From NCBI RefSeq assembly GCF_024699965.1, contig NZ_JAJOMZ010000004.1, positions 1,734,001-1,798,000 of the forward strand: a DNA stretch of 64,000 nt. The letters are read 5' to 3'. The DNA comes from Flavobacterium sp. J372. GTDB taxonomy: Bacteria; Bacteroidota; Bacteroidia; Flavobacteriales; Flavobacteriaceae. Below are positions 1 through 64,000 of this stretch, piece by piece. The position numbers and the translations under genes were made by a program. Under the pieces are notes generated by a model. That model was given only the letters and a program-made list of their open reading frames with translations. It made no database searches and had not been told where the DNA came from. Each line of letters begins with the position of its first letter. Position 1 is the first letter of the stretch.

Positions 1-591
1 TGTAAGGCTCCATGAGTCAAGCACCCGGATGTATATATCAACGGAATCTTTACTTGTTTCAACTCGTTGCGGCTGTATAGCAACGCGGCGCACGTAGCGC
101 TGGCTTCGTATTAATCGTTCAGAATCTTTTACCAGTAGTGAATCCAAAGGCTCATTACGTTTAAAGAGCAATAGGTTTTTTATGGTAAGCTCTTTAGTCT
201 TTAAATGGATGCCATTACCAAAACGTTCCAGCCAGTTATCGGCATGTTTGGTAGTATCGTTTACAGAATAGCCGAACGGGTCAAGGGTCTCTACGCGGAT
301 ACGGCGTACAATTTTGCCCTGGTATCTTTCATAAGTATTTTGTAATTCAGGGGTTTTTCTCTTGGTTATTTTACGGGTTTTTGCAGGCTCTTTTTCTTTT
401 ACCGGCCTGAATATGAGTTTATGCACAAATTTTGTAAACTTCCTGCGCTTTGAGTAGTTCTCAAGGTTTTTGTACATTTTGTCACGCTTAAGCCGTATGC
501 TGTCCGGCTGTTGTTCCACAGGCTTTTCCTGTGCATGACAGGGCAATGCCAACAGCAGTAACAGCAATACAAAACTGAAATTTGCGCGCAT
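1..591 (-). CDS. Outer-membrane/surface-antigen-like protein, N-terminal part (truncated by window edge)
   Basis: The open frame starts at an ATG at 591 and runs off the left edge, giving 197 codons with no stop, so only the N-terminus is visible. Residues 1-21 form a signal peptide (LLLLLALPCHAQ) typical of Flavobacteriaceae exported proteins. A Lys/Arg-rich stretch follows. Around residues 93-197 there is a POTRA-like pattern, with 'GKIVRRIRVETLDPFGYSV' and then a segment on two-residue recurrence (LLLFKRNEPLD, SERLIRSQRYVR) of the kind seen in BamA/FhaC-type beta-barrel assembly or surface-antigen proteins. This fits a large outer-membrane protein family common in flavobacteria. The barrel is not in the window, so the assignment is inferred from the periplasmic part only. 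The next gene upstream on the same strand starts beyond 740. Confidence 0.6.
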   Translation of the reverse strand, partial: MRANFSFVLLLLLLALPCHAQEKPVEQQPDSIRLKRDKMYKNLENYSKRRKFTKFVHKLIFRPVKEKEPAKTRKITKRKTPELQNTYERYQGKIVRRIRVETLDPFGYSVNDTTKHADNWLERFGNGIHLKTKELTIKNLLLFKRNEPLDSLLVKDSERLIRSQRYVRRVAIQPQRVETSKDSVDIYIRVLDSWSLT

Positions 592-742
592 TTTTCCGTT
601 CCCTGAAATGTTGAAATTTTTTCTAAATATAAAGAGAAATAGTGCTTACATACGTGTAGGGCTTGTATGTTTACCATACATTTAACAACAAAAAAAGGGA
701 AACGTAAAGTTTCCCCAGTGTAAATATCTTGCAAATAAGAAG

Positions 743-1801
743 TTAACTCTTCTGCTCTTTGTTGAAATAAACCAGATAATAATACATTTGTTTTTCTTCG
801 TCCCAGCCTTTTTCTATGAATTTCTCGGCGCTTTCAGGATTTATGAAATCAAGCTTTATCTGTACATTGGTATCAAGCTGTATGGTGTTTTTCATTTTTC
901 TGCGCGCATCGCTCACGGCAGCGTTGGCAATAGGGAAGGTAGTTACATCTTCAATACTGTATTTCGGCGCTTTTTCAGCCTTATAGTTCTTAAATTCAGG
1001 AATAAGATCAGGGTTGTCCAGAACATCATTGAGGAATTTCGTTTCTTCAAACTCATCGTTCTTCGCAAAATAGTTCACAGAACGGTTCATGAACATAACC
1101 TCTTCCTTCTTGTCTTCAGCCGGAAGCACCACTTCTTTAGCAAAGTCCTGGCAGAATTTCAGGTACTTCTTTGTAATAAAGTTCTCATCCTGAAATGCGT
1201 CAACTGAAAGGAAATGTTCAAGCCAGTAGCGCGCATCGTAGCGGTTACTGTCAATCGTCAGTATCTTATAACCTTCTTCTTTTTTATAATTGAATATAAG
1301 GCATCCTTTATCAAGCTTATTCAGGTTAATGCCCTGCTGCAAAAGGATTTCAAGGTTACTGCCCTTTTCTTCAAACTGAAGGAAATCTGTCTTGATTTCG
1401 CTTTTGAAGATACCAACGGCATCAACGGCATTATTGTCAATAGTCAGGTTTGTAAAGTAAGCTACATACACCTCGCCATTTTTAATATGGGGGTGGTTGC
1501 TCTGCTCAAACAAGTGTTTGGTTATCTTTTTAGATACTTCATGAACACTTCCGGGGTTGGCAAATATCTCGGTAGCAAGGGTGTACATATCATTGTAGTC
1601 CAGATGTACATCATGTGCAAATTGGTAATAATTTTCTTCTTTGTCGCGAAAAGGCTTAAAAAAATACTCCTTCAATAACGGAGTTATTTCGTCATTAAGC
1701 GCATACGGCTGTTCAGATAAAAATATAGCCTCATTACGGCTTTTGTTGCCCACTCGGTGCACAGACAGACTCTCAACGTGAGTATTAAATAGGTTTATCA
1801 T
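743..1801 (-). CDS. Nucleoid-associated protein (NdpA/YejK-like family)
   Basis: This 352-residue protein matches the 37-kDa nucleoid-associated protein family. It opens with a conserved N-terminal region (LFNTHVESLSVHRVGNKS), has a central stretch 'VYVAYFTNLTIDNNAVDAVGIFKSE' and ends with the C-terminal segment on processing of Asp/Asn-rich sequence (IQLDTNVQIKLDF). There is no signal peptide or membrane segment, so it is cytoplasmic. In the family, homologues bind DNA and co-purify with the nucleoid; the exact role in Bacteroidota is unknown. The length is normal for the flavobacterial version. The gene stands alone on the minus strand. AGC-rich repeats lie just upstream of its start and separate it from the four-helix-bundle gene. 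Confidence 0.85.
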   Translation of the reverse strand: MINLFNTHVESLSVHRVGNKSRNEAIFLSEQPYALNDEITPLLKEYFFKPFRDKEENYYQFAHDVHLDYNDMYTLATEIFANPGSVHEVSKKITKHLFEQSNHPHIKNGEVYVAYFTNLTIDNNAVDAVGIFKSEIKTDFLQFEEKGSNLEILLQQGINLNKLDKGCLIFNYKKEEGYKILTIDSNRYDARYWLEHFLSVDAFQDENFITKKYLKFCQDFAKEVVLPAEDKKEEVMFMNRSVNYFAKNDEFEETKFLNDVLDNPDLIPEFKNYKAEKAPKYSIEDVTTFPIANAAVSDARRKMKNTIQLDTNVQIKLDFINPESAEKFIEKGWDEEKQMYYYLVYFNKEQKS

Positions 1802-1803
1802 TT

Positions 1804-1850
1804 TTAGATAGCTTCTAAGCTGCTAAGCTACTGGGCTGCTTAGCTGTATT
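1804..1850. repeat. AGC-rich hairpin repeat, left of four-helix-bundle gene
   Basis: The sequence is built from alternating AGCTGCT/AAGCTACT words, with the short inverted arms GCTAAGC and GCTTAGC. A related element lies on the other side of the four-helix-bundle gene (2229-2272), and another lies at 18413-18475. It looks like a member of a dispersed intergenic repeat family. Confidence 0.5.
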
Positions 1851-1858
1851 GTAAGTCA

Positions 1859-2218
1859 TTAGTTTTTAGATCGTACTTTTTTATTTAAAGATGACAACAT
1901 AATTTCAACTTCGCGGGATTGATCAAATAAGTTATTGAATAATTCCTGATTAAGGTAACCAATATTATACGCTATTTCCAGTTGAGTTTGTAATTCAAAT
2001 AAGGAGCCGATAGTAATATTAAGGAATCTGGATAATTCAGTATCACTATTTCTACCATAACCCTCTGCAATGTTGCTGGGAATTGATATAGATGAACGCC
2101 TAATCTGGGATGTCAGGCCAAAAGATTCTTCGCGTGGCAAGTGTTGTGTAGCTTGATAAACATTAGTAACTAACGTCATTGCCTTTTGCCAAACTATAAG
2201 ATTTCTAAAGTTACTCAT
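1859..2218 (-). CDS. Four-helix-bundle protein (S23/IVS-type)
   Basis: This small soluble protein of about 119 residues carries the hallmark of the S23 four-helix-bundle family: an N-terminal 'FRNLIVWQKAM' followed by 'IRRSSISIPSNIAEGYGR' near residues 38-55. Members were first seen as ORFs within 23S rRNA intervening sequences. Others stand alone in Bacteroidota genomes, and the Avd protein of diversity-generating retroelements has the same fold. No rRNA, reverse transcriptase or template repeat is visible here, so this is a solitary copy. An alternative start three codons upstream (2227) exists; the inner ATG matches the family N-terminus better. AGC-rich repeats lie on both sides, suggesting arrival as a small insertion. 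Its biochemical role is unknown. Confidence 0.85.
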   Translation of the reverse strand: MSNFRNLIVWQKAMTLVTNVYQATQHLPREESFGLTSQIRRSSISIPSNIAEGYGRNSDTELSRFLNITIGSLFELQTQLEIAYNIGYLNQELFNNLFDQSREVEIMLSSLNKKVRSKN

Positions 2219-2228
2219 ATATATCATT

Positions 2229-2272
2229 GAGGGAAGCTACTCAATAGCTAAGAAGCTTAGCCGCTTGGGTGC
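2229..2272. repeat. AGC-rich repeat, right of four-helix-bundle gene
   Basis: This stretch contains AAGCTACTC, TAGCTAAGAAGC and TTAGCCGC words resembling the elements at 1804-1850 and 18413-18475. It sits between the start of the four-helix-bundle gene and the end of the pRiA4b-type gene. Confidence 0.45.
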
Positions 2273-2277
2273 TTTTT

Positions 2278-2838
2278 CTAATTCCAGTTTCGTTCATCAA
2301 AACCAAGGTCCTCAAAGTTATGGTCATCGTCAAACATATCCAGGTCTTCATCGTCATAATCATCATCAAAATCATCGCCGAACATGTCATCATTACTGCC
2401 AAATTCTTTTTCAGGCGCTTCGGCAGGCATTTCACCGTGAGAGAACAAAAGCTCGGGGTAACTTGCACCACTTTCAGGCTCTTCTATGGCAGCAAGTTCA
2501 ACGAAGAACGTCCACATATTCAGGAAGTCATATACATATATAATCTTTGTCCTGTCAAGGTCAAGAAGGCTCTCAAGGGTGTGCCCCGCCATGCTGGTTT
2601 TATCATCCTCGCCAGTATCAAACAGCGGAATTTCGTCTTCCTGAATCCACTCATCATCACATGTGTAGAATGAGGCTATCTCAAGGCCGTCAAACCCAAA
2701 CGCATTCACGATCGCGTTGTGCAGGTCTTCAAGGCTGTCTGTGCTTAGTATGGCAATATCCCTGAAAACATCTTCTTCTGCATCAAGTATCACCCTGAAT
2801 TTATAAACCATAACTGTATTTTTTTTTAGAGTTTCCAA
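2278..2838 (-). CDS. pRiA4b ORF-3-like / IS1096 TnpR-family protein
   Basis: The 186-residue protein shows the fold pattern of the plasmid pRiA4b ORF-3 family: 'VYKFRVILDAEEDVFRDIAILSTDSLEDLH' followed by 'FGFDGLEIASFYTCDDEW', a hydrophobic beta core and a Tyr-Asp-aromatic motif (IYVYDFLNMWTFFVEL). The last 50 or so residues form an extremely acidic tail, almost a run of Asp/Glu with Phe and Met. The family is widespread; it is named after a plasmid ORF and an IS passenger, but its function is not established. The ATG for MVYKF at 2814 is an equally plausible start, because the eight preceding residues are not conserved-looking. No transposase lies nearby. Confidence 0.75.
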   Translation of the reverse strand: METLKKNTVMVYKFRVILDAEEDVFRDIAILSTDSLEDLHNAIVNAFGFDGLEIASFYTCDDEWIQEDEIPLFDTGEDDKTSMAGHTLESLLDLDRTKIIYVYDFLNMWTFFVELAAIEEPESGASYPELLFSHGEMPAEAPEKEFGSNDDMFGDDFDDDYDDEDLDMFDDDHNFEDLGFDERNWN

Positions 2839-2982
2839 AGGTAAACTTTAAATTTAGAATTTAGGTTTTGGATTTTCCGAATTTTGGATATAGACAGGCT
2901 TATTCATCCTGCGCAACCGACCGGCAGGTAGTAATCAGGTTTTTTCATATTTAAGTGATTTCAGATTGAAACCTAAAGATAA

Positions 2983-3576
2983 TCACTTTCTGCTGAACCT
3001 GAACATGGCTGCATATTTTTTGCGCACGGCAGCCGTTGGATATTGCCTGTAAGATGTTGTATTATTGAAGATTAGCGCAGTGCAAAGCAATATTATCGCA
3101 CCTGATAAAACCGGATGCACAACGTACATAAACCCAAGTGCCTTAATTTCAGGAGAACCTGTAACTGCTATGAGCGCTGTTGCTCCGCCGGGTGGGTGCA
3201 GGGTTTTTGTTATCTGCATAACTATTATAGATAGTGACACTGCCAAAGGCGCCGCAATCCATGTGTAATCCGGCAGCAACATTTGTACCGAAACACCTAT
3301 GATAGCGGAGTTTACATGTCCGCCAACGAGATTACGCGGTTGCGCAAGCGGGCTTTCAATAACACCATAAACCAATACGCACGAGGCCCCGAAAGAACCT
3401 ATCAGGAATACCATATCATGCTGCGGGAAAGCATTATATTGCAGGTAAGATATAATGCCAAGACCAATAAAAGACCCGATAAATGCCCAAAAATGCTCTT
3501 TTTTATTGATGAGCGTTTCGCGATATAGCACATACCTCGTTTGCCTGTATGTACGGCGGATGGCTTTTCTTGGCAT
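2983..3576 (-). CDS. HPP-family integral membrane protein
   Basis: The 197-residue protein has about four or five hydrophobic segments and the diagnostic motif 'TLHPPGGATALIAVTG' near residues 126-141, which gives the HPP family its name. A basic N-terminus (PRKAIRRTYRQTR) precedes the first membrane segment. Some plant and cyanobacterial HPP proteins transport nitrite across membranes; the substrate of bacterial ones is mostly unproven. The start codon overlaps the stop of the upstream ClC gene by one base (TGATG arrangement), so the two are translationally coupled and probably act in a common anion-transport task. That functional link is inference from gene order. The start is fixed by the overlap. 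Confidence 0.88.
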   Translation of the reverse strand: MPRKAIRRTYRQTRYVLYRETLINKKEHFWAFIGSFIGLGIISYLQYNAFPQHDMVFLIGSFGASCVLVYGVIESPLAQPRNLVGGHVNSAIIGVSVQMLLPDYTWIAAPLAVSLSIIVMQITKTLHPPGGATALIAVTGSPEIKALGFMYVVHPVLSGAIILLCTALIFNNTTSYRQYPTAAVRKKYAAMFRFSRK

Positions 3577-4841
3577 CAGACTTTGCTTTTAAAGGTATAA
3601 ACGGTATATGGGCAGACTGCTTTAGCTGTGTATTTTGCTATTAGGCAGGCAATTAATACAGGCACAAACAGAGTATAGTCATTAACTAGGCCGCAAGCCA
3701 GGAATAGCGCTGTATACGGGGCATGTATGCTTGCACTCAACATAGCGCCCATGCCAATCAGCATGAAATTGAGCGGGATAACGCCAATGTGAAAAACAGT
3801 GTTGAGCACCAGTGCGGTAAACAGACCCAGAAATGCGCCAATGAAAATGGCCGGAGCAAAAACGCCACCATCACCACCTGCGGATAGTGTTATAGATGTG
3901 GCTAATGGTTTGAACACCAGTACACCCAAAAGTGTAACCACAAGCGGAACGCTAAGTACGGCCTTGTTTGCTGTGAGTATGTTTAGCTTTATTGCATGGT
4001 ACCCATCACCGTAAAGCTGTGGCAATAAAAGTAATAAAGCGCTGATAATGACTGCGCCAAGCAATATTTTGTGGTGCTGTGATGTAAATTTTGCAAATTG
4101 CGCTTTGCAAAAAATCACGCAGCGCGTAAGGTAAACGGAATGTAGCCCCGCCAAAACGCCAAGCAGCGCGAAATAGGGTAGGGCATACAGGTGCCATCCT
4201 TGTATTTTCATTGCAAAAAGTGGCGGCTCTCCCAACACCAATACAAATGTCCAAGCCACTGCTGCTGCAGGGATGTTGGTGTAAAAGAAAAGCTTTGACG
4301 GTTTCCTGCAAATCACCTCATAAGCAAAGAGTAATCCTGCCAGTGGCGTGTTGAAAAGCGCTGTAATGCCGGCAGTTACGCCCGCGCATATCAGTTCTTT
4401 TTTGTGCTGGCGAAAGATTTTTTCCTTCTCCTGCGCCAAAGAGCCTATGGCTGCGGTTGAGACAACAGTCGAGACTTCTATACCCGTGCTGCCGCCGAAA
4501 ATAACGGTGAGTAACCCGTTCACAAAATGGGATGGTATTTTGTATGATGGCAGATTTTTGCCTGTTTCGGTGCTATCAAAAACCTCAGTAATTCCCTTAT
4601 TTGCTTTATTTTTAAAAATGTATTGCCGAAGTACGTAGATCATTGACAATCCAATAATTGGAAAAATAACTAGGTATAGCTTGTTAATTTTCGAGCGGAT
4701 ATAAAATAGTTCTTCATATTTTTCGGTAACGTGCTTCAGCGATACAGCCAGCAAAGCAGCAAACAGGGCAACTACAATGCTTGCTATCAGTAATTTACCG
4801 GTTTTGGTAAACGTATATTTCCTGCGTGAAGTAATTTTCAA
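3576..4841 (-). CDS. ClC-family chloride channel/transporter protein
   Basis: The 421-residue polytopic membrane protein has the ClC core without CBS domains. Recognisable elements are 'FGGSTGIEVSTVVSTAAIG' (the position of the GREGP filter motif), 'GVTAGITALFNTPLAGLLFAYE' and the C-terminal filter motif GVFAP within 'GGDGGVFAPAIFIGAFLG'. The glutamate that gates or couples protons in most ClC proteins (E148 in the E. coli homologue) is replaced: the motif reads G-S-T-G-I. The first filter motif GSGIP is also not recognisable; the equivalent region reads NKGITEV. Family membership is clear; whether it works as an exchanger, channel or something else cannot be told. It is coupled to the HPP gene downstream by a one-base overlap. 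Confidence 0.88.
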   Translation of the reverse strand: MKITSRRKYTFTKTGKLLIASIVVALFAALLAVSLKHVTEKYEELFYIRSKINKLYLVIFPIIGLSMIYVLRQYIFKNKANKGITEVFDSTETGKNLPSYKIPSHFVNGLLTVIFGGSTGIEVSTVVSTAAIGSLAQEKEKIFRQHKKELICAGVTAGITALFNTPLAGLLFAYEVICRKPSKLFFYTNIPAAAVAWTFVLVLGEPPLFAMKIQGWHLYALPYFALLGVLAGLHSVYLTRCVIFCKAQFAKFTSQHHKILLGAVIISALLLLLPQLYGDGYHAIKLNILTANKAVLSVPLVVTLLGVLVFKPLATSITLSAGGDGGVFAPAIFIGAFLGLFTALVLNTVFHIGVIPLNFMLIGMGAMLSASIHAPYTALFLACGLVNDYTLFVPVLIACLIAKYTAKAVCPYTVYTFKSKV

Positions 4842-4908
4842 TGTAGCTAATTTTCGGTGGATGTTGCAAAGCTAAGCATAACAATCGCCTGACCGAAAAT
4901 CCGTGGTG

Positions 4909-6069
4909 TTAAAATAACCTGTAAGCGAGAATTAACTGCAGCGAGCTGAAATCTGTAAGCCAGAAACTTTCACTTGTAATGCCGTGCTTGAAAGTATATC
5001 GCGCTTCGAGATTGAATTTATTATAGCTGTATCCCGCTCCCAAAGCCCATGAACTGTTATTTCCGATTTCAACAGGAACTGAACTATTCTGCTGAATGTT
5101 TGAGTCGCCCAATGCAAGACTCATGGCGTATGAACCATTGATAAAAAGCCTCGATTTTTCTGAAATGAAAAAATAATGCCTCACTAACACAGGCAGTTCA
5201 ATGCGTTGGTAATCAGTTTTAAAGGTGTTGGTGCCTTTTGTACTTTCAGCACTGTAGCTTTGATAGTTGGGGTCAAGCAAAAGTGCCCATTTGTTTCTGT
5301 TGAAAGGAAAAATATATTCAAGCTGTATCCCGGCCCGAAGTCCTGTCTTACTATTAAAATCATGCGTATAGCTTGAGTTTAATGCTGATAATGATAATGA
5401 TGAAAACGTGGCGCCTGCAGCAACATTTAACTGAAAACTTCCGCTCCCTTTGCTTTTTGTATCTGCCTGAGCCGTACCATTGTAATCTTCAAAAAGCTTT
5501 ATTAAAGCGCTTTTTGTGTACTTGGTGTCTTTAAACTTTTGTGGGTCAGCGTATTTGTCTTTCATCAGGCTGCAAAGCTGCTGGCGGAAACCATTGTTGG
5601 GTATAATGCGGCCATCCTGCTTATATTCCCTGAAAATCAACTGTGTAGCATTAGTATGCTCTCCCTCGCTGTAAAAATACCTGATGAGGTTATTGTCTTC
5701 ATATTGGTATAGCCTCAACTTTCCGTCGGCCAGCATATTTAGGAGCAATGTCTCTGTTTTCCAATCAATTACAGGCGATTCGCTCATCCTGTCAGTGTTA
5801 TTGCCTGAGCGGTCTATTTTTACTTCAAAACGTTTATAAGTATCGCTGCCAACGCTGAATTCCTTCGTGTTTGCAATAGTATTATTCTGTGAATCAGATG
5901 TTTCGGTTATTTTGTAGTCGAATGCAGTGGGATTATTCTTCCAGCCAACATTGCGGATAAGCACATCATGTCTGGTTCCTGAGTTATCTATGTAATAGCC
6001 CGGTTCAAAACGTATTTGGGCAAAAGATGAAAATGCGATAAAAAACAGCAGTGCATGTAATGATTTCAT
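4909..6069 (-). CDS. Exported outer-membrane beta-barrel protein
   Basis: The 386-residue protein begins with a signal peptide ending at about residue 18 (FFIAFSSFAQ). The first half is a globular region (residues 20-200) without motifs I recognise. The second half is a set of alternating amphipathic strands ending in an aromatic residue (LILAYRLF), as in PorT/OmpA-like eight-stranded beta-barrels of Bacteroidota ('outer membrane beta-barrel protein'). It therefore probably sits in the outer membrane. The substrate or role is unknown. It diverges from the TonB-dependent receptor gene, with about 160 bp between the two starts. Confidence 0.7.
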   Translation of the reverse strand: MKSLHALLFFIAFSSFAQIRFEPGYYIDNSGTRHDVLIRNVGWKNNPTAFDYKITETSDSQNNTIANTKEFSVGSDTYKRFEVKIDRSGNNTDRMSESPVIDWKTETLLLNMLADGKLRLYQYEDNNLIRYFYSEGEHTNATQLIFREYKQDGRIIPNNGFRQQLCSLMKDKYADPQKFKDTKYTKSALIKLFEDYNGTAQADTKSKGSGSFQLNVAAGATFSSLSLSALNSSYTHDFNSKTGLRAGIQLEYIFPFNRNKWALLLDPNYQSYSAESTKGTNTFKTDYQRIELPVLVRHYFFISEKSRLFINGSYAMSLALGDSNIQQNSSVPVEIGNNSSWALGAGYSYNKFNLEARYTFKHGITSESFWLTDFSSLQLILAYRLF

Positions 6070-6179
6070 GAGGAAAGTATAAGCGGCTAAATTAACGTTT
6101 TTTTAATAGGTATTTCGCTTCATTAAAAATTTCACAATTTCAGTTCATCCATAAGAAATGACAGTTCAGTATTTATATT

Positions 6180-6210
6180 TTTGTTAACAGTTTTGCATAA
6201 GGCAACTTTG
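6180..6210 (+). promoter_or_regulatory. Bacteroidota-type promoter for the TonB-dependent receptor
   Basis: TTTG at 6180-6183 is followed after 19 bases by CAACTTTG at 6203-6210, a one-mismatch version of the -7 element TAnnTTTG. The reading frame starts 20 bases further on at 6230, which is normal spacing. Confidence 0.55.
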
Positions 6211-6229
6211 CGGCATAAAACCAACCGAC

Positions 6230-8384
6230 ATGAAACCAATTTTTACGTTACTGTTTTTCATTTTTACAATTTCAATTTCGGCCCAGACAAAAATTTCCGG
6301 AAAAGTGCTTGACAATGCCGGACAGCCGCTGCCTGCCGCCAATGTTTTTATTGAAGGGGACCTATGACGGCACAACAACCGATGCTGATGGCAACTTTAC
6401 TTTCGAAACTTCTGAAAAAGGGGTACAGGTACTGGTAATAACATTTTTGGCTTACGATGACCTTCGCCAAAACATAGTTGTCGAAAACTACAAGCCGCAA
6501 AATTTCACGATGCGTGAAAATGTAAACACGCTCGACGCCGTGGTAATTTCTGCCGGAACCTTCAGCGCCGGCGATAATACTAAGGTCAGCGCACTGAAAC
6601 CTCTCGACATCGTAACAACTGCCGGTTCAGCCGGGGATATCGTGGCGGCGCTCAATACTTTGCCGGGAACTCAAACCGTAGGGGAGAGTGGCAGGCTTTT
6701 CGTCCGTGGTGGTGAAAGTGATGAAACACAAACCTATGTCGATGGCATCCGTGTGGCGCAACCGTACGGTGCTACGGCCAACAACCTGCCAACCCGTGGG
6801 CGTTTTTCACCATTTCTTTTCAGCGGGATGACGTTTTCAACAGGTGGTTACTCGGCTGAATTTGGTGAGGCGCTTTCCAGCGTGCTGCTGCTAAATACCA
6901 TTGACGAACCCGTGCAGGAGCAAACCGACATTGCATTCATGACCGTAGGCCTCGGCCTGGGTAATACCCAAAAATGGGAAAAAAGCTCCCTAAGCTTTAA
7001 TTCGGCGTATATTAATTTACAGCCGTACCAATGGCTTGTCCCGCAAAATGTGGAATGGAATAAGCCCTACCAGTCATTTTCGGGCGAAACGGTATATCGC
7101 TACAAAACTGAAAACGGCCTATTCAAAGCGTATGCTGCGTTTGACCACAGCGATTTCGACCTGTACCAGGATGATATAAACAGGCCAACGCCAACGCGGG
7201 TTGACATCGCCAATGATAACCTGTACGTCAACGCATCATACAGCGGAGTTATAGGCACCGGCCTCAGCATGACCGCGGGCGCCAGCTACGGCTACAGCAA
7301 AAATGACATTAACCTTAATGCCGACACGGTTGACAACGGCGAGCACAGCTCTCACCTCAAGCTGAAGTTCAGGAAAAGCATTACAAGCCGCATAAAACTG
7401 GCCGTGGGCGGCGACTATTTCATAACCGATTTTAATGAAGATTACCGTGAGCAGGCAGGTTTTGCGTTCAGCAGCGGCTACACTAACCGTATTGCAGCGG
7501 GCTATGCCGAGGGCGATGTTTTCTTCTCGAAGAATTTTGCTGCAAAAGCAGGATTGCGCGTGTCAAATTCATCGGTAATAAGCGAAACTACGGTTGAGCC
7601 TCGCGTGTCGCTGGCCTACAAATTTAGCAACAACAGCCAGTTTTCGTTTGCTTATGGCGATTTCTACCAGACGCCGCGCCAGGATTACCTGAAGTACTAC
7701 CAGAATTTTGAGCACGAAAAAACCGCGCACTACATTTTAAATTACATGTACAATGTTGAAGGTAAAATGTTCAGGGCAGAGGCATATTACAAAGATTATG
7801 ACAAACTGGTGAAGTTTGATGCTAACGGCCCGTTTCCGTATAACAATTTTACCAATGGCGGAACCGGCTTTGCCAAGGGTATCGACCTTTTCTGGCGCGA
7901 CAACAAAACCATCAAGAATTTAGAGTACTGGATTTCGTATTCGTTCATTGACACCCAGCGAAATTACAGGGATTACCCTACAACGGTAACGCCCTCGTTT
8001 GCTGCAAAGCACAACTTTTCGATTGTGGGCAAATATTGGGTTGAAGACTGGAAATCGCAGATAAGCCTCACGCATACCTTTAATTCGGGAAGGCCGTACA
8101 ACAATCCCAACAGCAGCGAGTTTATGGCGGGGCACACGCGCAACTTCAATAACTTGAGCTTTAGCTGGGCGTATCTGCTTACGCAGCAAAAGATTCTGTT
8201 TCTGTCGGTTACAAACGTGTTAGGTACAGAAAATGTTTTTGGCTACAACTATGCCAACAACGCAGGCCCGGACGGTACATTTGCCCGCCAGCCAATCACC
8301 CAGCCCGCCGACAGGTTCTTTTTCATCGGCTTCTTCTGGACGATAAGCGATAATAAATCAACTAACCAGTTGAACAATTTATAG
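6230..8384 (+). CDS. TonB-dependent receptor with carboxypeptidase-regulatory N-terminal domain (frameshifted at 6356-6359)
   Basis: Translation from the ATG at 6230 gives a signal peptide (FTISISAQ) and the start of a CarboxypepD_reg-like domain (KISGKVLDNAGQPLPAANVF), then hits a stop just after a GGGG run at 6356-6359. Removing one G joins it to the long downstream frame (TYDGTTTDADGNFTF), giving a 717-residue protein. A plug domain follows (AGDIVAALNTLPGTQTVGES...LFVRGGESDETQTYVDG), then a large 22-strand-type barrel. The product should import a nutrient across the outer membrane using TonB energy; no partner such as a SusD or siderophore gene is adjacent, so the substrate is unknown. The break is probably a base-call error, as at other loci here, but slippage in the G run cannot be excluded. 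Confidence 0.88.
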
Positions 8385-8819
8385 TAAAATAATTTTATAA
8401 TTAAGAAAATAGTCGTATATTTGCAACGTGGTTTCAGCAGCGCACCTGCCCGAATGTTACAGGCGGGGATTCAACTAGAGTAAGCAGATTTAAACAGATT
8501 TCTAAAGGTTCAGTGAAGCTGTCACACTGAGCTTGTCGAAGTGCTTTTTTCCATGTCGAACGCAGCCTGCAGAGTTGAGACATCTTTTATGGAACGCGCC
8601 TGCCCGAATGGTACAGGCGGGGATAACGCGGATTTAGCTGATGAACGCGGATTTTCAGCAGGAGTGAAGCTGTCACACTGAGCTTGTCGAAGTGCCAACG
8701 ATGAGTGAACAGGTTCTCTGTCATTGCGAGGCACGAAGCAATCTTAGAGGCGCTAGGAGTGTGTTATTTAAGTGCCACGCGAAGGGATTCGCGCGGGAGC
8801 GGGGGGAATGTCGGAAAAA
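8385..8819. repeat. Repeat-rich intergenic region
   Basis: No gene is visible in these 435 bases. They contain two diverged copies of a composite unit of about 150 bp: element A (core CCTGCCCGAATG.TACAGGCG) at 8441-8470 and 8595-8624, and element B (core CACACTGAGCTTGTCGAAG) at 8512-8544 and 8663-8694. A third repeat-like word, CATTGCGAGGCACGAAGCA, lies at 8720-8738. All three have the look of multi-copy intergenic repeats in Bacteroidota chromosomes. The short ORFs across this stretch have no coding character. Confidence 0.7.
8416..8423 (+). promoter_or_regulatory. Orphan -7 promoter-like box
   Basis: TATATTTG followed by C is a perfect match to the Bacteroidota -7 consensus TAnnTTTG. No recognisable -33 TTTG sits at the correct spacing (TTTT is present), and no gene follows on the plus strand, only repeats. 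It may be a relic of a deleted gene. Confidence 0.3.
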
Positions 8820-9602
8820 TTATGCTACTAATAGTTTTCTGTTTCTGTCACTGTCACGTTCCGACCACAAAATATAGTCAGCTTCTTTAGCATTTAACGC
8901 GTCTAAAAATTCGGTTTTTATCTCTCTTCCAATATCATTAATTACGGCAATTGCCGTTACATTTTTCTTTGTAATTTTTTCTCGGACTGGTTTAATATCT
9001 TCCCAAGAAAATAAAAACGATGAAAGATTTGATTTATTTACTGTATTGAATGACTTTAGAACTATCTCTTCATTTCTTTTAGCGATTTGGAAATCAAAAT
9101 TGAATTCTAAACCCGTCACACCTTTAGAAATAAAATCAGGTGTATATATGAGGCCGATTTCATCTAGGTAGTTCCTCACATCTTCCTTAAAAATTGAAGA
9201 AACATTGCTTTTAGATAAAATATACATGTCATTAATTTCAATAATTGCAGACAAAAGATTGTGTTTTGATTGTGCAAAATTTTCAAAATTAGTCTCAACA
9301 ATTAATTCGTCATTGATTTCTCTAATGCCGTAATTAAGTAAGATGGCATCAACTAAATATCGTCTTTTTTTTGAACCTTGTATATGCACACCTTGCAATT
9401 CTAAATTTGAAATTGTTTCGCCATTATCACTTAATGTGAGATGTGAACCATTTTTCTTTGCGTATATTTCTATTGTGTCATTAAATGCACCTAAAAAAGG
9501 CGTACTTATCAGGGTCCATTCTGTGGAATGGTCCTCTTGAATAACCGTTTTTTCTCTTAACCAGTTATAATAGTAATCGACATGTGTGTTTATCCAACTC
9601 AA
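8820..9602 (-). CDS. DUF1828/DUF1829-domain protein, second gene of a two-gene accessory cassette
   Basis: The 260-residue soluble protein has an N-terminal DUF1828-type domain (about residues 28-118, with 'TPFLGAFNDTIEIYAKKNG' and 'LTLSDNGETISNLELQG') and a C-terminal DUF1829-type domain (about 150-240, with 'GVTGLEFNFDFQIAKRN' and 'AIAVINDIGREIKTEFLDAL'). Both domain families are of unknown function and are scattered across genomes, often in mobile or prophage settings. I see no catalytic motif I can name. The start (9602) overlaps the stop of the preceding gene by four bases, so the two are translationally coupled. The coding sequence is visibly more AT-rich than its neighbours, and repeat-rich DNA lies at its 3' side; both suggest horizontal acquisition. 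Confidence 0.75.
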   Translation of the reverse strand: MSWINTHVDYYYNWLREKTVIQEDHSTEWTLISTPFLGAFNDTIEIYAKKNGSHLTLSDNGETISNLELQGVHIQGSKKRRYLVDAILLNYGIREINDELIVETNFENFAQSKHNLLSAIIEINDMYILSKSNVSSIFKEDVRNYLDEIGLIYTPDFISKGVTGLEFNFDFQIAKRNEEIVLKSFNTVNKSNLSSFLFSWEDIKPVREKITKKNVTAIAVINDIGREIKTEFLDALNAKEADYILWSERDSDRNRKLLVA

Positions 9603-10099
9603 AATATCGCGTGTTGTATATTTAATTTTGATGTGACGTTTATGTGTTTTGCAAAAGTATCTATTAATGTAAATAAATCACCTACATCTTTTATGTCTTT
9701 TATTGGAAAGGTGGTTTCTTCAAGGGGTATTGCCCATGCAAGAGGTCTGTAGTCTTCTACAAATATATGCATGTGGGGTTGATCGAAATTAATCCATTGG
9801 CCAACATAATTGCGCAGGAACTCAGGAACCGACGGTTTAATTTCTTCTGGATTTTTATGGGAGCCTTTGAAGTCTATGCGAATTAAGCCGATATGATTAT
9901 TAGTTTCATGATGGTGTAGGCTTGTTTTTAATATTATTTTTTTATTTGAAGTAATTTCTATTAAAAACTCAACCTCTGTATCTTCATGACTTATCAATTC
10001 TACCTTATTTTTCTTTTGGCCTAAATCTATAATAAATTCAGGATCTTTTAATACCTTATTCAAACTTAATAGATATGATACTTCTTCGTTGGTGAGCAT
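9599..10099 (-). CDS. Conserved hypothetical (DUF6978-like), first gene of the accessory cassette
   Basis: The 166-residue soluble protein begins MLTNEEVSYLLSL and contains an all-beta stretch (FLIEITSNKKIILKTSLHHH), a conserved-looking 'IGLIRIDFKGSHKNPEE' and 'HMHIFVEDYRPLAWAIPL'. It ends in a short helical region. The pattern, size and pairing with a DUF1828 gene resemble the DUF6978 family, which has no assigned role; I am only moderately sure of that name. The His-rich segments (LHHHETNNH, PHMHIF) could bind metal or form an active site, but this is speculation. It overlaps the next gene by four bases (ATGA type) and is AT-rich like it, so the two move and are expressed as a unit. Confidence 0.65.
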   Translation of the reverse strand: MLTNEEVSYLLSLNKVLKDPEFIIDLGQKKNKVELISHEDTEVEFLIEITSNKKIILKTSLHHHETNNHIGLIRIDFKGSHKNPEEIKPSVPEFLRNYVGQWINFDQPHMHIFVEDYRPLAWAIPLEETTFPIKDIKDVGDLFTLIDTFAKHINVTSKLNIQHAIF

Positions 10100-10232
10100 T
10101 TAATAAGTTTTTATACAAATGAATGAAAATATATTGTTCCGGCAAACCTTTCATATATAATATTATCTTTAGGATTTGCTCTCATATTTCTTCCTCAAAT
10201 TTTTTCCCTACTTTTACCTAAACAAACATTAC

Positions 10233-11090
10233 ATGATCTCTGACATCCAGTTTCAAAAAGAACTCGACATCATCATAGCCAATGCCATTCGTGAAGACGT
10301 AGGCGACGGCGACCACTCATCCCTGGCCTGCATCCCTGACGATGCTACCGGCCGAGCCAAGCTCCTGGTAAAAGACAACGGTGTTTTAGCCGGAGTGGAG
10401 TTTGCCAAACAGGTGTTCAACTATGTAGACCCGGGCCTTCAGGTAGAGGTGTTCCTGCAGGATGGTACTCCCGTAAAATACGGCGATGTAGCCTTTCATG
10501 TTTCGGGTTCGTCACAAAGCATCCTCAAGAGCGAGCGCCTGGTGCTCAACGCCATGCAGCGTATGAGCGCCATTGCCACCAAGACCAAAAAATATGTTGA
10601 TATACTGGCCGGCACCGGTACCGGCGTGCTTGATACCCGCAAGACAACCCCCGGCGTGCGTGCCCTCGAGAAGTGGGCGGTGCGCATAGGCGGCGGCGAA
10701 AACCACCGTTTTGCCCTGTATGACATGGTGATGCTGAAAGACAACCACATCGACTTTGCCGGCGGAATCACGCAGGCTATCACCAAAACACATGAATACC
10801 TCAGGGCCAACCACCTCGACCTGAAAATAATCGTTGAGGCTCGTAACCTTGACGAGGTTCGCGAGATAATCTCAAATCCCGGTGTGCACCGCATATTGCT
10901 TGATAATTTCGACTATGCCGAGACCCGGGAGGCCGTGGCTATCATCGGCGATTACTGCCAGACAGAATCTTCCGGCGGGATTAACGAAGACACCATGCGC
11001 CACTATGCCGAGTGCGGCGTGAATTACATATCAAGCGGGGCGCTCACGCACAGCATTTACAACATGGACCTGAGCCTAAAAGCCTTCTAG
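10233..11090 (+). CDS. nadC: Nicotinate-nucleotide diphosphorylase (carboxylating), NadC
   Basis: The 285-residue enzyme converts quinolinate and PRPP to nicotinate mononucleotide in de novo NAD synthesis. Diagnostic motifs are 'TRKTTPGVRALEKWAVRIGG' region residues (positions about 132-150), then 'GENHRFALYDMVMLKDNHI' and the C-terminal 'EARNLDEV...ILLDNF' and 'GVNYISSGALTHS'. I chose the ATG at 10233 (MISDIQFQKELD) because the codons upstream of it are Phe/Tyr-rich and not family-like. A YihY/BrkB-type gene starts directly after the nadC stop codon (TAGATG), so the two are co-transcribed. Confidence 0.96.
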   Translation: MISDIQFQKELDIIIANAIREDVGDGDHSSLACIPDDATGRAKLLVKDNGVLAGVEFAKQVFNYVDPGLQVEVFLQDGTPVKYGDVAFHVSGSSQSILKSERLVLNAMQRMSAIATKTKKYVDILAGTGTGVLDTRKTTPGVRALEKWAVRIGGGENHRFALYDMVMLKDNHIDFAGGITQAITKTHEYLRANHLDLKIIVEARNLDEVREIISNPGVHRILLDNFDYAETREAVAIIGDYCQTESSGGINEDTMRHYAECGVNYISSGALTHSIYNMDLSLKAF

Positions 11091-12014
11091 ATGTCGGCAG
11101 AGCTGGAACATAAGCTGGAACGCATACCCGTAATAAAGCACCTGGTGCGCCTGGGCAAAAGCATACGCCTGCCGTATAGCGAGGGCCTCACGCTGTACCA
11201 CCTGATTGAGCTGTATTTTACGGGCATCATCAACGGCGACCTCAGTTACCGCGCGGGTGCCATTGCATTCAGTTTCTTTATGTCGCTGTTCCCGTTCACG
11301 CTGTTTTTACTGAACCTTGTGCCGTATGTACCCGTGCCGGGCTTCCGTGAAGACTTACTGAGTTTCATACAAGACAATGTTCCGCCAAACACCTATGATG
11401 CCATCTATAAAATCATAGACGACATTACCAAAACCAGTTACAGCAGCCTCCTGTCGTTCGGTATATTCCTGGCCATATTGCTTATGAGCAACGGCATGAA
11501 CGCCATACTCAGCGGTTTCCAGAGTAGCCTGCACATTACTATAAAGCGTCCGTTTTTCAGGCAATATGCGCTGGCCATTGTATTATCGCTTATGCTTACG
11601 GTGCTGCTTATAGTTACGGTTTCAGCGATTGTAACCCTTGAGGTAATTATACAAAGCCTGAACAAAAGGGGCTTTTTTGAAAACGTCGATTTGCTAAGGG
11701 TGGGCAGGTATGCATTCCTTGTAATGATGATTTTAATGACGACATCAATACTGTTTAAATTTGCTGCAAAAGAGACGAAGGGCGCGGCTTTCTTCAGCTA
11801 TGGCTCGGTTTTCAGTACAATACTGTTTGGTATAACGTCATATATTTTTGGTATCTGGGTAGTGCGTTTTGCGCAGTATAATGAGCTGTACGGATCAATT
11901 GGCACGCTACTTGTATTAATGCTTTATATATGGATAAACTGCTTTATTCTGCTATTAGGTTTCGAATTAAATGCGCTTATTCATAAATTAAAAAGAAAAA
12001 ATTTATATATTTAA
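11091..12014 (+). CDS. YihY/BrkB-family inner-membrane protein
   Basis: The 307-residue protein has six hydrophobic segments and the family signature early in the sequence ('LSYRAGAIAFSFFMSLFPF', about residues 53-71). Other typical stretches are 'LLLIVTVSAIVTLEVI' and 'LLVLMLYIWINCFILLLGFELNA' at the C-terminus. The family was once called ribonuclease BN or virulence factor BrkB; the true function is unsettled. Its ATG follows the nadC stop with no gap, so translation is probably coupled to nadC. Nothing links the functions directly. Confidence 0.93.
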   Translation: MSAELEHKLERIPVIKHLVRLGKSIRLPYSEGLTLYHLIELYFTGIINGDLSYRAGAIAFSFFMSLFPFTLFLLNLVPYVPVPGFREDLLSFIQDNVPPNTYDAIYKIIDDITKTSYSSLLSFGIFLAILLMSNGMNAILSGFQSSLHITIKRPFFRQYALAIVLSLMLTVLLIVTVSAIVTLEVIIQSLNKRGFFENVDLLRVGRYAFLVMMILMTTSILFKFAAKETKGAAFFSYGSVFSTILFGITSYIFGIWVVRFAQYNELYGSIGTLLVLMLYIWINCFILLLGFELNALIHKLKRKNLYI

Positions 12015-12036
12015 CAAAACTAAACAGGTATCTATT

Positions 12037-12465
12037 ATGAAGAATTACTTTTTAACTATCCTTTTTGTAGCCGTTGCAGGAGTGTTTTCGGCTCAGGCCC
12101 AGGTAACGGGTAAGTGGAAAACTATTGATGATGAAACAGGTAAGGCAAAATCTATCGTAGAGATTTATGAAAGCAACGGCAAGCTTTACGGCAAGGTGGT
12201 AGAAATACTTAACCCTGCGAAAAAGAATGCTAAATGTGATAAATGTGAAGGCGCAGACAAAGGCAAACCTGTTGAGGGCCTTGTTATTATAAAAGGGCTT
12301 ACTAAAGATGGTAACGAGTGGACAGACGGTGATATTCTTGACCCGACTAAAGGCAAGTTGTACAGCTGCACTCTGAAGCTTGACGGTAAAGACAAACTGA
12401 AAGTACGCGGCTACCTTGGCGTATCGCTACTTGGCCGGACCCAAACCTGGACAAGGGTTAACTAA
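12037..12465 (+). CDS. Exported DUF2147-family protein
   Basis: The 142-residue protein starts with a signal peptide cleaved after about residue 21 (AGVFSAQAQ). The mature part is a single DUF2147-type domain: 'VTGKWKTIDDETGKAKSIVEI' at its start, a Cys pair in 'AKCDKCEGADKGKP' near residues 64-77 and a C-terminal 'LKVRGYLGVSLLGRTQTW'. The fold is lipocalin/beta-barrel-like in relatives. It is probably periplasmic. Function unknown. It lies 22 bp after the BrkB-type gene on the same strand and ends before a clear terminator hairpin. Confidence 0.85.
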   Translation: MKNYFLTILFVAVAGVFSAQAQVTGKWKTIDDETGKAKSIVEIYESNGKLYGKVVEILNPAKKNAKCDKCEGADKGKPVEGLVIIKGLTKDGNEWTDGDILDPTKGKLYSCTLKLDGKDKLKVRGYLGVSLLGRTQTWTRVN

Positions 12466-12512
12466 AAGGTTTACAGTCGCAGCCACGGCTTACAGTGGCT
12501 TAAGAAGTATGG

Positions 12513-12535
12513 AGCATCCGTGAGGGTGCTTTTTT
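12513..12535 (+). terminator. Rho-independent terminator after the DUF2147 gene
   Basis: The stem AGCATCC/GGGTGCT (one G-T pair) has a GTGA loop region and is followed by a run of T. A smaller inverted repeat, AGCCAC/GTGGCT at 12481-12500, precedes it. Confidence 0.75.
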
Positions 12536-12538
12536 ATT

Positions 12539-12626
12539 CCCCTCTTTCAGAGGGGTGCCCGCAGGGTGGGGTGTTTTAGTAGAAAATAAGACACCCCGGC
12601 TTTCAGCCACCCCTCCGTAAGAGGGG
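12539..12626. repeat. Long imperfect inverted repeat (MITE/REP-like)
   Basis: The left arm (12539-12576, starting CCCCTCTTTCAGAGGGGTG) and right arm (12590-12626, reverse complement starting CCCCTCTTACGGAGGGGTG) pair over most of their length, and each arm also contains its own CCCCTC/GAGGGG hairpin. The element is G+C-rich compared with its surroundings and sits between convergent genes, as dispersed palindromic repeats often do. Confidence 0.7.
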
Positions 12627-12673
12627 AATAGCTTCACTCTAACTTTGAACCTAAATTAAACTTCAGCAATAGT

Positions 12674-13177
12674 TTAATTTATGATTATACGACTGGGAGG
12701 TGGAGGAGGTGTTGGCAAGAGGATATGATTTAAATTTCCAAAATCAACTTCTTTGGTGATTGTGTTGAAATTTCGCTGCATCAATATTTGTTCAAATTGT
12801 CTCGCAATAGTATCGAGGTCTTTTGGTGGGGTAGTGGTGTAAACATATATTGACTTTGCTTTGGCATCTCTATAATTGTAAAATTTATATCCCCAGCCAT
12901 CACGTAAAGTTGAATCTTCATAAACTGAATCGTGCTTATCAAAATTAATTTCCTTTATAAGATTTTTAATTCGGCTATGATCTTCTTTCTTTAAAAGTGC
13001 ATAAAAGGTTGCCTTTTCAGGAAATCGTGTGCTCATATAGAGTGTGTCTTGGAAATTATATTTAACGGAGAAATCATGGTTCATGCCGGTTGAGGAGTAC
13101 ACGAAAAAGTCTTTATCTGTTTTTCCGGCACAAGCCGACAGAATTATTAGGATAAATGATAAAAGCATTAGTCTCAT
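12674..13177 (-). CDS. Hypothetical lipoprotein
   Basis: The 167-residue protein has a lipoprotein signal peptide (LLSFILIILSACAGK, lipobox LSAC with Cys16), so it is anchored to a membrane. The mature part contains a Tyr/Phe-rich region with 'DGWGYKFYNYRDAKAKSIYVY', reminiscent of small DUF6438-like lipoproteins, but I do not recognise it firmly. The C-terminus has a run of six prolines. It is AT-rich and stands alone, convergent with the DUF2147 gene and divergent from priA. Confidence 0.65.
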   Translation of the reverse strand: MRLMLLSFILIILSACAGKTDKDFFVYSSTGMNHDFSVKYNFQDTLYMSTRFPEKATFYALLKKEDHSRIKNLIKEINFDKHDSVYEDSTLRDGWGYKFYNYRDAKAKSIYVYTTTPPKDLDTIARQFEQILMQRNFNTITKEVDFGNLNHILLPTPPPPPSRIIIN

Positions 13178-13271
13178 CAGGTATATTTTGTGACTAACTT
13201 ACAAAATAAACTAACCCCATCAAAGCTCTAACTCGCACCAAATAACCAACTAACCAAATCCACAAATTCCC

Positions 13272-13279
13272 TATCTTTG
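13272..13279 (+). promoter_or_regulatory. -7 promoter element immediately upstream of priA
   Basis: TATCTTTG, an exact TAnnTTTG match, ends only four bases before the priA ATG (13284). If used, the transcript would start at or near the start codon, giving an almost leaderless mRNA. No TTTG is found 19 bases upstream. Confidence 0.45.
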
Positions 13280-13283
13280 CTCT

Positions 13284-15735
13284 ATGCCGTTTTTCATTGA
13301 AGTTATCCTGCCGCTGGCGTTGCCGAAATCGTTCACCTATGCGGTGAATGAGGCGGAATATAACTTCATAAAAACAGGGATGCGGGTTGCAGTACCATTC
13401 GGGAAGAACAAGATTTACACAGGGCTGGTTACTTCATTACACCAAATGCCGCCACAACTTTACCAGGCGAAAGACATTCACCAAATACTTGACGAAACGC
13501 CCCAAGTAACAGAAATACAACTCAAGCACTGGGAATGGATAGCAGCGTACTACATGTGTACCATTGGCGAAGTCTACAAAACCGCAATGCCGAGCGGTTA
13601 CCTGTTGGAAAGCGAGACAATAATTTCGGCACTGACCGACTTCAGGCAAAGTGATGACCAGCAGCTTTCAGATGAAGAGTATCTGGTGTACGAAGCCTTG
13701 CAGCAGCAATCATCACTTAAGGTTCAGGATGTGGTTTCTATTCTCAATAAGAAAACTGTGCTGCCGGTAATCAACAGGCTGATGGCAAAAAATGCCATTT
13801 CACTTCAGGAAGAGATAAAGGAAACCTATAAGCCAAAACTGGTAAAATACATACGCCTGCAGGAGGAGTTTCGCAACCAGGAACAGTTAGAAGAGTTGAT
13901 GGAAATACTTTCCCGGGCGCAAAAGCAACGTGAAACCGTGTTGTTGTACTTTCAATTGCAGGCTCAGGAAAAAAAGCCTGTTACCGTTAAAAAACTTATT
14001 GAATCCGGTGCAACTGCTGCCGTAATAAAATCGCTTGCTGATAAAGGCATTTTTGAGGAATATCATATTGAAGAAGATCGTGTAAGCTTTTCTGAATCGG
14101 ATGACGCAGGTTTTGCATTGAGTAAAAAACAACATGAAGCGTTCATTTCTGTAAAAGGAAATCTTGAGAAACATCCTGTTACGCTATTGCACGGCATTAC
14201 ATCAAGCGGCAAGACAGAGATTTACATCAAACTTATTGAAGAATACCTGGCGTCAGACAAACAGGTTTTATATCTCCTTCCTGAAATTGCCCTGACTACC
14301 CAGCTCGTGGTACGCCTTACTGCCTACTTCGGAAATAAAGTTGCGGTATTTCATTCTAAGTATTCCAATAATGAACGTATTGAGGTCTGGCAACAGGTGT
14401 TGTCGGGTTCAGGTAAAGCCCAGGTGGTGATAGGGGCGAGGTCGGCTTTATTCTTACCTTTCCAAAATCTCGGACTGATTGTGATAGACGAAGAACACGA
14501 GCAAACTTTTAAGCAGCAGGACCCTGCACCGCGTTATCATGCCCGTGATGCAGCTATTGTGCTGGCAAATTTCCATCAGGCAAAAGTACTGCTCGGTTCG
14601 GCCACGCCATCAATAGAAACATACTTTAATGTTAATAGCGGAAAGTATGGCTATACGGAACTTAAGCAGCGCTTTGGTAATGTTGTCCCGCCCGAGATCG
14701 TGCTTATCGACCTGAAAGAGAAGTACAAGCGCAGGCAGATGAACGGCCACTTTAGTGATACCATGATTGAGGCTATCGGCGAAACACTGTCTGCAGGCAA
14801 GCAGGTAATCTTATTCCAGAACCGGCGGGGCTATTCGCCGTGGGTAGAGTGCATGACGTGCGGACACGTGCCGCAATGCCCGCAGTGCGATGTGAGCCTT
14901 ACGTATTATAAATATAAAAACCAGCTGCGGTGCCATTACTGCGGCTATAACATTGCCAACCCAACCCATTGTCATAAATGCCATTCGGCCGACCTGAGCA
15001 CCAAAGGTTTCGGCACCGAGCAGATTGAAATGGAACTGAAAGCGCTGTTCCCGGAGAAGAACTCATGGCGGATGGACCCAGGATACTACCCGCGGGAAGT
15101 TCGGGTATGAAAAGATAATTGATTCTTTCAAAAACCATGAGATAGACATACTGGTAGGCACACAGATGCTCGCCAAAGGACTGCATTTTGACAATGTGAA
15201 CTTAGTAGGGATTCTCAATGCCGATAATATGCTATACCAGCCCGATTTCCGTGCGTTTGAGCGCGCTTACCAAATGATGGTACAGGTAGCGGGCAGGGCG
15301 GGGCGGAAAGATGTTCGTGGGCGTGTGCTCATCCAGACATACAATCCGCTGCATAATATTATCCGTCAGGTTACTGAAAATGACTATGATGGTATGTTCC
15401 GCGAGCAATTATACGAAAGGCATAATTTTAAATATCCGCCTTACTACCGTTTGGTGCGCATAACATTAAAACATAAAGATTATGAGAAGCTGCGCGATGG
15501 CGCCATGTGGCTTTACAACGTGCTCTCACAAAATCTGGGTGTGCCGGTTTTGGGTCCTGAAGAGCCTGCCATAAGCCGCATTCGCAATGAATTCATTCGT
15601 ACCATAATGGTGAAGATTCCGCAGGGCGGCCAGTTAGGTCAGGTAAAAAATTCAATTGTAAAAATACTAAGCAGTTTTGATGCTGTTCCTCAGTATAAAT
15701 CAGTAAAAGTTTCTGTAAATGCCGACCCTTATTAG
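13284..15735 (+). CDS. priA: Primosomal protein N' (replication restart helicase PriA), frameshifted at 15077-15079
   Basis: This is the 3'-5' helicase that reloads the replisome at stalled forks. The N-terminal DNA-binding domain (FIEVILPLALPKSFTYAV) is followed by Walker A 'LLHGITSSGKTEIYIKL' (about residues 296-312), the DEEH box 'LIVIDEEHEQTFKQQD' and paired zinc-binding cysteines (CMTCGHVPQCPQCD ... CHYCGYN...CHKCHS). The frame breaks after 'KNSWRMD', where an extra C in CCC at 15077-15079 leads to a stop. Deleting it gives 'MDQDTTRGKFGYEKIIDSF' and continues to 15735, for 816 residues, the usual flavobacterial PriA length. Because priA is highly conserved, a sequencing error is more likely than a pseudogene. 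Its end overlaps the convergent regulator gene by four bases. Confidence 0.93.
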
Positions 15736-16444
15736 TCTTCAACCTCCATACCGGGTTTGTTCAGCATTTTAGCCAGTTCTTCTTTTTAGTGCGGCTCAGC
15801 GGTATTTTAGTCGTGCCAATTTCGGCAACTTTACTGTTGTAGCGCTGCACTTTATCAAGGTTTACTATGTAAGATTTGTGTACTCGAAGGAATTTTTCTT
15901 TAGGAAGCTGTGTCTCAAAATCTTTCATGGTTGAAAGTACAAGATGGCTGCTGCTGTCGGTAATAATCTTTATATAATCGCCAAATGCTTCTACCCATCG
16001 TATCTTATTAATGTAAACTTTCAGGTTTTTCAGGTTGCTTTTCACAAAGATGAAATCACCTTCTTCTTCAGTGCCGTCTTTTTTAAGCGTATAAAAGTCT
16101 ATTGCTTTTTGTACGGCTTTATTAAAGCGGTCGCGAGTTAGCGGTTTCTGCAGATAATCGATTGCATCATAGTCAAATGCTCTTAAGGCATAGTTAGCCT
16201 TAGCCGATACAAAAACGATCTGTGGGCGGGTCTTAAGCCCGTCAAGAAGGTCAAAACCTGTCTGTACCGGCATTTCTATATCAAGAAAAAGCAGGTGTAC
16301 GGTTTTGTTGAGTATGCAGTTGCGTGTTTCAGATGCATTCGAAAAATCACCTATAAGGTTCAGTTCCGGATGATCATTCACAAGTTTAGACAAAGTTATT
16401 CTTTGTATAGTGCTATCGTCAACAACAACACAGTTCAGTTTCAT
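15732..16444 (-). CDS. LytTR-family response regulator (frameshifted at 15783-15787)
   Basis: The CheY-like receiver domain occupies residues 1-120 (MKLNCVVVDDSTIQR; phospho-acceptor Asp in 'VHLLFLDIEMPVQTGFDLL'; 'VFVSAKANYALRAFDYDAIDYLQKP'), followed by a LytTR DNA-binding domain (FIFVKSNLKNLKVYINKIRWVEAFGDY ... FLRVHKSYIVNLDKV). In the given sequence the frame ends early with 'TKKKNWLKC'. A sixth base in the five-T run at 15783-15787 would restore 'RTKKEELAKMLNKPGMEVED' and a stop at 15732, for 237 residues. The start at 16444 is chosen because the residues upstream are not receiver-like and a promoter box lies there. No sensor kinase is adjacent. Confidence 0.9.
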
Positions 16445-16491
16445 TATAGTAAAGGTTTGTAATATTTGGCTCGGTTTGATACGGACGTTTA

Positions 16492-16499
16492 CAAATATA
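16492..16499 (-). promoter_or_regulatory. -7 promoter element of the LytTR regulator
   Basis: On the minus strand TATATTTG matches TAnnTTTG exactly, 47 bases before the ATG at 16444. It lies back to back with the rpsF promoter. No good -33 element is visible. Confidence 0.45.
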
Positions 16500-16546
16500 A
16501 AAAAATGTTTCACTTTTGCGGTGAGTAAAAATGTAATTATTAGGGG

Positions 16547-16576
16547 TTGCATAATAAATATAAATCACTATTTTTG
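16547..16576 (+). promoter_or_regulatory. Promoter of the rpsF-rpsR-rplI operon
   Basis: TTG at 16547-16549, a 19-base spacer and TATTTTTG at 16569-16576 make a textbook Bacteroidota promoter. The first gene begins about 32 bases downstream. Confidence 0.75.
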
Positions 16577-16608
16577 CACCCACTTTTATAACAATAAATT
16601 TTTTTATT

Positions 16609-16950
16609 ATGAATCACTATGAAACTGTTTTCATCTTGAATCCCGTTTTATCTGAAGCCCAGGTAAAGGAAACAGTAAGTAAGTTTGAAGATTATCTTAC
16701 TTCAAAGGGTGCAAAGATGGTAGCTAAAGAAGACTGGGGCCTTAAGAAAATGGCTTACGAAATCCAGAACAAGAAGAGCGGCTTTTACACGCTTTTCCAG
16801 TTTGAAGCACCGGGCGATGTACTTATCGGTTTTGAAACTGAATTCCGCCGCGATGAGCGCGTAATGCGTTTCCTTACTGTAGCCCTTGACAAGCACGCTG
16901 TGGCTTGGGCAGAAAGAAGAAGAGAAAAACTAAAAACTAAAGCAAACTAA
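16609..16950 (+). CDS. rpsF: 30S ribosomal protein bS6
   Basis: The 113-residue protein has the complete bS6 pattern: '[19 protein letters not shown]' at the N-terminus, '[20 protein letters not shown]' in the middle, and '[19 protein letters not shown]' towards the C-terminus. It is a 30S platform protein that contacts bS18. In this phylum bS6, bS18 and bS21 form the pocket that holds the 3' end of 16S rRNA. It is the first gene of a three-gene operon, with two bases before rpsR. Confidence 0.97.
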
Positions 16951-16952
16951 TT

Positions 16953-17249
16953 ATGTCAACTATAGAGCAGTCAGCTAAAGGAAAAAAAGACGGGGATATC
17001 AGGTATCTTACGCCTTTGAACATAGAGACAAACAAGCAGAAGAAATATTGCCGTTTCAAGAAGTCAGGCATCAAGTATGTAGATTACAAAGACCCTGATT
17101 TCCTTTTGAAATTTGTTAACGAGCAAGGTAAGATCCTTCCTCGTCGCCTTACCGGTACATCTTTGAAATACCAAAGGAAAGTATCTGTAGCAGTTAAAAG
17201 GGCTCGTCACTTAGCGTTAATGCCATATGTGGCGGATTTACTAAAATAA
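16953..17249 (+). CDS. rpsR: 30S ribosomal protein bS18
   Basis: The 98-residue protein carries the bS18 core '[21 protein letters not shown]' region (split here for length: residues about 52-72) and '[15 protein letters not shown]'. The N-terminal Lys-rich extension is normal for Bacteroidota. It lies two bases after rpsF, so the two are co-translated, and it binds next to bS6 on the 30S platform. Confidence 0.97.
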
Positions 17250-17257
17250 TAAGGAGG
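17250..17257 (+). promoter_or_regulatory. Strong Shine-Dalgarno sequence in front of rplI
   Basis: TAAGGAGG, eight bases complementary to the canonical 16S rRNA 3' tail, lies eight bases before the rplI ATG. Such sequences are rare in Bacteroidota, whose ribosomes normally hide the anti-SD. The sequence stands in the spacer directly after rpsR. See the corresponding finding. Confidence 0.75.
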
Positions 17258-17265
17258 CAATAATT

Positions 17266-17787
17266 ATGGAACTTATACTAAAACAAGACGTACAGGATTT
17301 AGGGTTTAAAGACGATATCGTAACGGTGAAAGCCGGATATGGCCGTAACTACCTAATACCACAAGGTTTTGCAATGATTGCAACTCCTTCAGCTAAAAAA
17401 GTTTTGGCTGAAAACCTTAAGCAAAGGGCTTTTAAAGAGCAGAAGATTGTTGACGATGCTAAGAAAATTGCTGAAGCGCTTAAGGCACTAGACATTAAAA
17501 TCACTTCAAAAGCAGGTGGCGACAAACTTTTCGGTTCTGTTACCAATGCTGATATTGCTGAAGCTCTTGAAAAAGCAGGCCAGCCGATTGAGAAGAAGTT
17601 CATCAACAGCGGTATCGTTAAGCGTACAGGTAAATATACTGCAAACGTAAGGCTACACCGCGATGTTATTGTTGAGCTTCCTTACGAGATTGTAGCTGAA
17701 GCACAGCCACAGGCAGCTAAGCCGCAGGCAGAAAAGCCACAAGCTGAAGCAGCACCTGCACAGGAAGAGACGACTCAGGAAAACTAA
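17266..17787 (+). CDS. rplI: 50S ribosomal protein bL9
   Basis: The N-terminal domain is typical (MELILKQDVQDLGFKDDIV, then 'VKAGYGRNYLIPQGFA'), followed by the long linking helix and the C-terminal domain (GSVTNADIAEALEKAGQPI). The protein is 173 residues, about 25 longer than the usual bL9, because of a low-complexity tail made of Ala/Gln/Pro/Glu with repeated PQA and EKPQ words (from about residue 147). It is the last gene of the operon and is followed by a terminator. A strong Shine-Dalgarno sequence precedes it, unlike the other genes in this window. Confidence 0.97.
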   Translation: MELILKQDVQDLGFKDDIVTVKAGYGRNYLIPQGFAMIATPSAKKVLAENLKQRAFKEQKIVDDAKKIAEALKALDIKITSKAGGDKLFGSVTNADIAEALEKAGQPIEKKFINSGIVKRTGKYTANVRLHRDVIVELPYEIVAEAQPQAAKPQAEKPQAEAAPAQEETTQEN

Positions 17788-17808
17788 TTTTTGAGAGATA
17801 TTATATAG

Positions 17809-17838
17809 AAGCCCTTCAGTAATGGAGGGCTTTTTTTT
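17809..17838 (+). terminator. Rho-independent terminator of the ribosomal operon
   Basis: Stem AGCCCTTC/GGAGGGCT with a short loop and a run of eight T. Confidence 0.88.
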
Positions 17839-17944
17839 ATGTCTCGCTAAGCCGTAAAACAGATCGAATCGAAGAGATTTACTTAGCAACTTATATATTG
17901 CTTAGCTATCTTTGCGTCTCTGCGCCTTTGCGAGAATATTTACT

Positions 17945-18412
17945 ATGAAATACACAAGACTTACCAAAGAACAGCTTGAAGAACTGCACCCGGAATTCAT
18001 ACGCTTCCTGGCATCACAGCAGATAGATAAAGCAGAATGGGATACTATTAAAGCTGAAAAGCCTGAAGTAGCAGAGCAGGAGCTGGATATATTCAGTGAC
18101 CTGATATGGGAAGGCGTTTTAGATAAAGCTGAATACATGGAGCATTATTCTACCAACCATATCTTCCTGTTTAAGCTTGGCAAAGAAACTATGGAGAGCA
18201 TCATTATTCATGCCCATGGCCCGCACATTGACCTGCTTACCGAAAGCGGCCTTCAATGGCTTAATGAGAATATTTTTGAAGATGCCGTACAGGTGAAACG
18301 CGGTAAGAAAGATTTCGGCACCAACCGTAATGCAGAGGCTTTCAGCCTGCTTCAACAGGGGGCAATATTGAGTGATGGCACACTTTATAACCAGCTTGAA
18401 GATATGTTTTAG
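17945..18412 (+). CDS. Conserved flavobacterial protein (DUF6495-like)
   Basis: The 155-residue cytoplasmic protein begins MKYTRLTKEQLEELHPEF and contains 'FLASQQIDKAEWDTIK', 'DLIWEGVLDKAEYMEHYS' and 'FGTNRNAEAFSLLQQGAILS'. This is a lineage-restricted conserved family of unknown function in Flavobacteriia. I chose the ATG at 17945 because the upstream in-frame codons (CAFARIFT) derive from a repeat-like CTTTGCG-rich stretch. It is convergent with the GH114-like gene. Confidence 0.75.
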   Translation: MKYTRLTKEQLEELHPEFIRFLASQQIDKAEWDTIKAEKPEVAEQELDIFSDLIWEGVLDKAEYMEHYSTNHIFLFKLGKETMESIIIHAHGPHIDLLTESGLQWLNENIFEDAVQVKRGKKDFGTNRNAEAFSLLQQGAILSDGTLYNQLEDMF

Positions 18413-18475
18413 GAAGCTGCTCAGCTACTGGTCAATCAGCCATTGAGCTTCGTAGCTCAGCAGCTAAGAAGCCCC
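18413..18475. repeat. AGC-rich inverted repeat between convergent genes
   Basis: AGCTGCTCAGCTAC at 18415-18428 pairs with GTAGCTCAGCAGCT at 18452-18465 with one mismatch, forming a hairpin. The right arm overlaps the end of the downstream minus-strand gene. The word composition is like the elements at 1804-1850 and 2229-2272. It may also act as a bidirectional terminator. Confidence 0.55.
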
Positions 18476-19447
18476 TTCAAAGAACTCAAACGCATCAATG
18501 ATATCAAGGTATACCCCATCAAACCCCGTGGTTATAATCCTGTCAAGGTAACTGTCATTGTTTTTGTAGATGATGCCCTGCCAATCTGCATTCCAGTAAC
18601 GAACTTTGTAATTGCCGGGCCAATCCGGGTTTTCTGCAGCCAACCATGACGGGGGTGAAGTTGTCCATGAACTTTCCCAGTAATAACGATAGTTTTCAGC
18701 CTCGCCAATACTCATGTAACAGATAACCATTCGAGTGCCACCGTTAGCCTTTTGTTTCAGTTGCTGTATTTCGTCTGGAGTAAATTGCTGACCTTCGAAA
18801 AATAAATCCATTATCAAAGCATCATAGTTTGTAGCTGCCACCGCAGAAATGAACGCCTGCTTTGATGCAAAATTCTCAGGATTGATAAGGTAGAGAAAAT
18901 TCTTTGCCTGGCTAAGTGATGTGATGTTACTGGTATTTACATTGTGCGGCTGCCCTGCCGGGATTGTATTCAGTGCCCGCTCCGTAGCCGCAAAAGACAC
19001 ATAGCCTGCTGATTGGTTCTGTTGGTATGATGACGTAATTTTATATGGTGTGCTTACATAGTCCGTTACCAGTATTGTCTTGCCTGCATTTTTGCTAATA
19101 TTAAGCAATCCGCGCAGGTAGGCATTGTCTTCAGCAGGAGTAGGCTCGTCGTCGCTGACATATCCAAAAAATAGGTCTTCCTGCCCGTTACCGTCTACCG
19201 CGTTAAGATAGGTCGTAACCGGCATTCCATCTTCATCACCATTACTGCTTACCAGCTCAATCCCATTCTGAGGAATAACAGCAAACCCCGACCTCACACT
19301 TTTAGCTTTTTGGCTTATGCCAATGACAAATTCGCGCATGTCATCTCTGTAATTGCCAACAATGCCGTTGTTGCTGTTATCATCTTCATCATTATTGTTG
19401 CAGGCAGTAAGCATTACTATGCAAGCCATTGCCAAAAACTTTTTCAT
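18464..19447 (-). CDS. Lipoprotein glycoside hydrolase, GH114/TM1410-like (endo-alpha-1,4-polygalactosaminidase family)
   Basis: The 327-residue protein has a lipoprotein signal (MACIVMLTACNNN, lipobox LTAC) followed by an Asp/Asn-rich linker. The remainder looks like a TIM-barrel of the GH114/TM1410 family, with 'VICYMSIGEAENYRYYWES' (about residues 238-256) and, near the end, 'GFDGVYLDIIDAFEFFE'. The Asp and Glu in these motifs are the likely catalytic acids. Characterised relatives hydrolyse galactosaminoglycan polymers of biofilm matrices; some members were misnamed cysteinyl-tRNA synthetase. The N-terminal 150 residues include another barrel part (MREFVIGISQKAKSV). Substrate here is unproven. 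Confidence 0.8.
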   Translation of the reverse strand: MKKFLAMACIVMLTACNNNDEDDNSNNGIVGNYRDDMREFVIGISQKAKSVRSGFAVIPQNGIELVSSNGDEDGMPVTTYLNAVDGNGQEDLFFGYVSDDEPTPAEDNAYLRGLLNISKNAGKTILVTDYVSTPYKITSSYQQNQSAGYVSFAATERALNTIPAGQPHNVNTSNITSLSQAKNFLYLINPENFASKQAFISAVAATNYDALIMDLFFEGQQFTPDEIQQLKQKANGGTRMVICYMSIGEAENYRYYWESSWTTSPPSWLAAENPDWPGNYKVRYWNADWQGIIYKNNDSYLDRIITTGFDGVYLDIIDAFEFFEGAS

Positions 19448-19498
19448 GGTGATCGTTTTTATTAGTAACTCTAAGTTTTACCTAAAATTATCTTTGGT

Positions 19499-19506
19499 CA
19501 AAAATA
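19499..19506 (-). promoter_or_regulatory. -7 promoter element of the GH114-like gene
   Basis: Minus-strand TATTTTTG, an exact TAnnTTTG match, 51 bases upstream of the ATG at 19447. Confidence 0.4.
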
Positions 19507-19531
19507 TAGTAGTTTTAGCAACTTTGGCTAA

Positions 19532-21929
<2,398 letters not shown>

Positions 21930-21953
21930 TCTTCAAATCTAAGTGTTTTAGCG

Positions 21954-22868
21954 CTAAACCACTATTGTCCGTCCTTTACCAAACCAACCACCATTTTCAA
22001 AATAAAAATCAATCTGGCCGAGGTTCAGGCCATAGCAGCCCACCTGGTTTACCAGTACTTCTTTATCGTCAAGGTTTTTGGCGATATATGGCTTGGTTAA
22101 GAAAGTGTGCGTGTGTCCGCCGATAATTAAATCGATATTCTTGGTAGTGCGCGCGAGGGTGAGGTCGCTTATCTTTTGCTTATCATTATCATAGATGAAG
22201 CCAAGGTGAGAGAGGCATATCACAAGGTCGCACTTTTCGTTCTGCTTTAAGATGCGGCTCATGTCTTGTGCAATCTCTATCGGGTTGAGGTAAACAGTTT
22301 CCTTATATAGTTTTTTATCGACCAAGCCCTGTAGTTCAATTCCCAAGCCGAACACGCCGATCTTAATCCCGTCTTTCACAAAAATCTTATAGGGCTTTAC
22401 AACACCGTTCAGCACCGTGTTTTTAAAATCATAATTGGCAGAAACAAAATCAAACTTAGCGTTTGGCAGCTGTGCATAAAAACCGTCAATGCCATTGTCA
22501 AAATCATGGTTACCCATAGTTGCCAGGTCATACTGCATCATACTCATGAGCTTAAACTCCAGCTCCCCACCATAGTAATTAAAGTACGGCGTCCCCTGGA
22601 AAACATCACCTGCATCAAACAATAGTACATTTGGGTTTTCTTTACGGATGCTGTCAATTAGCGCCGCTCTTCTTGCTGCGCCGCCCAGGTTGGCATACTT
22701 CGGGTCATTGGCAGGAAAAGGGTCAATATGGCTGTGCACATCATTGGTGTGCAGTATAGTGATTTTCTTTTTTACTTCAGGCTCAAGGTCAAAGCTGCTT
22801 AGCGACAATCCCCCTAAAACCAATGCCGAACCCGCTGCACTTTTCTGTATAAACTCTCTTCTTTTCAT
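21954..22868 (-). CDS. Metallophosphatase half of a split 5'-nucleotidase (UshA-like), Tat-type signal
   Basis: The 304-residue protein has an N-terminal twin-arginine-like signal (MKRREFIQKSAAGSALVLGG). The calcineurin-like phosphatase domain shows the metal-binding motifs 'ILHTNDVHSHIDPFP', 'NVLLFDAGDVFQGTP', 'LATMGNHDFDNG', and 'DLIIGGHTHTF'. It lacks the C-terminal substrate domain of a normal 5'-nucleotidase; that domain is encoded by the gene immediately upstream on the same strand. The pair probably works together in the periplasm to hydrolyse nucleotides or UDP-sugars. The two genes are two bases apart. Confidence 0.9.
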   Translation of the reverse strand: MKRREFIQKSAAGSALVLGGLSLSSFDLEPEVKKKITILHTNDVHSHIDPFPANDPKYANLGGAARRAALIDSIRKENPNVLLFDAGDVFQGTPYFNYYGGELEFKLMSMMQYDLATMGNHDFDNGIDGFYAQLPNAKFDFVSANYDFKNTVLNGVVKPYKIFVKDGIKIGVFGLGIELQGLVDKKLYKETVYLNPIEIAQDMSRILKQNEKCDLVICLSHLGFIYDNDKQKISDLTLARTTKNIDLIIGGHTHTFLTKPYIAKNLDDKEVLVNQVGCYGLNLGQIDFYFENGGWFGKGRTIVV

Positions 22869-22870
22869 GG

Positions 22871-23665
22871 CTATTCGGTAATTATGCGTAAGGTTTTAGA
22901 GGCGTTTATGGTGTCAACCGCTTTAAAATAATCAATGATGATGTTGCGCAGCTTATAGTCCATATCATAGCTTGCCACACCTTTTTTAAAGAACTCCATA
23001 TTGTCGCCACCGTTTGAAAGATAATCTGACGTCGCAACATTGTAAATATTATCATCACCCACTTTCCGGCCTTGTACTTTTATGTCTTTCACCGTACCGT
23101 TTGCATTCATTACTATGCTCATGCCTGCCAGCGGATGAGGTTTCTTTTCTTTTGCAAAATATTCAGCAATTTCCTTTATCTGATGGCCCTTCAGCGAAAT
23201 AATAATCAGGCTGTTTTCAAATGGCATAACTTCAAAGGCTGTCCTCGTTGTCACATCACCCTGTGGAATAGTGGCACGGATACCGCCATGGTTCAGCAGG
23301 CATACATCTACGTGTTTCTGGTGGCGCTGCATAAACAATTTATCTGCAGCCTCAAAAGTAATATCGGCCATAAGGTTGCCAATAGCGGTTTGCCATTTCT
23401 GGATTGGCTTACTTTTGTCGAGCGCTTCTGGGCTGTAAGCCAGCACCGCCGAAAGGTCTTTATCTACATGTTCACGATAGGGCTTAATAACGTTTTCAAT
23501 TTCCTGCTTTGCTGGTAATTCCTGCGTTATGGGAAGCTTCTTACCCTCAATCCTGCTGTTTTTAAGGCCGGTGCTGCATGACATAGCAGAAAATAGCATG
23601 GCAGATAAAACTAAAGTGCGCAATGCGGCGTTACAGTTTTTTAAGATTATCATTTGTGAAGCCAC
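22871..23665 (-). CDS. 5'-nucleotidase C-terminal-domain lipoprotein
   Basis: The 264-residue protein has a lipoprotein signal (LVLSAMLFSAMSCSTG, lipobox SAMSC), so it is anchored in a membrane. The rest is the 5_nucleotid_C domain, with 'CLLNHGGIRATIPQGDVTTR', 'EVMPFENSLIIISLKG' and 'IYNVATSDYLSNGGDNM'. In the usual single-chain enzyme this domain binds the nucleotide base. Here it forms a separate chain made just before the metallophosphatase chain, with two bases between. A start at MIILK (23650) is as likely as 23665. Confidence 0.88.
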   Translation of the reverse strand: MASQMIILKNCNAALRTLVLSAMLFSAMSCSTGLKNSRIEGKKLPITQELPAKQEIENVIKPYREHVDKDLSAVLAYSPEALDKSKPIQKWQTAIGNLMADITFEAADKLFMQRHQKHVDVCLLNHGGIRATIPQGDVTTRTAFEVMPFENSLIIISLKGHQIKEIAEYFAKEKKPHPLAGMSIVMNANGTVKDIKVQGRKVGDDNIYNVATSDYLSNGGDNMEFFKKGVASYDMDYKLRNIIIDYFKAVDTINASKTLRIITE

Positions 23666-23683
23666 TTATTTAAAGTAAATTTG
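23653..23683 (+). promoter_or_regulatory. Promoter of the DUF6913-dapA unit
   Basis: TTTG at 23653-23656, a 19-base spacer and TAAATTTG at 23676-23683: a perfect Bacteroidota promoter, 21 bases before the ATG at 23705. It overlaps the start of the divergent 5'-nucleotidase gene. Confidence 0.75.
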
Positions 23684-23704
23684 TAATTCCACAGTAAAGG
23701 TACT

Positions 23705-24223
23705 ATGTTTTTAAAGTTTATTAAAGATTTCAGCCTTAAAAAGATTATCCGTAAGAACCTGGCTTCTTATAAACCCGTTGCTAACCAGGACGTTATTTCT
23801 ACTATCGGAATCTTGATCGACGAAACTTATTTTTCTGATAAAGATGCCTTAATAAACGACCTCATTGCAAACGGCTTCCGCGCAGAAAACATTCAGACGC
23901 TTAGTTTTAAAGACAGGATAAAGAAAAAGGAAGTGATGGATTGCTGCCATTTTACCCGTAAGGATATAGCTCCTGACGGTTCTTTCGCTAAAGAAGATGT
24001 TGCAGCCTTCATAAATTCACCTTTTGACATGCTAATAAGCTATTATGATGTAGAGAAGGCGCCGCTGGTTTGGGCTACATTGCAAAGCAAGGCAAAATTT
24101 AAGGCAGGGTTTGCTACAGTAGGCAAAAGGCTGAACCACTTTACGATAAACACTGTGGCTGAGAAGCACGAAGAATTCATTTCAGAACTTATTAAATATT
24201 TAGGAATACTAAACAAGATATAA
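23705..24223 (+). CDS. Conserved Bacteroidota protein (DUF6913-like)
   Basis: The 172-residue cytoplasmic protein contains '[20 protein letters not shown]', '[16 protein letters not shown]', and '[19 protein letters not shown]'. It is a conserved family in Flavobacteriia without a known function, and it is typically found next to dapA, as here (two bases to dapA). Co-transcription is certain from the spacing; functional connection to lysine or peptidoglycan synthesis is only inferred. Confidence 0.75.
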
Positions 24224-24225
24224 CC

Positions 24226-25107
24226 ATGCAGTCACTTATTGGTACAGGCGTTGCGCTGATAACCCCATTTAAAAAAGATTTTTCGGTAGATGTTGATGCC
24301 CTTAAAAAAATTGTCGACTTCCAAGTTCAGGGAGGTATAGACTATCTTGTTGTATTGGGTACAACAGCTGAATCTGCTACGCTTACCAAACAAGAAAAGC
24401 AACTGGTTATTGATACTGTGATTGAAGCCAATGCAGGCCGCCTGCCGCTCGTCTTAGGTGTGGGTGGTAACAACACTGCTGAGGTGGCAGCTGAGCTTAA
24501 AGAACGGGACCTAAGCGCTTTTACAGCCATACTTTCGGTTTCACCATATTACAACAAGCCAACACAAGAGGGTATTTACCAACATTTTAAAATGGTTGCT
24601 GAAGCATCTCCGCTGCCAATAATACTTTATAATGTACCGGGACGTACTGCCAGCAACATGCTTCCTGCAACAGTTATTAGACTTGCAAAAGATTTTAAAA
24701 ATATCATTGGTATAAAAGAAGCTGCGGGTGACATTGTCCAGGCCATGAAGCTCATTCAGCATAAGCCGGAAGGTTTCCTTGTGATTTCGGGGGATGATAT
24801 GATCACACTGCCGATGGTGCTTGCCGGCGGGGCAGGGGTTATTTCGGTGATTGCCGAAGGTTTTCCTCGCCAGTTTAGTGACATGGTACGCCTTGGCCTT
24901 CAGCGTAAGGTTGATGAAGCTTACAAATTACATTACCAGATTGCCGATGCCATTGACATGATTTTTGAGCAGGGTAACCCGGGCGGTATCAAAGTGGTTT
25001 TCCGTGAGCTTGGCCTTTGTGAAGATACATTGAGGCTGCCACTGGTAAATGTAAATGAAGATCTTGATAACCGGCTTACATCTTTTACCAGGCAAATTGG
25101 TAAGTAA
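24226..25107 (+). CDS. dapA: 4-hydroxy-tetrahydrodipicolinate synthase DapA
   Basis: The 293-residue TIM-barrel lyase condenses pyruvate with aspartate semialdehyde in the lysine/diaminopimelate pathway. Motifs seen are '[19 protein letters not shown]', '[11 protein letters not shown]', Tyr in '[16 protein letters not shown]', the Schiff-base Lys in '[12 protein letters not shown]', and '[20 protein letters not shown]'. Full length. It follows the DUF6913-like gene by two bases and ends before a terminator. Confidence 0.97.
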
Positions 25108-25138
25108 TTGCAATATTTTTACGGATACGAAGTTTATA

Positions 25139-25165
25139 GAAAGATGCTTTCGGGCATCTTTTTTT
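25139..25165 (+). terminator. Rho-independent terminator after dapA
   Basis: Stem AGATGC/GCATCT around a TTTCGG loop, followed by a T run. Confidence 0.8.
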
Positions 25166-25192
25166 GTGAAGTGTGCATCACGAAAAAAAGAT

Positions 25193-25222
25193 TTTGTATT
25201 CTCTTATTAATAACTAAATTTG
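25193..25222 (+). promoter_or_regulatory. Promoter of the bamD operon
   Basis: TTTG at 25193-25196, an 18-base spacer, and TAAATTTG at 25215-25222, 46 bases upstream of the bamD start. Confidence 0.7.
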
Positions 25223-25268
25223 CAGTTGCTTTTAAAACAGCGCTGCTGTAACGGCATAACTTCTTAAA

Positions 25269-26069
25269 ATGAGCATGGCTAAATATTTTTATATCCTTTT
25301 TATTGCAGTACTATTCGCTTCTTGCAGCCCTTACCAGAAGGCGCTTAAATCTGAAGAAGTGAAGTTCAAATATGAAGTTGCTGAGCAAATGTATAACAAA
25401 GGCAAATATGAAAAGGCCATTCGCCTGTTTGAGCAGATACAAAGTTCGTATCGTGGCAAGCCTCAGGCAGAGAAACTGTTTTATATGTTTGCAATGTCTT
25501 ACTATAAAACAAAGCAATATTATCTGGCAGGATATGAGATGGAAAAATTTTCATCGCAGTATCCGCGGAGTGAGAAGAGTGAAGAGGCTGCTTTTCTTGG
25601 GGCTAAGTCATTTTACTACCTGTCTCCTGTATACTCACTTGACCAGGCAGATACTTACAAAGCTATAGACAAGCTGCAGAATTTCATAAACGAATACCCA
25701 AATTCACAATATATGGGTGAGGCTAACCTGGTGATGAAAGAACTGCGTGAAAAGCTTGAGAAAAAGGCCTATGAAATTGCTAAGCAGTATAACACTATTA
25801 TGGATTACAAGGCAGCCATAAAGTCGCTTGATAATTTTATAATAGACTTCCCGGGAACCAAGTACAAGGAAGATGCCTTGTACTATAAATATGATTCATC
25901 ATATCATTTGGCTATAAACAGTGTGCAGGCAAGAATGGAAGAGAGGCTTCAGCAGGCAAAAAGCAATTACGCTGCACTGATGAAGTTTAACAGCGAAACA
26001 AAATATAAAAAAGACGCCGACGAAAAGCTGGCAAGGATTGAAACTGAATTAAAAAATTTTTCTAAATAA
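25269..26069 (+). CDS. bamD: Outer membrane protein assembly factor BamD
   Basis: The 266-residue lipoprotein (signal 'LFIAVLFASCSPYQ', lipobox ASC) is built from tetratricopeptide repeats: 'AEQMYNKGKYEKAIRLFEQI' (about residues 39-58), 'FMFAMSYYKTKQYYLAGYEM' type sequence, and 'DYKAAIKSLDNFIIDFPGTK'. It is the BAM-complex lipoprotein that helps insert beta-barrels into the outer membrane. It is first in a run with rpoZ, coaBC, the DUF4835 gene and recN. A second Met at residue 3 could be the start. Confidence 0.93.
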   Translation: MSMAKYFYILFIAVLFASCSPYQKALKSEEVKFKYEVAEQMYNKGKYEKAIRLFEQIQSSYRGKPQAEKLFYMFAMSYYKTKQYYLAGYEMEKFSSQYPRSEKSEEAAFLGAKSFYYLSPVYSLDQADTYKAIDKLQNFINEYPNSQYMGEANLVMKELREKLEKKAYEIAKQYNTIMDYKAAIKSLDNFIIDFPGTKYKEDALYYKYDSSYHLAINSVQARMEERLQQAKSNYAALMKFNSETKYKKDADEKLARIETELKNFSK

Positions 26070-26075
26070 TACGTC

Positions 26076-26390
26076 ATGGATTTAAAAAAGACTACTGCTC
26101 CGGTAAATACTATAACTTATAACAAGAGCAAAATTGAAGAGCCTACAGGTAACATTTATGAGGCTATCACTATCATGGCAAAAAGGGCTAACCAGATAAA
26201 TGGTGAAATAAAAAAAGAGCTTATAGAAAAGCTTGAAGAATTCGCTACTTACAATGACAGCCTTGAAGAAATCTTTGAAAACAAAGAACAGATAGAGGTT
26301 TCTAAATTCTACGAAAAACTGCCTAAGCCACACGCCCTTGCAGTGCAGGAGTGGCTTGAGGAAAAGATTTCTTACAGAGACTCTAAATAA
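26076..26390 (+). CDS. rpoZ: DNA-directed RNA polymerase omega subunit
   Basis: The 104-residue protein has the Bacteroidota omega pattern, with 'NIYEAITIMAKRANQINGEI' at residues 26-45 and 'KKELIEKLEEFATYND' after it. Omega assists RNA polymerase assembly. It lies six bases after bamD and nine before coaBC; the bamD-rpoZ-coaBC-DUF4835-recN order is conserved in Flavobacteriia. Confidence 0.88.
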   Translation: MDLKKTTAPVNTITYNKSKIEEPTGNIYEAITIMAKRANQINGEIKKELIEKLEEFATYNDSLEEIFENKEQIEVSKFYEKLPKPHALAVQEWLEEKISYRDSK

Positions 26391-26399
26391 TTCGCCGCT

Positions 26400-27611
26400 A
26401 TGTCTGTTTTGCGCGGTAAAAATATTTTGCTCGGTGTGTCTGGCGGTATTGCCGCATACAAAACAGCGTCGCTTGTGCGGCTATTCATAAAGGCGGGCGC
26501 TCATGTACAGGTAGTCATGACGCCCGCCTCTAAAGATTTTATTACACCCCTTACGCTTTCCACCCTTTCTAAAAATCCTGTGCATTCATCATTTTATAAT
26601 GAAGATGATGAAAATGCCGTTTGGAACAACCATGTGGAGCTTGGCCTTTGGGCCGATTTTATGGTTATTGCCCCTGCCACAGCCAACACTATGGCAAAGA
26701 TGGTTTCGGGCAATGCCGATAACCTGCTTGTAGCTACCTATCTTTCCGCCAAATGCCCTGTTTACTTTGCTCCTGCGATGGATTTGGATATGTACAAACA
26801 TCCATCAACTTTAGAGAGCTTTAATAAGCTTACATCTTTCGGAAACATAATGATACCTGCTGAAAGTGGTGAGCTGGCCAGTGGCTTGTCAGGTGAAGGC
26901 CGCATGGCAGAACCTGAGAATATAGTTGCTTTTATTGAGCATGATATTGCAGGCAAACTCCCCCTTCGCGGAAAAAAAGTGCTTATTACTGCAGGCCCAA
27001 CATACGAAGCTATAGATCCCGTACGTTTTATAGGCAACCACTCCAGTGGTAAAATGGGGTATGACATTGCTCTTAATGCAGCAAATGCCGGCGCTGAGGT
27101 GGTCTTAGTGAGCGGGCCGACACACTTACAGTTGTCACACCCGCAAATAGAAGTTGTGCGTGTAGTCAGCTCGGCTGAAATGTATGATGCATGCCATCGG
27201 TATTTTAATAATGTTGATGTTGCAATTGCCGCTGCTGCCGTAGCAGATTATAAGCCGAAGAATGTAGCACCGCAGAAAATAAAAAAGGCGGAGGCAACAC
27301 TGACGATTGAACTGGAAAAGACAAAAGATATACTTGCATCGCTTGGCGAAGTAAAGAAAAGCCAATATCTAATAGGCTTTGCACTGGAAACGGAGAATGA
27401 AATTGAGAATGCCAAAGCCAAGATAACCAAAAAGAACCTTGACCTTATCGTGCTTAATTCGCTTAATGATGAAGGTGGTGGTTTTGGAAAAGACACAAAT
27501 AAGGTTACCTTTATAGACAGGAATTTTACCATTGAGCCGCATGAATTGAAGAGTAAAGAGCAGGTGGCGGCCGATATTATTAATAAAATAAAGAAGGTTT
27601 ACAATGTATAA
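26400..27611 (+). CDS. coaBC: Bifunctional phosphopantothenoylcysteine decarboxylase / phosphopantothenate-cysteine ligase CoaBC
   Basis: The 403-residue enzyme performs two steps of coenzyme A synthesis. The N-terminal flavoprotein decarboxylase domain shows '[19 protein letters not shown]', His in '[20 protein letters not shown]' and '[17 protein letters not shown]'. The C-terminal ligase domain starts near residue 190 with '[19 protein letters not shown]' and '[19 protein letters not shown]'. The length is normal. The next gene overlaps its end by eight bases. coaE, the last CoA step, lies at 37.7 kb in the same window. Confidence 0.96.
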
Positions 27612-28491
27612 GTGGATTGTTGCAATATTATTGTTTACAGGTTTTGCTGTAAATGCCCAGGAGCTTAACTGCAATGTGAAAATAAATTATGAACGTATTA
27701 CCGATGCCAACACACAGGTGTTTAAAGCATTGGAGCGCTCATTAACAGATTTTGTAAACAACACCCGCTGGACAAACCGTAACTTCGCGAGAAGTGAAAA
27801 AATAGATTGTTCAATGTTTTTCAATGTATCGGCTTTTGATGGGCAGGCGATTACAGCTGCATTGCAAATACAGTCGTCAAGGCCTGTGTATAATAGTACT
27901 TATTCAACACCTATCTTTAATTACAATGATAAGGAAGTTGTTTTTACATATACAGAAGGGCAGATATTAAATTACAATCCTAACTCTTTCGATTCAAACC
28001 TTGTATCGCTCATTGCATATTATGCTAACATGATCATTGGTTTTGATGCTGATACATTTGCCAGCAACGGAGGTACAGAGTATTATGTTGCTGCACAGAA
28101 TATTGTAAACCTTGCACAAAGCAGTGGCTATAAAGGGTGGGGCCAGAACGAAGGTGGCCTGCAAAACAGGTATTTTATGGTATATGACGTGCTTTCAAAT
28201 GCTTATTCTCCATTCAGGGAAACATTATATGCTTATCATATAAATGGACTTGATAGGATGAATGAAAATACAAAGGCAGGTAAAGAAGGCCTTATATCGG
28301 CAGTAAAAACGCTTACCGGTGTGCATAAGGTAAGGCCCAATGCTTTTCTTACCCGTATATTTTTTGATGCAAAATCAGATGAATTAGTAGCGGCCTTTTC
28401 AGGTGGACCTATGATGGCGGTAACAGAACTTGTTGATAACCTGAACCGTATTTCGCCGCTTAATTCTACTAAGTGGAGCAATATTAAATAG
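27604..28491 (+). CDS. Exported DUF4835-family protein
   Basis: The 295-residue protein has a signal peptide (IVAILLFTGFAVNAQ) and a DUF4835 pattern: 'LNCNVKINYERITDANTQVF', 'FVNNTRWTNRNFA', 'YYANMIIGFDADTFASNGG' and 'FFDAKSDELVAAFSGG'. The family is almost confined to Bacteroidota and is predicted to be periplasmic or outer-membrane associated; its function is unknown. It overlaps coaBC by eight bases, which ties it to the coaBC-recN operon. Confidence 0.88.
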   Translation: MYKWIVAILLFTGFAVNAQELNCNVKINYERITDANTQVFKALERSLTDFVNNTRWTNRNFARSEKIDCSMFFNVSAFDGQAITAALQIQSSRPVYNSTYSTPIFNYNDKEVVFTYTEGQILNYNPNSFDSNLVSLIAYYANMIIGFDADTFASNGGTEYYVAAQNIVNLAQSSGYKGWGQNEGGLQNRYFMVYDVLSNAYSPFRETLYAYHINGLDRMNENTKAGKEGLISAVKTLTGVHKVRPNAFLTRIFFDAKSDELVAAFSGGPMMAVTELVDNLNRISPLNSTKWSNIK

Positions 28492-28515
28492 TATATTTGT
28501 GTTTTAAAACACCGT

Positions 28516-30168
28516 ATGCTCCAAACGCTGCACATCAAAAATTTTGCACTGATAGAGCACCTGCACATAGACTTTTCGGCAGGCCTTTCAACTATAACCG
28601 GCGAAACTGGTGCCGGAAAATCAATATTACTTGGCGCGCTTGGGCTTGTACTTGGCCGCCGTGCCGACCTTACCTCACTTAAAGACAAAGGGCAGAAGTG
28701 TATTGTGGAGGCCCATTTTAATATTACCCAATACAATCTTAAGGATTTCTTTATTGAAAATGACCTGGATTATGAAGATGCTACCATCATCAGAAGGGAA
28801 ATACTACCATCAGGTAAATCACGCGCTTTTGTAAATGACAGTCCGGTAAACCTTCAGGAACTGCAGCAACTAGGTGATTTCTTAATTGACATCCATTCGC
28901 AGCAGCAAACCCGTGAACTTACTGAAGAGCAATATCAGATAGAGTTGCTTGATGCTATAGCAGCGAATAACGCTTTGCTCGCAGAATATAAAAGTCAACT
29001 TTCAGCTTATAAAAAACTACAATCAGAATATAAAGCGCTTCAGTTACAGAAAGAGTCTTTAGTAAAAGAGCAGGACTATAATAATTATATTCTTCAGGAA
29101 TTGCTTACAGCTAATCTTAAAGCCGGTGAGCAGGAAGAAATGGAGCAGCAACTTGAGGTGCTAAATAATACAGGAGCCATTAAAGAGGCTTTGGCTAGGG
29201 CTGCTGCATTGGCATCTGACGAAAATGTAGGTGTGCTTAATAACCTGAAAGAGATAAGGCAATCGATACATAAAATTAGTGGCATGTCGGTTGAGTATAA
29301 CGAACTTTATGAACGCCTCTCAAGCCTTATTATTGAGTTTGATGATATAAAAGATGGTATAGAAGAAAGCCTGGAAACTTTGAGTGAAGACCCTGAAAAG
29401 CTTGAACTGATTAATAATAAGTTACAGGTAATTTACCAGCTGCAAAAAAAACATTCAGTACAGACGATTGAAGAGTTGCTTGAAATACAGGAATCGCTAG
29501 ATAGTAAAGTAATGCTTGCCGATGAGATTGATTCGCAACTCTCAAAACTCGAAAAAGCATTTGCGGAGGCGGAATTGGCCGCAACAAAAACCGCACTTGC
29601 ATTGCACAATAAACGGCAAAAAGCAATACCTATACTTACAGATAGTATTACAGCAATACTCTCGCAGCTTGGTATGCCTGATGCGAGATTTGATTTTAAG
29701 CTGGCCGGGGCAGACACATTCTACGGGAACGGGAAAGACATTCTTGAGCTACTCTTTGCTGCCAACAAAGGAACCGGATTTGGCCTACTGAAGAAAGTAG
29801 CATCGGGTGGTGAAATGTCGCGCATAATGCTGGCTGTAAAAGCAGTACTTGCCCAATACAGTAACCTGCCAACCATAATATTTGATGAGATTGACACAGG
29901 TGTATCTGGCGAAATTGCAAATAAGATGGCCGGTATAATGAAAGAAATGTCAGCCAAAATGCAGGTATTTGCCATTACACACCTACCCCAGATTGCGGCC
30001 AAAGGCGACCAGCATTATAAAGTTGAAAAAACATCAAATGCTGAAACGACAGTGTCTGAACTTAAATTGCTGACACCCAATGAACGTGTGCACGAAATAG
30101 CCCAAATGCTGTCAGGCAAAGATTTTGGTGATTCTGCGCTTAATCATGCAAGGGCGTTGCTCAACTGA
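28516..30168 (+). CDS. recN: DNA repair protein RecN
   Basis: The 550-residue SMC-like ATPase functions in double-strand break repair. Seen: the N-terminal 'LQTLHIKNFALIEHLHIDF', Walker A 'TGETGAGKSILLGAL', a central coiled-coil region (about residues 155-370), the ABC signature 'VASGGEMSRIMLAVKAVL', Walker B 'PTIIFDEIDTGVSG' and the C-terminal 'FAITHLPQIAAKGDQHY'. Complete. It is the distal gene of the bamD run. Confidence 0.97.
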   Translation: MLQTLHIKNFALIEHLHIDFSAGLSTITGETGAGKSILLGALGLVLGRRADLTSLKDKGQKCIVEAHFNITQYNLKDFFIENDLDYEDATIIRREILPSGKSRAFVNDSPVNLQELQQLGDFLIDIHSQQQTRELTEEQYQIELLDAIAANNALLAEYKSQLSAYKKLQSEYKALQLQKESLVKEQDYNNYILQELLTANLKAGEQEEMEQQLEVLNNTGAIKEALARAAALASDENVGVLNNLKEIRQSIHKISGMSVEYNELYERLSSLIIEFDDIKDGIEESLETLSEDPEKLELINNKLQVIYQLQKKHSVQTIEELLEIQESLDSKVMLADEIDSQLSKLEKAFAEAELAATKTALALHNKRQKAIPILTDSITAILSQLGMPDARFDFKLAGADTFYGNGKDILELLFAANKGTGFGLLKKVASGGEMSRIMLAVKAVLAQYSNLPTIIFDEIDTGVSGEIANKMAGIMKEMSAKMQVFAITHLPQIAAKGDQHYKVEKTSNAETTVSELKLLTPNERVHEIAQMLSGKDFGDSALNHARALLN

Positions 30169-30223
30169 AAAAATGATATATATTTGTTTCACTAACGTAT
30201 TGACAAACTAACACTAGCCGGAT

Positions 30224-31036
30224 ATGTATAATTTATTGAAAGGAAAGCGCGGAATAATTACAGGCGCTCTTGACCAGAATTCAATTGCCTGGAAAGTAGC
30301 TGAAAAGGCTCACGAGGAAGGCGCAACATTTGTGCTTACCAATGCCCCGATAGCCATGAGGATGGGTGAGATAAAAGCGCTTGCTGAAAAAACCAATTCA
30401 CAGATTATTCCTGCTGATGCCACTAATACTGAAGACCTTGAAAAACTTTTCACAGAAGCTCAGGAAGTGCTTGGCGGTAAGATAGATTTTTTACTTCATT
30501 CGATAGGAATGAGTGTAAACATCAGGAAAAATATACCTTATGCAGAGAGCAACTATGACTATTTTATGAAAGGTATAGATGTATCTGCTATGTCGCTGCA
30601 TAAAATGCTTAGTGTAGCAAAAAGGCTGGATGCTATTGCCGAAGGCGGCAGTGTTGTAGCGCTTACCTATATGGCAGCTCAAAGAACATATCCATTTTAT
30701 ACCGATATGGCAGATATCAAAGCAATGCTTGAATCAATTGCGCGTAGTTTTGGTTATCACTATGGGGTAGAGAAGAAGGTGCGCATAAATACAGTATCAC
30801 AGTCACCTACAAAAACAACTGCCGGTACAGGCATAAAAGGCTTTGGCGATTTTTATGATTATGCCGATGCTATAGCGCCTCTTGGCAATGCCGATGCAGA
30901 ATCATGTGCTGACTATTGCATTACATTATTTAGCGACCTTACCAGGATGGTGACCATGCAAAATCTTTTCCATGATGGCGGATACTCTTCAACAGGTGTA
31001 AGCTCTGTTGTGATGGAAAAGCTTGCATTGGAATAG
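30224..31036 (+). CDS. fabI: Enoyl-[acyl-carrier-protein] reductase (NADH) FabI
   Basis: The 270-residue short-chain-dehydrogenase-type enzyme reduces the enoyl-ACP in each round of fatty acid elongation. Motifs: the cofactor-binding start 'GKRGIITGALDQNSIAWKVA', 'IDFLLHSIGMSVNIRKN', the catalytic Tyr-x6-Lys in 'YPFYTDMADIKAMLESIAR' and 'INTVSQSPTKTTAGTGIKG'. The last motif is the substrate-loop region typical of the Bacteroidota form. It ends before a strong terminator. Confidence 0.95.
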   Translation: MYNLLKGKRGIITGALDQNSIAWKVAEKAHEEGATFVLTNAPIAMRMGEIKALAEKTNSQIIPADATNTEDLEKLFTEAQEVLGGKIDFLLHSIGMSVNIRKNIPYAESNYDYFMKGIDVSAMSLHKMLSVAKRLDAIAEGGSVVALTYMAAQRTYPFYTDMADIKAMLESIARSFGYHYGVEKKVRINTVSQSPTKTTAGTGIKGFGDFYDYADAIAPLGNADAESCADYCITLFSDLTRMVTMQNLFHDGGYSSTGVSSVVMEKLALE

Positions 31037-31061
31037 ATTAATAATAGCATTTATATGATTC

Positions 31062-31087
31062 AAACTCCCATTAATGGGAGTTTTTTA
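31062..31087 (+). terminator. Rho-independent terminator after fabI
   Basis: Perfect stem AAACTCCCAT/ATGGGAGTTT with a TA loop and a T run. The following 220 bases to the next gene are very AT-rich with nothing else recognisable apart from a promoter. Confidence 0.88.
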
Positions 31088-31252
31088 TTTTCTATCAGTC
31101 TCATATTTATGCAAAAAGCAATAAAACATAACAAATTGATAATAATATATATTTAAAATTAACTTTTAGTATCCAAAATATAATTAATACCACAAAAAAT
31201 TTTCATAAAAACTGAATTTTATGAAAAAATTAATATACTTCTCATAAAAAAC

Positions 31253-31282
31253 TTGCCATAAAATCTAAAGTGCGTAATTTTA
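31253..31282 (+). promoter_or_regulatory. Probable promoter of the large T9SS protein gene
   Basis: TTG at 31253-31255, a 19-base spacer and TAATTTTA at 31275-31282 (one mismatch to TAnnTTTG), 25 bases upstream of the ATG. Confidence 0.5.
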
Positions 31283-31306
31283 GCGGATTGTTAAAAAACT
31301 ATTTTT

Positions 31307-34300
31307 ATGAGAAAAATTACATTTTTGATTGCTTTAATGCTATCAGCTATGTTGTCGGCTTATGCTCAGCCAGTTTCGGGTTACACCCGCACTGTGCTTA
31401 CTGGCCAGACATATACGCCGATAGCAGATGGTACAGTCATTAATACTGTTGCAGGGCTTACTGCCGGTTATATGTCTGTATCACAGGATGACGGAGCAGT
31501 ACTAGTTACATTGCCTTTCACGTTTAATTACGGTGGCAATAGCTTTACACAGGTAACATTTTGTACCAATGGCTGGATTGGCATGGGTGCACAATCTGCT
31601 GTTACGGCTGCTCAGAGTCGTGCCCCAGGAAATTTGTGGACTACTACCGCACCAAACAACGTTATCGCGCCATGGTTTGGTGATTTAGGTGCGAACTTCC
31701 CAACGGGAGGTGGCAGCATGGTGCACGGCACAGTAGGTACAGATGTTTATGCCTTTGAATGGCAAAACGCTGTAGCAAATGGTTTTACTGAAACTACTGC
31801 AAACCGTCTTAACTTTATGGTTAAAATTTATGGACCGGCATCTTCTAACCCGGGAAGGATTGAGTTTTTATATGGCTCAACCATCGGTACTGTAAACACT
31901 GGAAGAGCTATAGGTTTAGAAGATGCAACCGGAGGTGCAGGCAATTTTATCAATGCACTTAATGGTTCAAGTGTTTCAACTATAACTTCATCCGCCTGGC
32001 CGGGCAATGGTAATGGTTACAGGTTTGACCCGGGTTCTACTACATGTACAACTTTATCAGGGGGTACTATCCCTGCTGTACTTTCCGCTTGTAGTGGAAG
32101 CGCACCTGCCTTGATAGATCCTATTGGCGTTACAGCCCCTGTTACGGGTATTACCTATGCATGGGAGCAGTCAACAGACGGAGGTAATGTATGGGTTGCT
32201 GCAGTTGGTGGTACAGGTGCCGCAACGCGTTATTACACGCCACCGGCATATGCAGGAACACCTATTAAGTATAGGCTTAAGGTTTCATGCGGTAGCGAAG
32301 TAGCATACTCAAGTATAGCTGATTTCTCAGGTCCTGCAGCACCTTTCACACAAGCTTCTAATGTTAGCTTTACACCGGGCCTTGGACAATTTGTTGTTAA
32401 TTTTACTGCCGGCAGCGGTACACGCCGTATAGTGGTTGTAAGCGATTCTCCAATTAACGATCCTGTTAATGTTGAAAGTGGGGGGTGCTGCTATTACAGC
32501 GGCAGCAGCCTATGCAGGTGGCGAACAGATTGTGTATGATGGTACAGGATCAAGTGTGACTGTTACAGCAATACCATGTTCTGGAGGTACTTATTATGTA
32601 AAAGTATTTGAATACACAAGGTGTGGTACAGCCGGTAACTATACAATGTTGTTTAATACAACTACTGGTACTAACGCATCAACAATAGTTATAAATCCAC
32701 TGGCTGCGCCAACAACTCAGGCATCAAACGCTGTGATTGTGCCAGGTACAGGCCAATTTACTGTAAACTGGACAAGCGGTAACGGAAATTACAGGTTTGT
32801 ATATATAGATACTAATCCTATACCCGAACCTTTTGATGAGGTAGGTATTCCTGCGCCAACAGCAAATACTGTTTTCCAAAATAATGGCCTTCAGCTTGTA
32901 TATAACGGTACAGGTTCATCAGTAACTGTAACATCACTTCCGTGTTCACCAGGTGATACTTTTTACGTTAAAGTATTTGAAGTAAACCGATGCGGTGTTA
33001 CAGGAGCATTTGATTATGTGTTTAATACAACCACAACTACAAACGGAGCTAGTTATACACTTGGCGCCCCTACTACACAGGTGTCTGGGCTTACAGTAAC
33101 ACCAGATCTTAATAGTGCCACCGTTACATGGGTGAATGGTAATGGTGTACGCAGAAGGGTTATTGTTAGTGATGTACCAATTGCAGATCCGGTAGATGAA
33201 ATCGGTGCAGCTGAAATTACAGGCGCTACATTCTACCAGGGAGGCCAGCAAAATGTTTATGATGGCACAGGTACAACATTTAATTTAACAGGACTGTCAT
33301 GCAACACAACATATTATATAAGAGTATATGAATATTTCAGATGTGGTACTACCGGTGACTATTCATATTTGTATAATACAACAGTTACTGCTGCAAACGG
33401 CACCACATTTACTACTACAGGGCCAATGACTGCTGTTGCTTTGCCACAGGCTACAACCTTTACAGGATTTACAGGAGCTAACCTTAGCACAGTTTCGCCA
33501 AGTTGGAAAGAATCTGCAATACCTACGCCTGCATTAACTAACCCATTAGATGTAAACCCTTCAGGTACAACATCGGCATGGACAAACAGTAGTGTATTAA
33601 GTTCGCCTACAGCCAGGGTTAACCTGTATGGTAGTATAAGAAATGAATGGATTATAAGCCCAAGAGTGAATATCACCGCAGCGGCAAGGCTTAAATTTAA
33701 GGCTGCGATGACAAACTGGAATTCAGCCGCTGTAGATAATGATGGTGGGATGGCTAATGCTACAGATGACAAAGTAACTGTATTGATTTCTAATGACCCT
33801 TGTGGTGTAAACTGGCAGGCTATTTATGAGTTTAACAACTCTAATGCTTTAACAAACCAGCTTACTCAGTTTGAATTTGCTATTGACCCATCTTACATTG
33901 GCCAGCAGGTTTACATTGCATTCCATGCGACAGATGGCCCTACTGATGATACTCCGGATTACGATTTCCATATTGGTGATGTAGTAATTGAGCTTGTGCC
34001 ACAATGTGACGTGCCTACTCTATTAACAGATGCTGTTAGTTTAATCACTGAAAACGGCGCAACTGTTGCTTGGAGCGGACCATCAACAGGCAATCCAACA
34101 GGTTACCAGTATGTTTTCTCGACATCTAATACTGCTCCTGCAGGTGCGGGCACAGAAATTTCAACTACAGGTATAACTGTAAACAACCTTTCTTCTTCAA
34201 CAGAATACTTTACGTGGGTGCGCACGGTGTGCGGATCACTATATAGTAACTGGGTAATGGTAGGAAAGTTTACAACCTTATGTGATGCTCCTGAAATACT

Positions 34301-36573
34301 TACTACTACACCTGCAACAAGATGTGGTATAGGTACAGCTACCCTTGCGGCAACATCTGATGCGGGTACTATTTCTTGGTATGCTGCACAAACCGGTGGT
34401 GTAGCTATTGGTACGGGACCCAAGCTTTACAACTCCTACTATCAATACAACTACAACATATTATGTTGAAGCAAGTTCAGGTGCGCCTGCTGCTACATTA
34501 GGGCCTGTAAACTATCTTTATGGTGGTACTGTGAGTACTGTAGCAAGCCCTTCTACTTCTTATTATGCAATTTTCGACTCAACAGTGCAAACAAAAATTC
34601 AGTCTGTTACAGTATATGCTACTGCAGCCGGACAATTGAATTTACAGTTGGCAAATTCTGCAGGTACAGTGCTGCAAACATTTAACTATACAATTACCGC
34701 AGCACAGGCCAATTCTACAACTACAGTTGCAGGAACACCAATTGTGGTTCCGGTAAATTTTGATGTACCAGTTGGTACAGGCCTAAGGCTTGGTATGGCA
34801 ACCGGAACTACTGCAACTTTACTAAGGAATACAAGCGGAGCAACACCATATTATAATGTTGTAGGGGGTGGTGTTTCATTTACAGGAAACTGGTTTGCTG
34901 ACAATACATACTGGTATTTCTTCTATGATATCAAAATTAATGCAGGATGCAGTTCAGCACGCGTACCGGTAACAGCAACTGTTACTACAGCGCCTGAAAT
35001 TACAGCTACTGCAAATAATGCAGCTATTTGTGCAGGCCAGTCGGCTACTCTTTCAGTAACAAGTTCTAATAGTAACTATACTTATGTGTGGATGCCAGGC
35101 AATCTTACAGGAGCACAACAAACTGTAACCCCTGCAGCTACAACTACATATACTGTTACAGCTACAGATAATGGTACAGGGTGTGTAAATACAGCAACTG
35201 TTACAGTAACTGTTAATTCATTACCAAATGCTATTAGTGTAACGCCTTCTGCATCGCAAGTGTGTGGCTCAACTCCAGTTGCACTTACAGTTACAGGTTC
35301 ATCTGTATCTGGTAATGCAGTATTGGGTTCAGGCACTATTACACCAGCAGCTACTGGTGTTCCAAATCCTCTTACAGGATATTACGGAGGGCAGTGGACT
35401 CAAATGTTATACAAAAAGTCTGAACTTGTAGCCCAAGGTATGGTTGCAGGCTCTGTAATTAGCACTCTTGCGTTTGACCTTTCTGCGGCAGAAGCTGATT
35501 TGGTTGAGAACTTCACCATAAGAATTGGTCATTCAAATGTTGAAGATATGTCTGCAGGTTTTGTTCCTGTGGAACCTCTTACAACAGTTTATTATGAAGC
35601 TGCAATGACGCCTGTAGCAGGAGTAACAGGACTTAAGGTATTCACACTTGCAACACCGTTTACTTGGGATGGTAACAGCAATTTGATAGTTGAGGTTGTT
35701 CATAACCAAGGAACAAGCGGAACATCTTCAGGTACTGTAACAAGAGCAACTACAACTCCTTTCGTAAGCGTTTATTACTTAAGGGTAGACAACGTAGCTG
35801 GTGGTGTAGCAGGGTTCCAATCTCAAAATTACGCTGCCATTACAACAAAAGGGGCGCTTAGCAACAGGCCGAACATTGTTCTTAACTATAACTATAGCAC
35901 TAATGTAACATGGTCTCCTGTTACTGGACTTTATACAGATTCAGCAGCAACTACACCATACACAGGGCAAGCAGCTACGACAGTTTATGCGCTTCCAACA
36001 GTTAATACTACCTATGTAGCTACTGTGACAAATGTATCTAACTGTTCTGCTACTGATGATGCCATTGTAACAATAGGTGCTGCAAACACACCAACAGGTG
36101 AAACATCGCAGGTTATATCTGTAAACTCTCCTGCAGAAGCTACAATTGAAGATATCGTTGTTGCTGAAACAGGTGTACTATGGTACTATAGCCTTGCTGA
36201 TGCGGTTGCAGGTGTAAATGCAATACCAGCAGGTACACAGCTTCAGGCAGGTACAGTATATTATGGTACTCTTCCCGGAGGTTCATGTGCGCCTCTTGCT
36301 GTAACAATTACTGAAATATTAGGTTCTAAAGGATTTAATAAAGCACAATTCAGCTATTATCCTAACCCTGTTAAAGATATGCTTAACCTTAAATACTCTA
36401 ATGAAATATCAGGAGTAGAGGTTTACAATCTTCTTGGGCAAAGAGTTTTAGCTAAGCAGGTTAATGCAACTGAAGCAACTGTAGATATGTCGGGTATTGC
36501 CGAAGGAAACTACATTGTAAGAGTTACATCTGGCAATAGTGTAGAAACTATTAAAATTGTGAAGAAGCAGTAA
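31307..36573 (+). CDS. Very large T9SS-secreted modular surface protein (frameshifted at 32480-32485 and 34419-34421)
   Basis: After correction the product is 1754 residues. It has a signal peptide (IALMLSAMLSAYAQ), a beta-rich N-terminal domain, three tandem modules of about 118 residues (see repeat entry), a jelly-roll-like domain (SWKESAIPTPALTNPLDVN), a fibronectin-III-like domain (ITENGATVAWSGPSTGNP), Ig/PKD-like domains (CAGQSATLSVTSSNSNYTYVW) and a C-terminal type A T9SS sorting domain (FSYYPNPVKDMLNLKY ... VEVYNLLGQRVL ... GNYIVRVTSGN). It is therefore exported through the type IX machinery and attached to, or released from, the cell surface. The frame breaks twice: an extra G in the six-G run at 32480-32485, and an extra C at 34419-34421 (CCC for CC). 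Removing each joins adjacent frames smoothly. A role in adhesion is plausible but unproven. Confidence 0.88.
32337..33411 (+). repeat. Three tandem coding modules (~357 bp each) in the T9SS protein
   Basis: Each module starts with AP.TQAS or similar (32337, 32698, 33058) and contains W/F-based 'PI.DPVDE.G', 'VYDGTGSSVTVT', a Cys ('LPC' or 'ALSC'-like) and 'YYVKVFEY.RCGT.G.Y...FNTTT'. Pairwise identity between modules is high to the eye. They are probably fibronectin-III-like domains, with a conserved cysteine pair that may form a disulfide in each. Confidence 0.75.
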
Positions 36574-36595
36574 TAAATTATATGCTCATATTTAA

Positions 36596-36622
36596 AAGCC
36601 GCCAATTATGGCGGCTTTTTTT
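36596..36622 (+). terminator. Rho-independent terminator after the T9SS gene
   Basis: Perfect stem GCCGCC/GGCGGC around AATTAT, with a long T run. Confidence 0.88.
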
Positions 36623-36633
36623 ATGAATAAGGT

Positions 36634-36641
36634 TAACTTTG
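36634..36641 (+). promoter_or_regulatory. -7 promoter element for the glycosyltransferase-coaE unit
   Basis: TAACTTTG matches TAnnTTTG exactly, 17 bases upstream of the ATG at 36659, directly after the terminator. Confidence 0.5.
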
Positions 36642-36658
36642 CATGAAACCCGCTACAA

Positions 36659-37656
36659 ATGTATTTTTCGCTGATAATACCTATATACAATCGCCCTGAA
36701 GAGATAGACGAGCTTCTTGTAAGCCTTTCAAAACAAGATTACACAAAGGCATTTGAAGTTGTAATAATTGAAGATGGCTCGTCAATAACATGTAAGCATA
36801 TATGTAGTAAATATGCTGAGCATCTCACAATATCATATTATTATAAGCCAAATTCGGGCCCGGGCGATTCACGCAATTACGGCATGAAAAAAGCACAGGG
36901 AGACTATTTTATAATCTTAGATTCAGATTGTATAATTCCGCCAGGATATCTTTCCTCTGTATCCCGAAGGCTCAGCACACAGTATACTGATTGTTTTGGC
37001 GGGCCTGATGCCGCGCTAGATTCTTTCAGCGATGTTCAAAAAGCTATCAATTTTACCATGACGTCTTTTTGACTACCGGTGGCGTTAGGGGTAAATCAGA
37101 AAATATCGGTAAGTTTCAGCCGCGGAGTTTTAATATGGGCTTATCTAAAAAGGCGTTTGAAGCAACAGGCGGTTTTGGTGATATACATCCCGGAGAAGAC
37201 CCTGATCTTACCTTACGGCTTTGGGATATGGGCTATACTACAAAGTTGTTCCCTGAATGCTATGTATACCATAAACGCCGTATAGACTGGCAAAAATTTT
37301 ATAAGCAGGTAAATAAATTTGGCAAAGCAAGGCCAATATTAGATTACTGGCATCCTAAATATAAGAAGGCAACCTTTCTGTTCCCATCATTGTTTATCTT
37401 AGGCTTTGTGTTTTCTCTTCTACTGTTTCTGTTTGGTGTAAGCATATTTTTGTGTCTTTACATAGTGTATTTGCTTGCTATCTTTATGGTAGCTGCCGTA
37501 ACAAACAAAAGCATTAAAATAGGGTTATTATCTGTAATTGCTATAACTATACAGTTTTACGGCTATGGTACAGGTTATATAGAGTCTTTTATTAAGGTGC
37601 ATTTAATGCGAAGCAAACCTGAATTAGCTTTCCCTGAATTATTTTTTAAGCAATGA
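36659..37656 (+). CDS. Family 2 glycosyltransferase, membrane-associated (frameshifted at 37066-37070)
   Basis: The N-terminal GT-A domain starts 'YFSLIIPIYNRPEEIDELL', has the donor-binding region 'VVIIEDGSS' and the metal-binding DxD 'YFIILDSDCIIPPGYL'. In the given sequence it stops after 'FTMTSF'. One more T in the five-T run at 37066-37070 restores 'TSFLTTGGVRGKSENIG' and continues into 'HPGEDPDLTLRLWDMGY' and two C-terminal membrane helices, for 332 residues. It transfers an unknown sugar to a cell-envelope acceptor on the cytoplasmic side. The end overlaps coaE by four bases. Confidence 0.9.
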
Positions 37657-38252
37657 CAAATATAATAGGCCTTACAGGCGGCATAGGAAGCGGAAAAAGC
37701 ACAATTGCTGAATACTTTGCATCATTGGGTGTACCTGTTTACATTGCTGATGATGAAGCAAAAAAAATACTCTATACACCTGAAGTTTCGTCAGAAATAA
37801 AAAAGGCATTTGGGGATGCTGCTTTAACTAATGGAATACCTGACAGAAAGAAGATTGCGCAAATTGTATTTAATGATCCTGAAAAATTAAAAATATTAAA
37901 TAGCATTATTCACCCAAAAGTTAGTATGCACTTTAAGGATTGGGTACACAATAATTCATCGGCAAAGTTTGTTATAAAAGAAGCGGCCATACTTTTTGAA
38001 AGCGGCAGCTATAAGGATTGTGATGAAATTATCCTTGTGACAGCGCCGGTGGAAGAGAGGATATTACGTGTAATGAAGCGGGATAACATCACCCGTCACC
38101 AGGTTTTTGAAAGGATGAAAAACCAATGGAGTGATGACCAGAAAGCTGTTTTAAGCAATTATATAATTGATAATACGGAACTAGACTCTGCTAAGGCTCA
38201 GGCATACAGTATATTCAAACATTTAACGAGTAAAGATTTACAAGGCTGTTAA
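37653..38252 (+). CDS. coaE: Dephospho-CoA kinase CoaE
   Basis: The 199-residue kinase phosphorylates dephospho-CoA in the final step of CoA synthesis. Motifs are the P-loop 'IIGLTGGIGSGKSTIAEYF', 'VYIADDEAKKILYTPE', 'LNSIIHPKVSMHFKDW' and the lid region 'RVMKRDNITRHQVFERM'. Complete. It overlaps the glycosyltransferase by four bases, so it is translated with it. Confidence 0.95.
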   Translation: MTNIIGLTGGIGSGKSTIAEYFASLGVPVYIADDEAKKILYTPEVSSEIKKAFGDAALTNGIPDRKKIAQIVFNDPEKLKILNSIIHPKVSMHFKDWVHNNSSAKFVIKEAAILFESGSYKDCDEIILVTAPVEERILRVMKRDNITRHQVFERMKNQWSDDQKAVLSNYIIDNTELDSAKAQAYSIFKHLTSKDLQGC

Positions 38253-38291
38253 TATTTGGTTAATACGTGAAGTCGTTAAATGTTAAAATGT

Positions 38292-38299
38292 TAAATTTG
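38292..38299 (+). promoter_or_regulatory. -7 promoter-like element directly before the histidine kinase
   Basis: TAAATTTG lies five bases before the ATG at 38305. If it is a working promoter the mRNA is almost leaderless. No -33 element stands at the proper spacing, so it could be chance. Confidence 0.3.
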
Positions 38300-38304
38300 G
38301 AACG

Positions 38305-39819
38305 ATGAATAAAACAAAGTTCCGATTGCTGGTGTTTTTTATGAGTTTGTCCCTGATTGGGATAATCCTTGTACAATTATACTGGGTAAATTCATCTTTA
38401 AAAAATAGTGATGAGCAGCTTAGATTTCACATCAGCCATATACTAAGTAATGTGAATGAAAGGCTGAATAATGAAGAAGCACAGGAATTCATCAGCCGGT
38501 ACAACACTTTTAAAGATAGTGTAGGTGAGGGGCCTATAAGTGATTTTCTGGACTATTATAAAAAGCAAAACCGACAGCCTACACATATAATTTATTCTGA
38601 TAATGTGCTTCAGGAGGATTATAGTGAACCGTTCTTTGAAAATGACATTGAAGGTGTCAGAAAAAAGGGTAGTGCCTATAAAAGCAAAAGTATTCCGAAT
38701 GAAACAGCGATTAACAGGTATAAAGACCGTTTACAGCGTTTTGAATTTGAAACATATCTTGAAGAATACAGGTTGCTACTGCCAATAGAAAAACGTATAA
38801 GTGAAGAGAAGCTCAAGGCAATATTGAAGGACGAGCTGGAACAAAACGACGTGTTCACACCTTTTGAATTTGCGGTGTACAATAACGAGCTGCCTACCAA
38901 GATTAAGTCTGATAAATTTAAGCTTGACAAGGCGACAACTTATGATCAGGCTATTTTCAGCAATGGAGAAAAGGATTACCGATACCATTTAATGGTGAGT
39001 TTTCCTGAAAAGCAAACATTTCTGTTTTCGTCAATTGTACCAATAACATCGCTGTCACTGGTATTTACGCTGATAATAATAATAGCCTATCTCAGCGCTA
39101 TAAGCCAGTTGGTGAAACAAAAGCAGATATCTGAGATTAAGACAGACTTTATCAATAATATGACGCACGAGTTCAAAACGCCTATTGCAACAATTAACCT
39201 GGCGCTTGACTCAATAAGAAACCCGAAAATATTTGAAGATAAAGAAAAAGTGCAGCGCTACCTGCAGATGATAAGGGATGAAAATAAGCGGATGCATGCT
39301 CAGGTAGAAAATGTATTGCAAATATCAAAACTAGATAAGAAGGAACTTGATATACCTAAAGAGCAGGCAGATATACATAAGATAATTGAAGATGCCGTTG
39401 AACATGTAAGACTAATAATTGAGGCAAGAGGTGGGACGCTTACAAGGCATTTTGAAGCCAGGCGGACAACAACGCTGCTTAATGATATGCACTTTACCAA
39501 TGTGTTTGTAAACATACTGGACAATGCTATAAAATACTCACCTGATGAGCCGGTGATAGATATATATACTGAAAATGTGAAGGATTTTATCCTGATAAAA
39601 ATAAAAGACCACGGAATGGGTATGAGTAAAGTTACCCTGAAGCGAATTTTTGAGAAATTTTACAGGGAGCATACAGGCGACCTGCATAACGTGAAAGGGC
39701 ACGGCCTTGGCCTTGCATATGTAAAGAGGATTATTGATGACCACAATTGCAACATTTATGTTGAAAGCGAAAAAGGAAAAGGAAGTACATTCATAATTAA
39801 AATGCCACTAATAAATTAA
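38305..39819 (+). CDS. Sensor histidine kinase (two-component system)
   Basis: The 504-residue protein has a first membrane helix at residues 8-28 (LLVFFMSLSLIGIILVQLYW), an extracytoplasmic domain (to about 245), a second helix (SLSLVFTLIIIIAYL) and a cytoplasmic kinase core. That core has the H-box 'FINNMTHEFKTPIATINLAL' (phospho-His), N-box 'VFVNILDNAIKYSPDEP', G1 'IKIKDHGMGMSKVTL' and G2 'GHGLGLAYVKRIIDDH'. It is the partner of the response regulator six bases downstream. The pair resembles RprX/RprY of Bacteroides. Stimulus unknown. Confidence 0.94.
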   Translation: MNKTKFRLLVFFMSLSLIGIILVQLYWVNSSLKNSDEQLRFHISHILSNVNERLNNEEAQEFISRYNTFKDSVGEGPISDFLDYYKKQNRQPTHIIYSDNVLQEDYSEPFFENDIEGVRKKGSAYKSKSIPNETAINRYKDRLQRFEFETYLEEYRLLLPIEKRISEEKLKAILKDELEQNDVFTPFEFAVYNNELPTKIKSDKFKLDKATTYDQAIFSNGEKDYRYHLMVSFPEKQTFLFSSIVPITSLSLVFTLIIIIAYLSAISQLVKQKQISEIKTDFINNMTHEFKTPIATINLALDSIRNPKIFEDKEKVQRYLQMIRDENKRMHAQVENVLQISKLDKKELDIPKEQADIHKIIEDAVEHVRLIIEARGGTLTRHFEARRTTTLLNDMHFTNVFVNILDNAIKYSPDEPVIDIYTENVKDFILIKIKDHGMGMSKVTLKRIFEKFYREHTGDLHNVKGHGLGLAYVKRIIDDHNCNIYVESEKGKGSTFIIKMPLIN

Positions 39820-39825
39820 CTCAAT

Positions 39826-40551
39826 ATGGAAGAAACACACAAAAAGATTCTTTTGGTGGAAGACGACCCAAATTTTGGTGCCGTACTGAAAGATTACCTG
39901 CTAATTAATGATTTTGATGTAACGCTGGCCAAAAACGGGATGGAAGGTTTCGAAAAATTCAAGAAAGACAATTTTGATTTGTGCATTCTTGATGTAATGA
40001 TGCCTTACAAAGACGGTTATACGCTTGCAAGGGAAATAAGGGAGAAAAATAAAGAAGTGCCTATTATCTTCCTTACTGCAAAATCTATGAAAGAAGATGT
40101 TTTGAAAGGTTATAAAGTTGGTGCAGACGACTATCTTAACAAGCCTTTTGACAGTGAGGTGCTATTGATGAAAATCAAGGCTATCATTCAGCGTAAGGCA
40201 TCTGAGACAAAAACAGATAACTCTAAATTTGAATTTGAGATCGGGAAATTCCATCTTAATTCTAAGCTTAGGTTCCTGACATTTGAAAATGAAGAGCCTA
40301 TAAAGCTTTCTCCGAAAGAGAATGAGCTTTTAAAAATGCTTGCGCTTCATGAAAACGACCTGATGCCAAGGGAGCTTGCCCTTACCAAAATATGGAGGGA
40401 CGACAACTACTTCACATCACGAAGCATGGACGTTTATATTGCGAAACTAAGAAAATACCTAAAGCAGGATGAAGATGTAGAGATACTGAACATCCATGGT
40501 GAAGGCTTCAGGCTTGTTATCAAAAACAAGGTAACTGAAGAAAAGCAATAA
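39826..40551 (+). CDS. OmpR-type DNA-binding response regulator (RprY-like)
   Basis: The 241-residue protein has an N-terminal receiver domain (KKILLVEDDPNFGAVLKDY; phospho-Asp in 'DLCILDVMMPYKDGYTLA'; 'IFLTAKSMKEDVLKGYK') and a C-terminal winged-helix domain (IKLSPKENELLKMLALHEN ... SRSMDVYIAKLRKYL). It is co-transcribed with the kinase gene. The pair probably controls an envelope-related regulon, which is inference from similar Bacteroidota systems. Confidence 0.95.
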   Translation: MEETHKKILLVEDDPNFGAVLKDYLLINDFDVTLAKNGMEGFEKFKKDNFDLCILDVMMPYKDGYTLAREIREKNKEVPIIFLTAKSMKEDVLKGYKVGADDYLNKPFDSEVLLMKIKAIIQRKASETKTDNSKFEFEIGKFHLNSKLRFLTFENEEPIKLSPKENELLKMLALHENDLMPRELALTKIWRDDNYFTSRSMDVYIAKLRKYLKQDEDVEILNIHGEGFRLVIKNKVTEEKQ

Positions 40552-40582
40552 CAGGGGTGTTATTATAGATTTCTTTATCCGG

Positions 40583-40617
40583 GATTCTCCTTTACAGCCG
40601 TAAGGGAGAATCTTTTT
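40583..40617. terminator. Terminator between convergent genes
   Basis: Stem GATTCTCC/GGAGAATC with a T run on the plus side. It ends the kinase/regulator operon and lies against the 3' end of the thioesterase gene. Confidence 0.75.
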
Positions 40618-41357
40618 TATTGCCATTCCAGTTGCAGGGCAAAGCAGGGCTTTTCACCCTGGCTTATTGTGTAGTATGAAGTATTGCTATTATTCCCACC
40701 TGTAATTACAACTTCATCACCAAGCTTAAGCTCTTTCATAAAATTCATATCAAAAGCTTTCAGCCCGCCTTTAAGCAATTTTTTTACATCTGTATGGTCA
40801 AGGCACCATTCAAGGTATTTTACATTGTTTGCATGGTTTACAATATCAAGATCGCTTAGCCTCACTATGCGTTCTTCAATAACCCTTGCATCACGGCCCA
40901 GCTGTACTTTTGCAAAAGGCTGCACGGTTGAGTGCATATCAGGATACTTTTCAAAATGCTCATGCGGCAACGCTAATCCTTCAGGCCGGCGGGTTTTTGT
41001 ATTAAATACCGCCCAATAGGTAGATGATCCTGCAACTTTCCTGTCGCCAACATACATTTCAAGCGCACGGACAGAGCGCGAACCTTCAAGATCGTGAATC
41101 CAGGTTTTTACAGTTACAATATCACGCCATTTAGGTAAATCAATAACTTCTACGCGCATACGGCTTAGTACCCAAGCCTGGTCATAAAGCTGCATATCAG
41201 TAAAGCTAAGGCCGCCTAGTTCTGCATGGTAGCCAGCTGTTAACTGCAGTAGGTTACAAAGCTCAGTATGCTTCAGTAAACCATTCGGGGTGCATTGCAA
41301 AAAATTGATTTCCCAATCGCGGGTATAAATAGAGGTAAAATCTTTAGATATTGGCAT
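40617..41357 (-). CDS. Acyl-ACP thioesterase (FatA/FatB-like)
   Basis: The 246-residue protein consists of two hotdog domains. The first has 'SFTDMQLYDQAWVLSRMRVE', while the second includes the catalytic Asn-His stretch 'DLDIVNHANNVKYLEWCLD' (N and H of the plant-type thioesterase active site). It releases fatty acids from acyl carrier protein. The start overlaps the miaA stop by one base, placing it as the last gene of a four-gene minus-strand operon. Confidence 0.9.
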   Translation of the reverse strand: MPISKDFTSIYTRDWEINFLQCTPNGLLKHTELCNLLQLTAGYHAELGGLSFTDMQLYDQAWVLSRMRVEVIDLPKWRDIVTVKTWIHDLEGSRSVRALEMYVGDRKVAGSSTYWAVFNTKTRRPEGLALPHEHFEKYPDMHSTVQPFAKVQLGRDARVIEERIVRLSDLDIVNHANNVKYLEWCLDHTDVKKLLKGGLKAFDMNFMKELKLGDEVVITGGNNSNTSYYTISQGEKPCFALQLEWQ

Positions 41358-42265
41358 TACAGCTTGCTTTCAATATAATTGATAATTTGAGATGGATGCA
41401 TGGTGTAATCAAACCACATAGCACCTTCTGTTCGCTTAAACCAGGTCATCTGCCTTTTGGCAAAACGCCGTGTGTTCATTTTTATCGTTTCAATGGCTTC
41501 CGGTAACGAGATTTTTCCATCAAAATGATCAAATAGTTCCCTGTAGCCAACCGTTTGCAGTGCGTTAAGGTTTTTATGCGGATATAATGTTTTTGCTTCT
41601 TCAACCAGTCCTTCTTCTATCATTAGATCAACACGACGGTTGATGCGTTCATACATCATTTCCCTTCCAGCATCAAGGCCAATAATGATAGGAGTGAATT
41701 CCCGGCTTTGCTGCTTCTTCCCAAGAAATGAGGAGTAGGGCAGGCCGGTACCGATAGATACCTCAAGTGCTCGCATCAGGCGCTGCGGGTTCTCTTTTGC
41801 AACCTTTGCGTAATGTACAGGGTCAAGCCGCTCAAGTTCTTTCTGAAGATAGGTTATTCCTTCTGACTCATATCTTTCAATGATTTGTTCACGAATTTTA
41901 AGGTCAATATCAGGAAAATCATCAAAACCTTTCAGCACAGCATCTATATAAAGTCCTGATCCGCCTACCATAACCGCAAAATCATTTGCCTGAAAAAGCT
42001 TGGCGAGTTTAGCTAACGCTTCGCGTTCAAAATCACCAACGGTGTAGTTTTCAAATATACTCTTGTTTTGTATGAAATGATGGGGTGCTGCGGCCAGTTC
42101 TTCGTCGGAAGGTACCGCGGTTCCAATTTTCATCTCCTTAAAAAACTGCCTGCTGTCAGCCGATATGATTTCACATCCAAAATGTTTGGCAAGGGCAATT
42201 GCCATGGCAGTTTTGCCAATTGCAGTAGGGCCTATAACAGTTATAAGATATTTATTTTTACTCAT
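41357..42265 (-). CDS. miaA: tRNA dimethylallyltransferase MiaA
   Basis: The 302-residue enzyme adds the isopentenyl group to A37 of tRNAs reading UNN codons. Motifs: P-loop 'VIGPTAIGKTAMAIALAKH', 'EIISADSRQFFKEMKIGTA', 'VMVGGSGLYIDAVLKGFDD', and the tRNA-binding 'TRRFAKRQMTWFKR'. Length is normal. One-base overlaps on both sides couple it to the ion channel gene upstream and the thioesterase gene downstream. Confidence 0.96.
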   Translation of the reverse strand: MSKNKYLITVIGPTAIGKTAMAIALAKHFGCEIISADSRQFFKEMKIGTAVPSDEELAAAPHHFIQNKSIFENYTVGDFEREALAKLAKLFQANDFAVMVGGSGLYIDAVLKGFDDFPDIDLKIREQIIERYESEGITYLQKELERLDPVHYAKVAKENPQRLMRALEVSIGTGLPYSSFLGKKQQSREFTPIIIGLDAGREMMYERINRRVDLMIEEGLVEEAKTLYPHKNLNALQTVGYRELFDHFDGKISLPEAIETIKMNTRRFAKRQMTWFKRTEGAMWFDYTMHPSQIINYIESKL

Positions 42266-43095
42266 TACTTCTTAAGCCGTGCTCCGCAATTATAGCAAAA
42301 TTCGGCATCATCCCTATGATGTGCTGCTCCGCAGTTGCGGCACGCCTGTGTGTTGAGATGTACCTGTTTATCTTTCATAAATTCAGCTGTTACAAGTCCT
42401 GTCGGTACAGCAATGATGCCATAACCCAAAACCATAATTACAACTGAAACAAACTGACCTAACGGGGTTGCAGGGGTAATATCACCAAAGCCCACTGTTG
42501 TAAGCGTAACTATTGTCCAGTAAACACTTGTGGGGATGCTTGTAAAACCGTTTGACGGCCCTTCAATTATGTACATTATCGTTCCTAAAATGATGCACAA
42601 TACTATAACGCTGAATAAAAAAACAGCAATTTTCACGCGGCTTCGGCGTAATGCAATCATCAGTTGGTTTGATGCCCCGACAAAATTTACAAGCTTCAAT
42701 ATCCTGAATATCCGGAGGAGGCGTATAGCCCGGACTGCAAGGAAAACACCTGAACCGGGGAAAAGCAGGCCAACATATTTTGGTATTGTGGCAAGAAAAT
42801 CAATAATACCATAAAAGCTGAATATGTATGCCCAGGGTTTACGTACAGCAATAATACGGCCTATGTATTCCAGCGTAAAAAATATGGTTATAACCCACTC
42901 TACAACTTGTAGTTCATAGCCGTAAACTCTCCTCACCGACTCCACGCTTTCAAGCATCACGGCTAAAACGCTGATGAGAATAATTACCAGTAATGCCACA
43001 TCAAACAGTTTACCGGCAGGTGTATCAGCCTCATAAATAATAGTATGGAGCCTTGCCCTGAAGGATTGCGGATTTTCAGGCTTAATTCTGGTCAT
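42265..43095 (-). CDS. Voltage-gated-type ion (potassium) channel with C-terminal zinc ribbon
   Basis: The 276-residue protein has six membrane segments. S4 carries spaced arginines (FLAVRAIRLLRIFRILKLV), and the pore loop has the K+-type filter 'TLTTVGFGDITPATPLG' between S5 and S6. The last 30 or so residues form a cytoplasmic zinc ribbon with two Cys pairs (CRNCGAAHHRDDAEFCYNCG). The zinc ribbon is unusual for a Kv-type channel. The start overlaps nothing, but the stop overlaps the miaA start by one base. Confidence 0.92.
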   Translation of the reverse strand: MTRIKPENPQSFRARLHTIIYEADTPAGKLFDVALLVIILISVLAVMLESVESVRRVYGYELQVVEWVITIFFTLEYIGRIIAVRKPWAYIFSFYGIIDFLATIPKYVGLLFPGSGVFLAVRAIRLLRIFRILKLVNFVGASNQLMIALRRSRVKIAVFLFSVIVLCIILGTIMYIIEGPSNGFTSIPTSVYWTIVTLTTVGFGDITPATPLGQFVSVVIMVLGYGIIAVPTGLVTAEFMKDKQVHLNTQACRNCGAAHHRDDAEFCYNCGARLKK

Positions 43096-43116
43096 ACCTC
43101 AAAGTTACAAAATCTC

Positions 43117-44481
43117 TCAGAAGCGCAGTATCTTCAGGCCTTTCTTTTTAGCCATGTAAGCTTGTATTATCTTTCTGGCATCTTTGCTGTCATCCATCGG
43201 GGTGATGATGTTCTTCAGGATATCAAGTTTATGTACCTGGTAATTAAGGTTAAAAAAGGCGTAACCCTTGTAAATTCCGTTTTCAATTAGTACCGCACTG
43301 CGTTCATCAATTGTCCTGCCCCGGTCAATTATTACAATGCTGTTGCCGTAAAAGCTATTATTGGCAATGAAATCATTTACGCGGTTGTTGTATTCCTCAA
43401 TTTCTTCACTACCGCCGCAGGCGCCATTGCAATTTCCCAGGCTGTAGCCAAAACAAAGGCCTTCGCCTGAAGCTTCCAGCCCGTTCAGTTTATTGCAGAG
43501 ATTATACTTTTCAGTAATTTTTAAAAGTGAATTACGCGCCTCTGCAGGGCCTGCAAATACAGTGATTTCCTTTTTTCGGGCATCAGTTTTTTGTATTGAC
43601 AGGCATAAATATCCGTCAGCATTTTTTGTGCAGTACAAAGCGTAAGGATAAATTGTTTTCTTTTGCGCGCGGTTATAAACAGGTTTGTTAGCTTTTATTT
43701 CCTGGCATTCTTTTAGTAAAGCAATGAGTTCGCTGCCGGTTTCTTCATATTGCACAGAAAATGCCTGTCGCTGAATCTTCTTTGATTTTGAGGATGCACC
43801 TGTAAAATGCTGGTTGAGCCGTTTTTTGATGTTCCTGCTTTTGCCCAGGTAGATAAGGCTGCCATCTTCTTTATAGATATAATAAAGCCCGGTAACCGAT
43901 GGTACGCTGTTAAGCATATCGGTAAGTTTTAAGGCCAGGCCTTTTTTACCTTCGGTTTTTATAAGTTGTTTCAGAATTTCCTTCTCAACATCTTTGGCAA
44001 GCAGCAATTTAAATAACTGCACTGTTGCCAGTGCATCGCCTGTAGCACGGTGCCTGTCGCTCATGGGTATCCCTAACGCACGCACGAGTTTGCCAAGGCT
44101 ATGCGAAGGCTGTTCCGGTAAAAGTTTCTGTGAAAGTTCTACAGTGCAAAGAGATTGTCGTTCAAATGTGTAGCCAAGCCGTTCAAACTCTGTACGCAGC
44201 ACACGGTAATCAAATCCGGCGTTATGAGCTACAAGCACGCAACCTTCGGTAATCTCGACAATACGCTTTGCAACTTCGTAAAACTTAGGCGCGCTGCGCA
44301 GCATGGCATTATTAATGCCTGTAAGTTTCACTACAAAAGGCTGTATGGGCTTTTCAGGATTTATCAGGCTAATGAACTGGTCAACCACCTCATGCCCGTC
44401 ATATTTATAGATTGCAATCTCGGTAATCCCCTCTTCATTATACTGCCCTCCCGTAGTCTCTATATCAAGTATTGCGTACAA
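43117..44481 (-). CDS. DnaQ-like 3'-5' exonuclease fused to a GIY-YIG/UvrC-like domain
   Basis: The 454-residue protein starts with a DEDDh exonuclease domain: Asp/Glu in 'YAILDIETTGG', Asp in 'LVAHNAGFDYRVL' and His/Asp in 'DRHRATGDALATVQL'. From about residue 195 there is a GIY-YIG nuclease domain (GLYYIYKEDGSLIYLGKSRN), then a UvrC-like region with the Cys motif 'CFGYSLGNCNGACGGSEE'. The combination suggests a repair nuclease related to UvrC/Cho plus proofreading exonuclease. A paralogue with the same layout starts at 63118. It is the first gene of the exonuclease-channel-miaA-thioesterase run. Confidence 0.9.
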   Translation of the reverse strand: MYAILDIETTGGQYNEEGITEIAIYKYDGHEVVDQFISLINPEKPIQPFVVKLTGINNAMLRSAPKFYEVAKRIVEITEGCVLVAHNAGFDYRVLRTEFERLGYTFERQSLCTVELSQKLLPEQPSHSLGKLVRALGIPMSDRHRATGDALATVQLFKLLLAKDVEKEILKQLIKTEGKKGLALKLTDMLNSVPSVTGLYYIYKEDGSLIYLGKSRNIKKRLNQHFTGASSKSKKIQRQAFSVQYEETGSELIALLKECQEIKANKPVYNRAQKKTIYPYALYCTKNADGYLCLSIQKTDARKKEITVFAGPAEARNSLLKITEKYNLCNKLNGLEASGEGLCFGYSLGNCNGACGGSEEIEEYNNRVNDFIANNSFYGNSIVIIDRGRTIDERSAVLIENGIYKGYAFFNLNYQVHKLDILKNIITPMDDSKDARKIIQAYMAKKKGLKILRF

Positions 44482-44562
44482 AAAACAATTTTAAAGTTTA
44501 AAGTTGTAAAGTTAAGCGTTTAGCATGCAGCTTACAAATTGAAGAATGAACAAATCAACAAA

Positions 44563-45225
44563 TTAACGTGTCCCGAAAATACTGCTGCCGATGCGTACCA
44601 TAGTACTGCCGCATTCAATAGCCAGCCGGTAATCGCCGCTCATGCCCATACTTAACGTTTTAGGTTTTAGGTTTAAAGTTTGAGGTTGCTGCCTGACTTC
44701 TTCAAATATAGATTTTAAGTGCATAAACTCCCGCTTAACCTGCTGCATATCTTCAGTAAATGTTGCCATTCCCATAAGCCCGGTAACATTTATGTTTTCC
44801 ATAGCATTAAATTCTTCCGAGGCCAACAGTGCATACAGCTCATTTTCATCAAGTCCAAATTTAGTGTCTTCTTCCGCTATGTGCACCTGCAGTAAACAAT
44901 TGATTATCTTACGATAACGCTGCCCCTGCCGGTTTATTTCAGTAAGGAGCTTCAGGCTGTCAACACTATGTATAAGAGAAACATAAGGGGCGATGTACTT
45001 TACTTTGTTAGTCTGCAAATGCCCGATCATGTGCCATTCAGTATCTTTTGGCATCTGTTCCCATTTTTGGGTCATTTCCTGTACTTTGTTCTCACCGAAA
45101 AAACGTTGGCCGGCATTGTAGGCTTCCATCAGGTCATCTACAGGCCAGGTTTTGCTCACCGCCACAAGTGTTACATTTGATGGGAGTGAGGCTTTTATTT
45201 CGAGTAGGTTATTTTGTATTGACAT
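44563..45225 (-). CDS. YggS/PROSC-family pyridoxal-phosphate homeostasis protein
   Basis: The 220-residue protein folds as an alanine-racemase-type TIM barrel. Features are the PLP-binding Lys in 'VTLVAVSKTWPVDDLMEAY', 'FFGENKVQEMTQKWEQMP', 'WHMIGHLQTNKVKYI', and the C-terminal 'LSMGMSGDYRLAIECGSTMV' with 'RIGSSIFG'. The family controls PLP supply and amino-acid balance, without proven catalysis. Full length. Confidence 0.94.
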   Translation of the reverse strand: MSIQNNLLEIKASLPSNVTLVAVSKTWPVDDLMEAYNAGQRFFGENKVQEMTQKWEQMPKDTEWHMIGHLQTNKVKYIAPYVSLIHSVDSLKLLTEINRQGQRYRKIINCLLQVHIAEEDTKFGLDENELYALLASEEFNAMENINVTGLMGMATFTEDMQQVKREFMHLKSIFEEVRQQPQTLNLKPKTLSMGMSGDYRLAIECGSTMVRIGSSIFGTR

Positions 45226-45302
45226 AATTTGAGTCTATAAAGTCATAAAGTCGAAAGTTCTATAACCGATGCTCGAGCAGTCGAAAAGTCGAGTGGTCGG
45301 AA

Positions 45303-46516
45303 TCAAATCTCATACACTACCAATCCGCTCCTGAATTTCGGTTCTATGTATGTACTTTTTGGAGGCATAATGAGTTTATTTTCTGCCAGTTCTATAATTT
45401 CATTTATAGCGACAGGGTAAAGCATAAAACCTACTTTAAATTCGCCGTTATCTATAGCTTCCTTAATTTCGGTAACGGGTTTTGTACCAGGTATGTATTC
45501 AATGCGCTCATCGGTGCGGAGGTCTCCAATGCCAAGCAACGGGTGCAACACCTTCTCATAAAGTATCTGTGCATCAAGCCTGTCAAGCACCGAACCTTCA
45601 GGCTTTTGCTTGAGTTGTAGCGAGTAGAAATCGTCATCAAGGTACATCCCGAACGATCCTTTCTTTTCAGGCTTCCATAAATGGAGGCCTTTGTTTTCAA
45701 CGATAAAATCTTTATCGAGAACTTTCAGGAACACTTGTTTAGACAAACCATTGAGGTCATGCACCACACGATTATACTCGTAAATATGAAGGTCGTTTTC
45801 TGAAATCAGAAAGCTCATAAAGTAGCTAAGATGCTCATTTCCCGTGGCTTTATCTTCTTCATACAGCATATCTGCTGAAGCCGACCTGTGATGACCATCT
45901 GCAATGTAAAGGCTGGGCATTGCCGCAAATTCCTGCTGAAGCCACTCAATATCTTCATCGCTACTAATACGCCAAAATGAGTGCCTGTCTTTATTTGTTG
46001 TCGCAAAAAGAACAGGGGAGGGTTTGCTTTATAGGCGGACTTCCAGTCTTCAAGGGCTTTGTTTTCAGGGTATGTAATCAACACAGGCTCAGTGTTAAAG
46101 CCAGTCTGGTGCAGGTAATCCTTAAAAAGCTCTACGCGGTATTGCAGCGTGTCTTCGTGTTTTTTGATGACGTCGTTGCGGTAATCTTCAATAGATGTTG
46201 CCGCAATTAATCCGGTAAAAGTCTGATTACCACGTTTTATTTCATAAAGGTAGAAGGCGGGTTTCTCATCCTGCTCCAATATTTGCTGTTCCCTGAATTC
46301 GAGGTATTTTGATTTTACAAGCCTGAACCTTTTTTCGTTCGTCGATTTCTGTAAATTCATGTACAGCGGATTCAGCACGTGCAGAAACGCATATGGGTTA
46401 TAATCAAGCTGTGCCGCCAGTTCGGCAGCGCTGTATTCTTCATACGGGCGCGAAGTAACAAGGCTAACCTTATCGGCACCCGGCAGCACAGCTTTAAATG
46501 GAATTATGTTAGCCAA
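45303..46516 (-). CDS. DUF1015-family protein (frameshifted at 46005-46009)
   Basis: The start 'ANIIPFKAVLPGADKVSLV' and 'LAAQLDYNPYAFLHVLNP' are family-typical. In the sequence as given, the frame slips after 'KANPPLFF' at the five-A run (plus strand 46005-46009). One more base in the run gives 'ATTNKDRHSFWRISSDED' and rejoins the second frame, 'LYIADGHHRSASADMLYEE', with the conserved DGHHR motif. The repaired product is about 404 residues. DUF1015 proteins are of unknown function; the DGHHR motif hints at an enzyme. It lies in a minus-strand series with a 3-hydroxyacyl-CoA dehydrogenase gene 75 bases upstream. Confidence 0.88.
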
Positions 46517-46591
46517 AGAAAATTTGTTTTAAGGTTTAAAGTTTAAAGTTATGCTGCACGCAGTAAAAGAGCAGCGTGCAGTGTTTAACAT

Positions 46592-47482
46592 TTACTTAAC
46601 AAACATCTTTGCTACTTTCTCAGCTTTCTTACTTTCGGTATAATCATAAAAACCTTCACCAGATTTCACACCCAATTTTCCGGCCTGAACCATATTTACC
46701 AAAAGCGGGCAAGGAGCATATTTCGGGTTTTTGAATCCGTCATACATCACATGCAAAATCGAAAGGCAAACATCAAGCCCGATGAAGTCGGCAAGCTGTA
46801 GTGGACCCATTGGGTGTGCCATGCCCAGTTTCATTACAGTGTCAATTTCATAAACGCCGGCAACACCGTTATAAAGTGTTTCAATGGCTTCGTTTATCAT
46901 CGGCATCAATATGCGGTTGGCCACAAAACCGGGATAATCATTCACCTCAACCGGTACTTTGCCCAGTTGTTCGCTCAGCTTCATAATGGTTTCGGTAACG
47001 GCATCAGTTGTATTATACCCGCGAATGATCTCAACCAATTTCATAATCGGCACCGGGTTCATAAAATGCATCCCGATAACGTTGTCCTGGCGTTTAGTAA
47101 CCGCAGCAATCTGAGTGATTGAAATTGATGAAGTATTTGTTGCCAAAATCGTCTTCTCATCGCAAACTTCATCCAGTTGGCGGAATATCTTCAATTTCAG
47201 GTCAACGTTTTCAGTCGCGGCTTCTACTACCAGGTCAACATTTACCACGCCATCGGCAATGTCTGTATAAGTAATGATGTTGCCAATTGTTTTGGCCTTG
47301 TCATCTTCGGTGATAGTACCCTTCGCTACCATCCTGTCAAGGTTTCCGGCAATGGTAGCCATTCCTTTGTCCAATGATTTTTCTGAAATGTCAATCATCC
47401 TTACGCTGAAACCGCTTTGCGCAAAGGTGTGGGCAATTCCGTTACCCATTGTGCCTGCCCCAATTACTGCAATGTTCTTCAT
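46592..47482 (-). CDS. 3-hydroxyacyl-CoA (3-hydroxybutyryl-CoA) dehydrogenase
   Basis: The 296-residue NAD(P)-dependent enzyme oxidises 3-hydroxyacyl-CoA. The Rossmann start is 'IAVIGAGTMGNGIAHTFAQ'; the catalytic His is in 'GMHFMNPVPIMKLVEII'; 'DYPGFVANRILMPMINEAI' begins the C-terminal domain. No hydratase part is attached, so it is the short, stand-alone form, with a role in butyrate or fatty-acid metabolism. It lies 10 bases after the (repaired) end of the carboxypeptidase-regulatory gene. Confidence 0.94.
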   Translation of the reverse strand: MKNIAVIGAGTMGNGIAHTFAQSGFSVRMIDISEKSLDKGMATIAGNLDRMVAKGTITEDDKAKTIGNIITYTDIADGVVNVDLVVEAATENVDLKLKIFRQLDEVCDEKTILATNTSSISITQIAAVTKRQDNVIGMHFMNPVPIMKLVEIIRGYNTTDAVTETIMKLSEQLGKVPVEVNDYPGFVANRILMPMINEAIETLYNGVAGVYEIDTVMKLGMAHPMGPLQLADFIGLDVCLSILHVMYDGFKNPKYAPCPLLVNMVQAGKLGVKSGEGFYDYTESKKAEKVAKMFVK

Positions 47483-47492
47483 TTTATGTCTG

Positions 47493-48694
47493 TTAGTTTG
47501 TTTTTATTTCGCTTTGAGTTTCAATCTCTTTCACAATCGTCTCTTCTTCAGGCGTAAGCTGTATAGAATTATTGGTAAGCCAGAATTTATCTTTGTAGTT
47601 AGTCCCTGCCTCATAAAGCGATTTGTAGCCGAACTTTTTTTCATGGTAAAATTTGAAGGATCGGGTGTAAAATTTGTCACAATCATATCGCTTTTTACCC
47701 TGTAAACATTATTAACGCTGCCATTATCGGTCCAGATATGCATATTGCCGAATAAGGCAGAATGTGAGAGCATATAATGCCCGTCAACCACTTTAAAGGC
47801 CTGCTGGTAAGTGTAGCTCTCAAGGCGACCTCTCGCAAAAATGAAATTTCTTATCCGCGCAAATTTCCGCAACGGAGCAGCCATGGTAGCTTCAATGTTC
47901 AGGATACGTTTTTTGGCAGGGTCATAAACAATTATGCCTTCATAAAGGGCCTTTTCTACATTTGGTTTGGGGCTGAAAAAAATGGTTTCGGTAACTTCGC
48001 CGCTTTTTGTTTTTTGCGATTTTACAAGAAATTCATAATGCTTGTAGTTTTTATTACCGTCGAAAATACGATCGATTACATCAAAATTACAAGCCATGTT
48101 TACCGCCTCCCGAACATCTGCCGGTACAATGCGTACAGCAGCCTCTTCTTCAGATTCAGGGAAACTCACGGCACGGCTTTGTGTTACTACCATGTCTGAT
48201 GTAATTGAAGATTTACCCTTTGAAAGATGAAAATCAATCAACGCATCAGAGAACTTTATATACTTTTTGTTCATGTTTATGAACTCCCGGTAATAGGCCG
48301 TCAGCAGAAGGGGTGATTTCATCTGTGCTATAGAGCTCTTCATCAAAGCTTCAATATGGTTTTTCATTGGCGTATTCATCACAATCACCTCATCAAGAAT
48401 GAAGTCTTCCTGCTCCATGTAAAAAACTCCATCTTTTGGCAATTGTGTTACCGAGATGAACAGCGGTGAATAACCTATATGTTCCAATACAATCTGCCTG
48501 GTATCTGAAGGATAAGTCAGCGTAAAAGCACCTGCGTCATTAGTGAGCGTTACGTGCCTGCCGTCTTCGGTGCTGACAGTAACATGCGATACAGGCTTAT
48601 CCGACTTATCTTTAATTATGCCTTTCAGTAAAGATTGCGCGGTTGCAAAATTTATACTGAAAATCACAAATAAGCAGGCAAAGAGTTGTTTCAT
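47493..48694 (-). CDS. Exported carboxypeptidase-regulatory-like domain protein (frameshifted at 47635-47641)
   Basis: A signal peptide (VIFSINFATAQ) is followed by a CarboxypepD_reg-like domain (LLKGIIKDKSDKPVSHVTV, residues 20-100) and a beta-rich region with no motif I can name. In the sequence the frame is lost at the seven-T run 47635-47641 and ends at 47531. One added T restores 'MKKKFGYKSLYEAGTNYK' and a stop at 47493, giving 400 residues. The family is common in Flavobacteriia; function is unknown. The start overlaps the end of the oxidoreductase gene by four bases. Confidence 0.83.
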
Positions 48695-49671
48695 GCTTTT
48701 GTACTAGTTTGGTTATAGCTTGCAATAATATCATAAGCAATACGCAATGCTTCCGTACCGTCTTCAAGGGTCACAATCGGGGTGGTGTTGTTATTGATGG
48801 CATCGGCAAAGGTTTCTAACTCGTCAAGTATAGCGTTATTAAGATGCACATCAGGATTGTCAAAGTATATCTGCTTTTTCACGCCCTCGGCATTTTGCAG
48901 GATCATATCAAAGTCCCCGGGTACTTCCGGCGCATCCTTCATCTTTACCACTTCACATATTTTGTCAAGGAAGTCGACGGAGATATAGGCATCCTTCTGG
49001 AAGAATCGCGACTTGCGCATGTTCTTCATCGATATCCGGCTCGAAGTAAGGTTGGCAACGCAGCCGTTTTCAAACTCAATGCGGGCATTGGCAATATCCG
49101 GTGTTTCGCTTATTACCGATACCCCGCTTGCATTGATGCTCTTCACGGGCGACTTCACCACGCTGCATATCACGTCAATATCGTGTATCATCAGGTCAAG
49201 CACCACAGGCACATCAGTCCCGCGCGGATTGAATTCCGCCAGCCTGTGCGTCTCTATGAACATTGGGTTCACAATCATGTCTTTGGTGGCAATGAAAGCG
49301 GGGTTAAAGCGCTCTACGTGGCCTACCTGTCCTTTTACATTATATTCTTTGGCAAGGCGTATAATCTCTTCAGCTTCTTCAACGGTATTGGCAATCGGCT
49401 TCTCCAGGAAAACATGCTTACCGGCCTGTATAGCTTCTTTAGCGCAGTCAAAATGGCTTAGGGTAGGTGTTACTATATCTACAACATCAACGGCTGCTAT
49501 AAGCTCACTAATGGTGTCAAATTTTCTGTAGCCGAACTCTGCAGCAACCTTATCGGCATTATCGCTGTTAGGGTCATAAAATCCGGTAAGTTCGTATTTG
49601 TCAGACTGGTTTAGTAACCTTAAATGTATCTTGCCAAGGTGGCCTGCACCCAAAACTCCTACTTTGAGCAT
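48691..49671 (-). CDS. Gfo/Idh/MocA-family oxidoreductase
   Basis: The 326-residue protein has an N-terminal Rossmann fold with 'LKVGVLGAGHLGKIHLRLL', the NAD-ribose region 'VDIVTPTLSHFDCAKEAI' and the signature 'GKHVFLEKPIANTVEEAEE'. The C-terminal substrate domain contains 'VPVVLDLMIHDIDVICSVV', whose conserved His lies in HDID. It probably oxidises or reduces a sugar or related polyol with NAD(P). Substrate unknown. It is the first gene of a minus-strand unit and has a clear promoter. Confidence 0.9.
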   Translation of the reverse strand: MLKVGVLGAGHLGKIHLRLLNQSDKYELTGFYDPNSDNADKVAAEFGYRKFDTISELIAAVDVVDIVTPTLSHFDCAKEAIQAGKHVFLEKPIANTVEEAEEIIRLAKEYNVKGQVGHVERFNPAFIATKDMIVNPMFIETHRLAEFNPRGTDVPVVLDLMIHDIDVICSVVKSPVKSINASGVSVISETPDIANARIEFENGCVANLTSSRISMKNMRKSRFFQKDAYISVDFLDKICEVVKMKDAPEVPGDFDMILQNAEGVKKQIYFDNPDVHLNNAILDELETFADAINNNTTPIVTLEDGTEALRIAYDIIASYNQTSTKA

Positions 49672-49690
49672 AAAGTTTATATTTTGATAA

Positions 49691-49723
49691 CAAAAATAGC
49701 ATTATTTGTACTTAATCCGCAAA
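49691..49723 (-). promoter_or_regulatory. Promoter of the Gfo/Idh/MocA unit
   Basis: On the minus strand TTTG (49723-49720), a 21-base spacer and TATTTTTG (49698-49691) precede the ATG at 49671 by 19 bases. Confidence 0.6.
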
Positions 49724-49798
49724 ATGCTGAAAGTAAAATGCTAACAATGAATACGAATTTTTTCTTAGGATTTATATAGGAAAACACCTGCCGTTTTA

Positions 49799-49806
49799 TA
49801 AATTTG
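49799..49806 (+). promoter_or_regulatory. -7 promoter element of pcm
   Basis: TAAATTTG matches TAnnTTTG exactly. Transcription starting a few bases downstream excludes a translation start at 49809 and supports the TTG at 49833. Confidence 0.45.
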
Positions 49807-49832
49807 CGTTGATACAACAAGCAGAATTTGTT

Positions 49833-50474
49833 TTGAAAGATACCGCCAAACACCAGGGATTACGCAACCAGCTCGCATCTGTACTGGAACAGAAGGGCAT
49901 AACCGATAAAAATGTGCTTGAAGCCATTAAGAAGGTGCCTCGCCATTTGTTTCTGAACTCATCTTTTGAAGATTATGCCTATCAGGATAAAGCTTTCCCT
50001 ATAGGTGCTGGGCAAACCATCTCACAGCCCTACACAGTAGCCTTTCAGAGCCAATTGCTCGAAGTGCAAAAAGACCATAAAGTCTTGGAAATTGGTACAG
50101 GCTCGGGTTACCAGACTGCGGTTTTATGCGCGATGGGTGCGAAAGTATATAGCATTGAAAGGCAGAATGAACTTTTTAAAACAACATCATTGTTACTGCC
50201 AAAACTTGGCATCAGGCCGAAGCATCTCTCTTTTGGTGATGGTTATAAGGGCTTACCGAATTATGGCCCGTTTGACAGCATTATTGTAACTGCAGGTGCG
50301 CCGCTCATTCCCAAACCATTGATGTCGCAATTGAAAGTAGGAGGCAGGCTTGTGATTCCCGTGGGCGAAGACCCGCAAATCATGACGCTGCTTATTCGTA
50401 AGAACGAAACCCAGTTTGAAAAGCATGAGTTTGGCGAATTCCGCTTTGTGCCGTTGCTGGAGGATAAAAACTAG
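49833..50474 (+). CDS. pcm: Protein-L-isoaspartate O-methyltransferase
   Basis: The enzyme repairs damaged Asp/Asn residues by methylating isoaspartyl groups. Motifs: 'VPRHLFLNSSFEDYAYQD', 'PIGAGQTISQPYTVAFQSQ', the SAM-binding 'KVLEIGTGSGYQTAVLCAM' and 'FDSIIVTAGAPLIPKPL'. I chose the TTG at 49833 as start (product would begin MKDTAKHQGLRNQL), because no ATG is available, the family begins this way and the promoter box at 49799-49806 leaves no room further up. Product about 213 residues. Confidence 0.92.
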   Translation: MKDTAKHQGLRNQLASVLEQKGITDKNVLEAIKKVPRHLFLNSSFEDYAYQDKAFPIGAGQTISQPYTVAFQSQLLEVQKDHKVLEIGTGSGYQTAVLCAMGAKVYSIERQNELFKTTSLLLPKLGIRPKHLSFGDGYKGLPNYGPFDSIIVTAGAPLIPKPLMSQLKVGGRLVIPVGEDPQIMTLLIRKNETQFEKHEFGEFRFVPLLEDKN

Positions 50475-50514
50475 TACTTAATATAACACGCGCCAATTCA
50501 GAGCGGATTGAAGC

Positions 50515-50591
50515 TCTCACACTGGGCTTTTCGAGGTGCAATATTGAGTTTGCATTTTGATTATAAAGGGCTTTGATAAGCTCAGCCTGAC
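50515..50591. repeat. Degenerate inverted copy of the 8.5-kb repeat family
   Basis: CACACTGGGCTTTTCGAGG at 50518-50536 resembles element B of 8512-8544 (CACACTGAGCTTGTCGAAG). The stretch CTTTGATAAGCTCAGCCTGA at 50571-50590 is the same element reversed. Together they could fold as a hairpin between the ends of pcm and ytxJ, which converge. Confidence 0.55.
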
Positions 50592-50604
50592 TGGACGTTA
50601 TAAA

Positions 50605-51003
50605 CTATACTGAAATTTTGTTTTTCGCCACCTCCGCATCAATATCACTATGCGATGCGCTGTAAACGGGCTGTCCGTCTACTAATATAATTAGCTGAGG
50701 CGACTGGTGCATTACACCAAAGCGTGAAGCAATTTCATTGGAGATATCCCTGTGTTCCAATAAGTCTAAGTAATAAGGTTTTGCTTCAGCTATATCAATT
50801 GAGTAATCTTTTTCAAAATTTTTCAACGCCATACGGCTTATTGCGCAGCGCGTGCTGTGCTTAAAGATAAGCACCGGCTGCACTGCCGACTCTTCTTTTA
50901 TCTCGTCAAGCTGCTTCATATGGGTTAAGTCATTCCACTTAATCATACTTTCTGCAGCATTATCACTGTCATTATTTCCGAAAATATCTTTAAAAAAGCC
51001 CAT
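50605..51003 (-). CDS. ytxJ: Bacillithiol-system redox protein YtxJ
   Basis: The 132-residue thioredoxin-fold protein has 'WNDLTHMKQLDEIKEES' and the single active-site Cys in 'VLIFKHSTRCAISRMALKN', plus 'FGVMHQSPQLIILVDGQPV' with the cis-Pro. These are marks of YtxJ, a monothiol bacilliredoxin proposed to remove bacillithiol from proteins. Presence implies that this organism makes bacillithiol, as many flavobacteria do. It lies between pcm and clpB, two protein-quality genes. Confidence 0.9.
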   Translation of the reverse strand: MGFFKDIFGNNDSDNAAESMIKWNDLTHMKQLDEIKEESAVQPVLIFKHSTRCAISRMALKNFEKDYSIDIAEAKPYYLDLLEHRDISNEIASRFGVMHQSPQLIILVDGQPVYSASHSDIDAEVAKNKISV

Positions 51004-51111
51004 ATTTTATATGATTTAAGACATTTTGTCCGTAACTTAGGTCAAAACGTCTGATTAATTTTATTGGAATATAAATTGAACGTTGGTCTTCAAATTTAAA
51101 AAATTACTACT

Positions 51112-53718
51112 ATGAACTTTGCCAATTTTACCATAAAATCACAGGAAGCCATACAGAGGGCGCAGCAGATTGCGCAGAACTTCCAGAACCAGCAGATAGA
51201 GAACGAGCACATCATGAAAGCCATCCTTGAGGTGGATGAGAATGTGACGCCTTTTATCCTGAAGAAACTGAATGTAAACATAGGCCTGTACCAACAGGTT
51301 CTTGACAGTACCATTCAAAGCTTCCCGAAAGTTTCGGGTGGCGAAATGGGTATATCCCGCGATGCCTCAACAGCGCTCAATGAAGCCGGCAACATTGCCC
51401 GTAAGATGAACGATGAGTTCGTTTCGATTGAACATTTATTGCTGGCCATCTTCGGCACAAAGAGCAAGGCCGCCCAGATACTCAAAGACCAGGGCGTGAC
51501 CGAAAAGGCCCTTAAGGCAGCAATTGACGAACTGCGCAAAGGCGAAAGGGTAACCTCTGCCAGCGCCGAAGAAACGTATAACTCTCTAAACAAATATGCC
51601 AAAAACCTAAACCAGCTGGCCAATGATGGCAAGCTTGACCCGGTTATAGGCCGAGATGAAGAAATACGCCGCGTGCTGCAGATACTATCGCGCCGCACCA
51701 AAAACAACCCTATGCTTATTGGTGAGCCGGGTGTGGGTAAAACCGCTATTGCGGAAGGGCTGGCACACAGGATAATCCAGGGAGACGTGCCGGAGAATCT
51801 TAAAGACAAAGTCGTGTACTCGCTAGATATGGGCGCGCTTATTGCCGGTGCAAAATACAAAGGTGAGTTTGAGGAAAGGCTGAAATCGGTTGTGAAGGAA
51901 GTGACTTCTGCCGAGGGTGATATCGTACTTTTCATTGATGAGATACATACACTTGTAGGCGCTGGCGGCGGAGATGGAGCTATGGATGCTGCCAACATCC
52001 TGAAACCTGCACTGGCAAGAGGCGAACTGCGTGCCATAGGCGCGACAACGCTTGATGAGTATCAAAAATATTTTGAGAAGGATAAAGCGCTGGAACGCCG
52101 TTTCCAAAAAGTGAATGTAGACGAGCCTGATACGGAGAGTGCGATTTCCATTCTTCGTGGTATTAAGGAAAAATATGAGACCCACCACCAGGTACGTATA
52201 AAAGACGATGCCATCATTGCGGCAGTAGAGCTTTCACAGCGCTACATTACCAACCGTTTCCTTCCGGATAAGGCAATAGACTTAATGGACGAGGCGGCTT
52301 CTAAACTGCGTATGGAAATCAACTCCAAACCGGAAGAGCTTGACGTTCTTGACCGTAAAATCATGCAGCTGGAGATTGAAATCGAAGCTATTAAGCGCGA
52401 AAATGATGAGGTAAAGCTTAAGTCGCTCGGGCTGGAGCTGGCCAACCTGAAAGAAGAGCGCAACGAAATATTCGCCCGCTGGAAAAGCGAAAAAGATGTG
52501 GTAGATAACATTCAGGCTACAAAAACGGAAATTGAGAATTATAAGCTTGAAGCTGAACGTGCCGAGCGCGACGGCGACTATGGCAAGGTAGCCGAACTCC
52601 GTTACGGGAAAATAAAAGAAGCCCAGGAAAAGCTTGATAATATGCAAAAACAATTGCATGAGAATCAGCAGGGGCACAGTCTAATAAAAGAAGAGGTGAC
52701 CCATGAAGATATTGCGGAAGTTGTTGCCAAATGGACAGGCATACCGGTAACCAAAATGCTGCAGGGTGAGCGTGAAAAGCTGCTCCGCCTTGAAGATGAA
52801 CTTCATAAGCGAGTTGTAGGCCAGGAAGAAGCTATACAAGCCGTTAGCGACGCCGTTCGCCGCAGCCGTGCCGGCCTTCAGGACAGGAAGAAGCCTATTG
52901 GGTCGTTCCTGTTCCTCGGTACAACCGGTGTGGGTAAGACAGAGCTTGCAAAAGCTTTGGCGTCCTACCTGTTTGATGATGAAAATGCCATGACCCGTAT
53001 AGATATGAGTGAATACCAGGAGCGCCATAGCGTTAGCCGTCTCGTAGGTGCGCCTCCGGGATATGTAGGTTATGATGAAGGCGGCCAGCTTACCGAGGCC
53101 GTTCGTAGGAAACCTTATAGTGTAGTGCTGCTTGATGAGATTGAAAAAGCCCATCCGGACACCTTCAATATTTTGCTACAGGTGCTTGATGAAGGCCGAT
53201 TAACTGATAATAAGGGCCGCCTGGCTGACTTCAAGAATACCATTATCATCATGACATCAAACATGGGCAGCAGTGTAATACAGGAGAAATTTGTGACCTA
53301 TAAAGGCGATATGGAAAGGGCGATTGAATCTGCCAAGAATGATGTGCTTGGATTACTGAAGCAAACTGTGAGGCCGGAGTTCATCAACAGGATTGATGAT
53401 ATTGTGATGTTTACGCCGTTGAGCAATGAAAATATCAGGGAGATTGTTGGCCTGCAGCTTAAATCGGTTACAAAATTACTTGCACAGCAAAATATAACGC
53501 TTGACGCCACACCTGAGGCGCTGGATTACCTTTCTAAAAAAGGTTACGATGCAGACTTTGGTGCGCGTCCGGTAAAGCGTGTTATACAGAAAGAAGTGAT
53601 GAACGAGCTTTCTAAAAAGATACTTTCAGGTGAAGTAACAACTGACAGCATCATTCTGCTCGACAGCTTTGACGGCCACCTGGTTTTCCGCAACCAGACA
53701 GATCTGGTGCAGAATTAA
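51112..53718 (+). CDS. clpB: ATP-dependent disaggregase chaperone ClpB
   Basis: The 868-residue protein has the N-terminal domain (NFANFTIKSQEAIQRAQQ), AAA+ domain 1 with Walker A 'IGEPGVGKTAIAEGLAHR' (about 203-220) and 'FIDEIHTLVGAGG', the coiled-coil middle domain (about 410-525), and AAA+ domain 2 with Walker A 'FLGTTGVGKTELAKALA', 'YGYDEGGQLTEAVRRKPYS'-type sequence and C-terminal 'GARPVKRVIQKEVMNELSK'. It rescues aggregated proteins with DnaK. I see no CIRCE or other heat-shock operator upstream. A terminator follows. Confidence 0.97.
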   Translation: MNFANFTIKSQEAIQRAQQIAQNFQNQQIENEHIMKAILEVDENVTPFILKKLNVNIGLYQQVLDSTIQSFPKVSGGEMGISRDASTALNEAGNIARKMNDEFVSIEHLLLAIFGTKSKAAQILKDQGVTEKALKAAIDELRKGERVTSASAEETYNSLNKYAKNLNQLANDGKLDPVIGRDEEIRRVLQILSRRTKNNPMLIGEPGVGKTAIAEGLAHRIIQGDVPENLKDKVVYSLDMGALIAGAKYKGEFEERLKSVVKEVTSAEGDIVLFIDEIHTLVGAGGGDGAMDAANILKPALARGELRAIGATTLDEYQKYFEKDKALERRFQKVNVDEPDTESAISILRGIKEKYETHHQVRIKDDAIIAAVELSQRYITNRFLPDKAIDLMDEAASKLRMEINSKPEELDVLDRKIMQLEIEIEAIKRENDEVKLKSLGLELANLKEERNEIFARWKSEKDVVDNIQATKTEIENYKLEAERAERDGDYGKVAELRYGKIKEAQEKLDNMQKQLHENQQGHSLIKEEVTHEDIAEVVAKWTGIPVTKMLQGEREKLLRLEDELHKRVVGQEEAIQAVSDAVRRSRAGLQDRKKPIGSFLFLGTTGVGKTELAKALASYLFDDENAMTRIDMSEYQERHSVSRLVGAPPGYVGYDEGGQLTEAVRRKPYSVVLLDEIEKAHPDTFNILLQVLDEGRLTDNKGRLADFKNTIIIMTSNMGSSVIQEKFVTYKGDMERAIESAKNDVLGLLKQTVRPEFINRIDDIVMFTPLSNENIREIVGLQLKSVTKLLAQQNITLDATPEALDYLSKKGYDADFGARPVKRVIQKEVMNELSKKILSGEVTTDSIILLDSFDGHLVFRNQTDLVQN

Positions 53719-53740
53719 GAATTCAGATTACTATAAACAG

Positions 53741-53767
53741 AAAGAGTCCGCACATCGCGGACTCTTT
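53741..53767. terminator. Bidirectional terminator between clpB and a membrane-protein gene
   Basis: A perfect palindrome, AAAGAGTCCGC and GCGGACTCTTT around ACATC. It serves both converging genes. Confidence 0.85.
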
Positions 53768-53785
53768 CATTACAAGCGCTTGTAC

Positions 53786-54034
53786 TTAACGGGCGCTTTT
53801 GTATTGGTAGTATTGCCTTATCGTCATTACATCTTTATAAACGCTTTTACGTTTCAGGTTAATAAAATAAACTATACCTGCAACCGCAAGGCACGATAAT
53901 ACGAAGATAAACAATGTGTTGATGAGGTAAGCGCTGAATGATATATTGTCAAAAATAAAATCATTAAACAATAGGTAGCCGCCCAGCATCAGCGCAAATG
54001 CGAACAAGAAGAGGTATATAAGTTTCATACGCAT
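53786..54034 (-). CDS. Small hypothetical membrane protein
   Basis: The protein has two membrane helices (LIYLFLFAFALMLGGYLLF and LINTLFIFVLSCLAVAGIV) and a basic C-terminus (KRKSVYKDVMTIRQYYQ). I placed the start at 54034 (MRMKLIYLF), giving 82 residues; an in-frame ATG at 54106 would add 24 polar residues and is possible. No known family is recognised. It is alone on this strand, convergent with clpB. The following 290 bases to the next gene hold nothing recognisable. Confidence 0.55.
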   Translation of the reverse strand: MRMKLIYLFLFAFALMLGGYLLFNDFIFDNISFSAYLINTLFIFVLSCLAVAGIVYFINLKRKSVYKDVMTIRQYYQYKSAR

Positions 54035-54326
54035 AATTTTTTGGTTGGACTTTAGCCTGAGATTCATGTTGCTAATTTCAGCAGAAAAAAGTTTTTGTAA
54101 ATGCACTTTGTGAAAGAATAACTTTTGATTAGCATTTCATTTGTAGGGAATTTTTTGCAGGCTGTTTTGACTCGCCTGCAAATACTGATAGTTGCAAAAC
54201 AGGTCATTTTTAAATCACAGGTAATTATACTATTTAATCTGTCCCTCTGTTAAATATTTTTAAAACATGCAGGCTTTTCCTTCAATTAGGCAGAAATTTG
54301 TGGTAATCTTACTAAAATCATAACCT

Positions 54327-54518
54327 ATGAACTTAAAACGTACCTTCGGAGCCATCCTTACAATTTTAGGAATAATCGGCCTTATCTATGCCGCCTTCAT
54401 CTTTGCAGGCTCAACAGCAAACCAGTCTATGAGGACAGCGATAATTTATGGGGTGCTCGGCATCATTTTCTTTATCTCGGGGATAGGCCTTGTTAAACGT
54501 ACAAAGGATGAAGCGTAA
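54327..54518 (+). CDS. Small hypothetical membrane protein (63 aa)
   Basis: Two membrane helices (FGAILTILGIIGLIYAAFIF and AIIYGVLGIIFFISGIGLV) separated by a short polar loop, with a charged end (KRTKDEA). Small proteins with the same layout are common in Bacteroidota; function is unknown. The gene for an alpha/beta hydrolase starts within its last 11 bases, so both are translated together. Confidence 0.65.
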   Translation: MNLKRTFGAILTILGIIGLIYAAFIFAGSTANQSMRTAIIYGVLGIIFFISGIGLVKRTKDEA

Positions 54519-55464
54519 CGCATTACATTCAGCAGGGATATTTTTTGCGTTGTTTACTTTTATCCTGTTTGCTTCATGCTCTTCAGGCAAGCCTGCCCAT
54601 GCCATATTTAACAGTAAAAAAGGTGAACAGCGTTACCTTGCGGCTTATAATAATACGCTTAAAAAATGGCCTGTTCCCTTTGAAGAACGAGATATACAAG
54701 CCAAATATGGTACAGCCCATGTAATCATCTCGGGGCCAAAAGACGGACAGCCGTTAGTGCTTATGCACGGCATGGATGCCAGCAGCACCATGTGGTATCC
54801 CAACATAAAATCATATACCGGGCAGTACAGGGTATATGCCATTGATTACCTGCTTGAACCGGGCAAATCTGTATTGAAAGACAAACGCCCTAACACTGAT
54901 GAGATAGTAGAATGGTATGCGGAGGTGATGGATAAATTAGGCCTTGGAGATATCTATCTTTTAGGGACATCCCGTGGCGGATGGACAGCCACAAATTTTG
55001 CCACACACAAGCCCGAGCGCGTAAAAAAACTGGCATTGCTGAGTCCGGTACAGGTTTTTGGGTTGATGGAGATGAATACGAAAATGCGTAAAGCGGTAAG
55101 CTTTAAATTCTTCCCGAACAGGAGGCGGATGCGCAAAGCAGTAGATGCTATGTCGCACAGGCCTGAAAGGGTTGATGAGGTATTTAAAGAACAGCTTTAT
55201 CTGGCAACAGAATATTCAAAAACCACGTTTGACATGCTCGAAATGGCGCCATTTAAAGATGATGTAAAACTTCTGACTATGCCAACACTGGTTTTAGTTG
55301 GTGACCATGATGTATTGTGCAGCCCTGATATACTGAAAGAGGCTACCGAAAAAGTACCGAATATTACTGCGGGTACGGTAGAGGAAGCAGGGCACTTTCT
55401 GACTATTGACCAGCAGGAGGAAGTAGACAAAAGAGTAATGGAATTCTTCGCCGGAAACAAATAA
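54508..55464 (+). CDS. Alpha/beta-hydrolase lipoprotein
   Basis: The 318-residue protein has a lipoprotein signal (FALFTFILFASCSSGK). The hydrolase core shows 'LVLMHGMDASSTMWYPNIK' (oxyanion region), the nucleophile elbow 'LLGTSRGGWTATNFA' with Ser in G-T-S-R-G, the acid in 'LVLVGDHDVLCSP' and the catalytic His in 'VEEAGHFLTID'. All triad residues are present, so it should be an active esterase or similar. I chose the ATG at 54508 because it directly precedes the signal peptide. Substrate unknown. Confidence 0.87.
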   Translation: MKRNALHSAGIFFALFTFILFASCSSGKPAHAIFNSKKGEQRYLAAYNNTLKKWPVPFEERDIQAKYGTAHVIISGPKDGQPLVLMHGMDASSTMWYPNIKSYTGQYRVYAIDYLLEPGKSVLKDKRPNTDEIVEWYAEVMDKLGLGDIYLLGTSRGGWTATNFATHKPERVKKLALLSPVQVFGLMEMNTKMRKAVSFKFFPNRRRMRKAVDAMSHRPERVDEVFKEQLYLATEYSKTTFDMLEMAPFKDDVKLLTMPTLVLVGDHDVLCSPDILKEATEKVPNITAGTVEEAGHFLTIDQQEEVDKRVMEFFAGNK

Positions 55465-55473
55465 TTGAATATC

Positions 55474-55929
55474 ATGAGCAAATCACTTATTGTAAAACAC
55501 AGTACCAGGATTGATGCACCACTTAACCGTGTGTGGGAAGTGCTTACCAAACCACAATACATTAGGCAATGGGACGAACTGCCTGAAGATTTCGGCGATT
55601 ATGAAATAAGTCCGGCCACGATTATAGAATGGCCAGGATATTCAAAACTTTCGGTGGTGGAATTTGAGCTGAATAAAAAGCTGCGGTATTCACTATATGT
55701 ACCTGCATGGAATGATGAAAGCATCACAAATATAGGCTATACGTATACATTATCTGTTGATGATAACGGCTATACCTGGCTTACGGTTGAAATTGGCGAC
55801 TTTGCCATACTAAATGAAGGTGATAAATATTATGATGAAAGTTTTACCTTTGGGCAAACGGCGTCTCAAAAAATAAAAGAGCTGGCAGAAAGCCACGGCT
55901 TACCAGACCACACAGGGGCAGTACTTTAA
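55474..55929 (+). CDS. SRPBCC (AHSA1/START-like) domain protein
   Basis: The 151-residue soluble protein matches the polyketide-cyclase/AHSA1 fold: 'VKHSTRIDAPLNRVWEVLT' at the N-terminus, 'YIRQWDELPEDFGDYE' and 'TIIEWPGYSKLSVVEFEL'. It likely binds a small hydrophobic ligand; function unknown. The ATG at 55474 is used instead of the non-ATG codon at 55465. It lies nine bases after the hydrolase gene and 11 before the epimerase gene. Confidence 0.85.
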   Translation: MSKSLIVKHSTRIDAPLNRVWEVLTKPQYIRQWDELPEDFGDYEISPATIIEWPGYSKLSVVEFELNKKLRYSLYVPAWNDESITNIGYTYTLSVDDNGYTWLTVEIGDFAILNEGDKYYDESFTFGQTASQKIKELAESHGLPDHTGAVL

Positions 55930-55940
55930 TCAATAAGACA

Positions 55941-56792
55941 TTGGAAATCACAATTGCAAACGGCCAATTATCGGCGACTATCCGCGATATGGGCGCAGAG
56001 CTGGTCTCTCTTAAAAAAGACGGAAAAGAATATATGTGGAATGGCGATCCTGCCTTTTGGGGCAAGCATTCACCGGTGTTGTTCCCGGTAGTGGGGACAC
56101 TTAAAAATAACACTTATATTCACAACGATAAAGAATATTCGCTTAGCAGGCATGGCTTTGCACGTGAGCGAAATTTTGAAATTATAAGTCAGGAAGATAA
56201 TAAAGCTGTTTTTTCGCTCAAATCAGATAGTGACAGCCACAAAGTTTATCCGTTTGACTTTGAGCTTACGCTAACCTACATTATTAACGACAACTCATTA
56301 TCAATTGAATATTTAGTTAGGAATTTGTCGGGAGATGTTATGCCGTTTTCATTAGGGGCACATCCTGCATTTGCGCTAAACGGTAATTTTGAAGATTACA
56401 GCCTGTATTTCAATGCTGATGAAAGCCTTACAAGGTACAAGCTTCAAAATGACCTGGTTTCTGATACTACCGAAGTTATACAACTCAAGAACGATAATCT
56501 GCAATTACATTATAGCTTATTTAAAGATGATGCGCTGGTGATAAAGCAATTATCATCAAGGGAAATAACCATACAAAAAAATGACCGTGCATACCTTACA
56601 GTAAGATACCACAATTTTCCGCATATGGGATTATGGACAAAGGCCGAAGCACCATTCATTTGCATAGAACCATGGCAGGGTTATGCTGATACACCTTCAA
56701 ATAATGGCAACCTTTCTGATAAAGAAGGGGTTATAAACTTGTCGGCAGAGAGCATAGCAAATTTTAGAATTGAAATAGAAATTCCGGAGTAA
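55941..56792 (+). CDS. Aldose 1-epimerase family protein (LacX-like)
   Basis: The 283-residue protein has a galactose-mutarotase-like beta-sandwich: 'ATIRDMGAELVSLKKDGKE', 'MWNGDPAFWGKHSPVLFPV', 'SLSRHGFARERNFEI' (conserved His) and 'FSLGAHPAFALN' (second His). It probably interconverts anomers of a sugar. The start is a TTG at 55941, as no ATG precedes the conserved 'EITIANGQLSATI'. It forms a co-directional unit with the SRPBCC and hydrolase genes. Confidence 0.87.
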   Translation: MEITIANGQLSATIRDMGAELVSLKKDGKEYMWNGDPAFWGKHSPVLFPVVGTLKNNTYIHNDKEYSLSRHGFARERNFEIISQEDNKAVFSLKSDSDSHKVYPFDFELTLTYIINDNSLSIEYLVRNLSGDVMPFSLGAHPAFALNGNFEDYSLYFNADESLTRYKLQNDLVSDTTEVIQLKNDNLQLHYSLFKDDALVIKQLSSREITIQKNDRAYLTVRYHNFPHMGLWTKAEAPFICIEPWQGYADTPSNNGNLSDKEGVINLSAESIANFRIEIEIPE

Positions 56793-56856
56793 TAAAATAT
56801 ACCTTTACACGCAACCATAAATGATTTTGTGCATCTATAGCATAAAACTATTTGTC

Positions 56857-57261
56857 ATGAAATCATTAATCAAAATTTTCGGAATCGCACTTTTAGGTGC
56901 AGCAACATTTACGTCATGTTTAGGTGATGATGTAACTTCAGAGTCGTGCAACTATTCCATTCAAAATCCCGTGATCGAAGTAACAGGGCCTGAGACCGCT
57001 ACAGTTGGGCAGCAGGTTACGTTTAATATAAAGTTCAATTCAGGTAACGGGTGTTATACCAGTTCAGAGTTTTCTGAAACCGGTACAAACCCAAAAACAA
57101 TAACTGTTAATTCAACATATATTGGCTGTGTATGTACGGAAGCGACACAGGTGATAACCAAAGAATACAAATTTACACCTACTGCTTCAGGTGAGTATCA
57201 GTTCAAGTTCCTGAGTAATAATAACACCTTCATAACTAAGACTATTACAGTAACGCAATAG
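56857..57261 (+). CDS. Hypothetical lipoprotein with Ig/PKD-like fold
   Basis: The 134-residue protein has a lipoprotein signal (IALLGAATFTSCLGDD, lipobox TSC). The mature part is beta-rich with 'VIEVTGPETATVGQQVTF' and 'FTPTASGEYQFKFLS', as in single immunoglobulin-like domains. It contains four further Cys, perhaps two disulfides. The ATG at 56857 fits the signal peptide. No specific family recognised. Confidence 0.65.
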   Translation: MKSLIKIFGIALLGAATFTSCLGDDVTSESCNYSIQNPVIEVTGPETATVGQQVTFNIKFNSGNGCYTSSEFSETGTNPKTITVNSTYIGCVCTEATQVITKEYKFTPTASGEYQFKFLSNNNTFITKTITVTQ

Positions 57262-57287
57262 ATTGTTTTGGATTTTAAATTTGGTAA

Positions 57288-57317
57288 TGGCCTTTCAATT
57301 TTGAAAGGCTTTTATTT
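57288..57317 (+). terminator. Rho-independent terminator after the lipoprotein gene
   Basis: Stem GCCTTTC/GAAAGGC around AATTTT, with a T-rich tail. Confidence 0.75.
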
Positions 57318-57392
57318 TGGCTGGAATAAGACATATTTCTTATTGCTGATTGTAACAATGCTGTTTTTACGCTACATATAGTTTCAGCCAAA

Positions 57393-57905
57393 ATGATTAA
57401 CTTTATGAAAACAGCAGTTACCGTATTTATGATTTTACTTACGAGCATTATCTATAGCCAAACTAAGCCAACAACAATCTATCTTATCCGCCACGCAGAA
57501 AAGGCTGATGCAACCGCAAATACAGAATTGAGTAATGCCGGAAAGCTTCGCGCCGAAAACTGGGCAAAACACTATGAAGGTAAAAAGATTGCAGCAGTTT
57601 ATTCAACAGATTATAACCGTACTTTACAGACCGCTGCATCTTTAGCTAAACAAGCCGGAGTAGAAGTGCAAAAATACAGCCATCGCGAATTTGACCTGAA
57701 GAAGCTGGCAGAACAGCATCCAGGCCAAATAATTGTTGTAGTGGGCCACAGTAACACAATTCCGGGTTATGTAAATGCGGCAATTGGTGCAAAAACCTAT
57801 GAGGATATTGCCGAAACAGAATTTGGGACAATCTTTGAAGTGATTTTTGAAAATAATACTGCAAAAGCAAAAAAAACCATAGTACCTTTTCAGGTTACCG
57901 AGTAG
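57393..57905 (+). CDS. Exported histidine-phosphatase (phosphoglycerate-mutase-like) protein
   Basis: The 170-residue protein has a signal peptide (VFMILLTSIIYSQ), then the phospho-His motif 'TIYLIRHAEKADATANTEL', a conserved Arg in 'AAVYSTDYNRTLQTAASLA' and the second His in 'IIVVVGHSNTIPGYVNAA'. It should be a periplasmic phosphatase of the branch-1 histidine phosphatases. Substrate unknown. The start might be at MKTAV (57405). Confidence 0.87.
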   Translation: MINFMKTAVTVFMILLTSIIYSQTKPTTIYLIRHAEKADATANTELSNAGKLRAENWAKHYEGKKIAAVYSTDYNRTLQTAASLAKQAGVEVQKYSHREFDLKKLAEQHPGQIIVVVGHSNTIPGYVNAAIGAKTYEDIAETEFGTIFEVIFENNTAKAKKTIVPFQVTE

Positions 57906-57975
57906 TGCGGTCTTCTGCAAATAACAAAATCAACACATTAACAAATAAACAAAAAGCTGTACCTTCGCATTCCTT

Positions 57976-58431
57976 ATGCAAAAAACGGTTAACATACTAA
58001 ACAGAAAAGCGAAATTCGAATATGAGATTATCGACAGGTATACCGCAGGCATTGTTTTGGCCGGGAGTGAGATAAAATCTATCCGCCTGGGCAAAGCATC
58101 TATCGCCGAAAGCTTTTGCGAGTTCCAGAATGGTGAGCTTTTCGTTATTAATTCTAACATTGAAGAATATGCTTTTAGCAGAAGTTTCAGTCACTTCCCT
58201 AAAAGTGAACGCAAATTGCTTTTGAACAAAAAAGAACTGAAAGCGCTCGAGAAAAACGTACAGGCAAAAGGACTTTCAATTATTCCGTTACGACTTTTTA
58301 CTAATGAAAAAGGCATTGCCAAGCTTGACATTGCCCTGTGCCGCGGTAAGAAAAACTACGATAAGCGTGAAACCATGAAAGAGCGCGACACAAAACGCGA
58401 CCTCGACAGGATCAAGAAAGAGTTTAAGTAG
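57976..58431 (+). CDS. smpB: SsrA-binding protein SmpB
   Basis: The 151-residue protein binds tmRNA and is needed for rescue of stalled ribosomes. Motifs: 'ILNRKAKFEYEIIDRYTAG', 'VLAGSEIKSIRLGKASIAE', 'FVINSNIEEYAFS', and the C-terminal basic tail 'KRETMKERDTKRDLDRIKK'. Length is normal. The tmRNA gene itself is not in the flanking intergenic DNA. A structured repeat-like region follows. Confidence 0.95.
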   Translation: MQKTVNILNRKAKFEYEIIDRYTAGIVLAGSEIKSIRLGKASIAESFCEFQNGELFVINSNIEEYAFSRSFSHFPKSERKLLLNKKELKALEKNVQAKGLSIIPLRLFTNEKGIAKLDIALCRGKKNYDKRETMKERDTKRDLDRIKKEFK

Positions 58432-58479
58432 TTTATGGACAAGCAACACTGATTTAACCTATTAAACTAATTATCACAA

Positions 58480-58692
58480 TTTTCCGACTGAGTGAAGCTT
58501 AAGCCGCCCTACCGAATTTTACGTAAAAATCAAGGAAAGGCCTTGCGTTGGGAGGAGGAAAGCGATCCGCGGAGTGAGCGGCGCAGCAAGCGAACGGCTC
58601 GGGTCGCGACGGAAAAGAGCCTGACGTAGATTTTAAGTGAAATCCGGTCAGGCTTGAATTTTTGTTTCTTTTGTTTCAAGACAAAAGAAAAT
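58480..58692. repeat. Structured G+C-rich intergenic element between convergent smpB and fahA
   Basis: Three inverted repeats stand out: TTTTACGTAAAA at 58517-58528, AGCCTGAC/GTCAGGCT at about 58618-58625 and 58647-58654, and TTTCTTTTG/CAAAAGAAA around TTTCAAGA at 58665-58690. A G+C-rich core (58545-58615) with GCG and GGC words lies between them. No ORF is evident. It could be a dispersed repeat or a structured RNA. Confidence 0.5.
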
Positions 58693-58696
58693 AACC

Positions 58697-59976
58697 TTAT
58701 TTCTTATACGGCGGTAAAAGTTTACTGCTCACTTCGCCAAAACCGATACGCACTTCATCGTTCTGGCAGTAACCTCGCATTATCACCGTATCGCCGTCAT
58801 TTATGAACTTGCGCTCAGTTCCATCGTTAAGTTTCAGAGGATTTTTGCCACCCCATGTAAGCTCAAGCATAGAGCCAAAGCTGTCAGGTGTCGGTCCGCT
58901 TATAGTTCCGCTACCCATAAGGTCACCACTGTTTACACGGCATCCATTAACGGTATGGTGCGCCAGCTGTTGTGCCATGCTCCAGTACATATATTTAAAG
59001 TTACTGTTTGATATAACTGTTTCATCGCCATCTTCGGGGCAAAGCGCCACTTGCAAATTGATGTCAAACGCATGCTCGCCAGTTTGCTGAAGGTATTCCA
59101 GCGGTGTAGGATCTTGTGCAGGTCGGCTGTACGGAATGGCTCTAGCGCATCAAGTGTTACAATCCATGGTGACATTGATGATGCAAAGTTCTTCGCGAGG
59201 AATGGCCCAAGCGGCACATATTCCCATTTCTGTATATCGCGGGCACTCCAGTCATTAAACAGCACCATCCCGAAGATATGCTCTTCAGCCTCTTCAACCG
59301 GGATAGACTCGCCCATAACATTAGCATCAGTAGTGATGAATGCCATCTCAAGCTCAAAGTCTACGAGGCGCGATGGCCCGAAAACAGGCTGAGTCTCGCC
59401 ATTTGGCAGTGTTTGCCCCATTGGCCTGTGTACCGGTATGCCTGACGGTACTATAGTTGAAGATCTACCATGGTAACCTACAGGCAGGTGCAACCAGTTG
59501 GGCAGCAGCGCATTGTCAGGGTCGCGGAACATCATGCCAACATTGGTAGCATGCTCGCGGCTGCTGTAAAAATCGGTATAGTCGCCAATAAGTACCGGCA
59601 GCTGCATCTCTACATCGTCAATGTTAAAGATTACAACATCCTTGTGTTCGCTGTTGTCACGCAGTTCGCCGTTATTCTCGTCAAATAATTCTGCAATACG
59701 GTTACGAACCAGTCGCCATGTCTTACGCCCGTCAGATATAAAATCATTAAGCGTATCCTGCATGAACATATCATCGGTAAGCTCAATGCCTTCAAAATAA
59801 TTCAGTTGCTGCAGCGCGCCAAGGTCTATGGCATAATCGCCTATACGTGTACCTATTGTTACAACGTCATCTTTTGTAATGAACACGCCAAAAGGTATGT
59901 TTTGTATAGGGAAATCACTGTTGGCAGGCACGCTGAGCCATGATTTTCTTGAAGGGTCGTTTGCTGTAAGTGGCAT
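58697..59976 (-). CDS. fahA: Fumarylacetoacetase (frameshifted near 59122-59126)
   Basis: The enzyme splits fumarylacetoacetate in the last step of tyrosine and phenylalanine breakdown. The N-terminal domain (FGVFITKDDVVTIGTRIGDY) is followed by the catalytic fold with 'DYTDFYSSREHATNVGMMF', 'LPVGYHGRSSTIVPSG', 'RLVDFELEMAFITTDANV', 'WSARDIQKWEYVPLGPF' and, in the other frame, 'VNSGDLMGSGTISGPTPDS'. The frame shifts after 'LDALEPFRTA' (one base missing near 59122-59126, likely a C in TCCGG); repair gives 426 residues. Probably a sequencing error. Confidence 0.9.
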
Positions 59977-60053
59977 ATTATGTGGTGTATGTTTTGTTGA
60001 ATTTATGGGTTGTCAAATATACTTTTACCCGTCGTTTTACCAAACGTTTTTCG

Positions 60054-60061
60054 TACTTTTG
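60054..60061 (+). promoter_or_regulatory. -7 promoter element of glyA
   Basis: TACTTTTG matches TAnnTTTG, 26 bases before the ATG at 60088. No clear -33 element. Confidence 0.45.
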
Positions 60062-60087
60062 ACAGCAAATTAACGAAAAAATATACA

Positions 60088-61362
60088 ATGCAGCGCGATA
60101 CACAAATATTCGACCTTATACTTGAAGAGCAGGAGAGGCAGATACAGGGCCTTGAGCTGATTGCATCAGAAAACTTTGTAAGCGACCAGGTGATGGAAGC
60201 CGCAGGAAGCGTACTTACTAATAAATATGCCGAAGGCTACCCGGGCAAACGCTATTATGGCGGCTGCGAAGTGGTAGATGTAATTGAGCAGATAGCCATA
60301 GACAGGGCTAAAGAACTTTTTGGCGCAGCCTATGTAAACGTGCAGCCGCATTCGGGTTCACAGGCAAACAGCAGCGTATACCATGCCTGCCTTAAGCCTG
60401 GTGATAAGATACTAGGCTTTGACCTTTCACATGGCGGGCATCTTACGCATGGCTCACCGGTAAATTTTTCAGGCAGGCTGTATAATCCTGTTTTTTATGG
60501 AGTAGAGAAGGAGACAGGGCTTTTAAATTATGATAAGATACAGGAAGTAGCTGAGCGTGAAAAGCCGCAGATGATTATTGCAGGTGCTTCAGCCTATTCG
60601 CGTGATATGGATTTTAAACGTTTCCGCGAAATTGCCGACAGCGTTGGCGCATTGCTTCTTGCTGATATATCACACCCTGCCGGGCTTATCGCAAAAGGCC
60701 TCATGAACGACCCTATACCACATTGCCATATTGTTACAACCACTACCCATAAAACCCTTCGTGGGCCACGTGGTGGTATGATCATGATGGGTAAAGACTT
60801 TGAAAACCCATGGGGACACAAAACGCCTAAGGGTGAAATAAAGATGATGTCGGCTTTGCTTGATGGCGCTGTATTCCCGGGGAACCAGGGCGGGCCGCTT
60901 GAGCATATCATTGCTGCAAAAGCTGTGGCATTTGGAGAAGCGCTGAAAGATGAATTCTTCCGCTATGCTATGCAGGTGCAAAAGAATGCCAAAGCCATGG
61001 CAGAAGCGTTTGTAAAGCGGGGTTATGATATTATCTCCGGCGGAACAGATAACCACATGATGCTTATTGACCTGCGTAATAAAGGAATATCAGGTAAAGA
61101 AGCTGAAAATGCATTGGTAAAAGCTGAAATTACGGTAAACAAAAACATGGTGCCGTTTGATGATAAATCACCATTTGTAACATCAGGCATACGTGTGGGT
61201 ACAGCCGCAATCACTACCCGCGGACTTGTTGAGGCTGATATGGAAACTATCGTCGCCTTAATTGACCGTGTGATTAATGATCATACAAATGAAGACCTTC
61301 TTGAAGAAATAGCTGATGAAGTAAACGACATGATGGGCGAAAGGCCGATATTTGTTTTCTAA
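60088..61362 (+). CDS. glyA: Serine hydroxymethyltransferase GlyA
   Basis: The 424-residue PLP enzyme interconverts serine and glycine and feeds one-carbon metabolism. Motifs: '[18 protein letters not shown]', '[17 protein letters not shown]', '[18 protein letters not shown]', the PLP-Lys in '[17 protein letters not shown]' and '[18 protein letters not shown]'. The ATG at 60088 is preferred because the upstream in-frame codons overlap the promoter region and do not fit the family. A terminator follows. Confidence 0.97.
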
Positions 61363-61381
61363 AAATTTTATATCAATTTTA

Positions 61382-61408
61382 AAATCCCTCCGTCAGGAGG
61401 GATTTTTT
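61382..61408 (+). terminator. Rho-independent terminator after glyA
   Basis: Stem AATCCCTCC/GGAGGGATT around GTCA, followed by T run. Confidence 0.88.
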
Positions 61409-61568
61409 GTTTTTCTTAAGTTAATTTAAACAGATGTAAAATTCTTGTTATTTTGGCGTTAAGCATTTCATAAGCCATAATTTGCATGCCTAACAGTTTT
61501 GTAATTTTATAATATAAATCTGTAAAAATTATATGAAAGAAAAATTACATACTTTACACACCTTTCTT

Positions 61569-61937
61569 ATGAAAACTTACTTTATTGTTCTGAGGTTGCC
61601 AGGCGACGAAGAACTAAAATTCAGTGAAGGCCATATGCGTCCTGTAAATTTTTGGGAGAAAGCCAGAATAGATGTTAATGCAGGCAAAAGCGAGATTGTT
61701 TCTATCCGTCATGATACAGGGATATCCGAAGAATTAAGGGCACATCTTGCCGGGCTAAGCGGATTTACAACATATATCATATTTAATGCATGCTTAACGG
61801 AAGCTCAGGTTCAGGATGAATCTATCCTGATGTCACTTGCCAAACAAGTAATTGATAAGGCCGAGAACGAGATTATGGTTGATTTTGATGAGCATTTTCA
61901 ACTTGTGTCTGTTAACCAGGAAGATAAAGCAGCATAA
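61569..61937 (+). CDS. Hypothetical protein (unrecognised)
   Basis: The 122-residue soluble protein begins MKTYFIVLRLPGDEELKFSEG. It has an alternating beta/alpha pattern with 'INVGKSEIVSIRHDTGIS'-like sequence around residue 42 and an acidic C-terminus (ENEIMVDFDEHFQLV). I do not recognise the family. The start at 61569 is chosen over 61533, since the twelve extra residues (MKEKLHTLHTFL) do not look conserved. It converges with the 2H phosphoesterase gene, whose stop is adjacent. Confidence 0.55.
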   Translation: MKTYFIVLRLPGDEELKFSEGHMRPVNFWEKARIDVNAGKSEIVSIRHDTGISEELRAHLAGLSGFTTYIIFNACLTEAQVQDESILMSLAKQVIDKAENEIMVDFDEHFQLVSVNQEDKAA

Positions 61938-62483
61938 TTATTCCAGTTTAATCTTAAATGACTCTTTAAATCCAAGATGTTTTTCACTCATTAATTTGCG
62001 CAAGACATTTATTTCATTGCATTTCCATTGGGCTGAGTAAGTCATATTTTCAAGGTAAGGCTTAAGCTTTTCAAAGGTTTCATATGAAATTTTTTTTGCA
62101 AGGCTTATGTGTGGCGATTTGTTTTTGCTTTTCAAAACTTCCATAAGTTGAAGTATAGGCTCGGGATTTTCTATCTCTAATATAACGGTTACGCTATGCC
62201 CATGGTCATAGTAATTCCATTTGCCGGTTTTAATCCAAAACGAATGCCGGCCACTGGCAAGATCTTGCGTTGTATCTTTTAAATTCTTGTCATCAGTAAG
62301 TTTGTCAAACAGCGTTATATGCGCAATAGACTGTACGTTTCGCTCGCCAATGTCAGCAATGGCATTAAGTTCTTTCTTTATTTTTGCAATGGCATCTTTT
62401 ACCTCCGGCGGAGGAGACAACACAATCAGGTAAGCATATAGCGGCCCAAAAAGTGATGTCTGGTTATAAATACGCCTGGCCAT
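61938..62483 (-). CDS. 2'-5' RNA ligase / 2H phosphoesterase family protein
   Basis: The 181-residue protein has the two H-x-T/S motifs of the 2H family: 'VQSIAHITLFDKLTDD' (about residue 60) and 'NKSPHISLAKKISYETFEK' (about residue 130). Members cleave or ligate 2',5'- or cyclic phosphodiesters in RNA or nucleotides. The start overlaps the end of msrA by 20 bases, so it is in an operon with it. The substrate is unknown. Confidence 0.85.
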   Translation of the reverse strand: MARRIYNQTSLFGPLYAYLIVLSPPPEVKDAIAKIKKELNAIADIGERNVQSIAHITLFDKLTDDKNLKDTTQDLASGRHSFWIKTGKWNYYDHGHSVTVILEIENPEPILQLMEVLKSKNKSPHISLAKKISYETFEKLKPYLENMTYSAQWKCNEINVLRKLMSEKHLGFKESFKIKLE

Positions 62484-62991
62484 TGCCCTGAAGGTGTTTC
62501 AGTTTCTCCATATCGGCAACATCACCAAAACGTTCCAGTATCACCTTTAGCTTAGGGTCTATATATGTCTTGCAGAAGGGGCGGTTCACATCAGTGTAAT
62601 AGTAATCTTTTTGCTCATCAATATTCTCCCTGAAACCCCAATAGGGCAGTACCTGCGTAACAATAGGCATTTCAAACTCTGCCTGCAATACAAATAGTGC
62701 TGCTTTTATTTCGTGTATATCATTCTCATCAAAATAGTAAACAGCTGACCGGTACTTGCTGCGCATACTGTGCTGTGTAGTTGAGCTATGCGTATAAACA
62801 TGTACTGCTATAAGGGTTTCAGTTGGTATAACAGATGGATCATATTCCACAATTACAGCTTCAGAATAAGCATCGTTGTCGCCTGTTGATGCTATCCAGC
62901 CCTGTTGTACAGATAACACGCCCTTGAGCGATGAAAACACCGCCTCAGTACACCAGTGGCATCCGCCGCCAAAGCCTATTTTTCTTACCAT
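62464..62991 (-). CDS. msrA: Peptide-methionine (S)-S-oxide reductase MsrA
   Basis: The 175-residue enzyme reduces methionine-S-sulfoxide. The catalytic motif is 'KIGFGGGCHWCTEAVFSSL' (Cys near residue 10), followed by 'VEYDPSVIPTETLIAVHVY' and 'HSSTTQHSMRSKYRSAVYY'. No signal peptide, so cytoplasmic. The usual GCFWC appears as GCHWC, a known variant. It is followed by the 2H phosphoesterase gene with an overlap of 20 bases. Confidence 0.94.
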   Translation of the reverse strand: MVRKIGFGGGCHWCTEAVFSSLKGVLSVQQGWIASTGDNDAYSEAVIVEYDPSVIPTETLIAVHVYTHSSTTQHSMRSKYRSAVYYFDENDIHEIKAALFVLQAEFEMPIVTQVLPYWGFRENIDEQKDYYYTDVNRPFCKTYIDPKLKVILERFGDVADMEKLKHLQGNGQAYL

Positions 62992-63091
62992 AGAGATAAA
63001 ATTAATAAATTGTGTATAAATCCAAAATCAGGTTTAACATTTTTATAATCAAGAAAATTTAAGAATATTAACTTATGATGTATTATTTTCA

Positions 63092-63099
63092 TATATTTG
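63092..63099 (+). promoter_or_regulatory. -7 promoter element of the second exonuclease-GIY-YIG gene
   Basis: TATATTTG matches TAnnTTTG exactly, 18 bases before the ATG at 63118. No -33 TTTG at correct spacing. Confidence 0.4.
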
Positions 63100-63117
63100 A
63101 CGCGTAGCTGTTTCAAA

Positions 63118-64000
63118 ATGAAAAGGAGAGAATATGCCATAGTTGATATTGAGACTACCGGGGGTAATGCCGGTGGCAGCCGCATTACCGAAATTGCCGT
63201 GATTATACATGATGGCTTGGCAGTTATTGACAGGTGGGAAACGCTTGTCAACCCTCAAAAAAATATACCACTGCCTATTTTTGCCTTGACAGGAATCAAT
63301 AACGAAATCGTCAGTGATGCACCAATATTTGATGACATAGCCGAAAAGTTATTTGATATGCTTGACGGTCGCATATTTGTGGCACATAACGTAAACTTTG
63401 ATTATTCTTTCATACGCCACCAGTTACATGAGTCAGGATTTAAATGGACTGCAAGAAAGCTGTGTACAGTGCGTGCCACGAGAAAGATAAGGCCGGGACT
63501 TTATTCTTACAGCCTTGGTAACCTGTGCCGCTCACTTGACATACCGCTTAATAACAGGCACAGGGCAGGAGGTGATGCCGATGCTACTGCCATATTATTT
63601 TCGCGCCTGCTGCAGTGGGATATAGATGGGGAAATAGAAAAGATGATCAAAAAAGCATCGTATGACCAACGCCTGCCACCCAACCTGCCGCCTGATGATT
63701 TTGAGCAGCTGCCTGAAAAGCCCGGAGTATATTATTTTTATAACCAGGCTAAAAAGGTAGTATATGTTGGCAAAGCGGTTAACCTGAAAAAGCGTGTGGC
63801 ATCTCATTTTAGCGGGAATAACATAAGTCCCCAGCGGCAGCATTTCTTGCGTGATATCCACAGCATTACTTTTGAAGTTTGTGCCAATGAGCTTATGGCG
63901 CTGCTGCTTGAATGTACCGAAATCAAAAAACTGTGGCCTGCCTACAATAAAGCTTTAAAAAGGTTTGAACCTAAGTTTGGATTGTATGAATATGAGGCCC
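63118..64000 (+). CDS. DnaQ-like exonuclease fused to GIY-YIG domain, second copy (truncated by window edge)
   Basis: The frame starts at the ATG at 63118 (MKRREYAIVDIETTGGNAGG) and is open to the window end, 294 codons. DEDDh exonuclease residues are visible in 'AIVDIETTGG', 'VAHNVNFDYSFIRHQL' and 'NNRHRAGGDADATAILF'; the GIY-YIG domain follows at about residue 203 ('GVYYFYNQAKKVVYVGKAV', 'LKKRVASHFSG'). This is the same architecture as the gene at 43117-44481, so they are paralogues with diverged sequence. The C-terminus is outside the window. Confidence 0.88.
   Translation, partial: MKRREYAIVDIETTGGNAGGSRITEIAVIIHDGLAVIDRWETLVNPQKNIPLPIFALTGINNEIVSDAPIFDDIAEKLFDMLDGRIFVAHNVNFDYSFIRHQLHESGFKWTARKLCTVRATRKIRPGLYSYSLGNLCRSLDIPLNNRHRAGGDADATAILFSRLLQWDIDGEIEKMIKKASYDQRLPPNLPPDDFEQLPEKPGVYYFYNQAKKVVYVGKAVNLKKRVASHFSGNNISPQRQHFLRDIHSITFEVCANELMALLLECTEIKKLWPAYNKALKRFEPKFGLYEYEA

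Follow-up and report, generated by a model that had tools for sequence, protein, structure and literature searches.

What is the role of two AT-rich, overlapping genes that lie between nadC and a TonB-receptor gene in Flavobacterium sp. J372? The question was raised by a reading, from the letters alone, of a stretch of 64,000 nucleotides (here called the window), and this original prediction proposed the genes as a candidate accessory cassette, with domains that occur in mobile contexts and, as a guess, a defence or toxin-antitoxin role. The answer that we favour, with moderate confidence, is that they form a horizontally acquired two-gene conflict module of the type PDC-M24, acting by abortive infection or as a toxin-antitoxin pair, in which the DUF6978 protein would be the effector and its partner the inhibitor or sensor. 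From gene structure, conservation, distribution, placement in phages and predicted folds we infer an enzymatic activity, its inhibition, a trigger and a protective effect. The features concerned are these.

9599..10099, minus strand: first gene, encoding the DUF6978 protein (PDC-M24A) of 166 amino acids (PF22398, 1.8e-24; PDLC04537, 6.9e-67)
9767..9880, minus strand: signature span R74...H81-x-N83...H109-x-H111 in DUF6978, from an alignment of 59 sequences
8820..9602, minus strand: second gene, encoding the DUF1828-DUF1829 protein (PDC-M24B) of 260 amino acids (Pfam; PDLC04539, 1.6e-99)
9599..9602, minus strand: TTGA overlap of the first gene's stop codon and the second gene's start codon, from the sequence
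9216..9602, minus strand: residues 1-129, DUF1828, with a possible type III secretion chaperone/YbjN-like fold in the predicted structure
8823..9215, minus strand: residues 130-260, DUF1829, with a PD-(D/E)XK restriction-endonuclease fold and a degraded catalytic motif, from predicted structure and alignment
8421..8800, no strand: dispersed repeats in the intergenic DNA 3' of the pair, from sequence comparison

The reading frames are as first described, and the four-base overlap, within which the second gene starts with TTG, probably couples their translation. The Pfam assignments are all well above cut-off (DUF1828 1.8e-25, DUF1829 2.5e-22, DUF6978 1.8e-24). That the pair is richer in AT than its surroundings is borne out: its G+C content is 31.4%, against 41.6% for the window, and its two genes are the lowest among 67 non-overlapping window ORFs of at least 100 amino acids. 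The same holds in 22 of 22 relatives (those of the loci L002-L029 with a recognised partner and more than 6 kb of flank), where the pair lies below its surroundings by 5.8 points on average. Its neighbours are, as had been stated, a TonB-receptor-like gene and nadC (names from reading translations), and no adjoining gene in the window was seen to resemble a known defence gene, these neighbours lying outside the PADLOC scan described below. The repeat cluster noted on one side is real, with 8421-8470 recurring at 8575-8624 at 78% and a 33-base unit at 8512 and 8663 (8512-8544 and 8663-8695) at 100%, but it is made of dispersed elements, portions of which give partial matches at 22 further places in the same genome. 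The range 8385-10099, originally assigned to the cassette, holds both genes together with 435 bases that contain no convincing gene. Elsewhere in the window, genes are split over frames, probably by assembly indels, at 13284-15110 with 15166-15735, and at 45303-46516, 31307-36573, 36659-37656 and 58697-59976; they include a priA-like gene, a DUF1015-like gene, and genes for a long surface protein, a glycosyltransferase and a fumarylacetoacetase-like protein (names from reading translations). The rlmH gene of this genome is split in the same way, again probably by an assembly indel.

The pair had also been called uncharacterised, which is right for its function but not for its existence, as it is already catalogued. 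The PDC-M24 models of PADLOC-DB match both proteins over nearly their full lengths, A over residues 1-165 of 166 (6.9e-67) and B over residues 1-254 of 260 (1.6e-99), and in PDC-M24 component A stands directly before B on one strand, exactly as here; no difference was found. The same models match the pairs of three viruses, Staphylococcus phage 37, Streptococcus phage Javan642 and Halorubrum virus Humcor1. The letters PDC are short for phage defence candidate, according to the available part of PMC12548924. A literature search, with supplements outside it and sources in part, found neither a published experiment on PDC-M24 nor a use of that name. By these profile matches, then, the window pair is a member of a type already catalogued, for which the literature found holds no experiment. 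When two PADLOC candidates of other types were put to the test, neither protected, as stated in the accessible text of PMC12409345.

How regularly do the two genes occur together? When 395 genomes of the phylum are scanned, 27 of 30 DUF6978 matches have a DUF1828 gene directly downstream on the same strand, one of the 27 being a deletion remnant in genome G281; no such gene follows the three other matches, G178:C13, G122:C24 and G125:C25, of which the last sits at the end of a contig. The 341-residue frame in G281 (L094), which holds portions of both proteins, was considered as a working fusion that would speak for their binding and rejected, as it has neither the H-x-H nor the start of DUF1828. 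Seen from the other gene, a partner is recognised automatically in 53 of 68 distinct DUF1828 relatives, with the four-base overlap in 36 of the 53; among the other 15, at least L127 starts too close to the end of its contig, and a diverged partner that escaped the filter is present at L110, L112 and L123. From 35 DUF1828 matches that lack a DUF6978 call, 16 loci were read, and an upstream frame with the same signature is present in 12 of them and in 3 of 468 control segments, the pattern having been written after the 16 loci were read. In this diverged branch the upstream signature takes the form R-Y-N-G...H-x-x-N...H-I-H; one diverged partner reaches DUF6978 with an E-value of 0.023, below the Pfam cut-off, and has no match to the PDC-M24A model (one member scanned). 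DUF1828 genes without a recognised DUF6978-like partner upstream are found at L120, L131, L135, L222 and L228, and at L225 a small upstream ORF carries an H-E-H-K-W motif and has no Pfam name.

Which of the two proteins would be the active component? The statement that no catalytic motif is identifiable does not stand for DUF6978, in which the arginine and three histidines of the signature are invariant in 59 of 59 aligned sequences, at identities down to 18%, and the asparagine is present in 58 of 59. In phage Javan642 the H-x-H is replaced by R-I-N. The AlphaFold2 model of this protein (pLDDT 91.2, pTM 0.86) gives no confident fold match. The model of the second protein (pLDDT 93.4, pTM 0.67) predicts two parts. 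The DUF1828 part, with invariant residues P35, D42, D59 and L67, may be chaperone-like, of the type III secretion chaperone fold, and DUF1829 is predicted to have the PD-(D/E)XK nuclease fold, its closest folds in structure comparison including the CRISPR-associated nucleases Can2/Cdn1/Card1 and restriction enzymes. The catalytic (D/E)-x-K is not kept: an acidic residue at position 181 occurs in 0 of the 45 sequences tabulated out of 46, and K183 in 25 of 46. Since this motif is not conserved, DUF1829 is unlikely to be a general catalyst. By its R/H/N/H-x-H set, DUF6978 is the better candidate for the active component, with a putative catalytic role.

The favoured reading can then be spelled out as follows. 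DUF6978 would be a small enzyme whose active site is the R/H/N/H-x-H set and whose most likely activity is that of an RNA-cutting nuclease. The second protein, translated by coupling through the four-base overlap, would bind and silence DUF6978 by means of its chaperone-like DUF1828 part, and the degraded restriction-endonuclease fold of DUF1829 would serve as the part that binds nucleic acid or senses the trigger. Phage infection, or loss of the partner, would free the DUF6978 effector, so that growth of the infected cell stops and the phage is stopped with it.

The start codons bear on this assignment of roles. TTG or GTG is the start codon of the second gene in all 20 distinct Flavobacteriales loci with the four-base overlap, the window among them, a count that overstates the evidence, since the loci are related and not independent. 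Leucine is the last residue of DUF6978 in 14 of these loci, encoded by CTT in 11, CTG in 2 and TTG in 1, and by TTA or CTA in none of the 14; yet in 13 of those 14 genes leucine is most often encoded by TTA, which ties for first place in the other one. A TTA or CTA leucine codon at this place would give an ATG start. Outside the Flavobacteriales, an ATG start of the second gene is the rule among the loci listed. The conserved weak start suggests selection for weak translation of the second protein, as would fit a toxin in second place, and it therefore counts against the reading with DUF6978 as effector. The roles would then be reversed: DUF1828-DUF1829 would be the effector, a restriction-like nuclease or another toxin, and DUF6978, made first and in excess, the inhibitor or phage sensor. 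Canonical toxin-antitoxin pairs have the antitoxin gene first, as such a reversal would have it, and the predicted DUF1829 fold near Can2/Cdn1/Card1 would suit a nuclease; D170 of DUF1829 is kept in 43 of 46 sequences, and residue 179 is a glutamate in 30 of 46. DUF6978 also diverges faster, with identities mostly of 55-61% where DUF1828/9 has 72-77%, as sensors may do. We nevertheless consider the reversal unlikely, if still a serious contender, because (D/E)-x-K is missing from DUF1829 while the signature of DUF6978 is the one that stays invariant.

Where does the pair occur? With the second protein as query, none of 36 other members of the genus matches in one search, and 2 of 60 genomes match, the own one included. 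The Pfam scan of the 395 genomes finds DUF6978 in 25 (22 above cut-off; 30 matches) and DUF1828 in 53 (62 matches), and two further congeners, G149 and G417, have both. Close relatives in named genomes are 44-75% identical and mostly from Bacteroidota, and metagenome-assembled records named Alphaproteobacteria, Burkholderiales, Fibrimonadaceae and Nitrospiria match as well. Among 42 pair loci compared, in which some genomes are represented twice, nadC lies within the stretch only in the window, and neighbours that recur in at least three loci within 6 kb are confined almost wholly to one Flavobacterium species group, with no operon context in common outside it. The exceptions are, at L022, L220 and L229, a type I restriction subunit, and further a glyoxalase-like gene found also at L217 and an ATP-grasp-like gene found also at L002, the latter two named from translations or a Pfam scan.

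The surroundings of nadC vary likewise. The gene is present in 59 of 61 genomes of the genus, the own one included, and in 48 stretches upstream of it, of differing length, a TonB-receptor gene of the same family occurs only in G016, in the other orientation. The gene rlmH is missing from 26 of the 48 stretches; in the other 22 its distance from nadC is within 400 bases (3 stretches) or 0.8-8 kb (19 stretches), and in the own genome it is about 37 kb away. The comparison proposed earlier, of whether nadC and the TonB-receptor gene adjoin each other when the pair is absent, thus has no footing, as G016 is the only one of the relatives read in which the two adjoin; the empty-site test was dropped as uninformative, there being no clean empty site for the window's own arrangement. 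Because the arrangement upstream of nadC differs in relatives, the insertion point of the pair cannot be delimited; the pair occupies a variable place beside nadC. Genes on the side of nadC towards rlmH encode an HNH_2 protein in G033, where it lies between the two, and a 357-residue protein with three small look-alike proteins in G024.

Phages carry the pair too. The second protein matches 15 phage records, with duplicates among them (7 from Streptococcus, 4 from Staphylococcus, 2 from Lactobacillus, 1 from Latilactobacillus and 1 from a haloarchaeal virus), and two matches at 38% occur in viral contigs. In each of the four Gram-positive phages read, the pair stands between a repressor or regulator and the integrase. 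In Javan642 the repressor gene is followed by DUF6978, DUF1828 and the integrase, in this order; one gene in phiSP119-3 and four genes in Staphylococcus phage 37 intervene between repressor and pair, with the integrase directly after the pair in both; and in Lactobacillus prophage Lj965 a regulator and a protease gene precede the pair, and a further gene and an annotated superinfection exclusion gene separate it from the integrase. The haloarchaeal virus, the fifth phage record read, carries the pair as well. Pfam identifies the upstream gene as DUF6978 in four of these five viruses, and that of phiSP119-3 is assigned by alignment with them. The stretch between repressor and integrase of temperate phages often holds defence or exclusion genes. 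Judged from sequence comparison, the pair is an accessory, horizontally acquired or mobile two-gene module, in line with the original prediction: the distribution is patchy, neither a universal presence at the same place in the genus nor a fixed metabolic operon was seen, and the phage placement agrees.

A mobile pair of this kind might also be a selfish addiction module, that is, a toxin-antitoxin pair that stabilises phages, islands or chromosomal segments and has no real anti-phage role. It has the type II trait of two small, adjacent, coupled genes, it is carried by prophages and some plasmids, its distribution is patchy, and no defence neighbourhood is evident in the window. Plasmid carriage is rare, however: among 72,556 records, tblastn with the window proteins finds the second gene in 9 and the first in none, although in the single plasmid that was read a diverged DUF6978-like frame stands upstream of the second gene. 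The restriction enzymes found beside the pair in some relatives also speak against pure addiction, which we regard as improbable.

These neighbours were compared with controls from the same genomes (18 of 20 planned, G197 and G345 being left out for want of a usable control stretch). The 138 proteins adjoining the pair match 164 PADLOC models and 136 control proteins match 25 (E <= 1e-20), a rough contrast, as models are redundant, L215 and L216 (two species) have the same arrangement, and the eight largest of 144 control proteins were dropped, which removes large enzymes from the control only. The control's 25 matches, which are complete, comprise AbiE, mads, an RmuC model and a subtilase, with no restriction enzyme; on the test side 25 of the 164 are listed. 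Restriction and methylase Pfam domains are among the listed test-side families and absent from the first 25 of 181 control families. In individual scans of ten large neighbours, taken from 9 loci (E <= 1e-60), six match nothing and four match restriction-enzyme models, type I at L220 and L229, partial type I at L228 and type IIG at L224. At L220 the pair shares with the type I restriction enzyme gene a stretch that runs almost entirely on a single strand, and it possibly lies inside a restriction operon. The guess of a defence or toxin-antitoxin character thus gains from these restriction enzymes and from the candidate models for both proteins; the toxin or defence activity itself is what we infer. 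A regulatory or housekeeping pair (for instance in the control of lysogeny or in stress responses) that simply happens to be mobile would account for the place in the lysogeny region of temperate phages, but is very improbable, given that a repressor or regulator of the phage's own is present in that region, that the chromosomal contexts are unrelated and without a common operon, and that a Pfam scan of either protein gives no DNA-binding repressor domain.

New here is structural and sequence evidence on the possible workings of a widespread candidate, PDC-M24. The DUF6978 signature and the degraded nuclease fold of DUF1829 lead to concrete, cheap mutants and to a prediction of which protein is toxic. 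If the favoured reading is true, a dead restriction-enzyme domain has been put to use in regulating another protein, the effector, and the PDC-M24 module is one that temperate phages bring along in their own lysogeny region.

How does such a module compare with known systems? With the PD-(D/E)XK nucleases Can2/Card1, DUF1829 shares the predicted fold, and differs in that the catalytic (D/E)-x-K is missing or variable and that no CARF domain appears in a Pfam scan of the pair. The pair TumE-TumA (DUF6516) also combines a second gene with a small alpha+beta protein, whose signature R-x-D/N...H...H-x-H is like that of DUF6978. TumE is a validated toxin that inhibits translation and lies predominantly downstream of its partner, as given in the available part of PMC10584680, so the gene order differs, DUF6978 being upstream. 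The window DUF6978 protein has no Pfam match to TumE (PF20126) at E <= 1, and profile comparison by hhalign is not significant (probability 2.4 and 8.6%, P 0.02 and 0.004). A DUF6978 relative from a haloarchaeal virus (L149) reaches TumE at E 0.0028 with 18.1 bits, below the cut-off of 23.4, with unrelated families at 0.005-0.01. The DUF6978 profile places 6 of 38 TumE sequences above all 1140 shuffles (best 0.0011 against 0.031), and in the reverse direction the TumE profile does not separate DUF6978 sequences from shuffles. For TumE itself the counts are 0 of 100 genomes in the family and 4 of 198 in the phylum. As unrelated Pfam families reach similar E-values, the kinship is kept as a weak lead. 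A bolder generalisation, doubtful though worth stating, would make DUF6978 the founder of a large unrecognised superfamily of R/H/N/H-x-H effectors, distantly kin to the translation-blocking TumE and spread from Bacteroidota to Gram-positive prophages and a haloarchaeal virus; its members, including the R-Y-N-G...H-x-H branch that PDC-M24A models miss, would nearly always be accompanied by an inhibitor with a chaperone-like domain and a dead restriction-endonuclease domain, the latter acting as phage sensor.

Finally, consider HipAD/DS-6 (PDC-M66), which consists of a HipA-like kinase and a DUF3037 protein. The text available of PMC13092281 states that DUF1829 occurs in the HipAD partner or antitoxin; as a domain common to HipAD and PDC-M24 it was rejected, being undetected in ten long DUF3037 proteins by our own profile, in the five of them scanned with Pfam and in hhalign with the alignment of all ten. 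HipA kinase and DUF3037 are in turn absent from the window pair by Pfam. What the two systems have in common are overlapping genes with the effector (in the window pair, the putative one) first and a DUF-bearing partner second. In HipAD, loss of the second gene is toxic (available parts of PMC12548924 and PMC13092281) and removal of the kinase abolishes defence (the former source). By analogy, HipAD may be taken as a parallel to the DUF6978 pair, both in gene order and in logic.
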